Made by a program: the position numbers and the translations under genes
In this document: in pieces, positions 1 through 64,000 of the stretch
How the letters are laid out: each line of letters starts with the position of its first letter
Position numbering within the stretch: the stretch's first letter is position 1
Assembly: GCF_039993895.1 (NCBI RefSeq)
Contig: NZ_CP121194.1
Location: forward strand, 1,984,001 to 2,048,000
Direction of reading: 5' to 3'
DNA length: 64,000 nt
From: Edaphobacter paludis
Lineage (GTDB): Bacteria > Acidobacteriota > Terriglobia > Terriglobales > Acidobacteriaceae
Notes under the pieces: model-generated
Database searches by the model: none
Told to the model about the DNA's origin: nothing
Seen by the model: only the letters and a program-made list of their open reading frames with translations

Positions 1-106
1 CTTGGAAACGTACGTTAGGAACTCCGGGCGACGACTCGGTAAGAGGGTGTGCCCCCAACTGCAAACAGAAAGTGAGTTGGTCTCAATGGCCATCGAGGAG
101 AAATCT
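1..106 (+). pseudogene. AhpD-like (carboxymuconolactone decarboxylase family) gene fragment at window edge
   Basis: Positions 3-29 match positions 2916-2942, inside the intact AhpD-like gene further right, with only two mismatches, and both are read in the same frame as LETYVRNSG. After this peptide the frame continues as unrelated sequence (RRLGKRVCPQ...) and runs open into the signal peptide of the next gene. The simplest reading is the broken remains of a second copy of the AhpD-like gene whose catalytic CxxC half is lost. The upstream part lies outside the window, so a real fusion protein cannot be excluded. Confidence 0.5.
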
Positions 107-493
107 ATGAATTTAGGTAAACTGTTTCACCGCTTCCGCGTACCAATGCTCACCCTGGTAGTTTGCACCCTGGTGTTATTCGGCGCGCAATCTTCTTCGG
201 CCCAAGAGATCACCGTATCAACGCCGAGGTTTTCTGTCGGGAGCCAACACTACTCAACCGGAACCTACAGGTTCACTCTTATCTCCACATGCTTTCTCTC
301 CATTCGCAAAGTGGGTGGTGGAGACGAAAAGATGTTTCTGATACGGCATGAAGGCGACAGACAGCTGGGAGCAAAGGGTGGCCTGACCTTCGATGAATCC
401 AAGGGACAAAGAATTCTTCGAGCAGTCTATATTCCGGGGGCAAACATGGCCGCCGAGTTGGTCGGAGACGAGATCGCGAGGAATGGAGAGTAG
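107..493 (+). CDS. Small secreted protein of an acidobacterial type, function unknown
   Basis: The predicted protein has 128 residues. An ATG at 107 is preceded by a good ribosome binding site (GAGGAG, 95-100). It starts with a basic stretch and a hydrophobic core (MLTLVVCTLVLFGA) ending in SSSAQ, a classic signal peptide cleaved near residue 30, so the mature protein is about 95 residues and exported. The mature start (TPRFSVGSQHYSTGTYRF) resembles the many small secreted acidobacterial proteins with an 'F.VG...L.AG.Y' opening and an 'LSIRN'-like strand, which have no assigned function. The frame is open upstream into a gene remnant, but signal peptide and binding site fix this start. Confidence 0.65.
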   Translation: MNLGKLFHRFRVPMLTLVVCTLVLFGAQSSSAQEITVSTPRFSVGSQHYSTGTYRFTLISTCFLSIRKVGGGDEKMFLIRHEGDRQLGAKGGLTFDESKGQRILRAVYIPGANMAAELVGDEIARNGE

Positions 494-676
494 ATCATAT
501 ACGGCGGTCTTGACGAACTCTCTCCCTAAGGGGCGCGATCGGCAAGCGAGGTTCAACAGACCAATGAAGTAAGGACTGTGATCGAACTCACCACATCATA
601 CGATTCGCAATTAAACGAAGGGCGAATTGCTGATCCCTGGCCAATCCCGAACGTCCGATAAAGACAAGGAGCTGCG

Positions 677-1141
677 ATGACTCTGGCAACTGAAGCAGGA
701 ACGGAAAAACACTTTGTAAATCCTGCCTTGCTTACCATCATCTTCGATATCGAGGCATCGTCCGATCGAGTGTTCACGGTGCTATGCAATGTTGAGCGCT
801 GGCCCGAATGGACTTCAACGATGTCGAGTGTTCGACGAATTGATGACGGCCCTTTATCGGTGGGAAGTCGGGCGCAGGTTCGACAACCCGGATTGCGCCC
901 GGCAATTTGGCAAGTCACCGAAATGGAACCAGGAAGGAGTTTTAGTTGGGCCACTCGCAGCCCTGGAGTGCACGTTACGGGGCGCCACCTCATCGAGAAG
1001 CGTGGGGCAAGCAGTAGGGTGACGCTGTCAATCGAATTCGCGGGGCTTCTAGGGCCGGTGGTCTCCCGCCTGTTTCGCAAGATGAACGAGCGGTACCTCA
1101 CGACCGAGGCCGAGAGCCTCAAAACGCGCAGCGAAAGCTGA
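677..1141 (+). CDS. SRPBCC-superfamily (polyketide cyclase/START-like) protein
   Basis: This 154-residue protein has the normal length and shape of a single SRPBCC ligand-binding fold. After a short leader it reads FDIEASSDRVFTVLCNVERW with PEW following (about residues 23-45), the typical first strand and helix of the fold, then a GSRAQVRQPG strand, the W..TEMEPGRSFSW segment and a long C-terminal helix. Such proteins bind hydrophobic ligands, and some act as cyclases or hydrolases; the substrate is not visible here. The start is supported by AAGGAG at 666-671. It stands alone between a secreted protein and a broken NAD-biosynthesis chimera, with no operon partner. Confidence 0.75.
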   Translation: MTLATEAGTEKHFVNPALLTIIFDIEASSDRVFTVLCNVERWPEWTSTMSSVRRIDDGPLSVGSRAQVRQPGLRPAIWQVTEMEPGRSFSWATRSPGVHVTGRHLIEKRGASSRVTLSIEFAGLLGPVVSRLFRKMNERYLTTEAESLKTRSES

Positions 1142-1440
1142 ATGTTGGAAGCGAAGAAATATTTTCACTAGTTTTGAGCTCATCTGATATCTCGGTGCCG
1201 GCGCAGAAGCGTGAAACCGGTTACAGCCGGTTAGGTCCCCGGTTGTAGAGGAGCAGGCTTGACATCAATCGCAAAACTATCCAGCTGATTCGCATCGGCA
1301 AGTGGCCAGGAGGAGCAACCACCTGCACACCTGAATTAGCGCATTAACCGTGGCAACATGACAACGAAGGTTACGGTCCCGGTGCATCTGTTGCGGACCG
1401 CTCACCAGCGAAATCTCCCGTCTAGAGGAACATTCCTTAA
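1142..1440. other. Gap without a recognisable gene
   Basis: No convincing gene in about 300 bases. There is a small perfect hairpin (AACCGG/CCGGTT near 1215-1230) and short open frames without recognisable products. The beginning of the nadA remnant is separated from this stretch by an in-frame TAA at 1438-1440, so the normal nadA N-terminus is not here. Confidence 0.5.
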
Positions 1441-2725
1441 TATCGCTACGCATCTGAGGCGGAACTGCATGCGCACATTCACGCTGCGAAACGTGAGCTA
1501 GGAGAGCAAGTGATCATACTCGGTCACTTCTACCAAAGAGACGAAATCGTCCGCCACGCGGACTTTCTCGGCGATAACTTTCAGCTGGCTCACGCTGCCA
1601 AGAGCCGTCCAGAGGCAGGATACATCGTCTTTTGCGGCGTTCACTTCATGGCGCAGACGGCCGCAGTCCTTTCCGGTCCAGATCAGAAAGTAATTCTCCC
1701 AAACCTAGCGGCCGGTTGCTCTATGGCCGACATTGCAGACATCGATTCCATATGGGATTGCTGGGAGGATCTCACCGCTTTCCTGGACTACGAGGCTGGC
1801 GGGAAGCAGCGAGTGCTGCCGGTGACGTATATGAATTCTGCGGCGGGCATCGAAATCCTAAAGGATGCATGTTGGCATGTCCTGAACGCCGATGTTGTTG
1901 TGATGGCGAGTGGTGGCGCTGGTCAGGTCTTTCTCCACACTACAAACCCGCGTTGTGCGACTGGCGATGGATTTGCGATGGCATTTCGCGCCGGGGCGGA
2001 GAATTGCGGATGTGGAGTTCTACCAATTCCATCCAACCGCACTTGCGGTGGGGTCAACGTTCCTCTGTTCAGAGGCAGTGCGTGGTGAAGGCGCCGTGCT
2101 GGTGAACGCTGCCGGGCAACGGTTCATGCAGAGCGTCCATCCCGATGCCGAGTTGGCGCCGCGAGACGTTGTGGCACGTGGCATTGCAGTCGAGATGGCG
2201 GCCCAAGGTGGCCGGGCAGTCTGTCTGGATGCCTCTGTAGTGGAGGCAAAGCATGGCGCGGGATTCCTCGCGCATCGCTTTCCGACCATTGACCGTGCGG
2301 TGAAGGAGCGCGGGCTCGATTGGGCACACGAACCAATCCCTGTTACGCCAGCTGCTCACTATTGGATGGGTGGAGTTCGCACAGACCCGTTGGGGCGTAC
2401 GAGCATTCCTGGGCTGTTTGCGGTAGGAGGGGTGGCGTGCACCGGAGTGCACGGCGCCAATCTGCTTGCTTCCAATTCACTCCTTGAGAGTGCAGTCTTT
2501 GCATGGCAAGCGGCCCAATTCTGGAACAGCAACAACTACGACCCAATATCAAAGAATGAAGAGCCGAACCATGCGATCCGGTTCTACGAACGCGAAGCGG
2601 TTCTCACAACGCATGTCGATCGTCTCGCACTCCCTTTCCCGCACCGAGTCGCGCACCGTCGTGACTTTCCTATCGCAAGCACCGCATGGCACGTTCGCTC
2701 GTCTACTCGCGGCGGCCTGTGTTGA
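1441..2725 (+). pseudogene. Chimeric remnant: quinolinate synthase N-half joined to L-aspartate oxidase C-half, frameshifted
   Basis: The first frame (open from 1441, possible GTG start 1510) encodes a NadA-like N-terminus: [38 protein letters not shown] and VTYMNSAA, the long quinolinate synthase type. Around 1855-1880 it passes without a stop into NadB (L-aspartate oxidase) sequence: [37 protein letters not shown]. At 2002 one extra A (GAG A ATT GCG) shifts the frame; NadB then continues from the third frame as [27 protein letters not shown] and GLFAVGGVACTGVHGANLLA. The NadB helical C-terminal domain is replaced by unrecognised sequence after about 2530. The NadA Fe-S region and NadB FAD-binding N-terminus are both missing, so neither enzyme can work. 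It looks like an internal deletion in a former nadA-nadB pair. Confidence 0.85.
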
Positions 2726-2854
2726 GACGCCGCGCACGAGTACAGAGCTCTGTGACCGTGGCTTAGTCAGCTTGGAGTGGACCGCTCCAAATTTCAATTA
2801 TGGTCCGGTTTGATGTCCACTGCACGCATAGTCTGAGAGTGAGAGGAGATTGAT

Positions 2855-3319
2855 ATGCAATCAAGACTGGAGATTCAAAAGGTCGCGCCGCAGGCATACC
2901 GCACAATGGCGGCGCTGGAAACATACGTTAGAAACTCCGGGCTGGAAGAAGCCCTGATTCTACTTGTAAAGCTGCGTGCATCGCAGATCAACGGTTGTTC
3001 GTACTGCATCGACATGCACACAAAGGATGCACGTGCGAACGGCGAATCGGAGCAGCGTTTGTATGCGCTCAGTGCTTGGCGGGAAACTCCGTTCTTCACT
3101 GACCGGGAACGGGCGGCGCTCAACTGGACCGAGGCGCTCACCTTGATCAGCCAGAGCCAGGCGCCGGACAGCATCTATGAAGAGGTGCGGGAACGGTTCA
3201 GTGAATTGGAACTAGTCAACCTGACAATGACCATCGTCACGATCAATGGCTGGAATCGTATTTGCGTCGGATTCAGAAAGGTCCCCGGAACGTATGAGCC
3301 GGCTTCGAAGCACCCATGA
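2855..3319 (+). CDS. AhpD-like alkylhydroperoxidase/carboxymuconolactone decarboxylase family protein
   Basis: A 154-residue protein with the AhpD core signature: RASQINGCSYCIDMH places the redox cysteines at C48 and C51 and the conserved histidine at H55. Family members use the CxxC pair to reduce peroxides or act in related redox/decarboxylation steps; the electron donor is not visible. The start has a GAGAGGAG-type site just upstream (2841-2848). Part of this gene (2916-2942) is repeated almost exactly at the left edge of the window. It is followed by a second, frameshifted member of the broader family and by a flavin monooxygenase, so a small oxidation/detoxification group is plausible but inferred. 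Confidence 0.85.
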   Translation: MQSRLEIQKVAPQAYRTMAALETYVRNSGLEEALILLVKLRASQINGCSYCIDMHTKDARANGESEQRLYALSAWRETPFFTDRERAALNWTEALTLISQSQAPDSIYEEVRERFSELELVNLTMTIVTINGWNRICVGFRKVPGTYEPASKHP

Positions 3320-3391
3320 TCCAAGAGGGAAGGGGGACGAGATTCACTGGACGTTGCGGATACGCCGTCGAATTCCTAGCGAGGAGAACAT

Positions 3392-3752
3392 ATGGAAACT
3401 CAGGAATACAAGAAGGGCCGTGAACTCTGCGAAAGACTTCACGGTAAACATAGTGGCGGCGCTCTAGTCGCAATGCTAGAAGAGATCTGTCCTGATTATG
3501 TCGACATGACAAATGGAATGGTCTTATGCCGCAATCACCGCAAGACCAGGCTTATCGATCGAAACCAAAGTATTACTCTTGCTTGCCTGCTGCATATGCC
3601 GTGGCGAACTCCCGCTGCAAGTGAAAGCTTACGTGGAGGCGGCTCATGGTTTGGGCATTTCGAAAGAGACGATCCTGCAAACGCTTCCAATTGCGGGATT
3701 TCCTGCAGTCACGAACGCATTTCTTTGCGCCAAAGAGGCGCTGGCCGCCTGA
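3392..3752 (+). pseudogene. Carboxymuconolactone decarboxylase (PcaC-like) gene with a single-base frameshift
   Basis: The first frame starts at ATG 3392 (GAGGAG upstream) and encodes METQEYKKGRELCERLHG and ICPDYVDMT, the usual N-terminus of PcaC-like proteins. At 3512 one extra A in the run AAA breaks the frame; from 3513 the expected continuation follows in another frame: MEWSYAAITARPGLSIETKV, RGELPLQVKAYVEAAHGLGI and AGFPAVTNAFLCAKEALAA. Joined, the product would be about 120 residues, the family's normal length. As written only a 121-residue frame with an unrelated tail is made. Members take part in protocatechuate breakdown or are of unknown role. A sequencing error in the short A-run is possible. 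Confidence 0.75.
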
Positions 3753-3853
3753 AATAAATTGTGGGCTCGACTGCAGCGTTCGTTACAGCGATTGATGTGC
3801 TCATCGACCTCCTAAGCAAGTGCGGAAGGGGAGGGCCGGAATCGGAGGAATCT

Positions 3854-5350
3854 ATGAAAAACAACCGGAACAAGGTAGATATCTTGATCGTCGGTGCTGG
3901 ACCTGTGGGCCTGTTCCTGGCAAATGAATGTGCTCGTCGAGGTCTGCAGTACCGCATCGTCGAAGAGCGCTCATCGCAGTCAGAATATTCCAAAGCGCTG
4001 GCCATTTTTCCGCGGACACTTGAGATCTTCGACATGGCGGGGATTGTAAACCCGTTCCTCGATGTTGCTAACCCGGTGAAGTCGGTGGCCGTAGTGACCC
4101 GCGATATAACGCTTGCCCGTTTGCGTTTCGAACCCGAGGAAAGCCCGTATGGATTCGTCGCAATGGTTCCACAGAACGTTACTGAAAGATTACTGGTTGA
4201 AGAGCTGAAACATAGAGGCGGAATGGTCGAGTACAACACAGCATTCTTCTCCGCCACGCAACAAGATGGTAATGTCGTCGTCACTCTCGATCACAACGGC
4301 GAGGTCGAAAGGATCACAGCTTCGTTCGTCGTCGGATGCGACGGGGCGCATAGCAAGGTCCGGAAAACGTTAAATGTTCCCCTCGAAGGAGGAGACTACG
4401 AGACTCCGTTCATGCTTGCCGATATTGAGACGAACGACGCTCTTCCCGGTGACGAACTGCAATTATGCCCAAGTGAATTCGGACCGGTCGCCATCTTTCC
4501 AATGAGCGCAACCCGTCGACGCATTGTGGCAACCATCGAGCAGCCGCAGGGAGATGCGCCCAACTTGGAACTCGTTCAGAAGATATTGCACGAACGGGCG
4601 TCTCGCGAGATTGAGGCTCATGCTCTCCACTGGAGCAGCTATTTCCGCATCCACCACCGGCACGCGGCCAAGCTGCGCGACGCACGGATCTTCATCGCAG
4701 GAGACGCCGCACACATTCACAGTCCATTTGGTGGACAGGGAATGAACACAGGCTTGCACGATGTCTGGAACTTGATTTGGAAGCTTGACCTGCACCTCCA
4801 GGGTTATCGATCTGAAGAACTCCTCAATAGCTACGCAGAAGAACGGATTCCCGTAATCAAGAGCGTCATCCAAACAACTGATCTTCTGACTAAGGCGATG
4901 GGGACATCAAGTGTGATCGCTCAGGCCCTGCGTGATGCTGCGATACCCATCGTTTCACGCTTAGCCCCCTTTCAGCACGCTTTTGTGGAGCGACTCTCGG
5001 GACTTGGCATCGCCTATCGTTCAAGTCCAATTATTGAGGGATCGGGCGAACGGTACTTGGACGATTCCATGCGTGGTGGTAATGGAATCTGCGGGCGCTT
5101 TTTGCTGGTTACCCAAGGCACCGAAGATCCGTCAATTACCGACGCAGCGAAGCTGATCTGCTCGGAATTCGATGATCTTGTCGAGTGGAAATCGTCGCGA
5201 GCTGACCCGCCAAAAAATGGGGTCAAGCTTGTCAGGCCCGACGGCTATCTGGCGTTCTCTTCACGGTGCGATGATGGCCTCGCTGCTATGAGTTCGGTAC
5301 GGTCAATCCTGATGCGGGTGGCCGCACAACCGCAAGTTGCCACCGCTTAG
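3854..5350 (+). CDS. FAD-dependent aromatic monooxygenase (PheA/TfdB-like hydroxylase)
   Basis: The chosen ATG (3854) has CGGAGGAA just upstream and gives 498 residues; an open frame extends further up but lacks a binding site. Residues 9-20 form the FAD dinucleotide motif (DILIVGAGPVGL), VVGCDGAHSKVR is the DG motif, and ARIFIAGDAAHIHSPFGGQG near residues 278-297 is the GD motif of class A flavoprotein monooxygenases. These enzymes use NAD(P)H and oxygen to hydroxylate phenolic or polyketide substrates. The C-terminal thioredoxin-like region seems short compared with phenol hydroxylases. Neighbours are AhpD/PcaC-like genes upstream and a methyltransferase downstream, suggesting modification or detoxification of a small aromatic compound (inference). 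Confidence 0.85.
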   Translation: MKNNRNKVDILIVGAGPVGLFLANECARRGLQYRIVEERSSQSEYSKALAIFPRTLEIFDMAGIVNPFLDVANPVKSVAVVTRDITLARLRFEPEESPYGFVAMVPQNVTERLLVEELKHRGGMVEYNTAFFSATQQDGNVVVTLDHNGEVERITASFVVGCDGAHSKVRKTLNVPLEGGDYETPFMLADIETNDALPGDELQLCPSEFGPVAIFPMSATRRRIVATIEQPQGDAPNLELVQKILHERASREIEAHALHWSSYFRIHHRHAAKLRDARIFIAGDAAHIHSPFGGQGMNTGLHDVWNLIWKLDLHLQGYRSEELLNSYAEERIPVIKSVIQTTDLLTKAMGTSSVIAQALRDAAIPIVSRLAPFQHAFVERLSGLGIAYRSSPIIEGSGERYLDDSMRGGNGICGRFLLVTQGTEDPSITDAAKLICSEFDDLVEWKSSRADPPKNGVKLVRPDGYLAFSSRCDDGLAAMSSVRSILMRVAAQPQVATA

Positions 5351-5434
5351 CGAACTGTCAATAGGAGAGGTATTGAACCAGAGACGAATCGTTGGGAACG
5401 TGCGGATAGGGTTCCGCCCCTGGTGGTCAAAGTC

Positions 5435-6229
5435 ATGACGCAACCTCAGAATATCTACGATAATCCAGAGTTCTTTCAAGGCTATCGGGAGCTTCGTGAA
5501 AGCGGCTCCAGTTTGAACAATATTCTCGAGCAACCAGCACTTTGGTCCATGCTCCCAGCGTCGCTGACTGGAATGCGCGTGCTCGATTTGGGGCGCGGTT
5601 TCGGCAACTTTGCCCGAAAGGCGCGACAAGGTGGGGCACGGCAAGTCCTTGGTATCGACATCTCAAAACAAATGCTTGCCTATGCAAGAGAATTAACCCT
5701 TGACGATGGAATCCAGTATCGCCGTGCCAGTATCGAAGCACTCGATTTGGGTAGCCAGCGTTTCGATCTGACCGTGTCGTCTCTCGCACTTCACTACGTC
5801 AGAAACTATGCAGCCGCAGTTGTGCGCGTGGCGCTTCTTCTGAAGGAAAGAGGGCGGTTCGTATTCTCAGTCGAGCATCCGATCTGTACAGCAATGGCCC
5901 AACAGCAATGGACACGAGACGACGCTGGCCAGGCGCTGTCTTGGCCCGTCGACCAATATCAGTCTGAAGGTGAGAGGCAGACCAAGTGGTTCGTAGACAA
6001 AGTTGCGAAATATCACCGCACGATCGAAACGTACGTGAGCGTGCTTATCGAAAATGGATTTTGCCTGCGCGGCCTCCGCGAGCCGAAACCCGCAGTTGCG
6101 ACGTCACCCTTGATTCCCGACTTGGATCTGCACCGGCGTCGCCCCCCGTTTCTAGTTCTTTCGGCCGACCTACAAAGCGCAAGTCCTCGAAATGAGCAGG
6201 CAACAAATCATAATCGGAGATCAGCGTGA
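5435..6229 (+). CDS. Class I SAM-dependent methyltransferase
   Basis: From ATG 5435 the product has 264 residues (a GTG at 5423 is an alternative). It opens with NIYDNPEFFQGYRELR, typical of a UbiE/Methyltransf_11-like subgroup. Motif I is VLDLGRGFGNFA; most relatives have Cys where this protein has Arg (DLGCGFG), a change in the SAM-binding loop. VLGIDISKQML is motif II and LTVSSLALHYV motif IV; VFSVEHPI follows, and RPPFLVLSA is the family's C-terminal strand. A non-homologous tail of about 20 residues follows. It overlaps the next start by four bases (GTGA), so the two are translationally coupled. The methyl acceptor is unknown. Confidence 0.85.
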   Translation: MTQPQNIYDNPEFFQGYRELRESGSSLNNILEQPALWSMLPASLTGMRVLDLGRGFGNFARKARQGGARQVLGIDISKQMLAYARELTLDDGIQYRRASIEALDLGSQRFDLTVSSLALHYVRNYAAAVVRVALLLKERGRFVFSVEHPICTAMAQQQWTRDDAGQALSWPVDQYQSEGERQTKWFVDKVAKYHRTIETYVSVLIENGFCLRGLREPKPAVATSPLIPDLDLHRRRPPFLVLSADLQSASPRNEQATNHNRRSA

Positions 6230-6600
6230 TTCACTCGGATTCATCACTAAAGAGCGCAATGGGTTCGTGGATGTGCCTCAACCCAGAAGTTCTCATTCGA
6301 AGTGGGCCCTTAACAACGGCGTTTATGCAGATTGGACTGACCGACTTTCGTTCTGCAGCTCAATGGGTGTGTTCACTTCCATACGGGAGGAACTCGAACC
6401 CAAATGAGCACATGGTCGTGTTCTTCGAAGGCCATGGTACATGTAGCACAAAGCACGCACTTATCTGCCGGCTGGCGATTGAGCAAGGTCTCAACATGGC
6501 ACTAACCGTCGGGATCTATGAAATGACGGAAAGCAATACCCCAGGAGTTGGAATCGTGCTGGAAAAGTATGGCCTCGAAGCAAGTCGTACAGGACCATGA
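6226..6600 (+). CDS. Conserved hypothetical protein, probably C-terminally truncated
   Basis: A GTG start at 6226 overlaps the methyltransferase stop and is preceded by CGGAGA (6215-6220). The 124-residue product contains a strongly patterned core, VVFFEGHGTCSTKHALICRL followed by an ALTVGIYEMTESNTPGVG segment, which I take to belong to a family of uncharacterised bacterial proteins of roughly 180-200 residues. The Cys in GTCSTKH followed by acidic/histidine positions recalls transglutaminase-like cysteine hydrolases, but this is only a resemblance. The frame stops shortly after YGL. An adjacent frame stays open to 6690 with no recognisable product, so truncation or a frameshift near 6590 is likely. 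Confidence 0.5.
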   Translation: MIHSDSSLKSAMGSWMCLNPEVLIRSGPLTTAFMQIGLTDFRSAAQWVCSLPYGRNSNPNEHMVVFFEGHGTCSTKHALICRLAIEQGLNMALTVGIYEMTESNTPGVGIVLEKYGLEASRTGP

Positions 6601-6690
6601 ACTCAATTCAAGTGTCATTGCCGCTGGTCGGTTCCTGTTTGAAAATCTGGATGCGTACTGCATTCACAGCAATCCTATAGGAGATGTTAG

Positions 6691-7875
6691 GTGAAAAAGA
6701 ATCGTTGTTTCCACGGTTGTGCGCTTTTTGTATCTTTACTGGCCTGCCAATGCGTCGCGCAGACGCAGACAATTCAATCCACTGCAGCGGCGGAACAGCC
6801 TCAGCAGAAAATGATGTCGCGGCAGAAGGTGACGGACATCATCGCTGCATCGCGGAAGATCGTCTCGCCGAATGGCGTCGAAGAACTTCTGCCTGTACAG
6901 ATCAATGGGATCACGCAGTGGTTATCTATTCGCGGTCGAGATCGTCGCAACCCAATTCTGCTATTTCTCCATGGCGGACCGGGATCTCCGACAATGCCCG
7001 CCGACTACACCTTTCAGAGCCCGTGGGAAGACTACTTTACCGTCGTGCAATGGGATCAGCGTGGCGCCGGAAAGACCTACGCCTCCAACGATCCCAAAGC
7101 GCTCGCTTCGACCATGACGGTGGAGCAAATGACGAGCGACGCGGAACAGGTCGTTCTGTACCTGCAGAAAAACTATGGCAAGAAGAAGATTTTTCTGCTG
7201 GGCCATTCCTGGGGAACCGTCCTTGGTGTTGCTTTAGCTCAACGACATCCTGATTGGTTCTATGCCTATCTGGGAGTCGGGCAGGTAGTGAATGACGAAA
7301 AGAGCGAGGAAGAGGGTTACCAATTTGCCATGCAGCAAGCGAAGTCCCATAACAACCTTGAAGCAGAAAAAGAGTTGACAGCGCTCGCTCCATATCCAGG
7401 AAAGCTTACGTTCGACCGGATCGGGGAGGAGCGCAAATGGCTGATGTACTACGGCGGATTGACCTACGGGCGGACCAATTTCTCCTACGACGGTAATGCA
7501 TGGTCTCTCTCTCCTGACTACACACAGAAGGATCTGGATCTTGTGAACGATGGCAGTTTCTTCTCTGTGACGTACCTTCTTGGAGCGCTCGAGGCCGTGG
7601 ATTATGATTCCGTGACAAATTTCAAGTGTCCGATCTTTCTTTTTGAAGGACGGCACGACTATACGACGTCTCATACACTGGCGGCGGAGTGGTTCGCGCG
7701 CATCCATGCTCCGTCAAAGAAGTTCGTGTGGTTCAATAACTCCGCTCACATGGTGATGCAGGAAGAACCTGGGCGCTTTCTCTACCACCTGATCACCGAT
7801 GTCCGTCCCTTGGCTGCGAAGGCTGGGGATGTCCCACCGGGTGATGAGCAAAGCGTCTCTTTGCAGCAGCAGTAG
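6691..7875 (+). CDS. Secreted alpha/beta hydrolase, proline iminopeptidase-like (peptidase S33)
   Basis: GTG start at 6691 with AGGAG at 6679-6683; 394 residues. An N-terminal signal sequence (ALFVSLLACQCVAQT) indicates export; the LLAC stretch could be a lipoprotein box, or cleavage may follow VAQ. The hydrolase core shows the S33 hallmarks: LFLHGGPGSP (oxyanion-hole region, 91-100), WDQRGAGKT (121-129), the nucleophile elbow GHSWGT with S173, D323 in EGRHDYTT and H353 in NNSAHMV. This family removes N-terminal proline or hydrolyses small esters and amides; the substrate is not predictable. It stands alone, downstream of a truncated gene. Confidence 0.85.
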   Translation: MKKNRCFHGCALFVSLLACQCVAQTQTIQSTAAAEQPQQKMMSRQKVTDIIAASRKIVSPNGVEELLPVQINGITQWLSIRGRDRRNPILLFLHGGPGSPTMPADYTFQSPWEDYFTVVQWDQRGAGKTYASNDPKALASTMTVEQMTSDAEQVVLYLQKNYGKKKIFLLGHSWGTVLGVALAQRHPDWFYAYLGVGQVVNDEKSEEEGYQFAMQQAKSHNNLEAEKELTALAPYPGKLTFDRIGEERKWLMYYGGLTYGRTNFSYDGNAWSLSPDYTQKDLDLVNDGSFFSVTYLLGALEAVDYDSVTNFKCPIFLFEGRHDYTTSHTLAAEWFARIHAPSKKFVWFNNSAHMVMQEEPGRFLYHLITDVRPLAAKAGDVPPGDEQSVSLQQQ

Positions 7876-8019
7876 CAGGCGCATTGATCCCACTCACCAT
7901 GCACGGCCGGAGGTCCGAGTGGTGACGGCTGGGCATGACGACCTACCTTGTTACGGGCACGGCGGCGGCCACCGCGGCCCGCGAGCGGAAGCGAGCTTCG
8001 TTAGCCTCACAGAACCTTC

Positions 8020-8039
8020 TACTGTGTATATAAACCGCC
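8020..8039 (+). promoter_or_regulatory. LexA-box-like operator upstream of a UmuC remnant
   Basis: The 20-mer TACTGTGTATATAAACCGCC contains CTGT-N8-ACCG, one base away from the enterobacterial SOS box core CTGT-N8-ACAG. The same 20 bases recur at 16811-16830, and the following 18 bases (including AAGGCGAGTGA) are also nearly shared. Here the site lies just upstream of a frame encoding a UmuC C-terminal domain; the other copy lies upstream of a dnaE2 remnant. Both are SOS-controlled families, so a LexA operator is a reasonable inference. The LexA motif of this organism is not known from the sequence alone. Confidence 0.55.
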
Positions 8040-8051
8040 CACCTAAGGCGA

Positions 8052-8327
8052 GTGACGTGGAATGACAATTGTTGTGGATTTCTTACTGCTGTAAGGGTGA
8101 TGTTGAACGAGTTGATTGATGCGAAAGCCTCATCGGCTCAGATGTTCCCTCCGCGTGATCCGCAGAAATCAGCACGGCTGATGAACGCGATGGATAACAT
8201 TAGCGGCCGTTTGGGACCAGGGATGGTAATTCCGGCTGTGTCTGGCATCGACCGGCGCTGGAGGGCCAAAGCAGAATTCCTGTCGCCGCGCTATACGACC
8301 CGGCTAGAAGAAAGAAATCGTGACTGA
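8052..8327 (+). pseudogene. C-terminal remnant of UmuC-type Y-family polymerase (DUF4113 domain only)
   Basis: From GTG 8052 an open frame of 91 codons ends at 8327. After about 13 unrelated residues it matches the extreme C-terminus of UmuC/DNA polymerase V catalytic subunits: VMLNELIDA, then PQKSARLMNAMDNISGRLGP, RRWRAKAEFLSPRYTTRLEE. The polymerase palm, finger and little-finger domains are absent. The remnant begins 12 bases after a LexA-like box, and the initiating GTG sits in a leader (AAGGCGAGTGA) shared with the second box copy, so an internal deletion may have joined the promoter and first codons to the tail. It may still be expressed as a small SOS-induced peptide, but that is speculative. 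Confidence 0.7.
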
Positions 8328-8389
8328 CACAGCTTAGGACGGCGCCGACTTCAATCCTTCGTAGTAGAAATTCGGTAGACAACCAGGAT

Positions 8390-8538
8390 TTAGAAGAAGC
8401 CGGTCAGTTGCTTCAGGCGCGCTTGCTCGTTGAAACAAGCGAAGGTATGACCGCCGCTGAACCCGTAGCCGTCTCTGTTGTACATCGTCCATTCCAATAA
8501 GAGCTGACCGTAGTGGACAAGAAGTCCGTTGCTTCTAA
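8390..8538 (-). pseudogene. C-terminal fragment of an NTF2/SnoaL-like protein
   Basis: Reading the minus strand towards the TAA at 8392-8390 gives SNGLLVHYGQLLLEWTMYNR then DGYGFSGGHTFACFNEQARL and KQLTGFF-stop. The alternating W...DG...GG...F.E.. pattern ending in a xTGFF strand is characteristic of the last beta strands of NTF2-like (SnoaL_2) domains. No start codon or N-terminal half is present; the kinase remnant stops at 8540, directly upstream on the same strand. It is best read as a gene stump cut by a rearrangement. Confidence 0.45.
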
Positions 8539-8539
8539 A

Positions 8540-9264
8540 CTAGCAAGCTGGCAAGGAGATTCGAAATGCTGTGCCACTCCTGCCCTGTCGAATACTGCTT
8601 CGGGTCTTCAATCTGCCGTGATGGCCTTCGACGATCGACTTCGAGATAGCCAGGCCTAAACCTGTTCCCAGATCCTGCTTGGTGGTGAAAAATGGCTCGA
8701 ATATCTGAGAGAGAATCGATTCTGGGATTCCGTGGCCGTTGTCAGCGACCATAATGTGAATCTCTTGTCCTGCTTTTCGAATACTGAGCGCTAGCGATCC
8801 TCCAATTGGAAGGGCATCTAACGCATTCCCAACAAGATTGGATAGGACCTGGAGCATCTCCCCGGCGTGCCCGTTGATAGCTGCTTTTTCGGGAAATACC
8901 TTCCGAACCTGCAGGCTGTTTGTTGAAATTTTGTGTTGATGTACGCGAAGCGCCGCCTCTGCGACCAGGATCAGATCGATCGGCTTCATCTCCGAAGACT
9001 TTCGATAGAAAGTGAGCGTTCTCGTTGCGATTTGTCTTACGGTTGCGAGCTGCTCTGCAAGCAAGCGTGCATATTGGCGCACCTTTGCTGGATTTTCGGC
9101 TTCCTCGTCAATCAAATAGGCAAGATTTCCGGCCGCGTCAAGAGGATTATTGATCTCGTGCATGATAGCCGCGCGAAGTATCCCGCTGTGGCCAGGGTTT
9201 GATTTTTGCGCGATGTCTCGACAATTTCGATCCACTTGGCCTGATCATATAACGCTTCTACCAT
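8540..9264 (-). pseudogene. Histidine kinase (HisKA-HATPase) with a frameshift near its N-terminus
   Basis: The C-terminal frame (GTG 9235 to TAG 8540, 231 residues) contains an intact H-box (IMHEINNPLDA, H26 of this frame), an N-box (LSNLVGNALDAL), G1 (DNGHGIP), an F-box (FEPFFTTK) and G2 (GTGLGL). A better start is ATG 9264 in another frame, encoding MVEALYDQAKWIEIVETSRK and then NQTLATAG, which should lead directly into the LRAAIMHEINN of the first frame; they are out of register by one base near 9178-9190. The related kinase at 14587-16047 has the continuous form ATGRLAHIIAHEINNPLEA. So this is either a decayed paralogue or a short kinase starting at GTG 9235. No sensor domain is present. 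Confidence 0.65.
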
Positions 9265-9798
9265 GACAAATCCCCGTTTCCAGAAGAGGCTCTGGACTGG
9301 AGAAAACGTCTGCGAGGCGTTTTGTGAGCTGGAGAAAAAGTACCTCCACTGACCAGTTTCTTCACTTCCGACAGAAGGAGACAGTTTTCAATCCTAATGT
9401 CGCGCACCAAATGTTGGATGCATAAATGCTGGCTTTAGTTTTCAAATGCCTCCAAATAGCGAACGCACCAACTATTGGAACGGGTTTCATCTACAAATCG
9501 TTGCAAGAGCGGGAATCACTGGGATTCGATCAACAGGTCGCCACCGGTGTCCATAGTAGGGCCAAGTTCTATATCTGAAAGGGTTGAAGAAGACGGATTT
9601 GGCTCCTCGTCCGTTTCGCGTCGACGAGCCCAGTCGGGGACCTGAACGACACTCTCCTTTCCATATTTCAAGGTCATTCAGCGGCCCACTGAACGGATAT
9701 AGCAACCACGGTTTAGAACCATCGCGATGTGTCTGAAAAATGACGAAATGATGTGCGAACAGTAAGATTGAAGTTCTGTGCAAAAAAGGAGCCGATGA
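9265..9798. other. 534-base intergenic region upstream of the stressosome operon
   Basis: No gene is supported here. A minus-strand open frame at 9487-9783 has no recognisable motif or binding site. The region should hold promoters for the leftward kinase and for the rightward rsb operon, but I see no box close enough to consensus to name. An AAGGAG at 9787-9792 serves the next gene. Confidence 0.5.
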
Positions 9799-10668
9799 AT
9801 GAGCGCGTTTCAGCAGCTAGTCCGGTCGAATGAGTCAGGAATTCTCACTGGCTGGATACATGAGATGTCCAGTACAACGCGCCGTAGCGACCTTATGGAC
9901 GACGCTGATTTGAAGCAACAGGCAGCGGAGTTCCTGCGGCTGTTCACAGACGCCGCGCAGTCCGGCTCTGACGTCCAAGCTCAGGAGTTCGCAGCGACCA
10001 GAGAATTTCTGAAAGCCATCGCGAAGTCCCGTATGGAGCAGGGGTTCTCTCCGGTAGAAACGGCTATGTTTGTTCTTTCCTTGAAGCAACCAGTTTTTAA
10101 TGCTCTCAAGGACGCTCTTAAGGCAAATGCGTCCGAACTGGTGACAGAGATTTGGCTGTCAGGAGATCTCTTGGACAAACTTGCGATGCTGACTGTCGAT
10201 ATCGCGATCGTGTTTCGTGAGCAAACGATTAGCCGGCAGCAAGAAGAGATGTTGGAACTCTCAACTCCCGTAGTAAAGTTGTGGGATGGGGTCCTCGCGC
10301 TTCCGCTCATCGGGACCTTGGACAGCGCTCGTACACAAGTCGTCATGGAATCGCTTCTCACGGCCATCGTAGAGACCAACAGCCAGGTCGCCATCATCGA
10401 CATCACCGGCGTTCCGACCGTGGATACCTTGGTGGCACAGCACCTCATCAAGACCATTACAGCTGCGCGTTTGATGGGCGCGGATTGCTACTTGAGCGGC
10501 ATTCGCCCGGCAATTGCCCAGACTATTGTTCATCTGGGCATCGACCTGATTGATGTTCAGACTAAAGCTAAACTTTCGGATGCGTTCGCGGTGGCTCTAC
10601 AGCGCCTCGGCAAGACCGTCGTATCAATAAAGACTTCGGCAAGTCACGCGCCCAAGGGTAGGGAATAA
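9799..10668 (+). CDS. rsbR: RsbR-type stressosome co-antagonist (sensor domain plus STAS)
   Basis: This 289-residue protein has an all-helical N-terminal domain (about 1-150), of the kind found in RsbRD_N-type sensors, and a C-terminal STAS domain (about 155-275) beginning STPVVKLWDGVLALPLIGTL, as in RsbR proteins. The STAS phosphorylation segment reads DITGVPTVDT, with T210 at the position that RsbT phosphorylates in Bacillus RsbR. RsbR and RsbS build the stressosome, a large cytoplasmic complex holding RsbT until stress is sensed. It starts the operon, five bases before rsbS, with AAGGAG upstream. The stimulus is unknown; no haem- or flavin-binding domain is visible. Confidence 0.9.
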   Translation: MSAFQQLVRSNESGILTGWIHEMSSTTRRSDLMDDADLKQQAAEFLRLFTDAAQSGSDVQAQEFAATREFLKAIAKSRMEQGFSPVETAMFVLSLKQPVFNALKDALKANASELVTEIWLSGDLLDKLAMLTVDIAIVFREQTISRQQEEMLELSTPVVKLWDGVLALPLIGTLDSARTQVVMESLLTAIVETNSQVAIIDITGVPTVDTLVAQHLIKTITAARLMGADCYLSGIRPAIAQTIVHLGIDLIDVQTKAKLSDAFAVALQRLGKTVVSIKTSASHAPKGRE

Positions 10669-10673
10669 AACAA

Positions 10674-11069
10674 ATGGATCGTATCCCCATCCTAAAATTT
10701 GGCGACTGTCTTCTCGTCACGATCCAGGTGGATATGCACGACGAGCTCGCGATGTCTTTGCAGGAAGATCTGACTGCACAGATCGCGAAGTACGCTTCGC
10801 GGGGAGTGCTCATTGACATCTCTTCGCTTGAGATCGTCGACTCCTTCATCGGGCGCATGCTTGCAAATATCGCAGCCATGTCCCGTGTACTGGACGCGCA
10901 GACGGTGTTGACCGGCATGCAGCCCGCAGTAGCCATCACACTGGTCGAACTTGGTATGTCACTTCCCGGCATCAAAACCGCGCTCAACATTGAGCGCGGC
11001 ATGGAACTGCTTAAAGAGTATGTGAAGCAGGAGGTTGATGCCGAGGACGTCGATGACACTGAATCGTGA
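10674..11069 (+). CDS. rsbS: RsbS-type STAS anti-sigma-cascade scaffold protein
   Basis: A 131-residue single STAS-domain protein opening IPILKFGDCLLVTIQVDMHD, the typical RsbS N-terminus. The motif DISSLEIVDSFIGRML (48-63) carries S57 in the VDSF context, the site phosphorylated by RsbT to release it from the stressosome. The C-terminus is acidic (EDVDDTES). It follows rsbR by five bases and overlaps the probable rsbT start by 17 bases, so R, S and T are almost certainly co-translated. Length is slightly above Bacillus RsbS because of the acidic tail. Confidence 0.92.
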   Translation: MDRIPILKFGDCLLVTIQVDMHDELAMSLQEDLTAQIAKYASRGVLIDISSLEIVDSFIGRMLANIAAMSRVLDAQTVLTGMQPAVAITLVELGMSLPGIKTALNIERGMELLKEYVKQEVDAEDVDDTES

Positions 11070-11454
11070 GACCCATCTCATCTCGGTTTCGGACGATGTC
11101 GTCCGCATACGGCAGATCGCCCGAGCTTGGTGCGTGGAACTAAAGTTTAGTCTCGTCGATCAGACTAAATTCGTAACGGCAGCGAGCGAACTTGCGCGCA
11201 ACACATTGGAACATGGCGGTGGTGGCAGGATGAGCGCCGAGATTGTTGAAAATGGAGCGCGACGCGGTCTCAAACTGGTCTTTCAAGACAACGGACCAGG
11301 GATTTCGGATTTAGAACTAGCACTCAAGGATGGCTATACAACGGGCGGCGGCATGGGGCTCGGTTTGAGCGGCAGCAAACGACTTGTCAATGAATTCGAT
11401 ATCAAGAGCGAACCGGGGCAGGGCACGACTGTCACGATTGTCCGCTGGAAGTAG
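11053..11454 (+). CDS. rsbT: RsbT-type switch serine/threonine kinase
   Basis: From ATG 11053 (GAGG upstream; TTG 11035 and ATG 11038 are in-frame alternatives) the protein has 133 residues, the family norm. It is a GHKL-fold kinase: the N-box is ASELARNTLEHGGGG, G1 is DNGPGI, and G2 is GGGMGLGLSGSKRL followed by FDIKSEPGQGTTV. RsbT phosphorylates RsbR and RsbS under stress, leaves the complex and binds a downstream target. In Bacillus that is RsbU, but no RsbU or sigma-B gene lies nearby; the partners encoded here are an RsbX-like phosphatase and kinases carrying similar ATPase domains. Confidence 0.92.
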   Translation: MTLNRETHLISVSDDVVRIRQIARAWCVELKFSLVDQTKFVTAASELARNTLEHGGGGRMSAEIVENGARRGLKLVFQDNGPGISDLELALKDGYTTGGGMGLGLSGSKRLVNEFDIKSEPGQGTTVTIVRWK

Positions 11455-11460
11455 CGAGCC

Positions 11461-12465
11461 TTGCAACATCATCAGAAATCGATCGCGATCACCGATCGCA
11501 GCTCCATTGGGGAGGCGCGCCGCTCCGCAATTCATGCGGCGCAGACACTCGGCTTTGACGAAGAGCATCGTAGCAATATCGGGATCGTTTCTACGGAAGC
11601 CGCGACCAACATGCTGCTGCACGGACGCGAGGGGGAACTGCTTATCTGCCCGAATCTTTGCGTCGACGGCGCATGGCTGGATTTGATTGCGTTGGACTCT
11701 GGTCCGGGAATACGTGATGTAAGCCGGGCTATGGAAGACGGTTATTCCACAATAGGCACTGCCGGTCAGGGCATGGGAGCCATTCAGCGCATCTCTGACA
11801 CTTGTTCGCTCTATTCGGCAGTAGGTAAAGGAACAGCGTTTTGGTGCCGCTTCGTCCGCGGCCGAATACCCGCGACAGCGAATGTGGGAGTGGTGAGCCT
11901 CCCCATCAAGGGCGAGACGGTTGCCGGCGACTCCTATCTGGTATTGGAACGACATGGCCGGACGATCTACGTGGTGGTGGATGGTCTTGGACACGGAGCC
12001 GGGGCGACAGAAGCGTCGCAGGAGGCAGTCACTTCAGTCGAAAGACATTTCGAGCAGCCAGCCACAGTCATCATTGAACGGGCTCATGATGCGTTGAAGA
12101 AGACGCGGGGAGCTGCGCTTTCAATCGCCATTTTCGAATCTGCAGATCGAACACTAACGTACGCGGGAGTCGGCAACGTCAGCGCCATCGCCGTGACCGC
12201 GTCCGCCTCGCGCAGCCTAGTGACGCAGAATGGAACTCTTGGCGCAGTAATGCCACGCTCTCCGCAGCAATATGTATATCCGGTTGAGCCGGACACAACC
12301 CTCATCATGTTTTCTGACGGCCTAACATCCAAGGTCAGCCCGGCTGGCTATCCTGGCATTCTCCATCGTCCTCCCGGACTCCTGGCAGCCCTGCTCTACA
12401 GGGACTTCAGCCGCAGGCGGGACGATGCTACGGTACTGGTCGCAAAGCTCGGAGACAGGTCATGA
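11461..12465 (+). CDS. RsbX-like PP2C phosphatase with N-terminal RsbT/RsbW-like ATPase domain
   Basis: The 334-residue frame uses a TTG start six bases after rsbT; no better start is in frame. Residues 1-135 form a GHKL anti-sigma-like domain: STEAATNMLLHG (N-box), LDSGPGI (G1) and GTAGQGMGAIQRISD (G2). Residues 145-334 form a SpoIIE/RsbX-type PP2C domain with the metal-binding VVVDGLGHG segment, ALSIAIF, TYAGVGNV and a FSDGLTSKV motif near the end. RsbX resets the stressosome by dephosphorylating RsbR/RsbS. The fused ATPase domain is an addition compared with Bacillus RsbX. Its stop overlaps the next start by four bases (ATGA). Confidence 0.85.
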   Translation: MQHHQKSIAITDRSSIGEARRSAIHAAQTLGFDEEHRSNIGIVSTEAATNMLLHGREGELLICPNLCVDGAWLDLIALDSGPGIRDVSRAMEDGYSTIGTAGQGMGAIQRISDTCSLYSAVGKGTAFWCRFVRGRIPATANVGVVSLPIKGETVAGDSYLVLERHGRTIYVVVDGLGHGAGATEASQEAVTSVERHFEQPATVIIERAHDALKKTRGAALSIAIFESADRTLTYAGVGNVSAIAVTASASRSLVTQNGTLGAVMPRSPQQYVYPVEPDTTLIMFSDGLTSKVSPAGYPGILHRPPGLLAALLYRDFSRRRDDATVLVAKLGDRS

Positions 12466-14594
12466 ACAGGCACATCCATAGTGTGAATCTGACGACTGAA
12501 CGCGAGGTGGTCAGCGCCCGGCAGCAAGGCCGCACCATCGCCAGCGCCCTCGGCTTCGATCATCACGATCAGATTCGCATCGCCACAGCTGTGTCGGAAA
12601 TTGCAAGGAACGCGTTCCGTTACGCGAAAGATGGGACAGTCGTCTTTAGCGTTGACCCTCAGGTACGGCTGTTCCGCGTCACAGTAACCGACCATGGCGC
12701 TGGAATCCCCCACCTTGATGTCGTGATGGAAGGATCATACCGATCTACAACCGGCATGGGCATGGGTATTTTGGGTACAAAGCGTCTGATGGACGAATTT
12801 TCTATCGATACGACCCGGTTGGGTACCGCCGTCGAGTTTGGAAAATTTCTCCCAGTCCACAGTACCGCTCTTGGTGAAGATGATCTCCAGAGACTCATCG
12901 CCGAAGTTGCACGGCAGCATCCGGCTGCGCCGATCGACGAGTTGCAGACGCAGAATCGTGAGTTGTTGCGAACGCTGAACGAGCTTCGTGAGCGCAAAGA
13001 GGAACTGGATCACATCAACGCTGAACTCCAGGACACCAATCGCGGCGTTGTAGCGCTGTACGCGGAGCTGGATGAGCGTGCCGACTACCTGCGAAGAGCG
13101 TCCGAACTGAAGAGCAGCTTCCTGTCCAACATGTCCCACGAGTTTCGTACGCCGCTCAATTCCATGCTGGCTCTGACGCGAATGCTGCTCGAAAGGCTTG
13201 ATGGAGAACTGACTTCGGAGCAAGACCAGCAGATTCGCTTTATTCAGCGCTCGGCAAAAGAACTTTCAGAGATGGTGGATGACCTCCTCGACCTGGCAAA
13301 GGTCGAAGCGGGTCGGTTCAAGGTGAACGCCAAGACTTTCGACGTGAGTGAGCTGCTTGGGGCGCTTCGAGGGATGCTGAAGCCCTTGCTGGCCGAAAGC
13401 TCGCTGAATTTGGCCTTTGCATACGCTGAAAAGCTGCCTCCCCTGCATACGGATGAACAGAAGATATCGCAGGTACTGCGTAACTTTATCTCGAATGCAA
13501 TCAAATTTACGCCGCACGGGGAGGTGCGTGTTTCGACACGCGTCGTTGATGATGAGATTGAATTTTCTGTCACGGACTCCGGTATCGGCATTTCCGAGAG
13601 TGATCAGCGCATCATCTTCGAAGAGTTTTCTCAGATCGACAGCGCGATGCAAAAGAAGGTGAGGGGAACCGGCCTCGGTCTGCCTCTGTCAAAGAAGTTC
13701 GCCGAGTTGCTAGGCGGTCGAGTGGAAGTGAAGAGCGCAATGGGCGCGGGCTCTACCTTTTCCCTGATCGTTCCGATTGTCTTCAACAGCTCCTCTGCCT
13801 CCGTAGAGCCGGTCGTCCCTCTGCTCGATGCCGACAAGAAGCTCATCCTCATCGTGGAAGATAATGCCGAAACGGCATTTATCTATTCCAAATATCTCTC
13901 GAAGGCGGGCTTTCAGGCTCATTGCGTCTCGACGGTGCAGGCGGCCGAGGAACTTATCACCAAGATTCGGCCGGCCGCCGTCATTCTGGATGTTCTCTTG
14001 GGTACCGAGACTACTTGGGATTTTCTGCGCGAGATCAAGAAAGAAAAAGAAGCAATTCCTGTATTGGTGATGAGTGTCACTGACGATGCTCAGAGAATCT
14101 TTGGCTCCGGTGCCGATTCGTACCTCCTCAAGCCGTTTGTGCCCGAAGAAATGATTGCCGAAATCCTAAAGTTGACGTCGCCGTTCGAACGCATACGTAT
14201 CCTCATGATCGACGACAACGAGGTCTCCCGGTACCTGCTTCGGGGGCATATACCGGAGACACGTTACGAAGTCTTCGAGGCGAGGGATGCCAGGGAAGGG
14301 CTTCGCATGGCACAGCAACTGATGCCCGCGCTCATTTTTCTCGACTTTTATATGCCGGATCTCAACGGAGCAGAAGTTGTTCGCAATATCCGCAACTCCA
14401 AAGACATCGCGCAGACCCCGGTCGTCTTGCACTCCACCAAGGTCCTCGATGCCGAGGAGCTGGAGTATTTTCGCGAAAACTCCATCACCATTTTCCCCAA
14501 GCAGACTCTGACTCTGACAGACTCGTCCGTCCGGATTCGCTCGCTCATTGAAAGTCTTACTGCCCACGGGAACGAGGAGGAGCCTCGTGTCTGA
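12462..14594 (+). CDS. Hybrid histidine kinase with N-terminal RsbT-like ATPase domain and two receiver domains
   Basis: 710 residues with an unusual order: an RsbT-like ATPase domain (1-130; N-box around E46 and N50, G1 DHGAGI at 77-82, G2 GMGMGI at 98-103), a coiled coil (155-215), a HisKA domain with phosphorylatable H226 in SNMSHEFRTPL, a HATPase domain (N-box FISNAIKF, G1 DSGIGI, G2 GTGLGL, to about 440), REC1 (460-572, D510) and REC2 (578-690, D628). There is no membrane segment, so it acts in the cytoplasm. Operon position and the RsbT-like head suggest it takes its signal from the stressosome, perhaps through RsbS or RsbR binding (inference). It overlaps the next gene by eight bases. 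Confidence 0.9.
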   Translation: MNRHIHSVNLTTEREVVSARQQGRTIASALGFDHHDQIRIATAVSEIARNAFRYAKDGTVVFSVDPQVRLFRVTVTDHGAGIPHLDVVMEGSYRSTTGMGMGILGTKRLMDEFSIDTTRLGTAVEFGKFLPVHSTALGEDDLQRLIAEVARQHPAAPIDELQTQNRELLRTLNELRERKEELDHINAELQDTNRGVVALYAELDERADYLRRASELKSSFLSNMSHEFRTPLNSMLALTRMLLERLDGELTSEQDQQIRFIQRSAKELSEMVDDLLDLAKVEAGRFKVNAKTFDVSELLGALRGMLKPLLAESSLNLAFAYAEKLPPLHTDEQKISQVLRNFISNAIKFTPHGEVRVSTRVVDDEIEFSVTDSGIGISESDQRIIFEEFSQIDSAMQKKVRGTGLGLPLSKKFAELLGGRVEVKSAMGAGSTFSLIVPIVFNSSSASVEPVVPLLDADKKLILIVEDNAETAFIYSKYLSKAGFQAHCVSTVQAAEELITKIRPAAVILDVLLGTETTWDFLREIKKEKEAIPVLVMSVTDDAQRIFGSGADSYLLKPFVPEEMIAEILKLTSPFERIRILMIDDNEVSRYLLRGHIPETRYEVFEARDAREGLRMAQQLMPALIFLDFYMPDLNGAEVVRNIRNSKDIAQTPVVLHSTKVLDAEELEYFRENSITIFPKQTLTLTDSSVRIRSLIESLTAHGNEEEPRV

Positions 14595-16047
14595 ACTAGA
14601 AAATCGCGGGCGCGTTCTGATCATTGATGATCGAGAGGAGACCCGCTACATTTTCCGACGAATCCTGGTTCGAGCAGGTTTTGCAGTCGAAGAAGCAGCG
14701 ACTGGCAGTGAGGGATTGGTGAGAGCACTGTCTCTACCAGACATCGTCATCTCAGATGTGAATCTCCCCGACATGCTCGGCTACGAGGTGTGCAGGAGAC
14801 TGAAATCTAATCCTGTCACGGCCAGCATCCCCGTGTTGCAGATATCCGCATCTTTCGTTTCAGACGAGAGCAAGGTCCAGGCACTGAAAGAAGGGGCAGA
14901 CTCCTATCTGACGCAACCCGTAGAGCCGACTGTGCTTGTTGCGCAGGTTGAGGCGCTTCTACGGTTGCGCCGCGCGGAGTCCCTTTCGCATCACTCGGCT
15001 CTGCAATGGCAGACCGCCTTTGACGCCTTGAATGATGGCCTTGCGCTCGCAGATTCAAACGGACGCACGATTCGTGTAAATGCGACCTTTATGCAGCTTC
15101 TTAATTTGGTCGCGGCGGATATTGAAGGGAAAAGGCTCGCCGATATCTTTCAAGCGAATTTTCAGATGAGCTTGGAGAGCTTGCTGGAATCGAGTGAAAG
15201 AGGCCAACTTGGAGAGCTTTCATTCGGGAATCGTTGGTTTAGGGTGCGTTATGACACGATCAAAGCAAATCTTGATATGGAAAGTGGCTCGATTCTGATC
15301 CTGACCGATACGACGGATCATCGAAAACTGCAAGAGATGCTGAAATTGAGTGAGCGGCTAGCGGCTACCGGTCGGCTGGCCCACATCATCGCGCACGAAA
15401 TCAACAATCCGCTTGAGGCGATGTCGAACCTGCTTTATCTGGCGGCAAACGGATCGAGAGAGAATTTTCCGGAAACCCAAAGCTACATAAATCAGGCATC
15501 AGAAGAGCTGCTGCGCATCAGCCGAATCACAAAGCAGGTGCTGGCTTTCCATCGCGAGTCGACGTTGCCCACGATGTGCGCGGCCAACGAAATGATCGAA
15601 GGTGTCATCGCGCTCTTCCGTATTCATGTCGCGAAGCAGAACATAACGCTGAAATCGGATCTTAGATCCAACGATCAGCTACTGCTCCACTCTGGTGAAA
15701 TGCGACAGGTATTCAATAATTTGGTCACGAATGCTTTGGACGCTATGGGAGTATGTGAGGGTACGGTGTTGGTACGCTGCATGCGTTCCGTTAGCTATCC
15801 GGACGGCGTACCAGGGGTGCGCTTCCTCTTCAGCGATTGCGGAAGAGGAATTCCGCCAGAGGCTTTGCCTCGGATCTTTGAAGCGTTCTATACCACCAAG
15901 GATTCGAAGGGCGCCGGTACCGGTCTGTGGCTGAGCTCTGAAGTAGTAGCCAAGCACCAAGGGCTGATCCGCGTCAGGAGCAGAACATCAGGGTCTTATC
16001 GGGGTACCCTCTTCGACGTTTTCATTCCTTTGCCATCTGCAAATTAG
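14587..16047 (+). CDS. REC-PAS-histidine kinase, last gene of the stressosome operon
   Basis: GTG 14587, with AGGAGG at 14575-14580, gives 486 residues. Order: receiver domain (8-125; D57 in VISDVNLPD), PAS domain (about 140-250) and HisKA/HATPase (H270 in IIAHEINNPL; N-box FNNLVTNALDAM; G1 DCGRGI; F-box FEAFYTTKDSKG; G2 GTGLWL). In the receiver the near-invariant lysine of the TK-P switch is glutamine (YLTQPVEP, Q110), which may lock or weaken its phosphorylation response. The kinase core is closely related to the broken kinase at 8540-9264. It probably receives phosphate from, or acts with, the preceding hybrid kinase; the terminal output regulator is not in the window. Confidence 0.88.
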   Translation: MSELENRGRVLIIDDREETRYIFRRILVRAGFAVEEAATGSEGLVRALSLPDIVISDVNLPDMLGYEVCRRLKSNPVTASIPVLQISASFVSDESKVQALKEGADSYLTQPVEPTVLVAQVEALLRLRRAESLSHHSALQWQTAFDALNDGLALADSNGRTIRVNATFMQLLNLVAADIEGKRLADIFQANFQMSLESLLESSERGQLGELSFGNRWFRVRYDTIKANLDMESGSILILTDTTDHRKLQEMLKLSERLAATGRLAHIIAHEINNPLEAMSNLLYLAANGSRENFPETQSYINQASEELLRISRITKQVLAFHRESTLPTMCAANEMIEGVIALFRIHVAKQNITLKSDLRSNDQLLLHSGEMRQVFNNLVTNALDAMGVCEGTVLVRCMRSVSYPDGVPGVRFLFSDCGRGIPPEALPRIFEAFYTTKDSKGAGTGLWLSSEVVAKHQGLIRVRSRTSGSYRGTLFDVFIPLPSAN

Positions 16048-16247
16048 CCGTTGTAAATTAGCGTTGCAAGTATCCCGCTCTGATTCTAACTTTGCAATTA
16101 TCGCCAATCCACCGCTGGACGACGCCTTCCAGCAGTATGCCTGGCAAGCGTAAAGGCAGAGAATGAAAGCCCGTTAAGACGACCTTATAGCAGAGCTCCG
16201 CTGTCCGGTTTAGCTTTGACAGGAAGAGATCTAAATGGCAATGCATT

Positions 16248-16764
16248 CTACTCATACCGTTCCTGCGCTCGGCGACTTGTTGCGATGGATACGAGCCGTT
16301 CCTCAGTCTCACGACCAGCCTCTTCGCCTCCCCGTGCCAATGCGGATGCAAGCGGACCTTCGTCGCCTCCCGTCAAACACACCAGACCAGAAGCGTATTG
16401 CCGGAGATCGGCGCAGGCAGCGGCGCCCTCCTGTTTGGAAGTCTTGCGCATCTTGAATTGCGTGATGAGCTGACAATGATTCTGCTATCCCTCCCGGGAT
16501 TCGCAGAGCAATGGAATCCGAGCGGGTTCTTCCAATGTGTTGGTGTGGGAGCCAGATCGGCGGTGTGAGACGAAGTCCCATGTCCGATACAGCGAAATGA
16601 AAACGAGCGGAGCCATAGACTCCGTTCCGATCCACCAGGGCCATAGCACTCTCTTGGGCATTTGAATGAGGCGAGTAGGCAGAATTGGCACACGGCACTT
16701 GATGCTTGGGGGCTCTTGGGCGAGCGCGGTAGGCGAAAATGGCGCACAACCCAGCTCTCGACAC
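16248..16764 (-). pseudogene. N-terminal remnant of error-prone DNA polymerase DnaE2 (ImuC)
   Basis: Read on the minus strand, one frame gives NAQESAMALVDRNGVYGSAR and FHFAVSDMGLR, the PHP-domain opening of DnaE2. After one frameshift a second frame continues GSHTNTLEEPARIPLLCESR EG, then an in-frame TAG where the family has tyrosine, then QNHCQLITQFKMRKTSKQEG and a stretch ASGLVCLTGGDEGPLASALA RGG. These follow DnaE2 order exactly (residues about 15-180 of roughly 1,050). Everything beyond the early PHP region is missing. Two LexA-like boxes lie directly upstream at 16791-16830. DnaE2 is the polymerase of the SOS mutasome; this copy is clearly dead. Confidence 0.75.
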
Positions 16765-16790
16765 TGCTTTAAGTCCTTTGGATTACCGCC

Positions 16791-16809
16791 TACTGTGCAA
16801 ATAAACTCC
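16791..16809. promoter_or_regulatory. Degenerate LexA-box-like site, tandem with the next
   Basis: TACTGTGCAAATAAACTCC, with CTGT-N8-ACTC, is a weaker version of the box that starts 20 bases further right (16811). The two are in direct repeat, one base apart. They lie 27-66 bases upstream of the dnaE2 remnant, which runs leftwards, an expected place for SOS operators of that gene. Confidence 0.4.
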
Positions 16810-16810
16810 C

Positions 16811-16830
16811 TACTGTGTATATAAACCGCC
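16811..16830. promoter_or_regulatory. LexA-box-like operator, identical to the site at 8020
   Basis: TACTGTGTATATAAACCGCC is identical over 20 bases to 8020-8039; the following bases (TACCGAAGGCGAGTGA) differ from the first copy at only two positions. The conserved GTG in GCGAGTGA could start a short frame to the right (16843, about 29 codons, no recognisable product), as it does for the UmuC remnant at 8052. The site lies between the leftward dnaE2 remnant and the rightward integrase remnant. Confidence 0.55.
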
Positions 16831-17072
16831 TACCGAAGGCGAGTGATCATGTTATGTACTGATGCCGAGAATTCCAGAAGTCATAGGCGGGACGTAAGCA
16901 AAGAGCACGCATGGCTTCGCGATTCCCAGTGACCGGCAGCGCTCCTTACCAGTTTTTCCGGCTTGAGCAGCCCCCTGCGCTTCTCGCGTGTGTAGAACAA
17001 CGAAATTGCCTGCAGAAAGTCTGTGTTCGAAACCTCAGCAATGATTCCGGATGCAGTTCCTTCTCTCCATTC

Positions 17073-17295
17073 GTACGGACGCCAACATACGGCACGTCAC
17101 ACATACCGAAGCCTCCTAGACGATGCAGGGGCACCCATCGGAGTCCAGCAGAAGCTCATGCGGCACGCGCAGGTGAGCACGACAATGGACATCTATGGAT
17201 CTGCTTATCTGGAGTCGAAGAGGGCAGCTAATGGGAGCGTCGTCAATCTTATCTTGGCTCCAAAACAGATTGGCCAGAACCATGCCACCACATGA
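17073..17295 (+). pseudogene. C-terminal remnant of a tyrosine recombinase (phage-type integrase)
   Basis: The frame ending at 17295 encodes ARHTYRSLLDDAGAPIGVQQ, then KLMRHAQVSTTMDIYGSAYL. This is the end of an integrase catalytic domain: HTYRSLL carries the H-x-x-R pair, LMRHAQVSTTMDIYG the second conserved His region and the nucleophilic tyrosine (in DIYG). The N-terminal arm-binding, core-binding and first catalytic Arg regions are not upstream. It points at the 3' end of the initiator tRNA gene 44 bases away, the normal arrangement of an integrase beside its attachment site. Confidence 0.75.
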
Positions 17296-17339
17296 GTTCT
17301 GGCTTATCTTTGGTTTCTATCGGTTCGGAAACCCCTAAA

Positions 17340-17416
<77 letters not shown>

Positions 17417-17581
17417 CTTTGAATATACCGCTATTTGAATGGAAGGTCAACGCACTCCAAAAGCAGGAATTAGACGAGGTATTTGTGTTGTACTGGAGTA
17501 ACTTTTTTTCGCAAACTGCGTTTTTATAGATTGGCAACTGTGCCTAATAAATTTGGTTTGACAGTCGCCACGAGGGAAATC

Positions 17582-18853
17582 ATGCAACAGTGGAAGTGCT
17601 TTCAGATCTCAGGTCTCGTGCTAGGTGTTCTGCTAACGGCTGGCGGTGCGGCGACCGCGCAGGAAAAAACGGCGATAGTGCCAGATGCGCAGATTGAAGC
17701 CAACGTTTTGAAGGCGTTAGCGGCCCAACCTCAGCTGGCGGATCAGGCGATCAGCACGACCACTGTTTTTGGTCAGGTCACACTCACCGGGACGGTGCGG
17801 GATGAGGCCTCCCGAGACATGGCCGAGAAGGTCACGTCCGATGCTCCCGGAGTCAAGAAGGTGATCGACCAGCTGGCCATCGGCACGGTTGCGGCTGAAG
17901 GCAGCCCCGCACCGGATCAGGGAGCCGCAGCCGAAGGCACTCAACCTGAGTTGCAGTCAGATGGGACCTATGCGCCAGCACCCAATGGGCAGCAACCGGA
18001 CAATCAACAGAACGGAGAGATGGGCGCCGCTGGAGTACCCCCGTCGAATGGCCCAGAGAATGGACCTCAATATGGTCCGGCCGGACCTCCTCCTCCGCCA
18101 CAGGAAAGCCAGAATCAGCCCGAAGGCCAGTATCGGCCACCTTACAACCCGTCCAATGGCCCGGCGAACGGCCAGGCGCCTCCTCCTCCTCAGTACCGGA
18201 GACCCTATCCTGCGCAGCGGGGTGGGGAAGCGGTTGTCGTTCCCAGCGGCACGATGCTTCGTGTCCGGGTAAATGAGGGAATGGATAGCAAAAACACTGC
18301 ACCGGGAACGATGTTTGATGGTGTTGTCATCAACGATGTCGTCGCCGGAAATGCAGTCGCGATTCCACGCGGCACAGCGGTGCAGGGAAAAGTTGTGGAT
18401 GTGCATAACGCCGGTGCATTGAACGGAAAAGGAGAGCTGGCGCTGCAACTGACACAGATAACGCTAGCTGGTCAAACATATCCGATCGTCTCCGATGCCT
18501 GGAGTCATCAGGGTGCAGACAAGACCGGACAGACCGTGGGCAATGCGGTTGGGTTGGGAGCGTTTGGTGCTCTCATCGGAGCCGTGGCAGGCGGTGGCCC
18601 GGGAGCGTTGGTTGGCGCCGGACTCGGCGGGGCTGCGGGTGTCGGCGTTTCGGCTGCGTCCCGGCGTGGCGAAGCGATGGTTCCGCCCGAAGCGATCCTG
18701 AACTTTCGTTTGGCTCAGCAGGTGCCATTGACGACTGTCTCGCAAGATGAGATGAATCGCCTGGCATCCGGTATCCAGCCAGCGCGGCAATTGCAGCGGC
18801 GTCCTTATGCCCCGCCCTATTACTACTATGGCCCAGCTTATTACCCTTACTAG
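17582..18853 (+). CDS. Exported BON-domain protein with Pro/Gly-rich linker and glycine-zipper segment
   Basis: ATG 17582 with GAGGGA just upstream; 423 residues. A signal peptide (ISGLVLGVLLTAGGAATAQ) is followed by a BON domain (about 30-95: IEANVLKALAAQPQLADQAI, GQVTLTGTV, VKKVIDQLAIG), a lipid/envelope-binding fold. Residues 100-220 are a Pro/Gly/Gln/Asn-rich disordered linker. The C-terminal part has a beta-rich domain (VPSGTMLRVRVNEGMDS) and a glycine zipper (GLGAFGALIGAVAGGGPGAL) that could insert into membrane, ending in a Tyr/Pro-rich tail. It is probably a periplasmic or outer-membrane stability protein. It starts just right of the tRNA, at the edge of core-like DNA. Confidence 0.75.
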   Translation: MQQWKCFQISGLVLGVLLTAGGAATAQEKTAIVPDAQIEANVLKALAAQPQLADQAISTTTVFGQVTLTGTVRDEASRDMAEKVTSDAPGVKKVIDQLAIGTVAAEGSPAPDQGAAAEGTQPELQSDGTYAPAPNGQQPDNQQNGEMGAAGVPPSNGPENGPQYGPAGPPPPPQESQNQPEGQYRPPYNPSNGPANGQAPPPPQYRRPYPAQRGGEAVVVPSGTMLRVRVNEGMDSKNTAPGTMFDGVVINDVVAGNAVAIPRGTAVQGKVVDVHNAGALNGKGELALQLTQITLAGQTYPIVSDAWSHQGADKTGQTVGNAVGLGAFGALIGAVAGGGPGALVGAGLGGAAGVGVSAASRRGEAMVPPEAILNFRLAQQVPLTTVSQDEMNRLASGIQPARQLQRRPYAPPYYYYGPAYYPY

Positions 18854-19058
18854 AGGGTGCGTTAGACAAGAGTAGGCAGTGAGAAGCAAACCAGTTGGAT
18901 GAATTCAGGCGCTGGCTGATTTATACTTGTAGCTTGCCCTGCAAATGGCTCGGTGCACGTCGAAAAGACATGCGGCCAGGTCACGCAAAATCCCGGGCAC
19001 GCGGTCGCCTTCCGGCATGGAGGGCGGGAACGCGCGAAGTGAAGGTCTTTCGTCTAGC

Positions 19059-21041
19059 ATGATTCGTATTCTGCAGCAGGACAACCGCCTCATCAAGATC
19101 ATCTTTGCCGTCATTATTACCGTGGCGTGCGTCACCATGGTGATCACGCTTGTTCCCGGCATCTTCGACAATGCTGATACCACCGCTGGGCCGAATGGCA
19201 CCTTTGCAACGGTTCGCGGTCCTGGCATCCTGGGGCGGTTCACCGGCGAAAGCATTCCCATCAAAGAAACAGATGTGGAGCAACTGGCGCAGCGACAGTT
19301 GCAGCAGCAGCACCTTCCGGATTTCCTCATGCCGTACATGACCCAGCGCGCCGGGCAGGTGCTGGTGCAGCGAGCGATCCTGAAGCGTGAAGCAGACAAG
19401 ATGAAGCTGCAGGTGAGCGACGAAGACCTTCGTCGTGAGTTGCAGACTGGGCCCTTCGCGCAGTACCTCTTTCCCAATGGGCAGTACATCGGCGACGACG
19501 GCTACATGAACTTCGTGCAGAGCAACTTCCAGACCAGCCGCAGCGACTTCGAGTCCAAGGTGAAGAGCGACTTGGAATTGAACCGGCTGCAGGCCCTGAT
19601 TACGGGCGGCGTGACGGTCCCGGACAGCGCGGTTCGCGAGGCTTACCGGGTGCAGGGAACCAAGGTCAAGTTTGATTACGCTGTGATCTCGTCTGACGAT
19701 TTAGCCAAGACGATCAATCCGAGCGACGCGGAGTTGCAGTCCTTCTTCAAGGCGAACCAGGCCCGCTATGCCACAGCGATCCCCGAGACTCGCAAGATTC
19801 AGTACGTCGCCTTCGACGCATCGAACCTGCCCGGCGGCAAGCCTCAGATCACCGATGCCGAGGTGCAGGCTTACTACAAGCAGCATCAGGATGAGTACCA
19901 GGTGAAGGACCAGGTCAAGGTCCGGCACATTTTGATTGCCGTTCCTCAGGGCGCAGATGCCAAGACGGATGCCGCAGCCAAGGCGAAGGCTGAGGATGTG
20001 CTGAAGCAGATTAAGAGCGGCGGCAACTTCGCCGAGCTTGCCAAGAAAAACTCAGATGACCCGGGAAGCAAGGACCAGGGCGGCGAGCTCGGCTGGCTCG
20101 ACCATGGCAAGACGGTTCCGGAGTTTGACAAGGCCGCCTTTGCATTGGCTCCCGGACAGACTTCCGATCTAGTCAAGACGCAGTTCGGTTATCACATTTT
20201 GCAGGTCGAAGATAAAAAGACCGCTCACGAGCGGCCTTTGGAAGAGGTAAAGTCGGAGATTGTTCCTGTGCTGGAGCAGCAGAAGGCTGGAGCAGCCGAG
20301 CAGAACTTCGCGACGCAGTTAGCGGCAGACGCAAAGAAAGAGGGTCTCGACAAGGCTGCAGCGGCAAAGGGTCTGCACGTCGTTACGACCGACTATGTAG
20401 CCAAGGACGGCGTTATAGCCGGGCTGGCTGATGGATCTGCTCTGTTGACGCAGGCTTTCGCTACGACAAAGGGAGCGGCTCCCGCGGCGGTTTCGACCGG
20501 CAACGGCTTCGCGGTATTTCAAGTCGAGGATGTGAAGACGGCACACGCGCCGGACTTTGCCGACTATAAATCTCACATTCTTGACGACTACAGAGAACAG
20601 CAGTTGCCGCAATTGCTGAGCACCCAACTCACTAAGCTGGATGACCGGGCCAAAGTTCTAAATGACCTGAAGAAGGCAGCCGCTGAAATGAACGTTCCAG
20701 TGAAGACCAGCGACTTCGTCTCCAAAGATGGTCAGGTTCCTGATCTGGGCGCGATGAGCGGCCCGGGCGCAGTGGCTTTCTCGCTAGCCAAGGGAGCCAT
20801 CTCTGGACCGATTAATGCAGGCAGAGTAGGAGTTGTCCTTACGGTCCTCGACAAACAGGAGCCGACTGCGGACGATATTGCCAAGAACTTTGACAAGATG
20901 CGAGCGCAGTTGATGGGAGAACGTCAGGATGAAATCTTCCGCGTATATATGGGAAGCCTGATGGAGAAGTACGAGAAGGGCGGGGCAGTGCGGTATTCGA
21001 AAAAGCCGGCTGAACCAGGTCAGGCCCCCATCGGCGGTTAG
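19059..21041 (+). CDS. PpiD/SurA-like membrane-anchored peptidyl-prolyl isomerase
   Basis: From ATG 19059 the protein has 660 residues (the frame is open further upstream but without a membrane signal). It starts MIRILQQDNRLIKIIFAVII, a PpiD-like cytoplasmic start and single membrane anchor, followed by a SurA_N-like chaperone region (about 60-230), a parvulin (PpiC) rotamase domain at about 289-385 (VKVRHILIAV, GGNFAELAKKNSDDPGSKDQ, GGELGWLDHGKTVPEF, FGYHILQVED) and a second, degenerate rotamase-like region at 450-640. It should help fold outer-membrane proteins at the periplasmic side of the inner membrane. A strong intrinsic terminator follows. Confidence 0.88.
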   Translation: MIRILQQDNRLIKIIFAVIITVACVTMVITLVPGIFDNADTTAGPNGTFATVRGPGILGRFTGESIPIKETDVEQLAQRQLQQQHLPDFLMPYMTQRAGQVLVQRAILKREADKMKLQVSDEDLRRELQTGPFAQYLFPNGQYIGDDGYMNFVQSNFQTSRSDFESKVKSDLELNRLQALITGGVTVPDSAVREAYRVQGTKVKFDYAVISSDDLAKTINPSDAELQSFFKANQARYATAIPETRKIQYVAFDASNLPGGKPQITDAEVQAYYKQHQDEYQVKDQVKVRHILIAVPQGADAKTDAAAKAKAEDVLKQIKSGGNFAELAKKNSDDPGSKDQGGELGWLDHGKTVPEFDKAAFALAPGQTSDLVKTQFGYHILQVEDKKTAHERPLEEVKSEIVPVLEQQKAGAAEQNFATQLAADAKKEGLDKAAAAKGLHVVTTDYVAKDGVIAGLADGSALLTQAFATTKGAAPAAVSTGNGFAVFQVEDVKTAHAPDFADYKSHILDDYREQQLPQLLSTQLTKLDDRAKVLNDLKKAAAEMNVPVKTSDFVSKDGQVPDLGAMSGPGAVAFSLAKGAISGPINAGRVGVVLTVLDKQEPTADDIAKNFDKMRAQLMGERQDEIFRVYMGSLMEKYEKGGAVRYSKKPAEPGQAPIGG

Positions 21042-21060
21042 AATCCTGTAGTTTTGCAGT

Positions 21061-21094
21061 AAGGCCCGGACAGATGTCCGGGCCTTGTGTTTTT
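21061..21094 (+). terminator. Intrinsic terminator after the PpiD-like gene
   Basis: AAGGCCCGGACA pairs with TGTCCGGGCCTT (21061-21072 with 21075-21086), followed by GTGTTTTT. It lies 20 bases after the stop codon, between convergent genes. Confidence 0.85.
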
Positions 21095-21147
21095 AGATCA
21101 CCTTGGAAGCTGGATGCGATTTCGCGAGCGCTTCGGTTGAACCATAA

Positions 21148-21498
21148 TTATTTGCCGAGTAATGTCTGACGCAGCTCTGTCGTCAACGATGTGAGGTCAC
21201 TGTGAGAATCGGAGGTTAAGGTCTTCAGTATCTGCTCCATTTGACGGGCGATCTCCGTGCCATGGTGGTAGCCGAACATTCCGAGAGAGCCGGAGAGTTT
21301 GTGGGCGACCTCGAAGGCCTGCGCCCGCAAGGTTTCACTCATCGTACCCGATGCAGCTTCCGATGCGGCGCGGTCGAGAAGGTCGAGCCGTTCGTACAGC
21401 GTGGGCAGATGGCGTTCCCACATGCTTCTCAACAGGACATCGATTTTAGCTTCTTCTTCTGGGGTCATTGGGGAATCTGCGGCGTTGCTGAGTGGCAA
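21148..21498 (-). CDS. Hpt (histidine phosphotransfer) domain protein
   Basis: A short protein of 116 residues from a TTG at 21498 (ATG 21468 is an alternative giving 106). It is essentially one four-helix Hpt domain; AHKLSGSLGMFGY contains the phosphorylatable H66 and the usual Gly pattern. Hpt proteins shuttle phosphate between the receivers of hybrid kinases and downstream regulators. It lies nine bases after a single-domain receiver gene and near a hybrid kinase with two receivers, all on the minus strand, so the three probably form one phosphorelay. Confidence 0.85.
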   Translation of the reverse strand: MPLSNAADSPMTPEEEAKIDVLLRSMWERHLPTLYERLDLLDRAASEAASGTMSETLRAQAFEVAHKLSGSLGMFGYHHGTEIARQMEQILKTLTSDSHSDLTSLTTELRQTLLGK

Positions 21499-21507
21499 TC
21501 TGACTCG

Positions 21508-21885
21508 CTAGTCTTCTTTCCAGCCAAGCGCCTCAGATATCTGATGGGCCAGGGTCAGAGGATCGAAGGGCTTGAAGAGAATTGCGGCCAGGCCGAGGCT
21601 GGCGAAACGGCGCTGATCTACTCCTTGCACCTTGGCAGTGAGCAATAGAACGGGGATGTGGGCGACGAGTGGATTCTGCTGCATGTTGCGGAAAGTGGTT
21701 GGGCCGTCTACGCCGGGCATCATGACGTCCATGAGAATTGCATCGGGTTGCTCGGCAGTTGCGACCGCGATTCCTTCGACGCCGGAACCGGCAGTGAAAA
21801 CCTGCCAGCCAGCGGTCGCCTCCAGCGCGAGCGCGGCGACTTCGCGGATATCGTCCTCATCGTCAATGATCAAGATGCGTCGCAT
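21508..21885 (-). CDS. Single-domain response regulator (CheY-like receiver)
   Basis: 125 residues, one receiver domain: acidic pocket IIDDEDD (residues 6-12), phospho-acceptor D53 in ILMDVMMPGVDG, threonine in LLTAK and switch lysine K105 in LFKPFDPL. No output domain is present. It sits 68 bases after the hybrid kinase at 21954-23648 and immediately before the Hpt gene, the likely phosphate partners. Confidence 0.9.
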   Translation of the reverse strand: MRRILIIDDEDDIREVAALALEATAGWQVFTAGSGVEGIAVATAEQPDAILMDVMMPGVDGPTTFRNMQQNPLVAHIPVLLLTAKVQGVDQRRFASLGLAAILFKPFDPLTLAHQISEALGWKED

Positions 21886-21953
21886 AAGCGTGCCTATTCT
21901 CTCATGCTACCCGAAGGATTGCCGATAACCGTGCAGCTTCGCCGGAGACTGGT

Positions 21954-23648
21954 TCACGCTGACGGGCCGACCGGAGCGAGGTCGGAAAGTTTCGAGCGCA
22001 GGCGCTGGACCATTGAAACCACAAGTTCCTCGACCTCCTGCGGTTGAATACGTGCTTTGGTGAGGAACTCGGTGGGACCGAGACGGAGCTTGGCCATTTC
22101 ACTATCTGAGACTTCGCGGCCCGAGTAGACGATGAGCGGCAGCGCGCGAAGCTTGGGTTGCTGACGGAGCCACTCGACCAGACTGAAGCCATCGCCGTCG
22201 GGAAGCGTCAGATCAAGAATAAGCAGGTCCGGGGGCGAGTCGATGCATTGCCGGATTGCCTCCTGCCGCGTGGCAGCGTGGCAGATCTTTACGCTGGCGC
22301 TCCGAAAGCTGGCGAGTACGACGTTAGCCAGATCGCTGTCATCCTCAATGAGCAGAACATTGGCTGGCCCTTCGCCATGATGCAAGACGCGGCTCAGTTC
22401 GGCGAAGAGATGCTTTTCGTCGAAGGGTTTCTGCACCCATCCCTGGGCGTCGCCGATAAATTGCGGGCGCAGTGTGGAAGACAGGACGCTGAGGACGACG
22501 ACAGGGATGTGAGCGGTGGCAGGATTGTTGCGGAGGTGCTGGAGAGTCTCCCACCCGCTGAGTCCCGGCATATACAGATCGAGGAGAATGGCTTCAACCT
22601 GATGCTCGGCGGCGAGGACAAGCGCTTGCTGGCCAGAGTTGGCTTCGATGACGGTGTAACCCTGACGCTGAAGGTGCTCAGAGACTACAGTGCGGATTCC
22701 GGGATCGTCGTCGCAGATCAGGATAGAGGCGTGAACAGGAGAAGACGGTAGCGAAGCAGGTTGAGCCACATCGCTCGCTCGCGTGACCCGAGGGAGCATG
22801 ACATAGAACGTGGCTCCGGGGCCGAGGTTACGCTGCGCCCAGATCGATCCACTGTGCTGCTGGACGATGCTGCGGCAGATGGAGAGACCGAGACCAGTTC
22901 CGCCTTTTTGGCGGGCGTCGGAGGGTTCGACCTGCTGGAAGCGGTCGAAGATGCTGTCCAGCTTGTCGCTGGGAATGCCCCGGCCTTCGTCTGAGACCTT
23001 GAGCAGGATGGAGTCTGAGGATGCTTCGGTGTAAATGCTGACGGTCGACGCTGCGGGCGAGAACTTGATGGCGTTGGAGAGCAGGTTGGTGAGGACCTGA
23101 AGGATGCGGTCAGAGTCGCCGTCGAAGAAGAGGCCTTCTTGCGGACCAGCCGGCGTAATGAGTTGGAGGTGAACGGTGTTCGCGTCGGCCATCGGCTTCA
23201 TGGTTTCGATGGCCTGCTTGCAGAGGTCGCGGAGAGAGCAGCGGCGGACCTGAAGCGGCGCGCGGCCGGATTCCATGCGCTCGATATCGAGGATGTCGTT
23301 GATGAGGCGGATGAGACGATCGGTGTTGGTGACGGCGATGCGGAGGAGGTTTTGTGCCTTGGCGTCGACATTGCCGATAACGCCGGAGGAGAGCAGACCG
23401 AGTGCACCGCGAATACTGGTAAGTGGCGTGCGTAGTTCGTGGGATACGGTAGAGATGAACTCGTTCTTCAGGGTGTCAAGCTGCGAACGTTCGGTAAGTT
23501 GGAGATTGTGCTGATGCTGCTGTTCGCGGGCCTGCGTGAGCTGGACAGAGATGTCCCGCAGATTGCGTCGGGCGCGAAGAGCGACGAAGGCAAGAACGGC
23601 GATGAAAGCAAGCAGTACAAGATATCCGGCAATGAGGAGCGTGTTCAT
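21954..23648 (-). CDS. Membrane-anchored hybrid histidine kinase with two receiver domains
   Basis: 564 residues. One N-terminal membrane helix (residues 4-24, AGYLVLLAFIAVLAFVALRA) and a short coiled coil precede HisKA (H70 in FISTVSHELRTPLTS). The HATPase domain runs to about 290 (N-box LLSNAIKFSP, G1 DEGRGIP, G2 GGTGLGLSI). Two receivers follow: REC1 (308-420, D357 in ILLDLYMPG) and REC2 (430-545, D479 in LILDLTLPDGDG). There is no periplasmic sensor, so the signal is probably internal or through partners. The gene heads a minus-strand set with a receiver and an Hpt protein. Confidence 0.9.
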   Translation of the reverse strand: MNTLLIAGYLVLLAFIAVLAFVALRARRNLRDISVQLTQAREQQHQHNLQLTERSQLDTLKNEFISTVSHELRTPLTSIRGALGLLSSGVIGNVDAKAQNLLRIAVTNTDRLIRLINDILDIERMESGRAPLQVRRCSLRDLCKQAIETMKPMADANTVHLQLITPAGPQEGLFFDGDSDRILQVLTNLLSNAIKFSPAASTVSIYTEASSDSILLKVSDEGRGIPSDKLDSIFDRFQQVEPSDARQKGGTGLGLSICRSIVQQHSGSIWAQRNLGPGATFYVMLPRVTRASDVAQPASLPSSPVHASILICDDDPGIRTVVSEHLQRQGYTVIEANSGQQALVLAAEHQVEAILLDLYMPGLSGWETLQHLRNNPATAHIPVVVLSVLSSTLRPQFIGDAQGWVQKPFDEKHLFAELSRVLHHGEGPANVLLIEDDSDLANVVLASFRSASVKICHAATRQEAIRQCIDSPPDLLILDLTLPDGDGFSLVEWLRQQPKLRALPLIVYSGREVSDSEMAKLRLGPTEFLTKARIQPQEVEELVVSMVQRLRSKLSDLAPVGPSA

Positions 23649-23750
23649 TTGAGGCCCGTAACTCTATAGTAACTTCCTGGCAGCGTAATAGTAACGCATT
23701 GACTATGACTGTTAGATGTATGGAATCTGAATGGAATCTGATTGATACAT

Positions 23751-23786
23751 AAAAAAAGGACGTTCCAGAGGGAGCGCCCTTTTTTT
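23751..23786 (-). terminator. Intrinsic terminator after the deoxyhypusine-synthase-like gene
   Basis: A 16-base imperfect stem (23751-23766 with 23771-23786, loop AGAG, one mismatch and one wobble) is flanked on both sides by runs of seven A or T, so it can end transcription in either direction. It lies 20 bases downstream of the stop at 23806. Confidence 0.8.
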
Positions 23787-23805
23787 CGGCTTGATAAGAA
23801 GGGAG

Positions 23806-24873
23806 TTAGACCGTAACGGGAACCTGGTTGAGGATGGTTGCCCATTGCTTGCCTTTGCGGGCGGCGTGGGCCTTTTTGTGGAAGGCGTAGCCAGCGATAA
23901 GGGGAAGGGCGAGGGTGGCCTCTGAGAAGACCATCTGCTCGTAGGTGAGGTCTACCTTGCCCCAACTGGATGCTTCTTTCAGGGTGCTTCCGGAGAGAGC
24001 ACCGTCGCGGGCGTCGGCTACGGTGATCTGGATCGCGTATTTGTGCATCGAGGCTTCGACGCCGAGCACGTCTGCGGCTACGACGATGTCCTGAGCGAAG
24101 TTTTTGGGAACGCCGCCGCCGATCATGAGCAGGCCGGTGGTTGGGTTGGCGATCTTGAGCTGGGTGATCTCGTAGAAATCTTTGGCGGAGTCGATCGAGA
24201 CCATTGGCTTGCCCTGACGCGCGTGCTGGTGAGCAACGAGGCCGAATCCGGCAGAGCAGTCGGAGAAGGCCGGGCAGAAGATGGGAACGTTCTTCTCGTA
24301 GGCGGCGAGGATGATGGAGTCGCGTCCGCCTGCTGCCGGGGTCTTGCCTTCCTTGACCAGGTAAGCACCCATCTCGCGGATGAACTCGCGAGAGCTGTAG
24401 GGGCGATGTTCGAGGGAGTTGGTGATCTGGTGGATGGTCTCGTCGCAGATGCGCAGCTCTTCTTCGTCGATGAAGGTATCGTAGATGCGATCGATCATCA
24501 ACTCGCGGAGATCGGCGTCACCGGCACCGTACTTATACTCGTCACCGGCGATGTAGTGGTTGAAGCCGAGGGCCTCGAAGAAGTCCTGATCGACGATGTT
24601 TGCTCCGGTGGAGACGATGGCGTCAACCATGTTGTTGCGGATGAGATCGATGAAGACCTTCTGCAGACCGGCGGAGATGAGCGAGCCGGCGAGGCAGAGG
24701 ATGACGCCGCAGTCGGTGTCGCGGAGCATCATGTCGTAGATGGAGGCGGCCCGGGCGGCGTCGCGAGAGCTGTAGGCCATCGACTGCATGGCGTCGATGA
24801 GGGGGACGACGTTGTGCTGCTTGATGTCGATGTGCTGAATGGGCTGGCTGAGGAGTTCTTTTTTGGTTGGCAT
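23806..24873 (-). CDS. Deoxyhypusine-synthase-family protein
   Basis: 355 residues, the full length of the family. The sequence shows the NAD-binding features of deoxyhypusine/homospermidine synthases: LCLAGSLISAGLQKVFIDLI, VDAIVSTGANIVDQDFFEAL, PIFCPAFSDCSAG, TGLLMIGGGVPKNFAQD and SWGKVD, the last carrying the lysine that holds the aminobutyl intermediate in the eukaryotic enzyme. Bacteria lack eIF5A, so bacterial members are thought to transfer the aminobutyl group of spermidine to another acceptor such as putrescine; which applies here is unknown. It is followed by a terminator and stands as a single gene. Confidence 0.85.
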   Translation of the reverse strand: MPTKKELLSQPIQHIDIKQHNVVPLIDAMQSMAYSSRDAARAASIYDMMLRDTDCGVILCLAGSLISAGLQKVFIDLIRNNMVDAIVSTGANIVDQDFFEALGFNHYIAGDEYKYGAGDADLRELMIDRIYDTFIDEEELRICDETIHQITNSLEHRPYSSREFIREMGAYLVKEGKTPAAGGRDSIILAAYEKNVPIFCPAFSDCSAGFGLVAHQHARQGKPMVSIDSAKDFYEITQLKIANPTTGLLMIGGGVPKNFAQDIVVAADVLGVEASMHKYAIQITVADARDGALSGSTLKEASSWGKVDLTYEQMVFSEATLALPLIAGYAFHKKAHAARKGKQWATILNQVPVTV

Positions 24874-25570
24874 GGCAAGTATTAGGATAGCAACTTTGGG
24901 GCTGTATTAATGCGGGTTTGAGTGTAAATTTCCGTTGTAAAAGCGCGCTGGAGATGGATCGGGCTTGCAGAAGCTGCTGGAATGGGTGGCACGGAGAAAA
25001 ACGTACCTCAGGGGCTGAAGCCCCGTTTCCGATGGAGGATCTGCGGCACGGCTGAAGCCGTGCCCTTAAGCGAGACGGGCCTTTTCCGGCTGGTTCGTTC
25101 GCTGCGTCGGCCTGGAGGGTGGGCAGGATGGCGGTTTCGCTGATCTCGGCTACGGGTGCGAGATCTCCGTAGCGAGGGTTGGTGATGACCTCTTCGACGG
25201 ACTGGTTATCCTGCTGATGGGATTCGGTTTCGCCGACTTCGGGCAGGTTGAGGCTGGCGATCTGCAGGCCGTAGAGGAGCAGACCGGCTTGTTTCGTCGG
25301 GAGGTTGTCGCAGGCGATACGCTGAAGGACTTCGGTGATGGCGGCCAGGATGGAGCTGCGATCTTCGAGTGGGGGCAGCTCAAACTCCGTCCAGGTCCGG
25401 CGCTCCCGCTTCTCGTCGGCGAAGCCGCGTGTGGTGTGATGGTAGTAACAGAAGTGCTCGCCATGCAGCGATGGGCTGCCGCATCGGTGGCCGTCGATGA
25501 AGATGTGGCGGCAGCGGTAGCGTTTGGATTTATCTTGTGTGGCCTCGGTCGTGGCTTCGATGATCTTCAT
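24623..25570 (-). CDS. Hypothetical protein with a CxH-C-C-H zinc-ribbon-like motif; frame extended through a repeat
   Basis: The open frame has 315 codons but only the first 165 or so look like a real protein: CRHIFIDGHRCGSPSLHGEH with FCYYHHTTRG following (residues 20-48) is a Cys/His cluster likely to bind zinc, then an acidic helical region (DRSSILAAITEVLQRIACDN). After about residue 165 the frame runs through a dispersed palindromic repeat (25079-24996) and into the start of the deoxyhypusine-synthase-like gene in another frame, giving an Arg/His/Pro-rich tail typical of shadow reading. The start codon is preceded by a G-run that belongs to a conserved repeat element. Function unknown. 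Confidence 0.55.
   Translation of the reverse strand: MKIIEATTEATQDKSKRYRCRHIFIDGHRCGSPSLHGEHFCYYHHTTRGFADEKRERRTWTEFELPPLEDRSSILAAITEVLQRIACDNLPTKQAGLLLYGLQIASLNLPEVGETESHQQDNQSVEEVITNPRYGDLAPVAEISETAILPTLQADAANEPAGKGPSRLRARLQPCRRSSIGNGASAPEVRFSPCHPFQQLLQARSISSALLQRKFTLKPALIQPQSCYPNTCHANQKRTPQPAHSAHRHQAAQRRPPHRRHAVDGLQLSRRRPGRLHLRHDAPRHRLRRHPLPRRLAHLRRSAEGLHRSHPQQHG
24996..25079. repeat. Dispersed double-palindrome repeat, family A, copy 1
   Basis: Contains two perfect or near-perfect hairpins: GGGGCTGAAGCCCC (25011-25024) and GGCACGGCTGAAGCCGTGCC (25045-25064), followed by CTTAAGCGAGACGGG. The second copy at 25812-25896 has the same order, orientation and flanks (AAAAAC...ACCTCA). The unit resembles REP-type elements. 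Confidence 0.85.
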
Positions 25571-25577
25571 GGTGTAT

Positions 25578-25711
25578 CCCCCCCTGTACTTAAAGTCCCA
25601 AAGTCTTCAAAAGAAAGGGCCTACCTGTGGACTTCGAGGTAGACCCGGTTAAATGCGAAAGCCCGGCACTAGGCCGGGCTGTTGATTTACTGCATTGGGT
25701 TAATTGTAGCG
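25578..25711 (-). repeat. Repeated element B with covarying hairpins, copy 1 (leader of the zinc-ribbon-like gene)
   Basis: Shares with 49890-50039 an ordered set of blocks: a C-run, TACTTA, GTCC, AAAGTCTTC, GGACTTC, TTAAATGCGAAAG and a hairpin, ending TAATT-TAGCG. The hairpin is AGCCCGG/CCGGGCT here and AGTCCGG/CCGGACT in the other copy, so one base pair changes from C-G to T-A on both sides. A second stem (CTACCT/AGGTAG here) also keeps pairing with different bases. On the minus strand the element ends seven bases before the start codon of the gene at 25570, its G-run acting as possible ribosome binding site. It may be a structured RNA leader or a REP-like repeat. Confidence 0.6.
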
Positions 25712-25811
25712 GATGGGAGATAACTCTTTTGCAATTTTATGTTGCTGAAGATGCAGGAGTTATGCGATTTAGGGCTTGACAAGGTTTTCCACAGGAGGGT
25801 TAGGTGCAACG

Positions 25812-25896
25812 AAAAACCGGACCTCAGGGGCTAAAGCCCCGTCGCACGGGAATGCATTTGCGGCACGGCTGAAGCCGTGCCCTTAAGCGAGACGGG
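25812..25896. repeat. Dispersed double-palindrome repeat, family A, copy 2
   Basis: GGGGCTAAAGCCCC (25827-25840) and GGCACGGCTGAAGCCGTGCC (25862-25881), then CTTAAGCGAGACGGG, as in copy 1 and in the same orientation. The two copies bracket about 730 bases holding the zinc-ribbon-like gene and element B. Confidence 0.85.
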
Positions 25897-26088
25897 GATC
25901 TCTCCCAGGTTATTGAAGTTCCCTGCATTCGAGCAGTTCGGGTTACCCGGTCCTCGGTGTGGGCAAGATTTGGCGATCCGGGTGGCGGGTCGAGCTTGAC
26001 GGTTTGTGTCCTGTCTTCGTCTGAGCGCGTGCTGATTGGAAGGAAGCGGACGGTTGCGTGTTGCGGGGCTGGAGGCGAGACTGGTGGC

Positions 26089-27393
26089 ATGAATGTTAAT
26101 TTTGCGGAGCGGGCGCATAACCATAACTGGAAGCTGGATCCAATTGTGCGGTCGCTGCTGGACACGGACTTTTATAAGCTGCTGATGCTGCAGTTCATCT
26201 GGAAGAACTTTCCGCAGGTGCATGTGACCAGCGAGGTGGTGAATCGGACGGTTTCGGTGAAGCTGGCGGAGCGCGTGGGCGCGGCGGCGCTGATCGAGCA
26301 GATGGAGCATGTACGCGGGCTGCGGTTTCGCAAGAGCGAGATGGTTTGGCTGGCGGGCAATAGCTTTTATGGAACACGGAGCATCTTTGAGCCGAAGTTT
26401 CTGGAGTGGCTGGAGCGGGACTTCAGGCTGAGCGGCTATGAGGTGATGGAGCAGGACGGACAACTGGTGCTGCGGTTCAGCGGGCTGTGGACCGAGGTGA
26501 CGATGTGGGAGATCTATGCGCTGGCGATTGTGAGCGAGCTGAAGACGCGGTCGGCGCTGGCGGAGTTGAGCGAGCTGGAGCTGGACATTTTGTATGCGCG
26601 GGCGAAGACGCGGCTGTGGGACAAGATTGAGCTGCTGCGCGGGGTGGACGATCTGGAGCTGTCGGACTTTGGGACTCGGCGGCGGCATAGCTTTTTGTGG
26701 CAGGAATATGTAGTCGAGGCGCTGCGGGCGGGGTTGGGCGACCGGCTGAAGGGAACGTCGAATACGGCGCTGGCTTATAAGCACGATCTGGAAGCGATGG
26801 GCACGAATGCGCATGAGCTTCCGATGGCGCTGGCGGCGATGGCGACGAGCGATGAGGAGTTGCGGGCTTCGCAGTATAAGGTGCTGGAGCTTTGGCAGCA
26901 GAGTTATGGTGGCGCGCTGCTGGTGATGCTGCCGGATACGTTTGGGACGACGCAGTTTCTGGAGGGCGCACCGGATTGGGTGGCGGATTGGACCGGGCAG
27001 AGGGTGGATAGCAAAGACCCTATGGCTGCGGGAGATGAGTATATTGCGTGGCTGATGCGGCGGGGGCGCGATGCGAGAGGGAAGCGGCTGATCGCTTCGG
27101 ATGGTTTGGACGCGGAGGACATTGTTAGGCTGGTTGCTTATTTTCGCGGGCGGATACGGTTCAGCGCGGGTTGGGGGACACTGCTTACGAACGACTTTCG
27201 GGGGTGCCATCCGCGAGGGGAGGACACCCTCGAACCGATCAGCCTGGTGTGCAAGCTGATGACGGTGGAGGGCAGGCCCGCAGTGAAGCTGAGTGATAAT
27301 GCGCGGAAGTCGACCGGGCCGGCGGAGGAGATTGCACGGTATCGGCGGGTGTTTGGGAGTGTGGCGGTGGAGGGAGCGCTGGTGGTTGTCTGA
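26089..27393 (+). CDS. pncB: Nicotinate phosphoribosyltransferase
   Basis: From ATG 26089 the protein has 434 residues, normal for the family. The N-terminus reads VRSLLDTDFYKLLMLQFIWK, the nicotinate-binding Tyr region of PncB; TRRRHSFLWQEYVVEAL, SNTALAYKHDLEAMGTNAHE (with the autophosphorylated His context) and the glycine-rich SAGWGTLLTNDF near the end complete it. It makes nicotinate mononucleotide from nicotinate, PRPP and ATP, the salvage entry to NAD. This matters because the nadA/nadB copy in this window is destroyed. It converges on the hydA gene, with seven bases between them. Confidence 0.92.
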   Translation: MNVNFAERAHNHNWKLDPIVRSLLDTDFYKLLMLQFIWKNFPQVHVTSEVVNRTVSVKLAERVGAAALIEQMEHVRGLRFRKSEMVWLAGNSFYGTRSIFEPKFLEWLERDFRLSGYEVMEQDGQLVLRFSGLWTEVTMWEIYALAIVSELKTRSALAELSELELDILYARAKTRLWDKIELLRGVDDLELSDFGTRRRHSFLWQEYVVEALRAGLGDRLKGTSNTALAYKHDLEAMGTNAHELPMALAAMATSDEELRASQYKVLELWQQSYGGALLVMLPDTFGTTQFLEGAPDWVADWTGQRVDSKDPMAAGDEYIAWLMRRGRDARGKRLIASDGLDAEDIVRLVAYFRGRIRFSAGWGTLLTNDFRGCHPRGEDTLEPISLVCKLMTVEGRPAVKLSDNARKSTGPAEEIARYRRVFGSVAVEGALVVV

Positions 27394-27400
27394 AGATGAC

Positions 27401-28804
27401 TCAGCGCCATGCTCCGCCGCGTGGCTCGCGCTTCAGATATCGGCCGCGGCCTGGCTTGCCGAGGAACCTTCCGTGCTCGACGATCAATTCACCGGCGGAG
27501 TAGACCTGCCGCGCATTTCCCCTGACTTGATAGCCCTCGAACATGGAGTAGTCGCAGCGCATGTTGTGGGTGGCGGCGCTGATGGTGTGCTCAGACTCGG
27601 GGTCCCAGATTACGATGTCGGCGTCGCTGCCGGGGGCGATCGTCCCCTTTTTGGGATACATGCCAAAGATGCGCGCCGGGGCGGTGGCGGTGATCTCGAC
27701 GAACCTGTTCAGCGAGAGACGGCCGGAGTTGACGCCATGATGATGGATCAACTGCATTCGGTTCTCGATGCCCGGACCTCCGTTGGGGATCTTCGTAAAA
27801 TCGTCGATGCCCAGTACCTTCTGATCGGCGAAACAGAAAGGACAGTGGTCGGTCGAGACCACTTGTAGATGATCGTGCTTCAAGCCATCCCACAGGCGGG
27901 CCTGGTTCTTTTTTTCGCGCAGAGGAGGAGTGAAGACATACTTGGCATCCTCGAAGGAGCCGGTGTTCATATTGTCTTCAATCGAGAGCAGAAGATACTG
28001 GGGGCAGGTCTCGGCGAAGGCGGGAACTCCGCGGTCGCGTGCTTCGCGGACCTGGTTCAAGGCGTCTTCGGAGGAGAGATGCACGATGTAGACGGGCGCG
28101 CCGGCGATCTCAGCCATCGCGATTGCGCGCTGCACTGCTTCGGCTTCGGCGAGCGTGGGCCGCGTGAGAGCATGATAGATCGGTGCCGTCTTACCTTCGG
28201 CGAGGGCCTGCTGGACGAGCACATCGATGACGCTGCCGTTCTCGGCGTGCATGCAGACGAGCGCGCCGTTTTTGGCGGTCTGCCGCAGCGCCTTGAAGAT
28301 GGTGGCATCGTCGGCCATGAGGACGTTGGGATAGGCCATGAAGAGTTTGAAGCTGGCTACGCCTTCGCGCACGAGGTCGTCCATGTCGTCGAGGCCAGCC
28401 TTGCCAGCGTCACTGCCGAGATCGGTGACGATCATGTGCAGACCGTAGTCGATACAGGCTTTGCCCTCAGCCTTCTTCCACCAGAGATCGAGCGCGTCGC
28501 GCATCTTCGTTCCTTTGGCCTGGATGGCGAAGTCGACGATGGTAGTTGTGCCGCCGATAGCTGCGGCGCGGGTTCCGGTCTCAAAGTCGTCGCTCGACAT
28601 GGTGCCGCCGAAGGGCATGTCGAGATGGGTATGCGCGTCGATGCCGCCCGGCAGAACAAGCATTCCCGCCGCATCGACAACCGTATGTCCGTTAGAAGAA
28701 ATTCCGGCGCGGACTTCTTTGATGACTTCGCCTTCTACCAGAACATCGGCGGCGAAGGTCTTGTCCGCGGTGACTACGGTTCCATTCTGAATGAGCAAAC
28801 CCAT
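27401..28804 (-). CDS. hydA: Dihydropyrimidinase
   Basis: ATG 28804 gives 467 residues; its start overlaps the preA stop by one base (TGATG). Metal-binding and catalytic residues are all in place: H58 and H60 in DAHTHLDMPFGG, the carbamylated lysine K153 in SFKLFMAYP, H186 in CMHAENG, H242 in VHLSSEDAL and D319 in STDHCPF. The enzyme opens dihydrouracil and dihydrothymine to N-carbamoyl-beta-alanine or its methyl homologue, the second step of reductive pyrimidine breakdown. The upstream operon genes supply steps one and three. Confidence 0.93.
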   Translation of the reverse strand: MGLLIQNGTVVTADKTFAADVLVEGEVIKEVRAGISSNGHTVVDAAGMLVLPGGIDAHTHLDMPFGGTMSSDDFETGTRAAAIGGTTTIVDFAIQAKGTKMRDALDLWWKKAEGKACIDYGLHMIVTDLGSDAGKAGLDDMDDLVREGVASFKLFMAYPNVLMADDATIFKALRQTAKNGALVCMHAENGSVIDVLVQQALAEGKTAPIYHALTRPTLAEAEAVQRAIAMAEIAGAPVYIVHLSSEDALNQVREARDRGVPAFAETCPQYLLLSIEDNMNTGSFEDAKYVFTPPLREKKNQARLWDGLKHDHLQVVSTDHCPFCFADQKVLGIDDFTKIPNGGPGIENRMQLIHHHGVNSGRLSLNRFVEITATAPARIFGMYPKKGTIAPGSDADIVIWDPESEHTISAATHNMRCDYSMFEGYQVRGNARQVYSAGELIVEHGRFLGKPGRGRYLKREPRGGAWR

Positions 28805-30222
28805 CAGCAACTCTTTCCTGTGAGGCATTCGGCAGTACGTTCTTCCCAAGTCTCCGATGGCAGATGTGTCTTCACTTCCACCATGGTGATGCAGTCATCG
28901 ACAGGACAGACCAGCGAACACAGATTGCAGCCCACGCATTCGGTCTCGTCCACTCGAGGAATTCGTGCGAGCGGAGTTGCATAGCTGGGAGTTGTAACAC
29001 TCGCAGCGTCCAGCTTCGGAATCGGAGTAACAGTAATTGTGTTTCTGCTTGCAGCTTCTATTTCAGATGGCTTCAGGTGTAACTCAACGGGGCCGTCTAT
29101 TGGGCCGCTTACGCGGTCGACGTGGATGCACTGATGCGCTCCGTCCCAACATGCGGTGTAGCAGAGCCCGCAGCCGATGCACTTCGCTTCATCAATGTGC
29201 GCGACGACTTTGTAGTTCAGGTTCAGGTCCTTCCACTCCGTCACCTTTGGAAGACTGAGCCCACGAAAGTCTTCGATGGATTGAAAACCCTTCTCGCACA
29301 TCCAGTTTTGAAGACCGTCGATCATGTCCTCGACGATGCGGTATCCATAGTGCATCACCGCCGTGCACACCTGAACAGTGCCGGAACCAAGCAGGATATA
29401 TTCAGCAGCATCCTTCCATGTGGCGACGCCACCGATGCCGGAGATAGGCAGCATCGACTCCGGATCGCTCATCACCTGCTGCACCATGTTGAGCGCAATT
29501 GGCTTCACCGCCGGTCCGCTGTAGCCGCCATGTGTTGACCTGCCGTCGACATTTGGCTGCGGAATGAATGTATCCAGATCGATACCGGTGATGGAGTTGA
29601 TGGTGTTGATGGCGGCGAGCGCGTCGGCACCACCGCGTTTCGCTGCCTGCGCGATTACACGAATGTCGGAGATATTCGGCGTCAACTTGACGATGACCGG
29701 AGTCGTAGCCTTCTCCTTCACCCATGCCGTAATCATCTCCGTATACTCCGGCACCTGGCCGACAGCGGAGCCCATGCCGCGTTCGCTCATGCCGTGGGGA
29801 CAGCCAAAGTTCAACTCCAGACCATCGGCGCCTGCGTCTTCGGCCTGTTGCACGACTGTGTGCCATGCTTCGCGGGTGGACTCAACCATCAACGATGCGA
29901 TGAGCGCCTGCTTCGGGTAACGCTTCTTCACCTCTGCCAGCTCACGCAGATTTATATCAAGCGGACGGTCACTGATCAGCTCGATGTTGCTGAAGCCCAT
30001 CATGCGCTGGCCATTCCAGTTGATCGATGAATAGCGCGAAGAGGTATTCGTTACCTGCGCTCCCATCGTCTTCCACACGGCTCCTCCCCAACCGGCATCG
30101 AAGGCCCGCATAATCTGCTCGCCGGTATTGGTCGGTGGGGCAGATGCAAGCCAGAATGGGTTTGGCGATTTGATGCCCGCAAAAGTAACCGCAAGATCGG
30201 GTTTCACTATGTAGTTAGACAT
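28804..30222 (-). CDS. preA: NAD-dependent dihydropyrimidine dehydrogenase, PreA subunit
   Basis: 472 residues from ATG 30222, which overlaps the preT end by eight bases and has GGAGG upstream. Residues 10-330 are a dihydroorotate-dehydrogenase-like FMN barrel (FWLASAPPTNTGEQIMRAFD, NFGCPHGMSERGMGSAVGQ, PVIVKLTPNI, GIGGVATWKDA). The C-terminus holds two 4Fe-4S motifs: C348, C351, C354, C358 and C429, C432, C435, C439. PreA reduces uracil and thymine with electrons passed from PreT. It is longer than E. coli PreA by an insertion between the two clusters. Confidence 0.93.
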   Translation of the reverse strand: MSNYIVKPDLAVTFAGIKSPNPFWLASAPPTNTGEQIMRAFDAGWGGAVWKTMGAQVTNTSSRYSSINWNGQRMMGFSNIELISDRPLDINLRELAEVKKRYPKQALIASLMVESTREAWHTVVQQAEDAGADGLELNFGCPHGMSERGMGSAVGQVPEYTEMITAWVKEKATTPVIVKLTPNISDIRVIAQAAKRGGADALAAINTINSITGIDLDTFIPQPNVDGRSTHGGYSGPAVKPIALNMVQQVMSDPESMLPISGIGGVATWKDAAEYILLGSGTVQVCTAVMHYGYRIVEDMIDGLQNWMCEKGFQSIEDFRGLSLPKVTEWKDLNLNYKVVAHIDEAKCIGCGLCYTACWDGAHQCIHVDRVSGPIDGPVELHLKPSEIEAASRNTITVTPIPKLDAASVTTPSYATPLARIPRVDETECVGCNLCSLVCPVDDCITMVEVKTHLPSETWEERTAECLTGKSC

Positions 30223-31543
30223 ACGCGACCTCCAGCAGACGAGCGATGGCCGCTCCGGCACGCTTACCGTCCGCAACTGCGTCTACTACTTCACGACCGC
30301 CGTTGACGCAATCGCCGCCGGCAAAGTACTTCGGATTTGTAGTTTGTCCGGTGGCGCGGTCTACTACTACCCGCCCTTGCTGCAACTGCACATCTCGGCA
30401 TTGGGCTAATAGCTCTAGCATGGGCGATTGTCCAATCGCGGAGACCACCATGCTGCACTCTAAATGGAAGGTCGAATCTTCAATTGGTCGGAGTAAGCCG
30501 CCGGAGCCGATCTCCATGCGTGCACATTCGACGGAGGTAATCCCTTCAGAGGACGCACGGATGGCCATCAGTTGCGTCAACCAGAGAAAACGGATGCCTT
30601 CCTGCAACGCCTGTCGATATTCAAAATCAAAGGCCGAGATGTGCTTTCTGGTGCGCCGGTACAAGATCGAAACCTCTTTCGCTCCCAGCCGCTTCGCAGC
30701 GTTGGCAGCGTCGATGGCGGTGTTGCCCGCTCCTACCACTACGACCTTCCCCTCTATGTGCGTGGTCTTTCCCGTCTTGTAGTCTTCTATCAATTGCAGA
30801 GCTTCAGTAACTCTCGGCTGCTGATCGCCAGTAACGGCGAGCTTATGCATTGCGCCAAGCCCTACACCGATGAAGATGATGTCGAACTCAGCTTCGAGTT
30901 TTGCAAGGGAAGTCTTAGTGCCAATTTCGACGCCAAATCGAAAGTCGACTCCCAGTTCCTTAATCAATTCGATCTCACGAAGGCTATCGAGCAACGGCAG
31001 CTTGTACTCGGCTATTCCATAGGTATTCAGGCCGCCCGGCAGAGGATGCTTGTCGAAGATAGTTACCTGAAAGCCTCGCTGCTTCAATTCCGCCGCCGCA
31101 GCCAAGGATGCGGGGCCAGCGCCGATGCAGGCAATCTTTTCGGGACGATTCTCATATGACTTACGCGGCAGCCTTCCACCTTGCGCATGAAAGTCGTCCA
31201 TGGCAAAGCGCTGGAGCCGTCCAATCTCAATCGGCTGCTGGTTGAGGCCATGCATGACGCAGGCTCCCTCGCATAGTACCTCGACGGGACACGCTCGAGC
31301 GCAACTGGCTCCTAGAATGTTTGCATCGAGGATGCCGAGAGCGGCGCCGTGCAGGTTGCCGCTGGCGATCTTCTTAATGAACCTTGGCACATCGATATGC
31401 GTGGGACACGCGCCAGTACAGGGCGCATCGAAACAATTCAGGCAGCGGTCCGCTTCAATCACGGCGGCTTGTGCCTGGAATGGTGGATGCAGGTCTGCGA
31501 ATATCGCTGCAATCTCGGGCTTCTGCTGGAGTAACTCCTGCAT
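30215..31543 (-). CDS. preT: NAD-dependent dihydropyrimidine dehydrogenase, PreT subunit
   Basis: 442 residues, similar to the small subunit of glutamate synthase. The N-terminal Cys-rich region (RCLNCFDAPCTGACPTHIDV and ILGASCARACPVEVLCEGAC) binds Fe-S clusters. IACIGAGPASLAAAAEL is the FAD site (about 138-154), VVVVGAGNTAIDAANAAKRL the NAD site, and YFAGGDCVNGG the C-terminal FAD contact. It passes electrons between NADH and PreA. It lies 53 bases after the ureidopropionase gene on the same strand. Confidence 0.93.
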   Translation of the reverse strand: MQELLQQKPEIAAIFADLHPPFQAQAAVIEADRCLNCFDAPCTGACPTHIDVPRFIKKIASGNLHGAALGILDANILGASCARACPVEVLCEGACVMHGLNQQPIEIGRLQRFAMDDFHAQGGRLPRKSYENRPEKIACIGAGPASLAAAAELKQRGFQVTIFDKHPLPGGLNTYGIAEYKLPLLDSLREIELIKELGVDFRFGVEIGTKTSLAKLEAEFDIIFIGVGLGAMHKLAVTGDQQPRVTEALQLIEDYKTGKTTHIEGKVVVVGAGNTAIDAANAAKRLGAKEVSILYRRTRKHISAFDFEYRQALQEGIRFLWLTQLMAIRASSEGITSVECARMEIGSGGLLRPIEDSTFHLECSMVVSAIGQSPMLELLAQCRDVQLQQGRVVVDRATGQTTNPKYFAGGDCVNGGREVVDAVADGKRAGAAIARLLEVAYV

Positions 31544-31596
31544 TGCTACTTACCTCGTAATGACAAAACCGTCATGGGCTGAACGCCAAAAGGGAA

Positions 31597-32466
31597 CTAC
31601 GGCTTCACCAGATCGCCGTACATCTCTGGCCTGCGGTCGCGGTAGAACTGCCACGTCTTACGAACTTCAGCTACCTGGTCCAGATCGAGATTGGCGGTCA
31701 GCACTTCGTCCTTATCGCGCGAGGCCTCAGCAAATATCTGTCCGCGCGGATCGCAGAAGTAACTCTGGCCAAAGAACTCGCCGATGTTCCAGGGCGCTTC
31801 GGTGCCAACTCGATTGATCGCGCCGACAAAGTATCCATTCGCTGCGGCGTGTGCCGGTTGTTCAAGCTTCCATAGATACTCGCTCAAACCAGCGACGGTG
31901 GCGGAAGGATTGAAGACTATATCTGCGCCGTTCAGGCCAAGCGCACGGGCGCCTTCGGGGAAGTGGCGGTCGTAGCAGAGATAGACGCCGATCTTGCAGA
32001 AGCCGAGGTCGAAGACTGGAAAGCCAAGATTGCCGGGCCGGAAATAAAACTTCTCCCAGAAGCCGGGAGCAAGATGCGGAAGATGTGACTTGCGATATTT
32101 TCCGAGATAGTTGCCGTCGCCATCAATGACCGCAGCCGTGTTGTAGTACACGCCGGTGCCTTCCATCTCATAGATGGGGACGACGATGGCGACGTGTAGC
32201 TCCTTCGCAAGGTCCTGCATGAGCTTCATGGTTGGGCCGTTGGGCACGGCCTCGGCGAGGTCATACCAGCGGGGAGACTGCTCCGCGCAGAAGTATGGCC
32301 CGTAGAAAAGCTCCTGAAGGCAAACTATCTGGGAGCCGTCGGCAGCAGCCTGGCGGATGAGGGGAAGATGCTTGTCGATCATGGCCTGTTTAATCTCGGC
32401 CAACGATCTTCCTTCATGTTGAGGGCTTGTAGCCTGAATCAGGGAACAGCGAACGATACGCGACAT
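31597..32466 (-). CDS. Beta-ureidopropionase (N-carbamoyl-beta-alanine amidohydrolase), nitrilase superfamily
   Basis: 289 residues with the nitrilase triad: E52 in CLQELFYGP, K126 in KYRKSHLPH and C164 in VYLCYDRHFPEGAR. The sequences flanking the triad (FCAEQSPRWYDLAE, EFFGQSYFCDPRGQI) are those of carbamoyl-beta-alanine hydrolases. It releases CO2 and ammonia from N-carbamoyl-beta-alanine, the third step of the pathway encoded by the next three genes. It is the first gene of the operon; the 195 bases between it and the porin terminator hold the likely promoter. Confidence 0.9.
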   Translation of the reverse strand: MSRIVRCSLIQATSPQHEGRSLAEIKQAMIDKHLPLIRQAAADGSQIVCLQELFYGPYFCAEQSPRWYDLAEAVPNGPTMKLMQDLAKELHVAIVVPIYEMEGTGVYYNTAAVIDGDGNYLGKYRKSHLPHLAPGFWEKFYFRPGNLGFPVFDLGFCKIGVYLCYDRHFPEGARALGLNGADIVFNPSATVAGLSEYLWKLEQPAHAAANGYFVGAINRVGTEAPWNIGEFFGQSYFCDPRGQIFAEASRDKDEVLTANLDLDQVAEVRKTWQFYRDRRPEMYGDLVKP

Positions 32467-32661
32467 TCTAGTAAGTCCTTCCGTGGATTCCGCCTCATGC
32501 GAGAGTGCAGATCCCTTGGCAAAATTACATTGCCTACTGCTTTAGAGACGTTGCCTGCTGGATTATGAGCCCAGCGGCTTCGGTTCTCATGCGCGAGCTT
32601 CGCAGCCCCAACCGGGTGGCGAAATACTTGCAACGGCTTCATTTTACGCCATTGGTATAAA

Positions 32662-32690
32662 AATAGCCGACCCGCAGAGGGTCGGCTATT
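32662..32690 (-). terminator. Intrinsic terminator after the porin-like gene
   Basis: AATAGCCGACCC pairs with GGGTCGGCTATT around a five-base loop; on the minus strand it is followed by TTTTTAT. It lies 33 bases after the stop at 32723 and separates this gene from the pyrimidine operon. Confidence 0.85.
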
Positions 32691-32722
32691 GGAGGGTTAT
32701 TTTGAAGTGTCGTTGCTGGAAC

Positions 32723-33964
32723 TCATCGCTTGGGTCCGAAGAAAGCAATCATGCCAACCGTGATTCCCGGTTGATTTTGCGTACTTGCCGGGTTCTTGTC
32801 TTTGTCGAAGAAGTTCGTGTCCGAGTGATCGTTTCTGAACTCCACTCTCGCCAGCATTCCTTCTACCATCTTGTACTCATACGTTATGGTGAATTCGTTC
32901 AACGTCTGCGCCGTACCGGTATTGAATCCTTGTGGATCGAGGAAGTACTCAAAGCGCGGGGTGAACGAAGATTTGGCTGTCACCTGATAGTGCGCGGCGG
33001 CGGCAATGCCTTGCCAGCGCGCCAAGGATCCGGTCGTGAATCCTGTTCCCGTCGCTACAGCGTTCCGATTCTGGCCATAGTCGTAGTTGATGTAGGCGCT
33101 CAACTTTGGCGTTGGGGTCAGCACCAGGTTTGCGTCAATCAAGTTCCGCCAGCCGGTGTTGGTGCCAACGTTTTCCGGCCCTACATAATAATTTCCATAG
33201 AGAGTGAACTTCGGCTTTGTGTAGACGCCAGTGAAGCCCAGCGTCTTTCCTGTGTTGTTGTCCTCGGTGTCGTTCCATCCATTCACTAGCTGAAAGCCGC
33301 CGGTAAATGACTTCGTCAGTGGCATCGACGTGCGCAAACCCATGTGATAGTAAGGGACGGCATAGGAAAACAGGAGTGAGTGAGAGTAGTTCCAGTTCGT
33401 CATTGTTTCAATGACTTCGGCTCCTGCGGAGGTCACAAACTGTCCGAAGTCCGCCTCGAACCCCTTCGCTTTTGCTGGTTTTATCGCTATATACGCCTGC
33501 TCAACGTTACGCAGATAGCCTGTCGAACCGCTGGGTTCGGTGGCATGGATCCAGTCAAAGGCCTTGCCGAATCCCAGATCAACCTGGAAACCGATGGGGT
33601 CAGGAGAGTGCGACATGGACACCTTCAACATCTCAAGGCTGAATTGATTTGCCTTGAAGTCGAAGTTTTGCAGCTGGTTTACCTGCGAGGCCGGGTTATT
33701 GAAGTTGCCGGAATAATAGCCGTCCACGAGACCGCTGAAATCAATCGATCCAACGCTCCACACTGGCGCTGCCGCTGGAGCTGGGGCTGGAGTTGCTGCC
33801 GGTGGCTGGGTAGAAGGAGCAGGGGTGTCCTTCGGCGCCGCGGCCGACGGTGGAGACGCATCCTGCGCCTGGGTGTGGCGCACAGTGAAAAGTGCGCCGG
33901 TGCAACAGATCAATACCGCAAGCGTAGTCCTGGTGAGTGCAGTCTTCCTCTTCAATTGAGCCAT
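32723..33964 (-). CDS. Outer-membrane beta-barrel (porin-like) protein
   Basis: 413 residues with a signal peptide (TTLAVLICCTGALFTVRHTQ, cleaved after AQA), an Ala/Pro-rich linker (35-68) and then a barrel: SIDFSGLVDGYYSGNFNNPA, repeated amphipathic strands with aromatic girdles, and a C-terminal strand ending in an aromatic residue (VGMIAFFGPKR). The architecture matches the acidobacterial BBP2/OmpL-like barrels. It is divergent from amt across 484 bases, so the two may share nitrogen-related control (inference). Transport specificity is unknown. Confidence 0.8.
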   Translation of the reverse strand: MAQLKRKTALTRTTLAVLICCTGALFTVRHTQAQDASPPSAAAPKDTPAPSTQPPAATPAPAPAAAPVWSVGSIDFSGLVDGYYSGNFNNPASQVNQLQNFDFKANQFSLEMLKVSMSHSPDPIGFQVDLGFGKAFDWIHATEPSGSTGYLRNVEQAYIAIKPAKAKGFEADFGQFVTSAGAEVIETMTNWNYSHSLLFSYAVPYYHMGLRTSMPLTKSFTGGFQLVNGWNDTEDNNTGKTLGFTGVYTKPKFTLYGNYYVGPENVGTNTGWRNLIDANLVLTPTPKLSAYINYDYGQNRNAVATGTGFTTGSLARWQGIAAAAHYQVTAKSSFTPRFEYFLDPQGFNTGTAQTLNEFTITYEYKMVEGMLARVEFRNDHSDTNFFDKDKNPASTQNQPGITVGMIAFFGPKR

Positions 33965-34448
33965 CGCTTCGTGTCCTTTCTCTTACTGAGTTGCTGTGAT
34001 GGTAGAGCGCAAATCATAGGAAGTTCGTAGAGAAACCGTTAAGAAGTCATAAGTGTACCGTTGCAAATGCCAACGGTTATCTATGGCCCGTTATCCTGCC
34101 CGGTGCTACGTCTGAGCAGGCTTGCTATGTGTGTAACTTGGGTATAGCACGCAGATTTTGGCATTCTTCCTGAATCAGCGCATTCGATACGCCACATCAC
34201 AAAAACTTATCAACACTGCCTTCCTTCAGCACTGGAGAGGGATTTCCGTCGCAAAAAGTGATGCCGTGCATAGAAAAAAGTTCTTCTACGAATCTGCCCT
34301 TGCTGCCCGGCGAGGGGCTGTGTAACGGTACAGCTACCGCAACGTAACCAGGGATCGCAAAATCAGGTAGTTGGCTCCAATCATCTTCCGGGTCGAAGCG
34401 ATACGTGTCTCCATAGCTTCATCTACTTCCAGCAAAGGAGTTCTCTGA
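33965..34448. other. Divergent intergenic region between porin-like gene and amt
   Basis: 484 bases with no gene. It must carry promoters in both directions. I looked for a sigma-54 site in front of amt: TTTGGCATTCTTCCTGA near 34166-34182 has a GG element, but its second half does not fit the TTGC consensus, so I do not call it. Confidence 0.5.
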
Positions 34449-36017
34449 ATGTCACAAACAGTGAACCAGGCAGTAAGACTATCTCTCCCGCAGAAGATCA
34501 GCCGTCTGGGCGAACGCCTGCACGATGCTCAATGGCGCCGTTATGGCATGGTGTTGCTTGCAGGCAAGGCGCTGGGTGTTGCAGCGGTCCTGCTGGTCGC
34601 CACCTTTATCACCGAACTCTGCTTTACCAATGTGCTGGCGGCGGATGCCCCCATCAAGGCCGCCGACATCGTCAATCCAGTCAATACTGCGTGGACGCTG
34701 ATCGCTGCATTCCTGGTCTTTGGAATGCAGGTTGGCTTCACCATGCTCGAAGCTGGCTTCTGCCGGTCGCGAGAGACCGTCAACGTGTTGATGGAATGCG
34801 TCGTCGATACCTGTCTCTGCGGCCTGCTCTTCTACGCCATCGGCTTTTCATTCATGTTCAGCCACGGCAATGGATTCATTGGCTATCACTGGTTCTTTCT
34901 GAAAGACATACCAGCAACTTATGAAGGTACAGGGGTTGCTTTTCTGGCCTTCTGGATCTTCCAGTTTGCCTTTGCCGATACCTGCTCCACGATTACCTCG
35001 GGAGCCATGATCGGTCGTACCGGTTTCGTCGGCGACCTGCTCTATAGTCTCGCCGTCTCCGGCTTCATCTATCCCATCATCGGTCACTGGGCATGGGGTC
35101 CGGATGGTTTCCTTGCAACCATGGGAAGCACGGGCTTCTTTCTTCCTACGCTTGGTCAAAGCTTCCACGATTTCGCCGGGTCAACGGTGGTCCATACCAT
35201 TGGCGGCATGATCGCTCTTGCGGGATCGATCGTTCTTGGCCCGCGTCTCGGACGCAAGTTCAAGCGTGATGGCGGCGGACCCATGCTTCCTCACGATCTG
35301 ACCATTGCTGCATCGGGTGGACTATTGCTGTGGTTCGGCTGGTACGGATTCAATCCGGGGAGCACGCTCTCTGCGATGGACTTTGAAGGCATCGGCAGAA
35401 TTTCAGCAAATACCACGCTGGCAGCCTGCGCCGCCGGTCTCACTGCCATGATGGTCGCCTACATTATGAGCAAGAAATGGGACATCAGTTTTACCGTGAA
35501 CGGATTTCTGGCGGGGCTGGTCGCTATTACCTGCCCATGCTATTGGGTCAGTCCCACGGGAGCCATTATTCTGGGCGGAATCGCCGGCGTCATCGTTGTC
35601 TTCGGAGTGGAGTTGCTGGAATGGCTCCGCATCGATGATCCCATTGGCGCTGTGCCGGTTCACGGCATCTGCGGCATATGGGGCACGCTCTCGCTGGGCT
35701 TGTTCGCGGTAGGGAAGTACGGTGCGACCGGTCCGCTTGCTCCGGACAACAGCGCACCGCTCCGTGGATTGTTCTACGGCGGAGGCTTGACGCTCTTCAA
35801 GGCGCAGTTCATCGGCAGCGCAATCATCACGGTGTCTACCTTTGCGGTTGCCATGCTGGTGATGTGGCTGGTCAATCTGACGGGCACCCTGCGCGTATCG
35901 AGAGAGGGCGAGCTTTACGGACTCGATCTACACGAGCACGGCATCTCCGCCTATCCCGAATACGTCATCACGTCTCTGGGGACACCTTCCGGCATCACGC
36001 ACTCGGACGGCAGATAA
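34449..36017 (+). CDS. amt: Ammonium transporter
   Basis: 522 residues, about 100 more than usual, the excess being an N-terminal extension with an additional hydrophobic segment (35-60) ahead of the standard 11-helix core. Signature parts are DFAGSTVVHTIGG with H249 and DPIGAVPVHGICGIWG with H405, the twin pore histidines, plus WFGWYGFNPGS. AAAGGAG precedes the start. It is followed by a hairpin terminator and then glnK, the classic amt-glnK pairing in which GlnK blocks the channel when nitrogen is plentiful. Confidence 0.93.
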   Translation: MSQTVNQAVRLSLPQKISRLGERLHDAQWRRYGMVLLAGKALGVAAVLLVATFITELCFTNVLAADAPIKAADIVNPVNTAWTLIAAFLVFGMQVGFTMLEAGFCRSRETVNVLMECVVDTCLCGLLFYAIGFSFMFSHGNGFIGYHWFFLKDIPATYEGTGVAFLAFWIFQFAFADTCSTITSGAMIGRTGFVGDLLYSLAVSGFIYPIIGHWAWGPDGFLATMGSTGFFLPTLGQSFHDFAGSTVVHTIGGMIALAGSIVLGPRLGRKFKRDGGGPMLPHDLTIAASGGLLLWFGWYGFNPGSTLSAMDFEGIGRISANTTLAACAAGLTAMMVAYIMSKKWDISFTVNGFLAGLVAITCPCYWVSPTGAIILGGIAGVIVVFGVELLEWLRIDDPIGAVPVHGICGIWGTLSLGLFAVGKYGATGPLAPDNSAPLRGLFYGGGLTLFKAQFIGSAIITVSTFAVAMLVMWLVNLTGTLRVSREGELYGLDLHEHGISAYPEYVITSLGTPSGITHSDGR

Positions 36018-36021
36018 GTTC

Positions 36022-36063
36022 GTGAGGGGATGGCTTAGCGACGGCCATTCCCTCACACTTTTT
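36022..36063 (+). terminator. Intrinsic terminator or attenuator between amt and glnK
   Basis: GTGAGGGGATGGC (36022-36034) pairs with GCCATTCCCTCAC (36044-36056), one wobble, followed by ACTTTTT. It lies just after the amt stop and 60 bases before glnK, so expression of glnK needs read-through or its own promoter. Confidence 0.75.
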
Positions 36064-36122
36064 CTTATCTCGATGACGACGAAAGCTCACCATTCAACCT
36101 GATGAATCGATGCGAGGACAGC

Positions 36123-36461
36123 ATGACAAAAATAGAAGCGATTGTAAGACCAAATCGATTTGATGCGATTAAGGAAGCGCTCTCAGAGCTCGGCGTGGAG
36201 GGCATGACGGTTGGCGAGGTTCGCGGACACGGCAGGCAGAAGGGTCACACCGAGACCTATCGGGGACGAGAGTATGAAGTCAGTCTGATTCCTAAACTGA
36301 GGGTGGAGATCGTGGTTGCAGACGCTCGCGTCGAACCCATTATTGAAGCCATTATCAAACATGGCGCCACCGGCGAGATAGGCGATGGAAAGATCTTCCT
36401 CTACAAGGCGGAAGATGCCATTCGGATAAGAAACCAGGAACGTGGCGAACGCGCTTTATAG
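36123..36461 (+). CDS. glnK: Nitrogen regulatory protein P-II (GlnK/GlnB)
   Basis: ATG 36123, preceded by GAGGA, gives 112 residues, exactly the P-II length. MTKIEAIVRPNRFDAIKEAL begins the ferredoxin-like fold; the T-loop HTETYRGREYEV has the uridylylation tyrosine at Y51; the B- and C-loops read TGEIGDGKIF and IRIRNQERGERAL. The trimer senses ATP/ADP and 2-oxoglutarate and binds Amt. Placement after amt supports GlnK over GlnB. Confidence 0.93.
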   Translation: MTKIEAIVRPNRFDAIKEALSELGVEGMTVGEVRGHGRQKGHTETYRGREYEVSLIPKLRVEIVVADARVEPIIEAIIKHGATGEIGDGKIFLYKAEDAIRIRNQERGERAL

Positions 36462-36479
36462 AAAACATCGGTACAACAA

Positions 36480-36517
36480 AACAGCCCGCTGAGTTTATCG
36501 ACTCAGCGGGCTGTTTC
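36480..36517. terminator. Bidirectional intrinsic terminator between glnK and the LysR gene
   Basis: AACAGCCCGCTGAGT (36481-36495) pairs perfectly with ACTCAGCGGGCTGTT (36502-36516) around TTATCG, with A-run before and T-run after. It lies between convergent genes. Confidence 0.9.
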
Positions 36518-36532
36518 TGTTTGTTCCAGCTA

Positions 36533-37441
36533 CTAGGCCGGAAGTCCTGAAGAACCTGGCCCTCCGACATCACGGGTTGCGATCTCCAGAAAGGCCTTCG
36601 TTGCTCGGGTCATTGATTTTTCCTTGAGGTAGACAATTCCGAGATCCCGCGACAGGCGCAGGGATTCCAGCTTTACGATCTCCAAAGTACCGCGCTTGAT
36701 CTCGTCCGCAATATTGGCGCTGGGCAGGAACCCAATTCCGAGGCCCGAGAGGATAAATCGCTTCATCAGCTCGCCGCTCTCCACCTCCATCACGGTCTTC
36801 GGCTGAACATCCTGCATCCCGAAGATGTTGAGAATCAGCTCACGCTGCCGTCCCTGCTTCGGCAGAAGAAACGGATACTTCACAATATCTTTTACCCCGG
36901 CGTCTTTGATGGAACGCAGGGGATGGTCGGTCGGAACTGTAAGCACCAACTCATCACGATGAATGGTCTCGACCGCAAAGCGCGCGTCCTTTACGGGAAG
37001 AGAGACAACTCCAAAATCAATCTCCCGGTTTGCCAGTAACTCGAGGGTACGTGCTCTCTCCGAGCGAATGATCTTCAGCGCCACCTTCGGATAATATTTC
37101 TTGAACTCCACGAAGACGTCCGGCAGGACATAGAGGCTGGTCGACTCCTGCGCGCTGATGCCGACTTCTCCGCGGGGGGATCGAAGCTGCTCGGCAACCA
37201 TCATCATCATGTGCCGCTGGCAGTCGAGAGCGTGTTCGGCAAACGGCTCGAAGACGCGGCCAGCGGCGGTAAAGGTGACCTTGCCGCCCTTCCGGTCGAA
37301 CAGCGTCTCACCAATCTCGCGCTCCAGAGAGCGTATCTGCGCCGAGACCGCGGGCTGCGTAATCCGCAATTTTTCAGCGGCTTTTGAGAAACTCTTCTGG
37401 CGCTGAACCTCAATAAAGGTCTTCAGTTGCTCAAAATCCAT
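36533..37441 (-). CDS. LysR-family transcriptional regulator
   Basis: 302 residues. The winged helix-turn-helix covers 1-60 (FSKAAEKLRITQPAVSAQIR, SLEREIGETLFDRKGGKVTF) and a periplasmic-binding-like effector domain 90-295. The gene is divergent from the NuoI-like gene with 110 bases between starts, the usual place for an autoregulated LysR operator, so that gene is a candidate target. The effector is not predictable. Confidence 0.9.
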   Translation of the reverse strand: MDFEQLKTFIEVQRQKSFSKAAEKLRITQPAVSAQIRSLEREIGETLFDRKGGKVTFTAAGRVFEPFAEHALDCQRHMMMMVAEQLRSPRGEVGISAQESTSLYVLPDVFVEFKKYYPKVALKIIRSERARTLELLANREIDFGVVSLPVKDARFAVETIHRDELVLTVPTDHPLRSIKDAGVKDIVKYPFLLPKQGRQRELILNIFGMQDVQPKTVMEVESGELMKRFILSGLGIGFLPSANIADEIKRGTLEIVKLESLRLSRDLGIVYLKEKSMTRATKAFLEIATRDVGGPGSSGLPA

Positions 37442-37551
37442 GATGATCCCCTAATCCCCGGCACCAGCAGAATCTTTGATCTTATTTCCCATCCTACCCT
37501 GTCAGGCGAAGGTCTTCATCAACTCTCTCCGACACAAGTTATACTTATTCC

Positions 37552-38055
37552 ATGTCCAAAGTAAGCGCCGCCGCAGCCATAGCCAAGGGAATGAGCATCA
37601 CCCTCAAGGAGATGTTCCAGCCGACCGAAGTCGAGAACTATCCCGACGGCAAGGGGCCCATGCGAGGGGCTAAATTTCAGGAGCGCTTCCGTGGGAAGCA
37701 CCAGCTTCAGCGCGACGAAAACGGCTTGGAAAAGTGTGTTGCCTGCTTCCTTTGCGCCGCTGCCTGCCCGTCGAACTGTATCTATATAGAAGCAGCGGAG
37801 AACACGGAAGAGACCCGTATCTCCTCAGCCGAGCGTTACGCCAAGGTCTACAACATCGACTACAACCGCTGCATCTTCTGCGGCTACTGCGTCGAGGCCT
37901 GCCCGACCGACGCCATTACCCATGGCCACGGCTTCGAACTTGCGAGCCTTAATGCGACCAACCTGGTCATGCGTAAGGAAGATCTTCTCGTTCCCTCCCA
38001 CAAACTGCCTGATGCGGTGAGTTCGGAGAAGGACGAAGCCGAAATACTTGCCTGA
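37552..38055 (+). CDS. nuoI: NuoI-like 8Fe ferredoxin (NADH-quinone oxidoreductase subunit I)
   Basis: 167 residues. Two 4Fe-4S motifs are intact: C62, C65, C68, C72 (EKCVACFLCAAACPSNCIYI) and C107, C110, C113, C117 (NRCIFCGYCVEACPTDAITH), with the NuoI-type N-terminal amphipathic part (GMSITLKEMFQPTEVENYP) and linker RISSAERYAKVYNIDY. NuoI carries clusters N6a/N6b of complex I. No other nuo gene is nearby, so this is an orphan copy, perhaps supplying or replacing the subunit, or serving another oxidoreductase. No clear ribosome binding site precedes the ATG. Confidence 0.85.
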   Translation: MSKVSAAAAIAKGMSITLKEMFQPTEVENYPDGKGPMRGAKFQERFRGKHQLQRDENGLEKCVACFLCAAACPSNCIYIEAAENTEETRISSAERYAKVYNIDYNRCIFCGYCVEACPTDAITHGHGFELASLNATNLVMRKEDLLVPSHKLPDAVSSEKDEAEILA

Positions 38056-38196
38056 TCTGAATGTGTCGACCTCGCGTCTTTGACGACTGGTGGTGTAGAT
38101 CGTGGCGTTACTCGCCAGACTCTGGACTTCTTTTCTTTCGGGACAGCAAGCGATTTCCCTTGAAAGCTAAGCCGATGCTGGTGAAGACCGAGACAG

Positions 38197-38222
38197 AAAG
38201 AGCTTTCATAGCTTTTTTTTTT
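38197..38222 (+). terminator. Possible weak terminator downstream of nuoI
   Basis: AAAGAGCT pairs with AGCTTTTT around TTCAT, followed directly by more T residues. The stem is A/T-rich and lies 140 bases after the nuoI stop, so its effect is uncertain. Confidence 0.45.
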
Positions 38223-38337
38223 GTCGATCTCAGTAGGCTCAATAGCCTATAGAGGCACCCCCTGCGATAGGCCTACCGGTTCACGGAATTAGTACGCCTA
38301 ATCCTCGATGAGGTAAATGCTACGTAAGTGTTTGTCG

Positions 38338-38367
38338 TTGACAGGAACGCTCGATAGGGAGTATCAA
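38338..38367 (+). promoter_or_regulatory. Possible sigma-70-type promoter for the receptor gene
   Basis: TTGACA (38338-38343) is followed after 18 bases by TATCAA (38362-38367). The -35 is perfect; the -10 is fair. It would give a leader of about 105 bases before the ATG at 38478. Confidence 0.3.
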
Positions 38368-38477
38368 TACTTTCTGCAGTATATAAACGGTTTAGCAAGC
38401 AACTAAACGTCTATGATGCGAACGCACTGATATCGCATTGATTCGTAAAGGTAAACGTTTCTTTTCTTGGAGAGGCC

Positions 38478-41400
38478 ATGATGAAACTCGAATTGCTTTC
38501 TCAGGCTTCGGCGAACTCGCCGAAACCGTGTTTTGTGCAGCGTATGACCGGTATCTTGTTGTTTGCTCTACTGGTGCTCGTTGCTTCACCGGCGCTCGCG
38601 CAGCAGTTGACCGGCACACTGAGCGGCACGGTCTATGACCAGACAGGCGCCGTCATCCCTGGTTCTTCCGTTGTGTTGAAAAATCAGGCCAGCGGAGACC
38701 AGCGAACCACGACCGCTGACAGTACGGGGCATTTCGTCATCACGGCCGTTCAGCCAGCCAACTATTCCATTACGGTCTCCGCCAAGGGCTTCAATAGCTG
38801 GAAAGAAAGCGGAATCGTGATGAACCAGGGCGACTCCCGCAACGTTCCGAACATTAAGCTCGCAGTGGGCAGCAGCACCACGGAGGTGGTTGTCTCGGCT
38901 GCGGATGTGGTTGTTCCGACCGATACCGCCGAGATCAGCACCTCGTTGAACGAGAAGATGATTAACGATTTCCCACTGGCAGGCCGTGACGCCGGGGAGT
39001 TGATCAAGGTCATGCCGGGCATGGCGCTCAATCACGGCGGCAGTGCCGGTTCAAGCTTCAACGACAAAGTTGTGGGCTCCAATAACGGCCCGGTTGGCGC
39101 GTACTCCTCCAACGGCACGCAGCCGAACGGCACCATGGCTTACATGCTCGACGGCGCGAACCTGGTCGATCCCGGCAACTTTGGCACTCAGATCGCCAAC
39201 ATCAACCCCGACATGGTTTCCAATATTAAGGTGTTGATGTCGAACTATGGCGCGGAATATGCAAAAGGTCCGGTAATTTTCCAGGCGTTCAGCAAGAGCG
39301 GCGGTCAACAGTTCCACGGCGAGGCTTACCTTTATACCCACAACTCGGTACTGAACTCGGTCGATGCTTACACCAAGAGCCAGGGTGGCAACAACAAAGC
39401 TGAGAGCTACTACTACATGGGCGGCAATGTCGGCGGCCCGGTACTGATTCCCCATCTCAATTTCAATCGCACCCGGAACAAGCTGTTTTTCTGGGGCGGT
39501 TACGAATACATGAAGCAGCAGCCTGCCGGCTCCATCATTAACTACAACGTCCCCAACGCAGCGCAGCTTTCGGGAGACTTCAGCAACGCGGGCATTCCCG
39601 CCGCCGCGATCTCTGCGTGGCCCAATTTCTATAACCAGTTGTCGAAGAACACGCCTGCGGGTGGCACAGCAACCTCGTTTCCCACCTCGGATATCGACCC
39701 CAGCATTTCGGGCATCCTGAAGCTTTATCCGGCGACCAACCAGACGCCGAGCGCGGCGAACGGCTACAGCAATTACCACTATGTCAATACCTCGCCTCAG
39801 AACCGGTGGGAAGCGACGGGTAAGCTCGACTATGCAATCAGCGACAACACCAAACTTACCGGCTCGTATACCCGTCAGAAAGAAAGCGATCTGGCTCCCA
39901 TCTCCGTCTGGTGGGCAGTCCCCAGTACGCTGCCTTACCCCAGCCCCGGTGCCTCCAGCACGGTAACTTACGTCGTTTTGACGAACCTGACCCACGTCTT
40001 CAACCCCACCACGACGAACGAGACTGTCTTCACCTGGTCACACTTCGTCAACCCCTATAAGCTGGCGAATCCGTCGGCGGTTTCGCGCAAGACAAATAAC
40101 TTCAACGTCCCTGGCCTCTTCGGAAATACCACCGACCAGATTCCAAACTTTCTGCCGGATAACTGCTGTAATGAGTCGCTTGCGAGCATCAACTATTACC
40201 CGATGTCGCCCGGCTCTTTTGGCGGCGTCAAGCAAGTGCCTGCCATCTACGACAACCTCACCAAGATCTTTGGCAATCACAGCTTCAAGGTCGGCTTCTA
40301 TTGGGACGATAGCCGTAACAGTCAGAACAGCACCGCGCCGGACAATGGCAACTATAACTTTCAGACCTACGGTCAGAACTCGACCAATAACCTGGTCGCC
40401 GACATGATGCTGGGCAGGGTCTACAGTTACCAACAGCAAAATAAAGATGTTCCTACCAATACGCACTATCACCAGGTATCGGTCTACGCGCAGGACTCCT
40501 GGAAAGCCAGCAAGCGATTGACGCTGAACTACGGTGTTCGGTTCGATCACATCGGCCAATGGACCACGATCGGTGCGGGTCCTGGTTTCCAGGTATTCAA
40601 TGCAGCCGACTATTACAAAAATCCCCTAGCAACCAATCCTGGTTTGCTCTGGCATGCCATCGACCCATCCATTCCGACCTCAGGCTTCCAGACGCCGTTG
40701 TTCTATCTGGCGCCGCGCATCGGATTGGCCTATGACGTCTTCGGCAATGGGCGGACGGTAGTTCGCGGTGGCTTCGCCGTGTACCGCTACCAAGCAACCA
40801 GCGAGACGGCGAGTGCCCAAAGCGGCCCGCTCGGTTCATTTGAATACACCACTCCAACCCCGTTCACGGGATACGCGAATGTAACGTCTTTTACTCCTCC
40901 CTCCTCCGTTTCGCAAAACGGATCGGATATCCATGCAATGCAGCAAGGCGACACTCGTGCTCCGTTCACCAACGACTGGAACCTAACGATCTCCCAGGCG
41001 CTGCCATGGCGCTCGGTACTTGAAGCTTCGTATGTGGGCAACAGAAGCGCGAATGAATATATGGATGGATCGAACAGCAATCTTTTCAACCTGAACAACG
41101 TTGCTCCTGGCGGCCTCTTCCAGAAAGACCCGGTCCTTGGCCAGTATGTTTCACCGAATGCTCCTTCGTGCCCCGGCGGCGGTGCCACCGACTGGTCGCT
41201 GTACTGCCAGAACGATCCCGCAGCCTATACGGCAACTTATACGGTCAACCACTATCGCCCGTACCAGTCCTATCAGAACATCTATCTACTGACTCATGCC
41301 CCGTACTCGAAGTACAACTCGCTGCAGGTGTCATTCCAGAAGCAGACGGGTCCTGTAACCTTCGCTACCAATTACACGTTCTCTAAAGTACTTGGCATCC

Positions 41401-42239
41401 GCGATGGAGGATCCAACAATGGTCCGGGTAACGGTTCCGGAGTCGATCCGTTCGTGCTTCGCAACAACTACGGGCCGCTCGCCTATGACCACACCCACAT
41501 CCTGAACCTTACGTATAACTGGACGCTGCCCTCTATTCATGGCGAGGGACTTGGCATGCATCTCCTTGGCGGCGCGGTGAACGGCTGGCAACTTTCCGGC
41601 TATACCGCGTTTCAGAGTGGAGCACCGATTCAGCCAAGTATAGGAGGTGGCATGCAGGCGACCTACCCCGGCGGCCTGACCGTTCCCACCGTTCAGCACC
41701 CGAACCTGCCTGACAATAGTATTCTGATGCCCAATGGACTTCGCGCGACCGCGGTCAACCCCTCGGTCTGGTTTGGCTCCAATGCCTATAACGTGCTGAT
41801 TCCAGCGCTGACCTGCGATCCGCTCAAAGGTCTGAAGAGTGGGCAGAGGTTCAACCCCAATTGCTTTACTACTCCAGCGTATGGACAGCAGGGACCGACC
41901 AACCTTCCTTACATGAGGAACCCAAACTACTGGAACAGCGATCTGGGCATCTACAAAAACTTCCACTTTACGGAAGCCAGATACATCCAGTTCCGGGTCT
42001 CCGCAACCAATTGGCTTAACCATCCCAATCCACAGTTTGGGCTGGCCAATAACAGCGATATATCTCTCAACTTCACTCAAACCACCAATGCCACCTGTGG
42101 AGGCTGCGTCGACTCGAACGGCAATCCGATCAAAGTCACCTCTCTGTCACCCACAAACACGAACACTCAAACCACGGGAACGCCTCGATTCAAAACAGGC
42201 TCCAGGTTTGTGACACTGGCGGCGAAGTTCTACTTCTAG
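38478..42239 (+). CDS. Very large TonB-receptor/Oar-like outer-membrane protein with N-terminal carboxypeptidase-regulatory-like domain
   Basis: 1,253 residues. A signal peptide ends at SPALAQQ (about residue 41; a later ATG at 38544 would give a tighter signal). Residues 45-130 form a CarboxypepD_reg-like beta sandwich (LTGTLSGTVYDQTGAVIPGS, FVITAVQPANYSITVSAKGF). A plug-like region follows (INDFPLAGRDAGELIKVMPG, NGTMAYMLDGANLVDPGNFG, IKVLMSNYGAEYAKG), then a long barrel rich in YxxN/aromatic strands, ending TGSRFVTLAAKFYF with the terminal aromatic typical of outer-membrane barrels. Such proteins are abundant in Acidobacteria and probably take up oligosaccharides or other large substrates. 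It heads a group with the CRTAC1-like gene. Confidence 0.88.
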   Translation: MMKLELLSQASANSPKPCFVQRMTGILLFALLVLVASPALAQQLTGTLSGTVYDQTGAVIPGSSVVLKNQASGDQRTTTADSTGHFVITAVQPANYSITVSAKGFNSWKESGIVMNQGDSRNVPNIKLAVGSSTTEVVVSAADVVVPTDTAEISTSLNEKMINDFPLAGRDAGELIKVMPGMALNHGGSAGSSFNDKVVGSNNGPVGAYSSNGTQPNGTMAYMLDGANLVDPGNFGTQIANINPDMVSNIKVLMSNYGAEYAKGPVIFQAFSKSGGQQFHGEAYLYTHNSVLNSVDAYTKSQGGNNKAESYYYMGGNVGGPVLIPHLNFNRTRNKLFFWGGYEYMKQQPAGSIINYNVPNAAQLSGDFSNAGIPAAAISAWPNFYNQLSKNTPAGGTATSFPTSDIDPSISGILKLYPATNQTPSAANGYSNYHYVNTSPQNRWEATGKLDYAISDNTKLTGSYTRQKESDLAPISVWWAVPSTLPYPSPGASSTVTYVVLTNLTHVFNPTTTNETVFTWSHFVNPYKLANPSAVSRKTNNFNVPGLFGNTTDQIPNFLPDNCCNESLASINYYPMSPGSFGGVKQVPAIYDNLTKIFGNHSFKVGFYWDDSRNSQNSTAPDNGNYNFQTYGQNSTNNLVADMMLGRVYSYQQQNKDVPTNTHYHQVSVYAQDSWKASKRLTLNYGVRFDHIGQWTTIGAGPGFQVFNAADYYKNPLATNPGLLWHAIDPSIPTSGFQTPLFYLAPRIGLAYDVFGNGRTVVRGGFAVYRYQATSETASAQSGPLGSFEYTTPTPFTGYANVTSFTPPSSVSQNGSDIHAMQQGDTRAPFTNDWNLTISQALPWRSVLEASYVGNRSANEYMDGSNSNLFNLNNVAPGGLFQKDPVLGQYVSPNAPSCPGGGATDWSLYCQNDPAAYTATYTVNHYRPYQSYQNIYLLTHAPYSKYNSLQVSFQKQTGPVTFATNYTFSKVLGIRDGGSNNGPGNGSGVDPFVLRNNYGPLAYDHTHILNLTYNWTLPSIHGEGLGMHLLGGAVNGWQLSGYTAFQSGAPIQPSIGGGMQATYPGGLTVPTVQHPNLPDNSILMPNGLRATAVNPSVWFGSNAYNVLIPALTCDPLKGLKSGQRFNPNCFTTPAYGQQGPTNLPYMRNPNYWNSDLGIYKNFHFTEARYIQFRVSATNWLNHPNPQFGLANNSDISLNFTQTTNATCGGCVDSNGNPIKVTSLSPTNTNTQTTGTPRFKTGSRFVTLAAKFYF

Positions 42240-42264
42240 TCCATGCTTTCCATTACCATCTTGA

Positions 42265-42292
42265 GGGAGCGGTTCACGCCGCTCCCTTTTTT
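42265..42292 (+). terminator. Intrinsic terminator between receptor gene and CRTAC1-like gene
   Basis: GGGAGCGG (42265-42272) pairs with CCGCTCCC (42279-42286), followed by six T's. It ends only seven bases before the next start codon, and its T-run abuts the GGAGAGA ribosome binding site, so read-through and translation of the next gene may be linked. Confidence 0.85.
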
Positions 42293-42299
42293 GGAGAGA

Positions 42300-43976
42300 A
42301 TGGTTTTCTCAAAACTAATTCGAAGCTTGTTTTGTCTTAGCCTGCTGCAGGCTCTGGCCTTCAGCCTTCCGCTCAAGGGCCAGTCGAAGGCCGCACCGAT
42401 CCAATTCGATCTACAGAAGATTCCTTTCCGTCTGGAAAACGATGAGACGCCAGCAAAGAACGCGCCCGAAGCGATGGCGGGCGGCGTGGCCATCTTCGAC
42501 TACAACGGAGATGGGCGTCCGGACATCTTCTTCACCAACGGCGCCAATATCGCCACTCTTAAGAAGGACTCGCCCAAATACGGCAACCGCCTCTTCCGCA
42601 ACGACGGTAAGGGAAAATTTACCGATGTGACCAAGGCCGCGGGCCTCGAAGGATTGGGTTACGACATCGGCGTTGCGGTTGGGGATTTCGATAACGACGG
42701 GCATCCCGATATCTTTGTCGCAGGCGTGCATCGCAACACGCTTTATCACAACAATGGTGACGGCACCTTCACCGACATTACTGCCAAGGCTGGTCTCGGC
42801 GACGCGGTGGATCCGCAGTATGGCCCGCATTGGGCGGTGGCTGCCGCCTGGGTCGATGTGAATAACGATGGCCTTCTGGATCTCTTCATCGTCAACTACA
42901 TGCAGTGGACTTATAGCCCGCAGCCGCTCTGCTCGTTTAAAGGCGTAGCCGACTACTGTCACCCCCGTTATTACAAAGGCCAGCCCGACCAACTTTTCCT
43001 GAATAACGGCAACGGTACTTTTACCGATGTTTCAAAGCAGTGGGGCATCGCCGAGCACGTAGGCAAGGGCATGGGCGTGGGCATGGCCGACTACGATCTC
43101 GATGGCCGTCCCGATCTTTTCGTGACTAACGACGCCGGCTACGAGTTCCTCTTCCATAATCTGGGCAACAAGTTTGAAGAGGTAGCCTTTCCGAGCGGCG
43201 TTGCCCTTTCCGAAGACGGCAACTTTATCTCGGGCATGGGGCTGGACTTTCGTGACTTCAACAACGATGGGTATCCGGACATAACCTACGTCGCGCTGAA
43301 CACGCAGACCTTTCCGCTTTATGCAGGTTCGCGCGACGGCACCTTTCGAGATGTAACCACCGAAAGCGGTATGCGCAGCCTCAGCTATAACATGTCTGGA
43401 TTCGGTGCCGGGTTCTATGATTTTGATAATGACGGATGGAAGGACCTATTCGTTACGCGCGGTCAGGTTGCGTCGCAGCCGCACCCGGGTTCGGACATCG
43501 ATCAGTACAACACTGTGTTTCGCAACCTTGGCCCTAGCGGAAAGTGGGCTGCATTGACCGGGGAGGCAGGTTTGACCGCCTCGCCCGCTGCCCGCCATCG
43601 CGGCTGTGCTTTCGGAGATCTGGATGGAGATGGGCGGGTCGATGTGGTCGCCACCGGACTAGGCAAAGATGCCGAGATATGGATGAATCGAAGCGCGAAC
43701 TCCGGCCACTGGCTCGACATTGCACTGCGCGGCACAAAGAGCAATCGCGACGGCATCGGCGCACGCATCAAGCTGGTGACCAAAAGCGGCGCTGAGTACA
43801 ACCACATGACTACCAGCGTTTGCTATGCTTCGTCGAGCGACGGGCCCGTACATTTCGGCCTGGGTCCGGACAACCGTGCTGAATCAGTAGAAATTCATTG
43901 GCCATCTGGAATTGTTCAGACACTTCATGACATCGCTGCCGATCGCATCCTGAAAGTTACCGAGCCATCGCAGTAG
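42300..43976 (+). CDS. CRTAC1-family secreted protein with FG-GAP/VCBS repeats and ASPIC/UnbV domain
   Basis: ATG 42300 with GGAGAGA upstream gives 558 residues with a signal peptide (IRSLFCLSLLQALAFSLPLK). Seven calcium-binding-type repeats are visible: DYNGDGRPDIFF, DFDNDGHPDIFV, DVNNDGLLDLFI, DYDLDGRPDLFV, DFNNDGYPDITY, DFDNDGWKDLFV and DLDGDGRVDVVA, forming an integrin-like propeller. The C-terminus (VHFGLGPDNRAESVEIHWPS GIVQ) is an ASPIC/UnbV domain. The family is secreted and often encoded with large TonB-type receptors and TPR proteins in this phylum; binding partners are unknown. Confidence 0.9.
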   Translation: MVFSKLIRSLFCLSLLQALAFSLPLKGQSKAAPIQFDLQKIPFRLENDETPAKNAPEAMAGGVAIFDYNGDGRPDIFFTNGANIATLKKDSPKYGNRLFRNDGKGKFTDVTKAAGLEGLGYDIGVAVGDFDNDGHPDIFVAGVHRNTLYHNNGDGTFTDITAKAGLGDAVDPQYGPHWAVAAAWVDVNNDGLLDLFIVNYMQWTYSPQPLCSFKGVADYCHPRYYKGQPDQLFLNNGNGTFTDVSKQWGIAEHVGKGMGVGMADYDLDGRPDLFVTNDAGYEFLFHNLGNKFEEVAFPSGVALSEDGNFISGMGLDFRDFNNDGYPDITYVALNTQTFPLYAGSRDGTFRDVTTESGMRSLSYNMSGFGAGFYDFDNDGWKDLFVTRGQVASQPHPGSDIDQYNTVFRNLGPSGKWAALTGEAGLTASPAARHRGCAFGDLDGDGRVDVVATGLGKDAEIWMNRSANSGHWLDIALRGTKSNRDGIGARIKLVTKSGAEYNHMTTSVCYASSSDGPVHFGLGPDNRAESVEIHWPSGIVQTLHDIAADRILKVTEPSQ

Positions 43977-44008
43977 GAGGCTGCGCGGTTCGCAGCCATC
44001 GAAACAGC

Positions 44009-45121
44009 CTACTGTTGCGGACCCTTCGCTTGTTGCGCAGCCGTCAGGCGTTCTACGATCTTCCGCTCTCTCGCTCCATCGGCAGGACGATGCAGCCGAT
44101 AGTAAAGTGCCGCGAGTTCCACATGCGGTTCCAGCCAGTCCGGATCATCTTGAATAAGCTTTTCGAGCTTCTGAGCAGCATCGTCCTCTTGTCCCGTGGC
44201 ACTCTCCAGCATGGCAACTTCGTAGCGCGCCATGGAGGACGATGGATTGAGTTGAAGCGCCCGGTCCAGATAGATCTTGGCTTCGGGCAGATGACGTTGC
44301 TTGTAAAGGATCGCTCCCAGGTAGAGGTTGGCGTCGAAATCATTGGGGTTGAGTTTGACGGCTTCCTGAAAGGCGGGCTCAGCCGCCTCCGCATCGCCAT
44401 CCAGGTCTCTGGCCTTTCCGGCCAGTGTATTAATGCCGGGCAGGCTGGGATTCAGCCGAAGTGCGGTGTCGAGATCGTGGCGCGCCTTTGCGAATTCGTT
44501 GAGTTGCAGTTGGGTCGACCCGGCGATCATGTAGGCATCCGCGCTGTTGCCCAGATCGGCGGACTTTTCCATGAGCAGCGCGCCATCACGCAGCTTATTG
44601 CTTTTGATCAATGCGGATGCCAGCACGAAGTCGAAGTCAGGGTTCTCAGCGTTCGCCGCTTCGAGTGGCATCAACAAAGCCATCGCGTCCGCCGGTTTTC
44701 CAAGATGCAGGTCGCAGTCTCCCAGCAGAAGCGCGATGCGGGCATCATCCGGTCGTGCATTGTGTAGCGTCTGAAATTGCGTATGCGCATTTTGCCAGTC
44801 GGCCTTCTTGTAATAGGCGAGGGCAAGGTTGAGCACGACGGCATTCTTATCCTGCTGATCCTGGATCGAGGGGAGCGCGGCCCGGTACACCGCAATCGCC
44901 TCGTCGAACTGGCCTTCATGGGCCAACGCCGCGCCAAGGTTGACCTCTGCTTCGACCGCGCCGGGATGCTTCGCCAGAAAGCGATGGTAGTCGCGAATGG
45001 CCTCCGGAAAGTCGCCGCGTTGCTGGGCGTCGATTGCGGCCTTGAGAAGCGGGTCGGCATTCGGCTCCTGCGCAACTGCCATACAGGAGAAGAGAGCAAA
45101 GATAAGCAGCAAAGCGCGCAT
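44009..45121 (-). CDS. Exported TPR-repeat protein
   Basis: 370 residues: signal peptide MRALLLIFALFSCMAVAQEP, then about nine tetratricopeptide repeats through nearly the whole mature part (for example AIRDYHRFLAKHPGAVEAEV NLGAALAHEG, LDTALRLNPSLPGINTLAGK, YLDRALQLNPSSSMARYEVA). TPR arrays are protein-binding scaffolds; here one in the periplasm. It converges on the CRTAC1-like gene with 32 bases between them, a frequent partnership. Confidence 0.88.
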   Translation of the reverse strand: MRALLLIFALFSCMAVAQEPNADPLLKAAIDAQQRGDFPEAIRDYHRFLAKHPGAVEAEVNLGAALAHEGQFDEAIAVYRAALPSIQDQQDKNAVVLNLALAYYKKADWQNAHTQFQTLHNARPDDARIALLLGDCDLHLGKPADAMALLMPLEAANAENPDFDFVLASALIKSNKLRDGALLMEKSADLGNSADAYMIAGSTQLQLNEFAKARHDLDTALRLNPSLPGINTLAGKARDLDGDAEAAEPAFQEAVKLNPNDFDANLYLGAILYKQRHLPEAKIYLDRALQLNPSSSMARYEVAMLESATGQEDDAAQKLEKLIQDDPDWLEPHVELAALYYRLHRPADGARERKIVERLTAAQQAKGPQQ

Positions 45122-45240
45122 CGCCTATAGCATAGCGCGATTACGAAAGCTTCGCGCCTGAGTCGATGGAATTTAGTCGGGGTGCCACCTTCGCATTCAA
45201 CGGGGCTCGTAGATTTCTCGCTGCCGGATATACTGCGCTG

Positions 45241-46170
45241 ATGAAGATTGGTAGTGGGGCGCGGTTTGTGATGGCGGCGGCGATGGTGCCTTTGATGACG
45301 GTGCAGCCTTCGTTTGGGTGGGGGTCCGATGGGCACAAGATTATTAATCGGCTGGCGGCGGCCAACCTGCCACACGATGTTCCGGTGTTTGTACGGGATG
45401 GAGAGGCACTCTCTGCGATGGCTTATTTGGGGCTGGAGCCGGACCGGTGGCGCAACCAGGCGGAGAGTGAACTGGAGTCGGAGCAGGCTCCTGACCACTT
45501 TATCGATCTGGAACGCGCAGACATGGTGGGCACGCTGCCGCGGAGACGGTATGACTTTATCCGCGACCTGGCGAAGGTGCAGTCGGCGCATCCGACGATT
45601 CCGCTGACCCCTGAGAAGGTGGGGATGCAGCCGTGGCAGGTGGAAGAGATCTATCAACGGCTCAAGGTTGGGTTTAGAGAGTACCGGGAGCTTATTGCTG
45701 CCAATGAGGATACAAAACCTGTCGAGCTGGCGATTGTTTATTATTCGGCGTGGCTGGGGCACTATGTCGGCGATGGCTCGATGCCGCTGCATACGACGAT
45801 TCAGTACAACGGGTGGACGGGACCGAACCCGAATGGCTATACGACGGAGCGCCATATCCACTCAAAATTCGAAAGCGCGTTTGTTTCGGCGAATGTGAGG
45901 GTTAGCGATGTAGCTCCGCTGGTGGCGGCGGTGCGAACGAAGGTGCTGACGGATGAGTGGGACGACTATCTGATGTACCTGCGGCATACGCACTCACTGG
46001 TGGAGAAGACGTATCAGATCGACAAGGCGGCGGGATTCGATGGGGCGGGAACTCCGGTGGGGAAGGCGTTTGCGGAGGAGCGGCTGGCGGCGGGCGCGAT
46101 CGAGCTGCGAGACCTGATTTATACGGCTTGGCTAAGGAGTGCGGATCCGGTGCAGGAGTTTCGCGGGTAG
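45241..46170 (+). CDS. S1/P1-type zinc nuclease
   Basis: ATG 45241 gives 309 residues with a signal peptide ending at QPSFG; the mature protein would begin with W27 (WGSDGHKI), and in this family the N-terminal tryptophan amine and carbonyl and the nearby His bind zinc. DHFIDLE, the HYVGDGSMPLHTT segment and the later HSKFES and RHTHSLVEKT histidines supply the remaining ligands of the trinuclear site. The enzyme degrades single-stranded DNA or RNA outside the cytoplasm, feeding nucleotides to scavenging, which fits the nucleoside genes to the right. Confidence 0.85.
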   Translation: MKIGSGARFVMAAAMVPLMTVQPSFGWGSDGHKIINRLAAANLPHDVPVFVRDGEALSAMAYLGLEPDRWRNQAESELESEQAPDHFIDLERADMVGTLPRRRYDFIRDLAKVQSAHPTIPLTPEKVGMQPWQVEEIYQRLKVGFREYRELIAANEDTKPVELAIVYYSAWLGHYVGDGSMPLHTTIQYNGWTGPNPNGYTTERHIHSKFESAFVSANVRVSDVAPLVAAVRTKVLTDEWDDYLMYLRHTHSLVEKTYQIDKAAGFDGAGTPVGKAFAEERLAAGAIELRDLIYTAWLRSADPVQEFRG

Positions 46171-46213
46171 TTTTCGAAGGATGACGATGCTCTGGGACGT
46201 GGTGAACGACAGG

Positions 46214-46789
46214 CTATGGGTCGGCGCGTTCGAGCGAGAGATGGGGCGGATGGATGATGGGGTATTCATGATGCTCGATGCGGAGGAGAAGACGGCGAAG
46301 GAAGGGGGTGATGGACAGGGCGATGATGGGCACGAGCACGATGGCCAGACCCAGCCAAAGGGTGAAGGCGTGCCACTCCCATCGCCAGAGCTGGCGGGTG
46401 AGGGCGATGGGGCTGGTGCGGGCGGCGTGGATCAGCGATCTGGCTGAGAAGGGCATCGGCGCAGTGTGGAAGACGACGTCGCCGAAGCGGATGAATGGAA
46501 TCACCAGTAGAAGTTCGAATGGATAGACGAGATGGTTGGCCAGTTGCGAGGCGGCTACGTTGAGGCGCAAAAGGAAGGCCGCGGCGAGGCAGAAGAGAGT
46601 GGTACTGCCGATAATCGGGTTGATACCAATGAGAAGTCCGACGGCGATGCTCCACGCCAACTTTTGCGGGGATGCTCCCATGCGTAGGAGCGCAAAGATA
46701 GGAAGGGCGACTCGACGATAGGCCCAGTTATGGTGGAGCGGTGACGTGCCCTTGGCGGCGCTGCTGGATTTCGCTTTTTTCAGGTTCAC
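46214..46789 (-). CDS. DUF2062 membrane protein
   Basis: 191 residues. The central part (SPQKLAWSIAVGLLIGINPI IGSTTLFCLAAAFLLRLNVA) with ANHLVYPFELLLVIPFIRFG carries the family's ExxxF/N-P membrane motif; a third hydrophobic stretch lies at 145-168. DUF2062 proteins are small inner-membrane proteins of unknown role, sometimes fused to glycosyltransferases. It is divergent from the PlsC gene, with overlap depending on which start that gene uses. Confidence 0.8.
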   Translation of the reverse strand: MNLKKAKSSSAAKGTSPLHHNWAYRRVALPIFALLRMGASPQKLAWSIAVGLLIGINPIIGSTTLFCLAAAFLLRLNVAASQLANHLVYPFELLLVIPFIRFGDVVFHTAPMPFSARSLIHAARTSPIALTRQLWRWEWHAFTLWLGLAIVLVPIIALSITPFLRRLLLRIEHHEYPIIHPPHLSLERADP

Positions 46790-46854
46790 TCATTAACAGG
46801 ATAGACTGCGCAACAAGGTCTGTGCCGTTTTGTGAGAGGCGAGGGTTGGGTCTG

Positions 46855-47649
46855 GTGAGCTTTTTCCGGTCGTTGGGACGAAGTATTCGTTTAGCGGGGA
46901 TGTTTGCGGTGGCGGGGACGGAGCTGTTGGTGAAGAGACCGGCGACGCGGGAGGCCAGGGCGGACTGGCTGCACCGGTTTGCGGCGCGGGCGATTCGAGG
47001 GTTGGAGATTGAGGTCGATGTGACGGGGACGTTTCCAGAGCGAGGCGCGGTGATCTCGAACCATCTCAGCTATCTGGATATTGTGGTGTTTGCGGCGCTG
47101 CATCCTTGTGTCTTTGTATCGAAGGCGGAGCTCCAGACGGTTCCGATGCTGGGCTGGATGACGACAATGGCGGGAACCGTTTATGTCGCCCGTGGGCATG
47201 GCGGATCGGCGGCGAAGGCGCGGAGTGGAATGCAGGCCGCCGCAGATGCGGGATTGCCGGTGGTGTTCTTTCCTGAAGGAACGACCACGAATGGGAGTGG
47301 GCTGCTGAAGTTTCACAGCGGTCTGCTGGCGCAGGCGATGGGGAGCGGGATGTCAATTACGGCCGCGTATATACAGTACAGCCTGGGAGCGGGGAATCAG
47401 GCAACGGTGGCGGATGATGTCTGCTACTGGGGTGATGCGAAGATGCTGCCACATATCTTCAAACTGCTGGGGCTGCGCGGCCTGCGGGCGGAGGTACGGT
47501 TTGCGGAGAGGCCGATTAAGTTTTCGAGCGATGGGGCGGATCGCAAGGCGGCGGCCATGGAGGCACAGGCTGCGGTCGCGGCACTGGGAAGCTCGAGAGT
47601 TGAGGAAAGATTGGCCACCGCTCAAGATTGGACCAGTCAGAGTTCCTGA
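46855..47649 (+). CDS. 1-acyl-sn-glycerol-3-phosphate acyltransferase (PlsC-like)
   Basis: GTG 46855 gives 264 residues (the frame is open back to 46741 but that part overlaps the divergent gene). The acyltransferase motifs are NHLSYLD (H70 to D75, the HX4D catalytic pair), a SKAELQTVPMLGW stretch and FPEGTTTNGSGLLKFHSGLL near 139. It transfers an acyl group to lysophosphatidate at the inner membrane in phospholipid synthesis. It is one of two PlsC domains in this window; the other is fused to an acyl-AMP ligase. Confidence 0.87.
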   Translation: MSFFRSLGRSIRLAGMFAVAGTELLVKRPATREARADWLHRFAARAIRGLEIEVDVTGTFPERGAVISNHLSYLDIVVFAALHPCVFVSKAELQTVPMLGWMTTMAGTVYVARGHGGSAAKARSGMQAAADAGLPVVFFPEGTTTNGSGLLKFHSGLLAQAMGSGMSITAAYIQYSLGAGNQATVADDVCYWGDAKMLPHIFKLLGLRGLRAEVRFAERPIKFSSDGADRKAAAMEAQAAVAALGSSRVEERLATAQDWTSQSS

Positions 47650-47692
47650 GCGTTGCTCCATGCTGGGATGGCCTGCTATCCGGAGGTCGGCG

Positions 47693-48526
47693 CTATGGTG
47701 TGATGTCAATCTGGGGAATGAGGGCGGTTAGCAGGCTGGTGAACTGATGTTCGACGCGGCGGCCTGTCTCCATAACCTCTTCGTGGTTGATGGCTTCGTT
47801 GAGAACCCCGGCAGCCATATTGGTGACGAGGGAGAGGCCGAGAACTTCAATGCCCATGTGGCGGGCGACGATGACTTCATGCACGGTGGACATACCGACG
47901 AGGTCGGCACCGAGGATGCGAAAGGCGCGGATTTCGGCGGGAGTCTCGTAGCTGGGGCCGAGGACGGCGAGGTAGACGCCTTCGGCTAAGGCAATCTTCT
48001 GCTTCGCGGCTTCGGCATGGGCGAGCGCGCGGAGTTTCGCAGAGTAAGCCGTAGTCATGTCGAAGAAGCGCGGCCCGAACTTTGGGTCGTTGGGACCGAG
48101 CGCAGCGTTGGAGCCGGTGAGGTTGATGTGGTCGGAGATGACTACGAGGTCGCCCTGTTTGTATTTGGTGTTGATGGCTCCGGCGGCGTTGGTGACGATG
48201 AGGGATTTGCAGCCGAGGAGGCCGAGAACTCGTGTGGGGAAGGTGACTTCGGAGAGGGGATAACCCTCGTAGGCGTGGACGCGGCCCTGCATGACGGCCA
48301 CGGGGACTCCGGCGACGTGGCCGAGGACCAGCTTGCCGGAGTGGCCTTCAACGGTGGAATGAGGGAAGTAGGGTATGTCGGAGTAGGGGACGATGACTGC
48401 GTTCTCGACCTGCGAGGCAAAGTTGCCGAGGCCTGAACCGAGGATGATGCCGAGGCGCGGGGCGATTGGGGTCAGGGCGCGGATAGAATCGGCGGTGGCG
48501 GTGGCTTGGGTGTATTGGTCAGTCAT
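47693..48526 (-). CDS. Purine nucleoside phosphorylase, trimeric type
   Basis: 277 residues from ATG 48526. The sequence shows GIILGSGLGNFASQVENAV, the phosphate-binding FPHSTVEGHSGKLVLG and QGRVHAYEGY, VTNAAGAINTKYKQGDLVVI, GPSYETPAEIRAFR and VGMSTVHEVIVARHMG, then SLVTNMAAG with the base-binding Asn. Trimeric PNPs split guanosine, inosine and their deoxy forms to base and ribose-1-phosphate. Relatives usually read STVPE where this has STVHE, a change near the ribose site. It lies 17 bases after the nucleoside transporter gene, clearly one operon. Confidence 0.92.
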   Translation of the reverse strand: MTDQYTQATATADSIRALTPIAPRLGIILGSGLGNFASQVENAVIVPYSDIPYFPHSTVEGHSGKLVLGHVAGVPVAVMQGRVHAYEGYPLSEVTFPTRVLGLLGCKSLIVTNAAGAINTKYKQGDLVVISDHINLTGSNAALGPNDPKFGPRFFDMTTAYSAKLRALAHAEAAKQKIALAEGVYLAVLGPSYETPAEIRAFRILGADLVGMSTVHEVIVARHMGIEVLGLSLVTNMAAGVLNEAINHEEVMETGRRVEHQFTSLLTALIPQIDITP

Positions 48527-48543
48527 GGGGTGATGTAGGAAGT

Positions 48544-49779
48544 CTATTTGATGAGCATGGAGACGATGGCGGCGGACATGAGGTTGGCCAGGGTTCCAGC
48601 AACCATGGCGCGGAAGCCGAGGCGGGCGAGGTCGTTGCGGCGCTCGGGGATGAGAGCGCCGATGCCGCCGATCTGGATACCGATAGAACTGAGGTTGGCA
48701 AAGCCACAGAGCGCGAAGGTGGTAATGGTGAAGCTGCGGGGAGAGATGAGCGCTTTCTGTGCTCCGAGATTGGTGTAGGCGATCAGTTCGTTGAGGATGG
48801 TGCGCGTGCCGAGGAGGTTGCCGACGAGTTTGGCCTCGCGCCAGGGAATACCGATGAGCCACGCGACGGGAGCGAAGAAGAAGCCGAGGATGGCGTTGAG
48901 GCTCGATGGGAAGGGAATGTGGTGCGGGGCGAGGAGGTTGTGAACTCCGCCAAAGATGCCGTTGGCGAGGCTGACGAGCGCGAGGAAGCTGATGAGCATG
49001 ATGGCGACGTTGAAGGCGAGCGAGCCGCCGTCGATGGTGCCGCGGGTGATGGCTCCGAGGAAGTTTTCGTTGCTGTGCTCTTCGGTTGGGGGCATCTTGA
49101 CGATGCCTGCGGTGGCGGGGACTTCGGTCTCGGGGACGAGCATCTTGGAGATGAGGATGGTGCCGGGCGCGGTCATGATGACGGCGGCGAGGAGGTCGGA
49201 GGCGTGGATGCCGTAGGCGATGTAGGCCGCCATGATTCCGCCGGAGACGTGAGCCATACCTGAAGTCATGATGGTCATCAGTTCGGAGTAAGTGGCTCCG
49301 TTGAGGAAGGGACGGATCGTGAGCGGGGCTTCGGTTTGACCCATGAAGATGCTGGCGGCGACGTTGGTGGATTCGGCTCCAGAGATGCCCATCGTCTTTT
49401 GCATGACCCAGGCGAAGGCGCGGATGACAAGCTGCATGAAGCCGATGTAGTAGAGGACGGCGAAGAAGGCTGAGATGAAGATGATCGTGGGCAGGACGCG
49501 GAAGGCGAAGACGGCGACGGCGGCGTTGTTGCCGCCGAGTGGGCCGAAGACCATGGTCGAACCGGCGACGGAGTATGAGAGCAGCTTGTTGACGGCGTTG
49601 CCAGCGGCGGCGAGGAAACGCTGGCCTAGAGAGGAATCGAGCACCAGGAAGGCAAAGAGGAATTGCAGGCCGAGGCCCCAGGCTACGGTGCGCCAGCGGA
49701 TAGCGCGACGGTTCGTGGAGAAGACGTAGGCGATGCCGATGAAGACAATAAGTCCGAGAAGACCGGTGAACCGAGCCAA
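48544..49779 (-). CDS. Concentrative nucleoside transporter (NupC/CNT family)
   Basis: TTG 49779 has AGGAG six bases upstream and gives 411 residues (TTG 49794 is an alternative). There are about ten hydrophobic helices; key parts are FGPLGG, TESTNVAASIFMGQTEAPLT (as GAESTNVAASIFMGQTEAPL), SGGIMAAYIAYGI and the nucleoside-contacting TTFALCGFANLSSIGIQIGG. It imports nucleosides with a sodium or proton gradient. The 110-base leader is followed upstream by repeat element B. It is co-directed with the phosphorylase that would act on its cargo. Confidence 0.9.
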   Translation of the reverse strand: MARFTGLLGLIVFIGIAYVFSTNRRAIRWRTVAWGLGLQFLFAFLVLDSSLGQRFLAAAGNAVNKLLSYSVAGSTMVFGPLGGNNAAVAVFAFRVLPTIIFISAFFAVLYYIGFMQLVIRAFAWVMQKTMGISGAESTNVAASIFMGQTEAPLTIRPFLNGATYSELMTIMTSGMAHVSGGIMAAYIAYGIHASDLLAAVIMTAPGTILISKMLVPETEVPATAGIVKMPPTEEHSNENFLGAITRGTIDGGSLAFNVAIMLISFLALVSLANGIFGGVHNLLAPHHIPFPSSLNAILGFFFAPVAWLIGIPWREAKLVGNLLGTRTILNELIAYTNLGAQKALISPRSFTITTFALCGFANLSSIGIQIGGIGALIPERRNDLARLGFRAMVAGTLANLMSAAIVSMLIK

Positions 49780-49889
49780 AGGGTGCTCCTGCAAAGGGGA
49801 AGCAAGTGGGAAACGTTTGGAATGAGTGTACCGGGTCGGTCCCGGGTGCCTTCGGGTTTTTGCTGATCTTCTGCGGAGAGAGGGAAGTA

Positions 49890-50039
49890 CCCCCTCCCCC
49901 CTGGTACTTAGGTCCTAAAGTCTTCGAAGTAGATACTTTAGGTCTGGACTTCCACGCAAGCAAGTCCGGACTTAAATGCGAAAGTCCGGCGGTGGCCGGA
50001 CTGGGTTGCTGTTACTTATTCTCTGAATTAATTATAGCG
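49890..50039 (-). repeat. Repeated element B with covarying hairpins, copy 2 (leader of the nucleoside transporter)
   Basis: Same ordered blocks as 25578-25711. A long stem pairs TTTAGGTCTGGACTT (49937-49951) with AAGTCCGGACTTAAA (49962-49976) over 15 positions including two wobbles; the second hairpin is AGTCCGG/CCGGACT. Both differ from copy 1 in sequence while keeping the pairing. On the minus strand it lies about 110 bases upstream of the transporter start, as copy 1 lies upstream of the zinc-ribbon-like gene. Confidence 0.6.
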
Positions 50040-50210
50040 ATGGTGTCAAGAGGTTCAGGATTCGTTCAGGACGAGCAGAAGGATAAGGCGGGCAGGCCGG
50101 ATATTGACTCGTTTGAGGCGGCGATGATCCGATCGGAACTTGCGGCATGAGTGAAGCCACGCCCTTTCAAAACGAAGACTGAATAAGGGGTTCCTTAGAT
50201 CGAATTTGCT

Positions 50211-50349
50211 ATTGGTGTGGGAGGAAGGCAACCGCGGATTCCCTTCGGGAATGACAACCAAGAGGCACGTCCGATTTGCCATTGGTGCCGAGGAAGGCAA
50301 CTGCGGATTCCCTTCGGGAATGACAACCAAGAGGCGCGTCCGACTCTAC
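50211..50349. repeat. Tandem pair of about 70-bp repeats, family C
   Basis: Two direct copies (50211-50280 and 50281-50349) each read ATTGGTG, then GAGGAAGGCAAC, GCGGATTCCCTTCGGGAAT, GACAACCAAGAGGC and CGTCCG. The core ATTCCCTTCGGGAAT is a hairpin. A third copy of the core lies at 53050-53095. They lie right of the C-terminus of the leftward acyl-ligase fusion gene. Confidence 0.85.
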
Positions 50350-50357
50350 GGGAACTG

Positions 50358-52952
50358 CTACTTTGCTGTAAGCTGCTGGACGCTTGCCTCCAGTTTTGCG
50401 GTTAGCTCTGCCGGGGTTGCTTGCTGATCCGGCAGGATCGGGGTGCCGATGCGAATCTCCAGATGGCCGGAGCGGAACCAGCCGGTCTTTTTCATTTGAC
50501 CGAGACCGGCCAGCGCGATGGGGAGCACAGGGACGCGCGACTGCTGGGTCAACAGGCCGATGCCGGAGCGGAACGGAGTCAGCTTCGCATCTGGACTGCG
50601 GGCGCCTTCGGGAAAGACCAGAACCGAGTAGCCCTGGTCCATTGCCTCGCCTGCGTGTTCGAAGCTTTGCTGGAAGCCGCGCAGCTGGGGCATAGGGAAG
50701 ACGTTGAAGAACGCTGTGACTAGCCAATAGCCGATTGGCGAGAGCAGGTTGAGCAGAGCGTTGCGTTGATTCTGGCCGCGGCGGAGGTCGAACAGCATCT
50801 CGCCGGACATGGCAATCGCCGTTCGATGCCTCAGAGCTGGGGGCAGAGCGTAGAGGACCAGCGCTCCGTCGTAGGCGGTGACGTGGTTGGCGATGATGAG
50901 CAATGGACCTGACGGGAGATCGTCCCTCAGGCGGATTACTCGTGGCGCGGCAAGCAGCCTGGTCAACGGTCTCATGACAAGCTCGATGAAGACGATACGG
51001 ATTGTTTTGACTGGCCAACTCCATGGCCATCGTGGATAGATATGGTGGGGCGGGGCTGCCGCTGGTTTTTCCAACGGACTGATTTGTGGTTGCGATGCAT
51101 TCGTCTTCGCTTCGATGGCTTGTGCAGTAGAAAGCGGGAGAAGATTCGCGCTGGACTCTTCGCTTAGCAGCTTGCGTAGATCGCCCAGCCTCTCCATGCC
51201 AGCGATTCGATCGTCCTGAAGTTCAAGGCCGAGCCTCTGCTCCAACTCGGACTGCAACTGCACGCGGCCCAGACTGTCGAGATGCAGGTCCTCTGAAAGG
51301 CGCAGGCTGTCGCCTGTACCGGAGATTGATTCGCCTGTGATTTCGGCGATCAAATTGATCAGGACATCTTCGCTGGACGGATTGGATGACTGCTGATGCG
51401 AGAGGGTATCGCAGGCCCACTGCGTTACCTTTCTTCGGAGCAGTTTTCCGGTGGTGGTGTAGGGGAACTGCAGTTCGGGCCAGCGCAGGATCCGGCGAAT
51501 TTGCTGATAGTCGGCCAGTGTGCGGTTTGCGCTGACCGCTGCCGCTTGCAACTCTTCCTCGTTTCCTGAAAAGAGCACGACGGCGACGGGTTCGGTGCCG
51601 CTTGCCGTTTCGCAGGGCACGACGGCGCATCCGCGTACGCCTGGCTGTCTGCTGATTGCCTCTTCGAGATCGGCGGGATGGATGTTCATCCCTGCGGCGG
51701 TAACGATGAGGTCGCCTTTTCTGCCGAGGAAGCGGAGTTCGCCGGACTCGTTCTCGGCTGCGAGATCGCCTGTCGCCAGCCACTCGCCTTCGCGGGGACG
51801 CATTGTGCCGCGCTGCCATGTGGCAGAGGCGAGGATGTCGCCGCGCACCAGGATTTCGCCTTCATTGCTGATGCGGACTTCGCGACCCGGGAGGGCTTTC
51901 CCTATGGTTCCGCGGCCGATGCGGAAGGGGTGATTCAACGTTACCAGCGCGGCGGTCTCGGTCATTCCGTAGCCCTGGATGAGCGCGAAGCCCAACTGGT
52001 TCCAGAAGGCTTCCAGCTCGGCAGGGAGCGTCGCTCCGCCTGAGATGATGGCCCAGAACTTCAGGCCCAAGGTTCGATGAATGCGCCGAAAGCGCCACCA
52101 GCGTTTCCAGATGGAGAGTCCCTTTGTGCGCTGCAAGCTTTCCGCGAGAGAAGGGAACTGCCCGAGCAGGTGCGCCCGCAGGAGTTGCAGGATGCGCGGC
52201 ACGGCTATGAGCACGGAGATGCGTTCCCGCCGGATGAGATGGGTCATGCGCCGGGCTTCGAACTGATCTACAAAGTGCACCTCGGCTGCCAGCAGGGCAG
52301 GTGTCCAAAGGCCCATGAACTGTCCGAAGACGTGGCTGAGGGGAAGAGCGTGGAGGAACCGCAGCGGATGCACCCAGCGCTCATATTTTTTATATTTCGC
52401 CATCTCGTTTTCGATGGGCTGAAGGCTTGCAAGCACGTTGCGGTGGGAGTGGACGATGCCCCTTGGCTCCGCTGTGGTGCCGGAGGTGAAGACGATCTGG
52501 AATGGAATGTTCTCGTTGACAGCGTCGCTAATTGCGAAGAGGGGCGTGGTGGGGAGATGTGCTGCCAGGCAGGAGAGATATAGCTGCGGTAAGTCTGTTT
52601 TTAGATTGGCTAAGAGATTCTGGTCGCCTGCGAGCAGTCGTGGGGCAACATCTTTGAGGACGAGCTCGGCGAATTCGTTTGTGCCTGCAGCGTCGAGGGG
52701 GACCACGATGACTCCGCGCAGCAGGCAGCCAAAGAAGACGCCGATCCACTCTGCGGAGTTTTCGCCCCAGAGGAGGACTCGCTCGCCGGGTGCTATGTTG
52801 CGGCGCTCAAGCTCTGCGGCGAAGCGGCCTGCAAGCTGGGCGAGCTCGCCATAGGTGGTTCGATAGCTGCGGTTGCCGCGATGGGACACCACCGCGGTTT
52901 GGGCAGCGTGCTGGCGAAACTCGTGCACGAGAGTGGCCAGATGAGCGCGCAC
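50358..52952 (-). CDS. Three-domain fusion: acyl-AMP ligase, acyl carrier protein, PlsC acyltransferase
   Basis: 864 residues from GTG 52952. Domain 1 (1-515) is an AMP-forming ligase: P-loop TSGTTAEPRG (156-165), QGYGMTET (326-333), ATGDLA (393-398) and the C-terminal catalytic lysine K503 in TTTGKLLRR. Domain 2 (525-600) is an acyl carrier protein with S560 in DLHLDSLGRVQL for the phosphopantetheine arm. Domain 3 (650-864) is an acyltransferase: H690 to D695 (NHVTAYD) and FPEGARS (780-786). The protein could activate a free fatty acid, hold it on its own carrier and pass it to lysophospholipid, similar in concept to the E. coli Aas protein but with an internal ACP. It sits among nucleoside genes without obvious link. 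Confidence 0.88.
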   Translation of the reverse strand: MRAHLATLVHEFRQHAAQTAVVSHRGNRSYRTTYGELAQLAGRFAAELERRNIAPGERVLLWGENSAEWIGVFFGCLLRGVIVVPLDAAGTNEFAELVLKDVAPRLLAGDQNLLANLKTDLPQLYLSCLAAHLPTTPLFAISDAVNENIPFQIVFTSGTTAEPRGIVHSHRNVLASLQPIENEMAKYKKYERWVHPLRFLHALPLSHVFGQFMGLWTPALLAAEVHFVDQFEARRMTHLIRRERISVLIAVPRILQLLRAHLLGQFPSLAESLQRTKGLSIWKRWWRFRRIHRTLGLKFWAIISGGATLPAELEAFWNQLGFALIQGYGMTETAALVTLNHPFRIGRGTIGKALPGREVRISNEGEILVRGDILASATWQRGTMRPREGEWLATGDLAAENESGELRFLGRKGDLIVTAAGMNIHPADLEEAISRQPGVRGCAVVPCETASGTEPVAVVLFSGNEEELQAAAVSANRTLADYQQIRRILRWPELQFPYTTTGKLLRRKVTQWACDTLSHQQSSNPSSEDVLINLIAEITGESISGTGDSLRLSEDLHLDSLGRVQLQSELEQRLGLELQDDRIAGMERLGDLRKLLSEESSANLLPLSTAQAIEAKTNASQPQISPLEKPAAAPPHHIYPRWPWSWPVKTIRIVFIELVMRPLTRLLAAPRVIRLRDDLPSGPLLIIANHVTAYDGALVLYALPPALRHRTAIAMSGEMLFDLRRGQNQRNALLNLLSPIGYWLVTAFFNVFPMPQLRGFQQSFEHAGEAMDQGYSVLVFPEGARSPDAKLTPFRSGIGLLTQQSRVPVLPIALAGLGQMKKTGWFRSGHLEIRIGTPILPDQQATPAELTAKLEASVQQLTAK

Positions 52953-53049
52953 GGTTCCATCATAGTTGCTGACTGAGTGCGATAGAGATCGGGCCTTCAG
53001 TCCTTGGTGACGTTGGACGGAAGATTATCTGGGCCGATGGCCCAGGCTG

Positions 53050-53095
53050 GAGGAAGACAACCGCAGATTCCCTTCGGGAATGACAACAAGAGGCC
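53050..53095. repeat. Family C repeat, single copy
   Basis: GAGGAAGACAACCGCAGATT CCCTTCGGGAATGACAACAA GAGGC matches the core of the tandem pair at 50211-50349 with few changes. It lies in the 257-base gap between thymidine phosphorylase and the acyl-ligase fusion; the rest of that gap shows nothing recognisable. Confidence 0.75.
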
Positions 53096-53209
53096 TTTGG
53101 TTCGGATAGAGATTTGTGGCGGGGCGGAGGAAGGCGGTTCGCTTCGCGAATGTACCCATCTCAAAATTGAGATATGGGGCACCCGCACCCGGCACCCGGA
53201 TTTGTGGAG

Positions 53210-54598
53210 TCAGGCTAGTTTGTTTGCGGTGATGACTTCGCGGATGAGCGGTTGGAGCTTTGGTGGGGTAGGGGAGAGTCGGAGGGTTTCGCGAAGCATA
53301 GCTTCGGGTTCGTTGAGGAGTGCAGCGTCTTCGCTGAAGAGGGTGACGAGGGGCTGGCCTTTTTTGAGCTTGTCGCCTAGCTTGGCGTGCATCTCTATAC
53401 CGGCGTGTGCGCTGACCGGGTCGCCGGGTTTGGCTCGGCCTGCGCCGAGACGCTGGACGGCCCAGCCTACTTGTTTGCAATCCATGCTGCTGAGGTAGCC
53501 ATCTTGCGAGGCGGTGAGGCTGCGGGTGGCTTTGGGTTTGTGGAAGGCTGCGGGGTTTTCGAAGATGGTGGTGTCGCCGCCCTGGGCTGCGATGATTTTG
53601 AGCCAAGCGTTGTAGGCTGCTCCGCTGGTGAGGATTTCGTTGGAGAGCTTTGCTCCGGCTTCGGGTGTGGCGGCCTGGCCTGCAAGGTGGAGCATCCAGC
53701 CGGAGAGGATGTTCGAGAGTTCGATGAGGTCGGCGGACATGGGGTGGCGTTTGCCCTGCATGATGTCGACGCACTCCCATACTTCGAGCCAGTTGCCGGA
53801 GAAGCGGCCCAGCGGCTCTTCCATGGAAGTGAGGAGGGCGACGGTGCGGGTGCCGGAGGCTTTGCCGGTGCGGACCATAAGCTCGGCGAGGAATTTGGAT
53901 TTTTCGTAGGTGGGCATGAAGGCTCCGCTGCCTACTTTGACGTCGAGGACGAGGGCGTTGAGGCTTTCGGCGAGCTTCTTGCTCATGATGCTCGCGCAGA
54001 TGAGGAAGGGGGATTCGACGGTGCCGGTGTGGTCTCTCAGCGCATAAAGGATGCGATCGGCGGGAACGATGCTGGGGGTTTGGCCGATGAGGGCGGCTCC
54101 GCAATTTTTGAGTGTGTCGGCGAGTTGCTGGAGGTTGAGCTGAGTGTTGAAGCCGGGGATGGTTTCAAGCTTGTCGAGGGTGCCGCCGGTGTGGCCGAGC
54201 GAGCGGCCGCTGATCATGGGGACGCAGATGCCGGGGATGCCGGCGGGCGTGGGTTTCGATAGACCTGCGGCCGCGAGGATGGGGGCGATGAGGAGCGAGG
54301 TCTTGTCGCCGACGCCGCCAGTGGAATGCTTGTCTACGGTGAACGTATGAAGGGGCGTCGCGTCGAAGGTTTCGCCGGAGAAGCGCATCGCGGTGGTGAG
54401 CGTGGCTAGCTCGCGGGTGTCGAGGCCGCGCTGGAAGATGGCCATGAGGAGGCTGGCGATTTGAGCGTCGGTGACGAATTGTTTTTCTGGTGTGCGATCT
54501 ACTATGGCGCGGATGAAGGCGTTGATCTCGGCGTCGGTGAGGGCCAGGCCGTCGCGTTTGTGGAGGATGATGTCGATGGGGTGGATGGGCTGGGTCAT
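53210..54598 (-). CDS. deoA: Thymidine (pyrimidine-nucleoside) phosphorylase
   Basis: 462 residues. The family signature TVDKHSTGGVGDKTSLLIAP (87-106) binds phosphate; GICVPMISGRSLGHTGGTLD KLE, IVPADRILYALRDHTGTVES and SIMSKKLAESLNALVLDVKV GSGAFM follow in the expected order, and a C-terminal alpha/beta domain ends at 440. It splits thymidine and uridine or deoxyuridine to base and (deoxy)ribose-1-phosphate. Its start overlaps the cytidine deaminase stop by four bases (ATGA), so deamination and phosphorolysis are coupled; the uracil and thymine products are substrates of the preTA operon in this window. Confidence 0.93.
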   Translation of the reverse strand: MTQPIHPIDIILHKRDGLALTDAEINAFIRAIVDRTPEKQFVTDAQIASLLMAIFQRGLDTRELATLTTAMRFSGETFDATPLHTFTVDKHSTGGVGDKTSLLIAPILAAAGLSKPTPAGIPGICVPMISGRSLGHTGGTLDKLETIPGFNTQLNLQQLADTLKNCGAALIGQTPSIVPADRILYALRDHTGTVESPFLICASIMSKKLAESLNALVLDVKVGSGAFMPTYEKSKFLAELMVRTGKASGTRTVALLTSMEEPLGRFSGNWLEVWECVDIMQGKRHPMSADLIELSNILSGWMLHLAGQAATPEAGAKLSNEILTSGAAYNAWLKIIAAQGGDTTIFENPAAFHKPKATRSLTASQDGYLSSMDCKQVGWAVQRLGAGRAKPGDPVSAHAGIEMHAKLGDKLKKGQPLVTLFSEDAALLNEPEAMLRETLRLSPTPPKLQPLIREVITANKLA

Positions 54599-55023
54599 TT
54601 ATTTAGGAGAAAAGCTGCGGGGAGGAGTTCGGCGATGGTGGCCTGGTCGAAGGTGCCATCTGGTTTGGGGAAGAAGATGAGGGTATCGGGGGTGCTGAAC
54701 TCCAGGATGGTCTGACGGCAGGCTCCACAGGGTTGGCTGGCGGCGTTGTTGAGGTTGGCTACGGCGATGGCGCGGATGCGGATGGCGGGACCGTGGAGGG
54801 CGACGGCGGAGGTGATGGCGGTCTGCTCGGCGCAGGTGGTGAGGCGGTAAGAGGCGTTTTCTACGTTGCAGCCGGTGACGATGGTGCCATCTTCAAGGAG
54901 GAGGGCGGCGCCTACGCGGAAGTGGCTGTAGGGGGCGTAGGCTTTTTGCGCGGCTGCGGCAGCTTTGTGCTGGAGTTGTGCGACCAGTGATGGGGTGAGT
55001 TCGGAGGCAGGATTCGACGGCAT
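54595..55023 (-). CDS. cdd: Cytidine deaminase
   Basis: 142 residues, the tetrameric (short) type. Zinc-binding and catalytic residues: C64 and E66 in LTTCAEQTAI, C99 and C102 in QPCGACRQTI; substrate-binding NVENASY at 54-60. It converts cytidine and deoxycytidine to uridine and deoxyuridine. It is the first gene of a minus-strand pair with thymidine phosphorylase and is divergent from the chemosensory operon, 84 bases between starts. Confidence 0.93.
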   Translation of the reverse strand: MPSNPASELTPSLVAQLQHKAAAAAQKAYAPYSHFRVGAALLLEDGTIVTGCNVENASYRLTTCAEQTAITSAVALHGPAIRIRAIAVANLNNAASQPCGACRQTILEFSTPDTLIFFPKPDGTFDQATIAELLPAAFLLNK

Positions 55024-55107
55024 GTTTGTGAGGCTAATGGGTGGGTATCCAGATAGGCAAGTGCGGGGCGGCTAATGATTTAGTGGGTATCTGTCGATAG
55101 ATAGCTT

Positions 55108-57252
55108 GTGGATGACTTGACTAAAGAATTTATCGCGGAAAGCCAGGAAGGTCTGGACCGGATGGAACGGTGCCTGACTGAGCTTGAGTTGCGGCCCGAC
55201 GATGGCGAACTGGTGGGAGAGATCTTCCGCTCGGTGCACACGATCAAAGGGACGACGGGGTTTCTGGGCTTTGAGCGGCTGGAGAAGCTGGCGCATACCG
55301 GGGAGCATCTGCTGGGCTCGCTGCGGGATGGCAAGCTGGCGGTGAACTCGGAGCTGATTAGTGGGCTGCTCAGTCTGCTGGATGGGCTACGCCGGATTTT
55401 GGCCCTCATCGAAGCGACGGGTGGCGAGGGAACCCGCGCTAACGATGAGGATAGTGAGCTGATTGCTGAGCTTGCGGCTTTGAATGGAGCTGCACCGCCA
55501 GCTGTGGATTCGGTGGAGACTACGCAGCACGAAGAGACAGAAATACATGTTGCGGCGACGCCTGCGGCGGGTGGGACTTCGGCGGCTGCGATGGGGAATA
55601 ACGATAAGACGCTGCGCATCGATGTGGATGTGTTGAACCGCATGATGAATCTGGTGGGCGAACTGGTGCTGACGCGCAACCAGATGTTGCAGAGCAATAT
55701 GGATGCGGCGAATTTTCCTGAACTGGCGCGACGACTGGACAGCGTGACGGCGGACCTGCGCGAGACGGTGATGCAGGCGCGGATGCAGCCTGTGGGAAAT
55801 CTGTTTGGCAAGTTTCCGAGGCTTGTAAGAGATCTGGCGCGGACCTGCGGGCGGGACGTGAGGATCGAATTCAGCGGGCAGGAGACGGGGCTGGATAAAA
55901 GTCTGCTGGAGGCGATTAAGGATCCGCTGACTCATGCCGTGAGGAATGCGGTGGATCATGGGATTGAAGCGCCGCATGTTCGCGTACTGGCGGGGAAATC
56001 TGCCGAAGGATGTGTCAAGCTGCGGGCGTTTCATCAGAGCGGCTCGGTGGTGATTGAGGTTGCGGATGACGGCGCGGGGATTGGAATTGAGCGCGTGCTG
56101 GCGAAGGCGGTGGAGCGCAATCTGGTAACGGCGGAGCAGGCGGCGGCGATGTCGGAGCGGGAGGCGCTGCAACTGATCTTTCTGCCGGGGTTTTCGACGG
56201 CTGCGGCGGTGACAAATGTTTCGGGACGCGGCGTTGGCATGGATGTGGTCCGAGCAAACGTCGAGAAGGTGGGCGGCAGCGTTGAAGTGGAATCGAAGAT
56301 GGGGCAAGGGACGACGCTGAGGCTGCGGGTTCCGCTGACGTTGGCGATTGTTCCGGCGCTGGTGGTGCGCAGCGGCGGGCAGAGCTTTGCGTTGCCGCAG
56401 ACCGCGCTGGTGGAGCTTGTGTATGTGCCGAAGCGTGAGGCGCAGAAGGCAGTCGAGAAGATTGGCGCTGCGGAGCTTTACAGGCTACGGGAGCGGTTGT
56501 TGCCTATGGTGTGGCTGGATCGGCTGCTGGCTCTGGAGACGCAGTGCACGGATGAGGCGCATGGATTTTATCTGGCGGTGCTGGAGGCAGAGGGTTGTCG
56601 CTATGGATTGGTGGTCGACGATCTGCTGGCACCGGAAGAGATTGTGGTGAAGCCGTTGTCGTCGGTGCTGCGGGAGATTGGTTTGTTCTCGGGCGCGACT
56701 GTTCTGGGGAATGGGACGCTTGCGCTGATTCTTGATATTGCTGCAACGGCTGCTCGCGCCGGGGTAAAGCCGACGGAGGAAGAGCCGGAAGAAGTTGAGA
56801 TGGCGAAGACCGAGGACGCCGCAGATGTTTCGTTCATGGTCTTTGAAGATCGCTTGAGAGAGCGTACCGCGCTGCCGCTGGACGTGGTGGAGCGGATTGA
56901 GAGTGTGCCGTTGACCCAGATTGAGTATGCGGGCGGGAGAGCGTTGTTACAGTATCGTGGCGATCTGCTGCCACTGCGCGATGATGGCAATGTGCTGGCG
57001 GAGTTAGAGAGCGGGGATCAGAAAGACGATGAGGCACTGGTGACGGTGTTGATCTGCGCCAACGCGGGCGCGGGCGGACGGCACAGGATTGGCATGGTGG
57101 TTCGACGAGTGCTTGATGTTTCTTCGGGAAGGATGCTGGAAGAAGATGCGTCGACCGAGGGAATGGAGCTGGCGCTGGTGAAGGAGAAGTTGACGATGGT
57201 GCACCACCAGTTTGGCGCGAAGGCGGTGGCGGGCTGGAAGGAGGTTGCATGA
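55108..57252 (+). CDS. cheA: Chemosensory histidine kinase CheA with two C-terminal CheW-like domains
   Basis: 714 residues from GTG 55108. P1 is an Hpt domain with H44 in FRSVHTIKGTTGFLGF; no separate P2 (CheY-binding) domain is obvious. P3 (about 165-230, LRIDVDVLNRMMNLVGELVL TRNQM), P4 ATPase (230-410; HAVRNAVDHGIE, DDGAGI, FLPGFSTAAAVTNVSGRGVG MDVV) and P5 CheW-like (410-550) follow. After residue 565 a second CheW-like region (FMVFEDRLRERTALPLDVVE RIE, LQYRGDLLPL, RIGMVVRRVLDV) is present. It overlaps cheW by four bases (ATGA). No chemoreceptor gene lies in the window. Confidence 0.92.
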   Translation: MDDLTKEFIAESQEGLDRMERCLTELELRPDDGELVGEIFRSVHTIKGTTGFLGFERLEKLAHTGEHLLGSLRDGKLAVNSELISGLLSLLDGLRRILALIEATGGEGTRANDEDSELIAELAALNGAAPPAVDSVETTQHEETEIHVAATPAAGGTSAAAMGNNDKTLRIDVDVLNRMMNLVGELVLTRNQMLQSNMDAANFPELARRLDSVTADLRETVMQARMQPVGNLFGKFPRLVRDLARTCGRDVRIEFSGQETGLDKSLLEAIKDPLTHAVRNAVDHGIEAPHVRVLAGKSAEGCVKLRAFHQSGSVVIEVADDGAGIGIERVLAKAVERNLVTAEQAAAMSEREALQLIFLPGFSTAAAVTNVSGRGVGMDVVRANVEKVGGSVEVESKMGQGTTLRLRVPLTLAIVPALVVRSGGQSFALPQTALVELVYVPKREAQKAVEKIGAAELYRLRERLLPMVWLDRLLALETQCTDEAHGFYLAVLEAEGCRYGLVVDDLLAPEEIVVKPLSSVLREIGLFSGATVLGNGTLALILDIAATAARAGVKPTEEEPEEVEMAKTEDAADVSFMVFEDRLRERTALPLDVVERIESVPLTQIEYAGGRALLQYRGDLLPLRDDGNVLAELESGDQKDDEALVTVLICANAGAGGRHRIGMVVRRVLDVSSGRMLEEDASTEGMELALVKEKLTMVHHQFGAKAVAGWKEVA

Positions 57253-57829
57253 AACTTGTTGGCCAGAGCGCAATGAATGCGGGGAGTTCGATAGACGAGA
57301 TGCAGGATGAGAACGATGCAGTGTCTTTGTGCTCGATGTTTGCGGGCAGCGAAAGTTTTGGCATCGATACCAGGAAGATTCGAGAGGTGCTGGGCAAGCG
57401 CGAGTTGCAGCGGGTGCCGATGGCACCGTCGTTTATTGGAGGTGTGGTGCCGTACCGCGGCGAAGTGCTGACAGCGGTGGCCTGCGGGCACTGCTGGGCA
57501 TGAGCGAGAACAGTGCGACGAGTTGCGTGCTGGTACTCGAAGACGATGAAGTCTCGGAGCGGTTTGGCTTGATGGTGGATGAGGTCGGTGGCGTGGTAAC
57601 GGTGAACCGGCGAATGCTGGAGACCAATCCCTGCACGCTTGAGGCGCGTGGAAAGTGGCTGTTCGATGGAGCGTACAAGATGCAGACGGGGTTGATGGTG
57701 CAGCTCGATCCGAAGAAGCTGCGGCCATCGCGGCTGGCGGAGACGGGTCTATTCAAACGGAGTGTGACTGGACATATGACTGGGCATGGCGGAACGGGAG
57801 CGATGGATGCGAGCACTGATAGTCGATGA
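57249..57829 (+). pseudogene. cheW: Chemosensory coupling protein CheW gene with a single-base frameshift
   Basis: The first frame begins at ATG 57249, coupled to cheA, and encodes a CheW N-terminus: SLCSMFAGSESFGIDTRKIR, ELQRVPMAPSFIGGVVPYRG EVLTAV. It then breaks at about 57480, where GTG is followed by only two bases (GC) before CTGCGGGCACTG; CheW proteins have a Ser there (TAVSLRALLG). The other frame supplies the rest: LRALLGMSENSATSCVLVLE, ERFGLMVDEVGGVV and a C-terminal helix to 57829. As written, translation ends at 57503. Because the rest of the operon is intact, a recent mutation or a sequencing error should be considered before calling it dead. Confidence 0.8.
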
Positions 57830-58178
57830 TTCGAGCTTTATCCGCGATTATTTGCGGCAGCTTTTGCACCGGATGGGGATTACCTGTGAAGAGGCCGTCA
57901 ACGGAAGCAATGCGCTGGAGGTGCTGGCGGCGGCGCAGGCGTTCGACCTGATGTTGCTGGATGTGAATATGCCGGTGATGAATGGGTTGGAGTGCGTCAA
58001 AGCGTTGCGCGAGGCGCAACTGGGGCCGGAGATGAAGGTCATGATGGTGACGACTGAGTCCGACAATTCCTTTATTACGACCGCGCTGAGTCATGGTGCG
58101 GATGAGTTCCTGATGAAGCCGTTTACGCCGGAGAGCCTGCGCGAGAAGATGGCGTTGCTTGGATTCGCAGCGGCCTGA
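57807..58178 (+). CDS. cheY: CheY-like response regulator
   Basis: 123 residues from ATG 57807 (GGGAG at 57796-57800; ATG 57786 is an in-frame alternative). Receiver pocket ALIVDDSSFIRDYL, acceptor D52 in MLLDVNMPVMNG, VTTESD with the switch Thr and K104 in FLMKPFTPESL. No output domain. It overlaps the end of cheW by 23 bases and should accept phosphate from CheA. Whether it drives a flagellar motor, pili or gene expression cannot be told; no motility gene is visible nearby. Confidence 0.9.
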   Translation: MRALIVDDSSFIRDYLRQLLHRMGITCEEAVNGSNALEVLAAAQAFDLMLLDVNMPVMNGLECVKALREAQLGPEMKVMMVTTESDNSFITTALSHGADEFLMKPFTPESLREKMALLGFAAA

Positions 58179-58204
58179 ACAGGAAATTGAAGAGGGTGGA
58201 TGGC

Positions 58205-59413
58205 ATGGGGATTTCAAGCGAACAGCCGCTTCGTGTTCTGGCGGCAGACGACTCCGCAGTGATGCGTGAAATTATGCGGAAGCTCTTCGAGATGCATGGA
58301 GAGGACGGGCCGAGCAGTCTGCCGCGAATGGAACTGTGCGGGACGGCGCAGGATGGCGTGGAGTGTCTGGAGGCGGTGGGCCGGTTGGGGCCGGATGTGC
58401 TGGTGCTCGATCTGGAGATGCCTCGGTTGAATGGGCTGGATGTGTTGGACCGGCTGCGAGATGTGAATCCGGGGCTGCCGGTGATTATGTGTAGCTCTTA
58501 CACGGAGCGGGGTGCGCGATCGACGCTGGAGGCGCTGGCGCGCGGGGCTGCAGATTATGTAATGAAGCCGAATGCGCAGCGTGATCTGACTGCGGCGTTG
58601 CAATCACTGGCGCAGCAGTTGCTGCCGAAGATTGCGGCGTTGACCAAGGGGCGCAGACGTACAGTCGGAGAGAACGCTGCGCAGGCGGCGCAAAGTGCAG
58701 CGACCACAGGACGAAAAGATTCGCCCATTGAGGTGGTCGTGATTGGTCTGTCGACGGGCGGGCCGTCCGCGTTGGAGCAGATGCTGCCACGGCTGCCTTC
58801 GAGCTTTCCTGTGCCGGTGTTGATCGTGCAGCATATGCCGAAGTTGTTTACAGGAGCGCTGGCGGAGCGGCTGGATAAGTGTTGCGCGCTGCGGGTGAGG
58901 CAGGCGTATGACGGCGATGCGATTGTGCCGGGAACGGTGTGGCTGGCTCCGGGTGACTCGCATATGGAGGTAGCTGTTCGGCGGATGGGATTTGGCATTG
59001 ACGATGTGAGTTTGCAAGGACGTGGGGCCAGAGTGAAGCTGCATCAGCGGGAGCCGCTGAATCATTGCCGACCTTCGGTAGATTATTTGTTTCATTCTGC
59101 GGCGCGGCTTTATGGAGCGGGTGCGCTGGCGTTGATGATGACGGGCATGGGTGCGGATGGTCTGGGCGGCGCTCGTGCGGTGCATGAGGCGGGTGGCGTG
59201 GTGTTGGCGCAGGATGAGGCGACGTCCGCAGTGTGGGGGATGCCGGGGCGAGTAGCGGATGCCGGTATTGCGAATGCTGTTTTGCCACTGGGAGCGATTG
59301 CGGGTGAGTTGAAACAGAGGGTTAATGCGGGACGGCCGACGAGATTGGCACCGGCTGAACATGCAGTGAGTCCTGCGGGTTCGCGGCGGGAGGCGATGCA
59401 TGACCTGCTCTGA
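58205..59413 (+). CDS. cheB: Chemoreceptor glutamate methylesterase CheB
   Basis: ATG 58205 with AGAGGG upstream gives 402 residues (TTG 58187 possible). Receiver domain 8-135 with D69 in VLVLDLEMPRLNG and K121 in YVMKPNA; an Ala/Thr-rich linker; methylesterase domain 174-375 with the catalytic triad S183 (IGLSTGGPSAL), H210 (LIVQHMP) and an Asp in MMTGMGADGLGG. CheB removes methyl groups from receptors after phosphorylation by CheA. It overlaps cheR by 14 bases. Confidence 0.92.
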   Translation: MGISSEQPLRVLAADDSAVMREIMRKLFEMHGEDGPSSLPRMELCGTAQDGVECLEAVGRLGPDVLVLDLEMPRLNGLDVLDRLRDVNPGLPVIMCSSYTERGARSTLEALARGAADYVMKPNAQRDLTAALQSLAQQLLPKIAALTKGRRRTVGENAAQAAQSAATTGRKDSPIEVVVIGLSTGGPSALEQMLPRLPSSFPVPVLIVQHMPKLFTGALAERLDKCCALRVRQAYDGDAIVPGTVWLAPGDSHMEVAVRRMGFGIDDVSLQGRGARVKLHQREPLNHCRPSVDYLFHSAARLYGAGALALMMTGMGADGLGGARAVHEAGGVVLAQDEATSAVWGMPGRVADAGIANAVLPLGAIAGELKQRVNAGRPTRLAPAEHAVSPAGSRREAMHDLL

Positions 59414-60230
59414 TTCGGATTATGCGTATCTGCGAGCACTGGTGTTGGAACAGTCGGCCAATCGCATCGATCCATCGCGCAACTCGCTGTTCGATGCGCG
59501 GCTGAAGCCGATTGCGCAGAAGGCGGGTGCAGCCAACCTTAAGGATTTCGTCAGCCTTTTGAAAGTGGACAGAGCGCCTCATCTGCATCGCGCTGTGGCC
59601 GAGGCGATGACGATTAATGAGACGAGTTTTTTTCGGGACTTGAAGCCGTTTGAGATGCTGCGGGAGACGATTCTTCCGCGATTGATTGAGCGGAGGAGAG
59701 AACAGCGGCGGCTGCGTATATGGAGTGCGGCGAGCTCCACGGGGCAGGAAGCCTACAGCGTGGCGATGCTGATTGCGGAGCACTTTCCTGCGATTGCGCG
59801 ATGGGACGTGAAGATTATTGGGACGGATATCTCGCAGTATGTCCTCGAGTATGCGCGGCGAGGACGGTATCGGAGGTTGGAGGTGAATCGGGGCTTGCCG
59901 GCGCGAATGCTGTTGAAGTACCTGGTGCGCGATGGCGAGGAGTGGGAGATATCTGAACGGATTCGCTCGATGTGCGAGTTTCAGTATGCGAATCTCTGCG
60001 AGCCGCTGCCGAAGCTGCCGGTGTTTGATCTGGTGATGTTGCGCAATGTGCTGCTTTACTTTCCTCAACAGGACAGGAGCTATTTGTTCAAGGGTGTCTA
60101 CCAGTTGATGGCTCCGGATGGGTGCCTGGTGCTGGGAAATGCGGAACAGGCGGAGGATTCATCGGACCAGTTTGAGGTAGAGTTTGCCTCCAGCTCTTAC
60201 TGCTATCGACCTGTGCCGCCGCTCGATTAG
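59400..60230 (+). CDS. cheR: Chemoreceptor methyltransferase CheR
   Basis: 276 residues. N-terminal helical domain with EAMTINETSFFRDLKPFEML, then the SAM-binding domain: RIWSAASSTGQEAYSVAMLI (motif I), IIGTDISQYVLEYARRGRY, and FDLVMLRNVLLYFP near 205 (motif IV). It adds methyl groups to receptor glutamates in the adaptation step opposed by CheB. It is the last gene of the che operon in this window; the helicase starts 33 bases later on the same strand. Confidence 0.92.
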   Translation: MTCSDSDYAYLRALVLEQSANRIDPSRNSLFDARLKPIAQKAGAANLKDFVSLLKVDRAPHLHRAVAEAMTINETSFFRDLKPFEMLRETILPRLIERRREQRRLRIWSAASSTGQEAYSVAMLIAEHFPAIARWDVKIIGTDISQYVLEYARRGRYRRLEVNRGLPARMLLKYLVRDGEEWEISERIRSMCEFQYANLCEPLPKLPVFDLVMLRNVLLYFPQQDRSYLFKGVYQLMAPDGCLVLGNAEQAEDSSDQFEVEFASSSYCYRPVPPLD

Positions 60231-60263
60231 GACGGAGGAAGCTTTGGACGCATCTTATATAGT

Positions 60264-63200
60264 GTGCCAAAGGTGCCGCGAGCTTCCTCCAATTCGAAAA
60301 AGGTAGGCGTAGCGACACCGTCGAGTGCGGACGCTGCGCTTTCGTTGTTTCATCCGATTACGGCGAAGTGGTTCAGGGCTGTGTTTGAGGCGCCGACGGC
60401 TCCGCAGATCGAGGGGTGGCCGGCGATTGCGCGTGGCGAGTCGACGCTGATTCTGGCGCCGACGGGAACGGGCAAGACGCTGACGGCGTTTCTGTGGTGC
60501 CTCGATCGATTGATGCTGCGGACGGCTGCGGATGCAGCGCGAGGGTGCAGGGTCGTGTATCTGTCGCCTTTGAAGGCATTGGCGGCTGATGTGGAGAGGA
60601 ATCTGCGCTCGCCGTTGGCCGGGATCGCCAATATGGCGAAGCGCGAGGGTGTGGAGGTGCGGATTCCGGAGATCAGTGTTCGCACCGGAGACACGCCGCA
60701 GAAGGAGCGGGCGAGGTTTCGGCGGCATCCGGGAGAGATTCTGATTACGACTCCAGAGAGCTTGTATCTGCTGCTGACTTCGGAGGCTGGTGAGTCGCTG
60801 CGGACGGTGGAGACTGTGATTGTGGATGAGATTCACGCGCTGGTGCCGAGCAAGCGTGGGGCGCACATGGCGGTTTCGCTGGAACGGCTGGAGGCTTTGA
60901 CTGGACGGCGGCTGCAGAGGATTGGGTTGTCGGCTACGCAGAGGCCGTTGGAGGAGGTGGCTCGATTTCTGGGGGGAGCGGAGGGGCAGGGAAGTGTAAC
61001 CGATACGGTTACAGAAGAACCGCTGGCCAATGTGTTGATGGATGCGGCCAGCGACGATGGGGTGAAGGCGGATGTGGGGGTGAATGCTCCGCGATATCGT
61101 CCGGTGACAGTGGTGAATGCGGGGGCGCGGAAGGTGCTGGAGCTGAAGGTGGAGGTTCCGGTGGAGGATATGGCTCGGCTGGGTGAGATTGAAGAACAGC
61201 CGAGCGGGCCGGCTTCGCAGGGGCCGAAGCGGACTTCGATCTGGCAGTCGATCTATCCGCGGTTGCTGGAGATTATTCAAGGAAGGACTTCGACACTGAT
61301 CTTCGTGAATGCGCGACGGGTGGCGGAGCGGCTTGCCGGAGCGCTGAATGATTTGGCTGGGGAGGCGATTGCGCGTGCGCATCATGGGTCGCTGGCGGCG
61401 GCGCAACGGAGCGAGATTGAGGAGATGTTGAAGGCGGGGAAGATCAAAGCGCTGATCGCTACTTCCTCGCTGGAGTTGGGCATCGATATGGGGGCGATTG
61501 ATCTGGTGATTCAGATTGAAGCTCCGCCTTCGGTAGCGAGTGGGATGCAAAGGATTGGACGGGCGGGGCACCAGGTGGGCGCGCCTTCGCATGGGATTAT
61601 CTTTCCGAAGTATCGCGCGGATTTAATTGCGTGCGCGGCGGTCACGCGGGCGATGCATGAGGGCCATGTGGAGTCGACGCGGTTTCTGCGGAATCCGCTG
61701 GATGTACTGGCGCAGCAGATGGTGGCGGTGATTGCGCATCCTCCTCTGGGTGTTGCGGATGCGGAGAGGCGGACGGCGCATAAGTCGGAGGAGGAGGAGA
61801 GTCCGGGGATCAGCTATGAGGCTCTGTTTGCGCTGATGCGGAGTGCGGCTCCGTTTGCGGGTTTGAGCCGGAGTGTCTTCAATGGCGTGCTGGATATGCT
61901 GGCGGGACGGTATCCGTCGGATGAATTTGCGGAGTTGCGGCCGAGGGTGACGTGGGACCGAACGCGGAACTGGATAACACCGCGTGCGGGGGTGAAGCGG
62001 ATTGCAATCTTGAACGGTGGGACGATTCCTGATCGCGGCACGTATGGGGTTTTTCTGGCGGGGGAACGGAGTAAGCCGGTTCGTGTGGGCGAGCTGGATG
62101 AGGAGATGGTGTTTGAGACGAAGCCGGGCGAGGTGTTTACGCTGGGTGCTTCGGCGTGGAGGATTGAAGAGATTACGCATGACCGCGTACTGGTTTTGCC
62201 TGCTCCGGGTGAGGCGGGGAAGATGCCGTTCTGGCATGGGGATCGTGCGGGCAGGCCGCTGGAGTTTGGGCGCAGGATTGGTGCGCTGGTGCGGGAGCTG
62301 CGCGAGACTCCGCGAAGTGTGGCGATTACGCGGCTGACGCAGGAGCATGATCTGGAGGCTGGGGCTGCGGAGAACGTGCTGCGGTATCTGGCGGACCAGG
62401 AGCTGGCTACGACGGTTGTGCCGGATGACCGGAACATTGTGATCGAGCGCGTGCGCGATGAGTTGGGTGACTGGCGCGTGTGTGTGCTGACGCCGTTTGG
62501 CAGCAGGATTCATGCGCCGTGGGCGATGGCGGCTACGGCGAAGATTCGCGCTCATGGTGGACCGGCTGTCGAGACGATGTGGAGCGAGGATGGGTTTGTG
62601 CTGCGGTTTCCGGAGACGGAGGAGGCTCCTGCGATAGAGCCGATTTTGCTGGCTCCGGAAGAGGCTGCGGAGCTGGTGCTGCAACAGTTGGGATCGACGG
62701 CGCTGTTTGCGGCGAAGTTTCGCGAGAGCGCGGCGCGGGCTTTGCTGTTGCCGAGACGGCGGATGGATGGGCGAACTCCGCTGTGGCAGCAGAGGAAGCG
62801 GTCGTATGACCTGTTGAGTGTGGCCAGCCGATATCCTTCGTTTCCGATATTGCTGGAGGCTTATCGTGAGTGCCTGCGGGATGTGTTCGATATGCCTGCG
62901 CTGATGGAGACGCTGCGGCTGATGGCGAACCGGTCGGTGCGCGTGTATACGGTGGACTCGCGGACGCCGAGCCCGTTTGCATCGGCATTACTGTTCAGCT
63001 ATGTGGCGAACTATATCTATGACGGCGATGCTCCGCTGGCGGAGAGGAGGGCGCAGGCGCTCTCAATCGATCAGGACCAGTTGCGGGAATTGATGGGCGA
63101 TGCAGATCTTCGCGAGTTGCTGGATGCAAATGCGATTGAGGAGACGGAAGAGCAGTTGCAATGCATCGTCGAGAACTACAAGGCGCGGACGATGGATGGG

Positions 63201-64000
63201 GTGCATGATCTGCTGTTGCGGCTTGGGGATTTGACGCGGGATGAGCTGCGGGCGCGGTGTGTGAGCGATGCGGTGGCGGAGAGCGTTACAAAGCTGATGC
63301 GGGCGCGGCGGGTGCTGGAGGTTCAGTTTGCTGGAGCGAAACGGTTGATTGCGGTGGAGGACGCAGCGCGGTATCGGGATGCGCTTGGAGTGCCTTTGCC
63401 GCCGGGACTGCCTACGGCATTTTTAGAGGCGGCTCCGGAGGCGGTGGTCGATCTGCTGCGACGATATGCGAGGACGCATGGGCCGTTTACTTCGCATGAT
63501 GCTGCCGGACGTTTTGATCTGCCTGTGGAGAGTGTTGACGCCGTATTGCAGCGGCTGGTGCAGACAGGGCGAGTTGTGGAGGGTGGATTTCGTCCGGGTG
63601 GGATTCATCGCGAGTGGTGCGATAACGAGGTGCTGCGAACGATTCGGCGGAAGTCGCTGGCGCAGTTGCGTAAAGAGGTCGAACCCGTTGAACAGCGAAC
63701 GCTGGCGCGGTTGCTGACGCGGTGGCAGGGTGTGGTGCAGCCGCGACGAGGGCTCGATGCTCTGCTGGATGTGATTGAGAATTTGCAGGGCGCCCCGCTG
63801 CCAGCTTCGATTCTGGAGACGGAGATTCTGCCGACGCGATTACTGGGATATAAGCCTGCTGATCTGGATACTTTGATTGCTGCGGGCGAGGTGGTTTGGG
63901 TGGGGCTTGATCCCATTGGCGAGCGAGATGGACGGATTGGACTTTACCTCGCGGAGAAGTTGCCGGGGCTTTGGAATGCAGGAAACCAAGAGCAGGGAAC
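60264..64000 (+). CDS. lhr: Lhr-type large DEAD/DEAH helicase, truncated by the window edge
   Basis: An open plus-strand frame from GTG 60264 runs without a stop through the window end, more than 1,240 codons. Helicase motifs in order: Q-like HPITAKWF region, Walker A APTGTGKT (65-72), SPLKALAADV, TTPESLYLLL, DEIH (188-191), LSATQ (222-226), LIFVNARRVAERL, ATSSLELGIDMGAIDLVIQI and motif VI QRIGRAGHQ. The extended C-terminal part with winged-helix and Lhr-core-like segments (FGSRIHAPWAMA, LLDANAIEETEEQLQCIVEN) is that of bacterial Lhr proteins, ATP-dependent 3'-5' translocases in DNA repair. A long antisense open frame on the other strand is only a shadow. The start codon is uncertain; no close ribosome binding site is seen. 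Confidence 0.9.
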   Translation, partial: MPKVPRASSNSKKVGVATPSSADAALSLFHPITAKWFRAVFEAPTAPQIEGWPAIARGESTLILAPTGTGKTLTAFLWCLDRLMLRTAADAARGCRVVYLSPLKALAADVERNLRSPLAGIANMAKREGVEVRIPEISVRTGDTPQKERARFRRHPGEILITTPESLYLLLTSEAGESLRTVETVIVDEIHALVPSKRGAHMAVSLERLEALTGRRLQRIGLSATQRPLEEVARFLGGAEGQGSVTDTVTEEPLANVLMDAASDDGVKADVGVNAPRYRPVTVVNAGARKVLELKVEVPVEDMARLGEIEEQPSGPASQGPKRTSIWQSIYPRLLEIIQGRTSTLIFVNARRVAERLAGALNDLAGEAIARAHHGSLAAAQRSEIEEMLKAGKIKALIATSSLELGIDMGAIDLVIQIEAPPSVASGMQRIGRAGHQVGAPSHGIIFPKYRADLIACAAVTRAMHEGHVESTRFLRNPLDVLAQQMVAVIAHPPLGVADAERRTAHKSEEEESPGISYEALFALMRSAAPFAGLSRSVFNGVLDMLAGRYPSDEFAELRPRVTWDRTRNWITPRAGVKRIAILNGGTIPDRGTYGVFLAGERSKPVRVGELDEEMVFETKPGEVFTLGASAWRIEEITHDRVLVLPAPGEAGKMPFWHGDRAGRPLEFGRRIGALVRELRETPRSVAITRLTQEHDLEAGAAENVLRYLADQELATTVVPDDRNIVIERVRDELGDWRVCVLTPFGSRIHAPWAMAATAKIRAHGGPAVETMWSEDGFVLRFPETEEAPAIEPILLAPEEAAELVLQQLGSTALFAAKFRESAARALLLPRRRMDGRTPLWQQRKRSYDLLSVASRYPSFPILLEAYRECLRDVFDMPALMETLRLMANRSVRVYTVDSRTPSPFASALLFSYVANYIYDGDAPLAERRAQALSIDQDQLRELMGDADLRELLDANAIEETEEQLQCIVENYKARTMDGVHDLLLRLGDLTRDELRARCVSDAVAESVTKLMRARRVLEVQFAGAKRLIAVEDAARYRDALGVPLPPGLPTAFLEAAPEAVVDLLRRYARTHGPFTSHDAAGRFDLPVESVDAVLQRLVQTGRVVEGGFRPGGIHREWCDNEVLRTIRRKSLAQLRKEVEPVEQRTLARLLTRWQGVVQPRRGLDALLDVIENLQGAPLPASILETEILPTRLLGYKPADLDTLIAAGEVVWVGLDPIGERDGRIGLYLAEKLPGLWNAGNQEQG

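Follow-up and report, generated by a model that had tools for sequence, protein, structure and literature searches.

The operon described here offers a concrete and testable candidate for the link by which stressosomes that lack SigB may hand on the stress signal, namely, a histidine kinase with an RsbT-related head. In the window, i.e., the whole stretch of 64,000 nucleotides from Edaphobacter paludis that was analyzed (C1:1984001-2048000 of the 4.04-Mb genome), six genes on the plus strand form a tight run at 9799-16047, with overlapping starts or gaps of a few bases (Table 1). A first-pass annotation of this DNA had described them as rsbR-rsbS-rsbT-X genes followed by a hybrid kinase and a REC-PAS kinase, and Pfam searches recovered all six in this place and on one strand. 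The same holds for its statement that three consecutive proteins contain RsbT-like ATPase folds, which Pfam assigned to RsbT, the head of the phosphatase X, and the head of the hybrid kinase D1.

The operon and its known relatives

Table 1. Features in and around the operon (positions within the window).
Feature	Position	Strand	Evidence or remark
Short HisKA-HATPase_c kinase	8540..9235	-	Divergent; top locus matches mostly D2 kinases of such operons
rsbR-like, RsbRD_N sensor domain and STAS	9799..10668	+	Pfam RsbRD_N 1.9e-25, STAS 8.7e-15
rsbS-like, single STAS	10674..11069	+	Pfam STAS 1.1e-8; solved RsbS chain 6qcm_A 1.1e-33
rsbT-like switch kinase	11053..11454	+	Pfam HATPase_c 2.1e-14, HATPase_c_2 1.5e-8
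Phosphatase X, HATPase_c_2 head (residues ~1-135) and SpoIIE/PP2C	11461..12465	+	Pfam
D1, hybrid histidine kinase: HATPase_c_2 RsbT-like head, HisKA, HATPase_c, two REC	12462..14594	+	Pfam
D1 RsbT-like head, residues 1-135	12462..12866	+	ATP motif columns intact 9/9
D2, REC-PAS-HisKA-HATPase_c kinase	14587..16047	+	Pfam scan of frame from 14548
Phage-type (tyrosine) integrase, C-terminal remnant	17023..17295	+	PF00589 6.3e-4, 20 bits, below cut-off 27.1; profile 128-166 of 172
tRNA-Met (cat), putative attachment site	17340..17416	-	Integrase remnant abuts

The starts were chosen from the sequence and from homologues, and those of rsbT and D2 differ from the longest open frames. The rsbT frame is open from TTG 11035, and its likely start is ATG 11053, which results in a 17-base overlap with rsbS. 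D1 probably begins at ATG 12462 within an ATGA overlap, and for D2 the start GTG 14587, which lies behind an AGGAGG, was preferred over TTG 14548, resulting in an 8-base overlap with the D1 stop. Overlapping starts had already been remarked upon in the first-pass annotation, and they are found at these three junctions. A scan of the operon for promoters and terminators yielded nothing above shuffled sequences, and therefore we infer one transcript for the six genes from their spacing only.

The rsbR-like product matches solved RsbR chains (3.1e-33; 9.6e-34 for chain 7o0i_B), and no globin family was found in it with Pfam at E 0.001. In the alignment of the RsbS-like protein with the solved RsbS chain 6qcm_A, Ser57, which is part of a DSF motif, corresponds to residue 56 of that chain; this putative phosphorylation site is kept in 81 of 81 RsbS rows. 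The RsbT-like protein is a predicted GHKL switch kinase with the Glu/Asn motif. At the other end of the operon, no DNA-binding, c-di-GMP or other output domain was recognized by Pfam in D2 beyond the kinase, and the final effector lies outside the operon.

RsbR, RsbS, and RsbT are common to this operon and to the SigB-cascade stressosome of Bacillus and Listeria, but the operon has no RsbU_N, no RsbV/W, and no sigB. The absence of RsbU, RsbV, RsbW, and a sigma gene among the six genes had been pointed out before and was confirmed with Pfam. Searches of the whole genome revealed no RsbU_N domain (among 14 control genomes only B. subtilis was positive) and no SigB/F/G-type sigma factor above the curated cut-off (best 126.5 bits versus 234.35). 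Two further neighboring pairs of HATPase_c_2 and STAS genes are encoded elsewhere in the genome, and therefore RsbW/RsbV-like pairs are present; they could act downstream of the operon or be unrelated to it.

Two-component or phosphorelay proteins have already been published as the output of RSTX modules (PMC9237108; PMC10014275). In Vibrio vulnificus, rsbRSTX is likewise followed by a two-component pair, D1-D2, and neither sigB nor RsbU is present (PMC9237108; PMC10014275). However, the Vibrio RsbR has a globin sensor instead of RsbRD_N, and the Vibrio D1-D2 pair is thought to act on c-di-GMP, whereas the D2 of the window is a kinase without a c-di-GMP domain. In addition, the phosphatase of Vibrio-type clusters has been called single-domain, while X is composed of a HATPase_c_2 head and SpoIIE, and D1 is headed, too. 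Other RSTX modules are followed by HisKA/REC phosphorelay proteins and thus share the output type, but a kinase head is not mentioned in the available part of that text (PMC9237108). The RsbK-RsbY system of Bacillus cereus also has a hybrid kinase in a stress pathway, but that pathway runs to SigB and does so without RsbRST (PMC3999984, as far as available). A description of an RsbT-headed kinase was not recognized in searches of an open-access library; older stressosome reviews were outside of that search, and therefore the novelty of the headed kinase is provisional.

Distribution of the six-gene set and of the headed kinase

A species-genome collection was scanned with an RsbS alignment, which yielded at least 571 confirmed stretches, of which the best 80 were retained. 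Because the ranking followed the likeness to the RsbS of the window, the sample is biased toward its operon type; the nearest loci belong to Acidobacteriaceae. All six genes are present in the same order in 56 of the 80 loci (best of at least 571), which represent seven phyla, and this recurrence makes it clear that the order is more than chance. The identical set is also found on pMP1 of Deinococcus radiodurans (E5Q09_RS15105-RS15130). The arrangement can therefore not be called unusual, as had been claimed at first. The Deinococcus proteins have the same domains, but D1 has one REC and D2 has no PAS match; the annotation of that operon speaks merely of STAS, anti-sigma, and ATP-binding proteins. 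A Sphingomonas plasmid contains the first five of the six genes.

Incomplete sets were also seen among the best 80 of at least 571 stretches. A recognized D2 is the sole missing gene in 14 loci, in some of which the contig ends; in others D2 escapes the method because its frame begins ahead of the kinase match in D1. RsbR is the sole missing gene, at a contig end, in two loci, and eight loci stop short of the kinase domain.

The first-pass annotation had proposed a gene-neighborhood search for fusions of an RsbT head with HisKA beside rsbRS, and such fusions turned out to be frequent. Of the 72 loci that extend to the kinase (from the best 80 of at least 571), 60 have a D-type head on it, and in 46 of the 56 complete six-gene loci from the same best 80 the D1 head was detected. 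The 60 headed loci belong to Pseudomonadota (31), Acidobacteriota (15), Cyanobacteriota (5), Gemmatimonadota (4), and, with one locus each, Planctomycetota, Nitrospirota, Rokuibacteriota, Myxococcota, and Bdellovibrionota.

Two samples of single phyla were also analyzed. RsbS was matched in 17 of 199 genomes of the Acidobacteriota sample, and the resulting 18 stretches comprise two with a good D1 head, one with a headless D1 (L054), three with a decayed head, and 12 without a recognized head, some of the latter being truncated or without a D1-like kinase. The head model had matches at 1e-10 in 42 of 398 Pseudomonadota genomes, in many of them solely in frames of RsbT size; a head joined to a kinase was found in nine of the 42, with at most ten candidates scored per genome and including the center genome, which had been picked for its headed kinase. 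The operon of the window is thus an ordinary example of a widespread type, and the head of its kinase is a feature that has received little notice.

The kinase head and its conserved face

A tree of 222 head rows split the RsbT, X, and D1 heads into three groups, with support values of 88 for RsbT and, both starred, 100 for X and 98 for D1, but it has few columns for its rows and came with a warning that X and D are long branches which meet. The consensus of the D1 heads is closer to RsbT than the consensus of the phosphatase heads is. On this basis, the D1 heads form a separate class next to RsbT. We propose that the kinase uses its head to dock on the RsbR/RsbS core, in the manner of RsbT, and that occupancy controls the phosphorelay; the probability of this reading is estimated to be roughly 0.5.

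The most informative heads are those that have lost the ATP site. Glu46 is present in all of the 63 D1 heads, which include that of the window and two at contig ends, and Asn50 in 52 of them. The ATP site is lost in 11 of the 63, i.e., in nine Oxalobacteraceae, in Archangium, and in one alphaproteobacterial MAG. In these dead heads the value for the nine ATP-motif columns drops from 0.99 to 0.16, or to 0.18 over the eight columns that do not define the class. In contrast, 15 conserved columns of alpha1-alpha2 (residues 13-49), a label given to columns chosen after the alignment had been viewed, stay at 0.94 in live and in dead heads, while the value for a further 14 conserved columns declines from 0.95 to 0.56. 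Nine of the eleven dead heads stem from close relatives, and the other two dead lineages are represented by one genome each. On a kinase-domain tree with ten of the eleven dead rows, three changes are needed to explain the dead heads, one change was sufficient in 0 of 200 bootstrap trees, and a single clade of the ten dead rows was rejected by the AU test (p-AU 0.0123). The starred branches of this tree alone force just one change, and the head tree, unlike the kinase-domain tree, groups all three dead lineages.

The dead heads bear directly on the idea that the head is a second active serine/threonine kinase for RsbS/RsbR, by which D1 would feed back on the stressosome. In the window, the D1 head has intact ATP motifs and Glu46 and may therefore also be a kinase; the frequency of Asn50 agrees with such an activity. 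As an explanation of the head, this is nevertheless very improbable, because the ATP site, but not the face, was lost in three lineages. The first-pass annotation had predicted that RsbT or RsbT-like heads move between the stressosome and a phosphorelay. The heads could indeed link the two, and docking is more probable than a phosphorylation of RsbS by the head, because the three lineages without the ATP site kept the columns of the face that binds the STAS partner in RsbW.

Crude pN/pS values were calculated along the head. In the dead heads of Oxalobacteraceae they are 0.38 for residues 10-50, 0.21 for residues 107-112, and 0.77-0.85 elsewhere (0.77 for residues 51-106). Live heads of other groups have lower values with a similar, about two- to threefold contrast (0.09-0.18 versus 0.21-0.46), and thus the dead heads do not stand out by a stronger contrast along the head. 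For RsbT from the same Oxalobacteraceae genomes, the values of the two parts are 0.31 and 0.42, and by comparison only the second part of the head is relaxed. Taken together, the codon comparison is ambiguous and of little help.

What this face may bind can be deduced from related proteins. In the crystal structure of RsbV-RsbW, residues Arg23, Asp42, Lys44/Ser48, Glu49, and Tyr118 of RsbW bond to RsbV, and the RsbW dimer is formed by alpha1 with beta1 (PMC7340262, available part); a Listeria model of RsbT on RsbS was reportedly built from the same templates (PMC9237128). Arg20, Glu46, and Asn50 were placed by alignment of the head profile with SpoIIAB, and RsbW was matched as well. With a presumed offset of three, Arg23, Ser48, and Glu49 of RsbW correspond to Arg20, Ser45, and Glu46 of the head, each of which is at 1.00 in the dead heads, and RsbW Asp42 corresponds to head position 39, where nearly all D1 heads have Arg and the RsbT of the window has Lys. 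The surface that outlived the loss of the ATP site therefore seems to be largely the STAS-binding one, and part of it may serve dimerization, because alpha1 is the dimer face of RsbW.

Two genomes encode an additional headed kinase away from the operon. In one of them (G538), this divergent orphan lies beside an RsbR gene (RsbRD_N and STAS), and neither RsbS nor RsbT was found within a 15-kb stretch around it, but RsbT is present elsewhere in that genome. This pairing of a headed kinase with RsbR fits a contact between head and STAS. No RsbR match was found near the orphan headed kinase of the other genome, a Massilia (L198).

Alpha1 also permits a different view, namely, that free RsbT is the partner of the head, in a head-to-head contact like that of the RsbW dimer, and that RsbT released from the stressosome activates D1 much as it does with RsbU. 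In favor of this view, alpha1 residues are common to the D1 head and RsbT, and alpha1/beta1 is the face used by the RsbW dimer (PMC7340262, available part). Pairing with RsbT is still rather unlikely, because the dead heads also keep Ser45, Glu46, and Arg49 of alpha2, the first two of which correspond to STAS contacts in RsbW, and because the G538 orphan adjoins RsbR at a site without RsbT.

Several kinases have no recognizable head at all. D1 is headless in 11 of the 72 loci that extend to the kinase (Pseudomonas, Luteibacter, and one gammaproteobacterial MAG), with 37-46 codons from the X stop to the kinase match, where the coil is kept; in one kinase (L100), the N-terminus is present, but the head is unrecognizable. 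The eleven related operons imply that the head is dispensable in some operons. They would be expected if RsbT phosphorylated D1 or touched it transiently and the head were a mere relic, and such a direct action of RsbT has been put forward for the D1 of Vibrio vulnificus (PMC9237108). However, the available part of that study reports no positive interaction between RsbT and D1 in Vibrio, and a relic would not explain the alpha1-alpha2 columns that are kept even in heads without an ATP site, so that this alternative appears improbable. A still more decayed head stub was found in three distant operons of Acidobacteriota, of which two are almost the same. These stubs keep Arg20, Ser45, Glu46, and Arg49, while Asn50 is replaced by Val or Cys; seven to eight of the 15 alpha1-alpha2 columns agree, and the RLMD piece is not kept.

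The docking model can be formulated as follows. The predicted stressosome module would consist of the RsbR/RsbS core, the switch kinase RsbT, and a PP2C phosphatase for the reset. The RsbT-related head of D1 would dock on the STAS face of RsbS/RsbR, like RsbT. Stress would alter RsbR, RsbT would phosphorylate RsbS/RsbR, and the affinity of the docking site would shift, with the result that D1 is either released or gains a site vacated by RsbT. The linker joins the head to HisKA, and occupancy might therefore set the autokinase activity of D1. Phosphate would then pass from D1 to its own REC domains and to the REC of D2, and phosphatase X, with a head of its own, would reset RsbS/RsbR. For the operon of the window, we infer docking, the direction of switching, phosphotransfer, and the common transcript.

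A more general version is tentative, with odds somewhat below even: histidine kinases would receive the signal of a widespread class of stressosomes through a partner switch, with a copy of RsbT fused to a hybrid kinase as a docking head that competes with RsbT or replaces it on the RsbR/RsbS cage, and in some lineages this head would be a pseudokinase that keeps the docking face alone. If true, this would be a two-component kinase governed by the occupancy of a protein cage and not by a ligand. The headed kinase is found in many phyla, also in a laboratory organism, D. radiodurans, and the dead-head and headless variants are natural controls.

Genomic surroundings of the operon

Upstream of the operon, it is uncertain whether the short divergent kinase (Table 1) belongs to the stressosome system. 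A link between the operon and an alpha/beta hydrolase gene at 6691-7875 was considered, because the Deinococcus operon also has a hydrolase gene next to it, and was rejected: at a tblastn threshold of 1e-8 no rows were obtained in 91 loci. A direct comparison of the two hydrolases revealed 31% identity over 77 residues only (E 1.6e-6).

The operon might be part of an island anchored at a tRNA-Met gene. A second copy of the 3' half of this tRNA, 45 bases long with three differences, lies outside the window at C1:1963995-1964039, about 37 kb further left. No tRNA was detected by ARAGORN at this far repeat, and an integrase-like piece lies beside it, too. The putative element would extend over C1:1964040-2001339 (~37.3 kb) and contain the operon. 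RsbS was not matched in the other genomes of the same genus in the phylum sample (ten listed). In comparisons of 1.5-kb flanks with 29 loci of relatives from the genus, the BON-domain gene of the right flank was matched in 24 and the genes of the left flank in none; possibly, the far repeat adjoins a second decayed element, which would account for the unshared left flank. The 45-base piece is present with at most three mismatches in 37 of 41 genomes of the genus, E. paludis included, and in two or three copies in 12 of them, and pieces of integrase genes lie beside tRNA-Met in 17 of the 29 loci.

Setting of the operon

The stressosome operon lies inside a putative island of about 37 kb that is anchored at a tRNA-Met gene (Table). 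An integrase-like piece, separate from the one in the window, is also present at the far repeat of this island, and the anchoring tRNA-Met looks like an integration hotspot across the genus. Among the loci searched, the short kinase divergent from rsbR is most similar to the D2 kinases of such operons.

Related architectures in other genomes

One of the two orphan headed kinases, i.e., kinases with an RsbT-like head encoded outside an operon, is adjoined by a divergently oriented RsbR gene (L199). No head motifs were recognisable in the 178-residue N-terminus of the L100 kinase. In the three distant acidobacterial operons, the PP2C phosphatase is joined directly to an RsbT-type domain, and the frame after this fusion encodes a decayed D1-type head. 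The six-gene operon of Deinococcus radiodurans carries generic annotation only.

Table. Coordinates of the features (G000 C1, contig of the E. paludis genome; L, stretches from other genomes)
Feature	Location	Remark
RsbW/RsbV-like pair (HATPase_c_2 + STAS)	G000 C1:2372268-2373007	away from operon
RsbW/RsbV-like pair (HATPase_c_2 + STAS)	G000 C1:3597774-3598540	away from operon
Orphan headed kinase	L199 6021-8518	outside operon
Orphan headed kinase	L198 (Massilia) 7879-9267	outside operon
Kinase, 178-residue N-terminus in place of head	L100 11776-13821	
Distant operon with RsbT-type domain/PP2C phosphatase fusion	L066 3-1819	
Distant operon with RsbT-type domain/PP2C phosphatase fusion	L067 1530-3160	
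Distant operon with RsbT-type domain/PP2C phosphatase fusion	L068 7970-10347	
Putative tRNA-Met-anchored island	window 17023-17416 and G000 C1:1963995-2001339	
Six-gene operon, plasmid pMP1	L204 3130-8935	
Short HisKA-HATPase kinase	window 8540-9235 (-)	immediately 5' of rsbR
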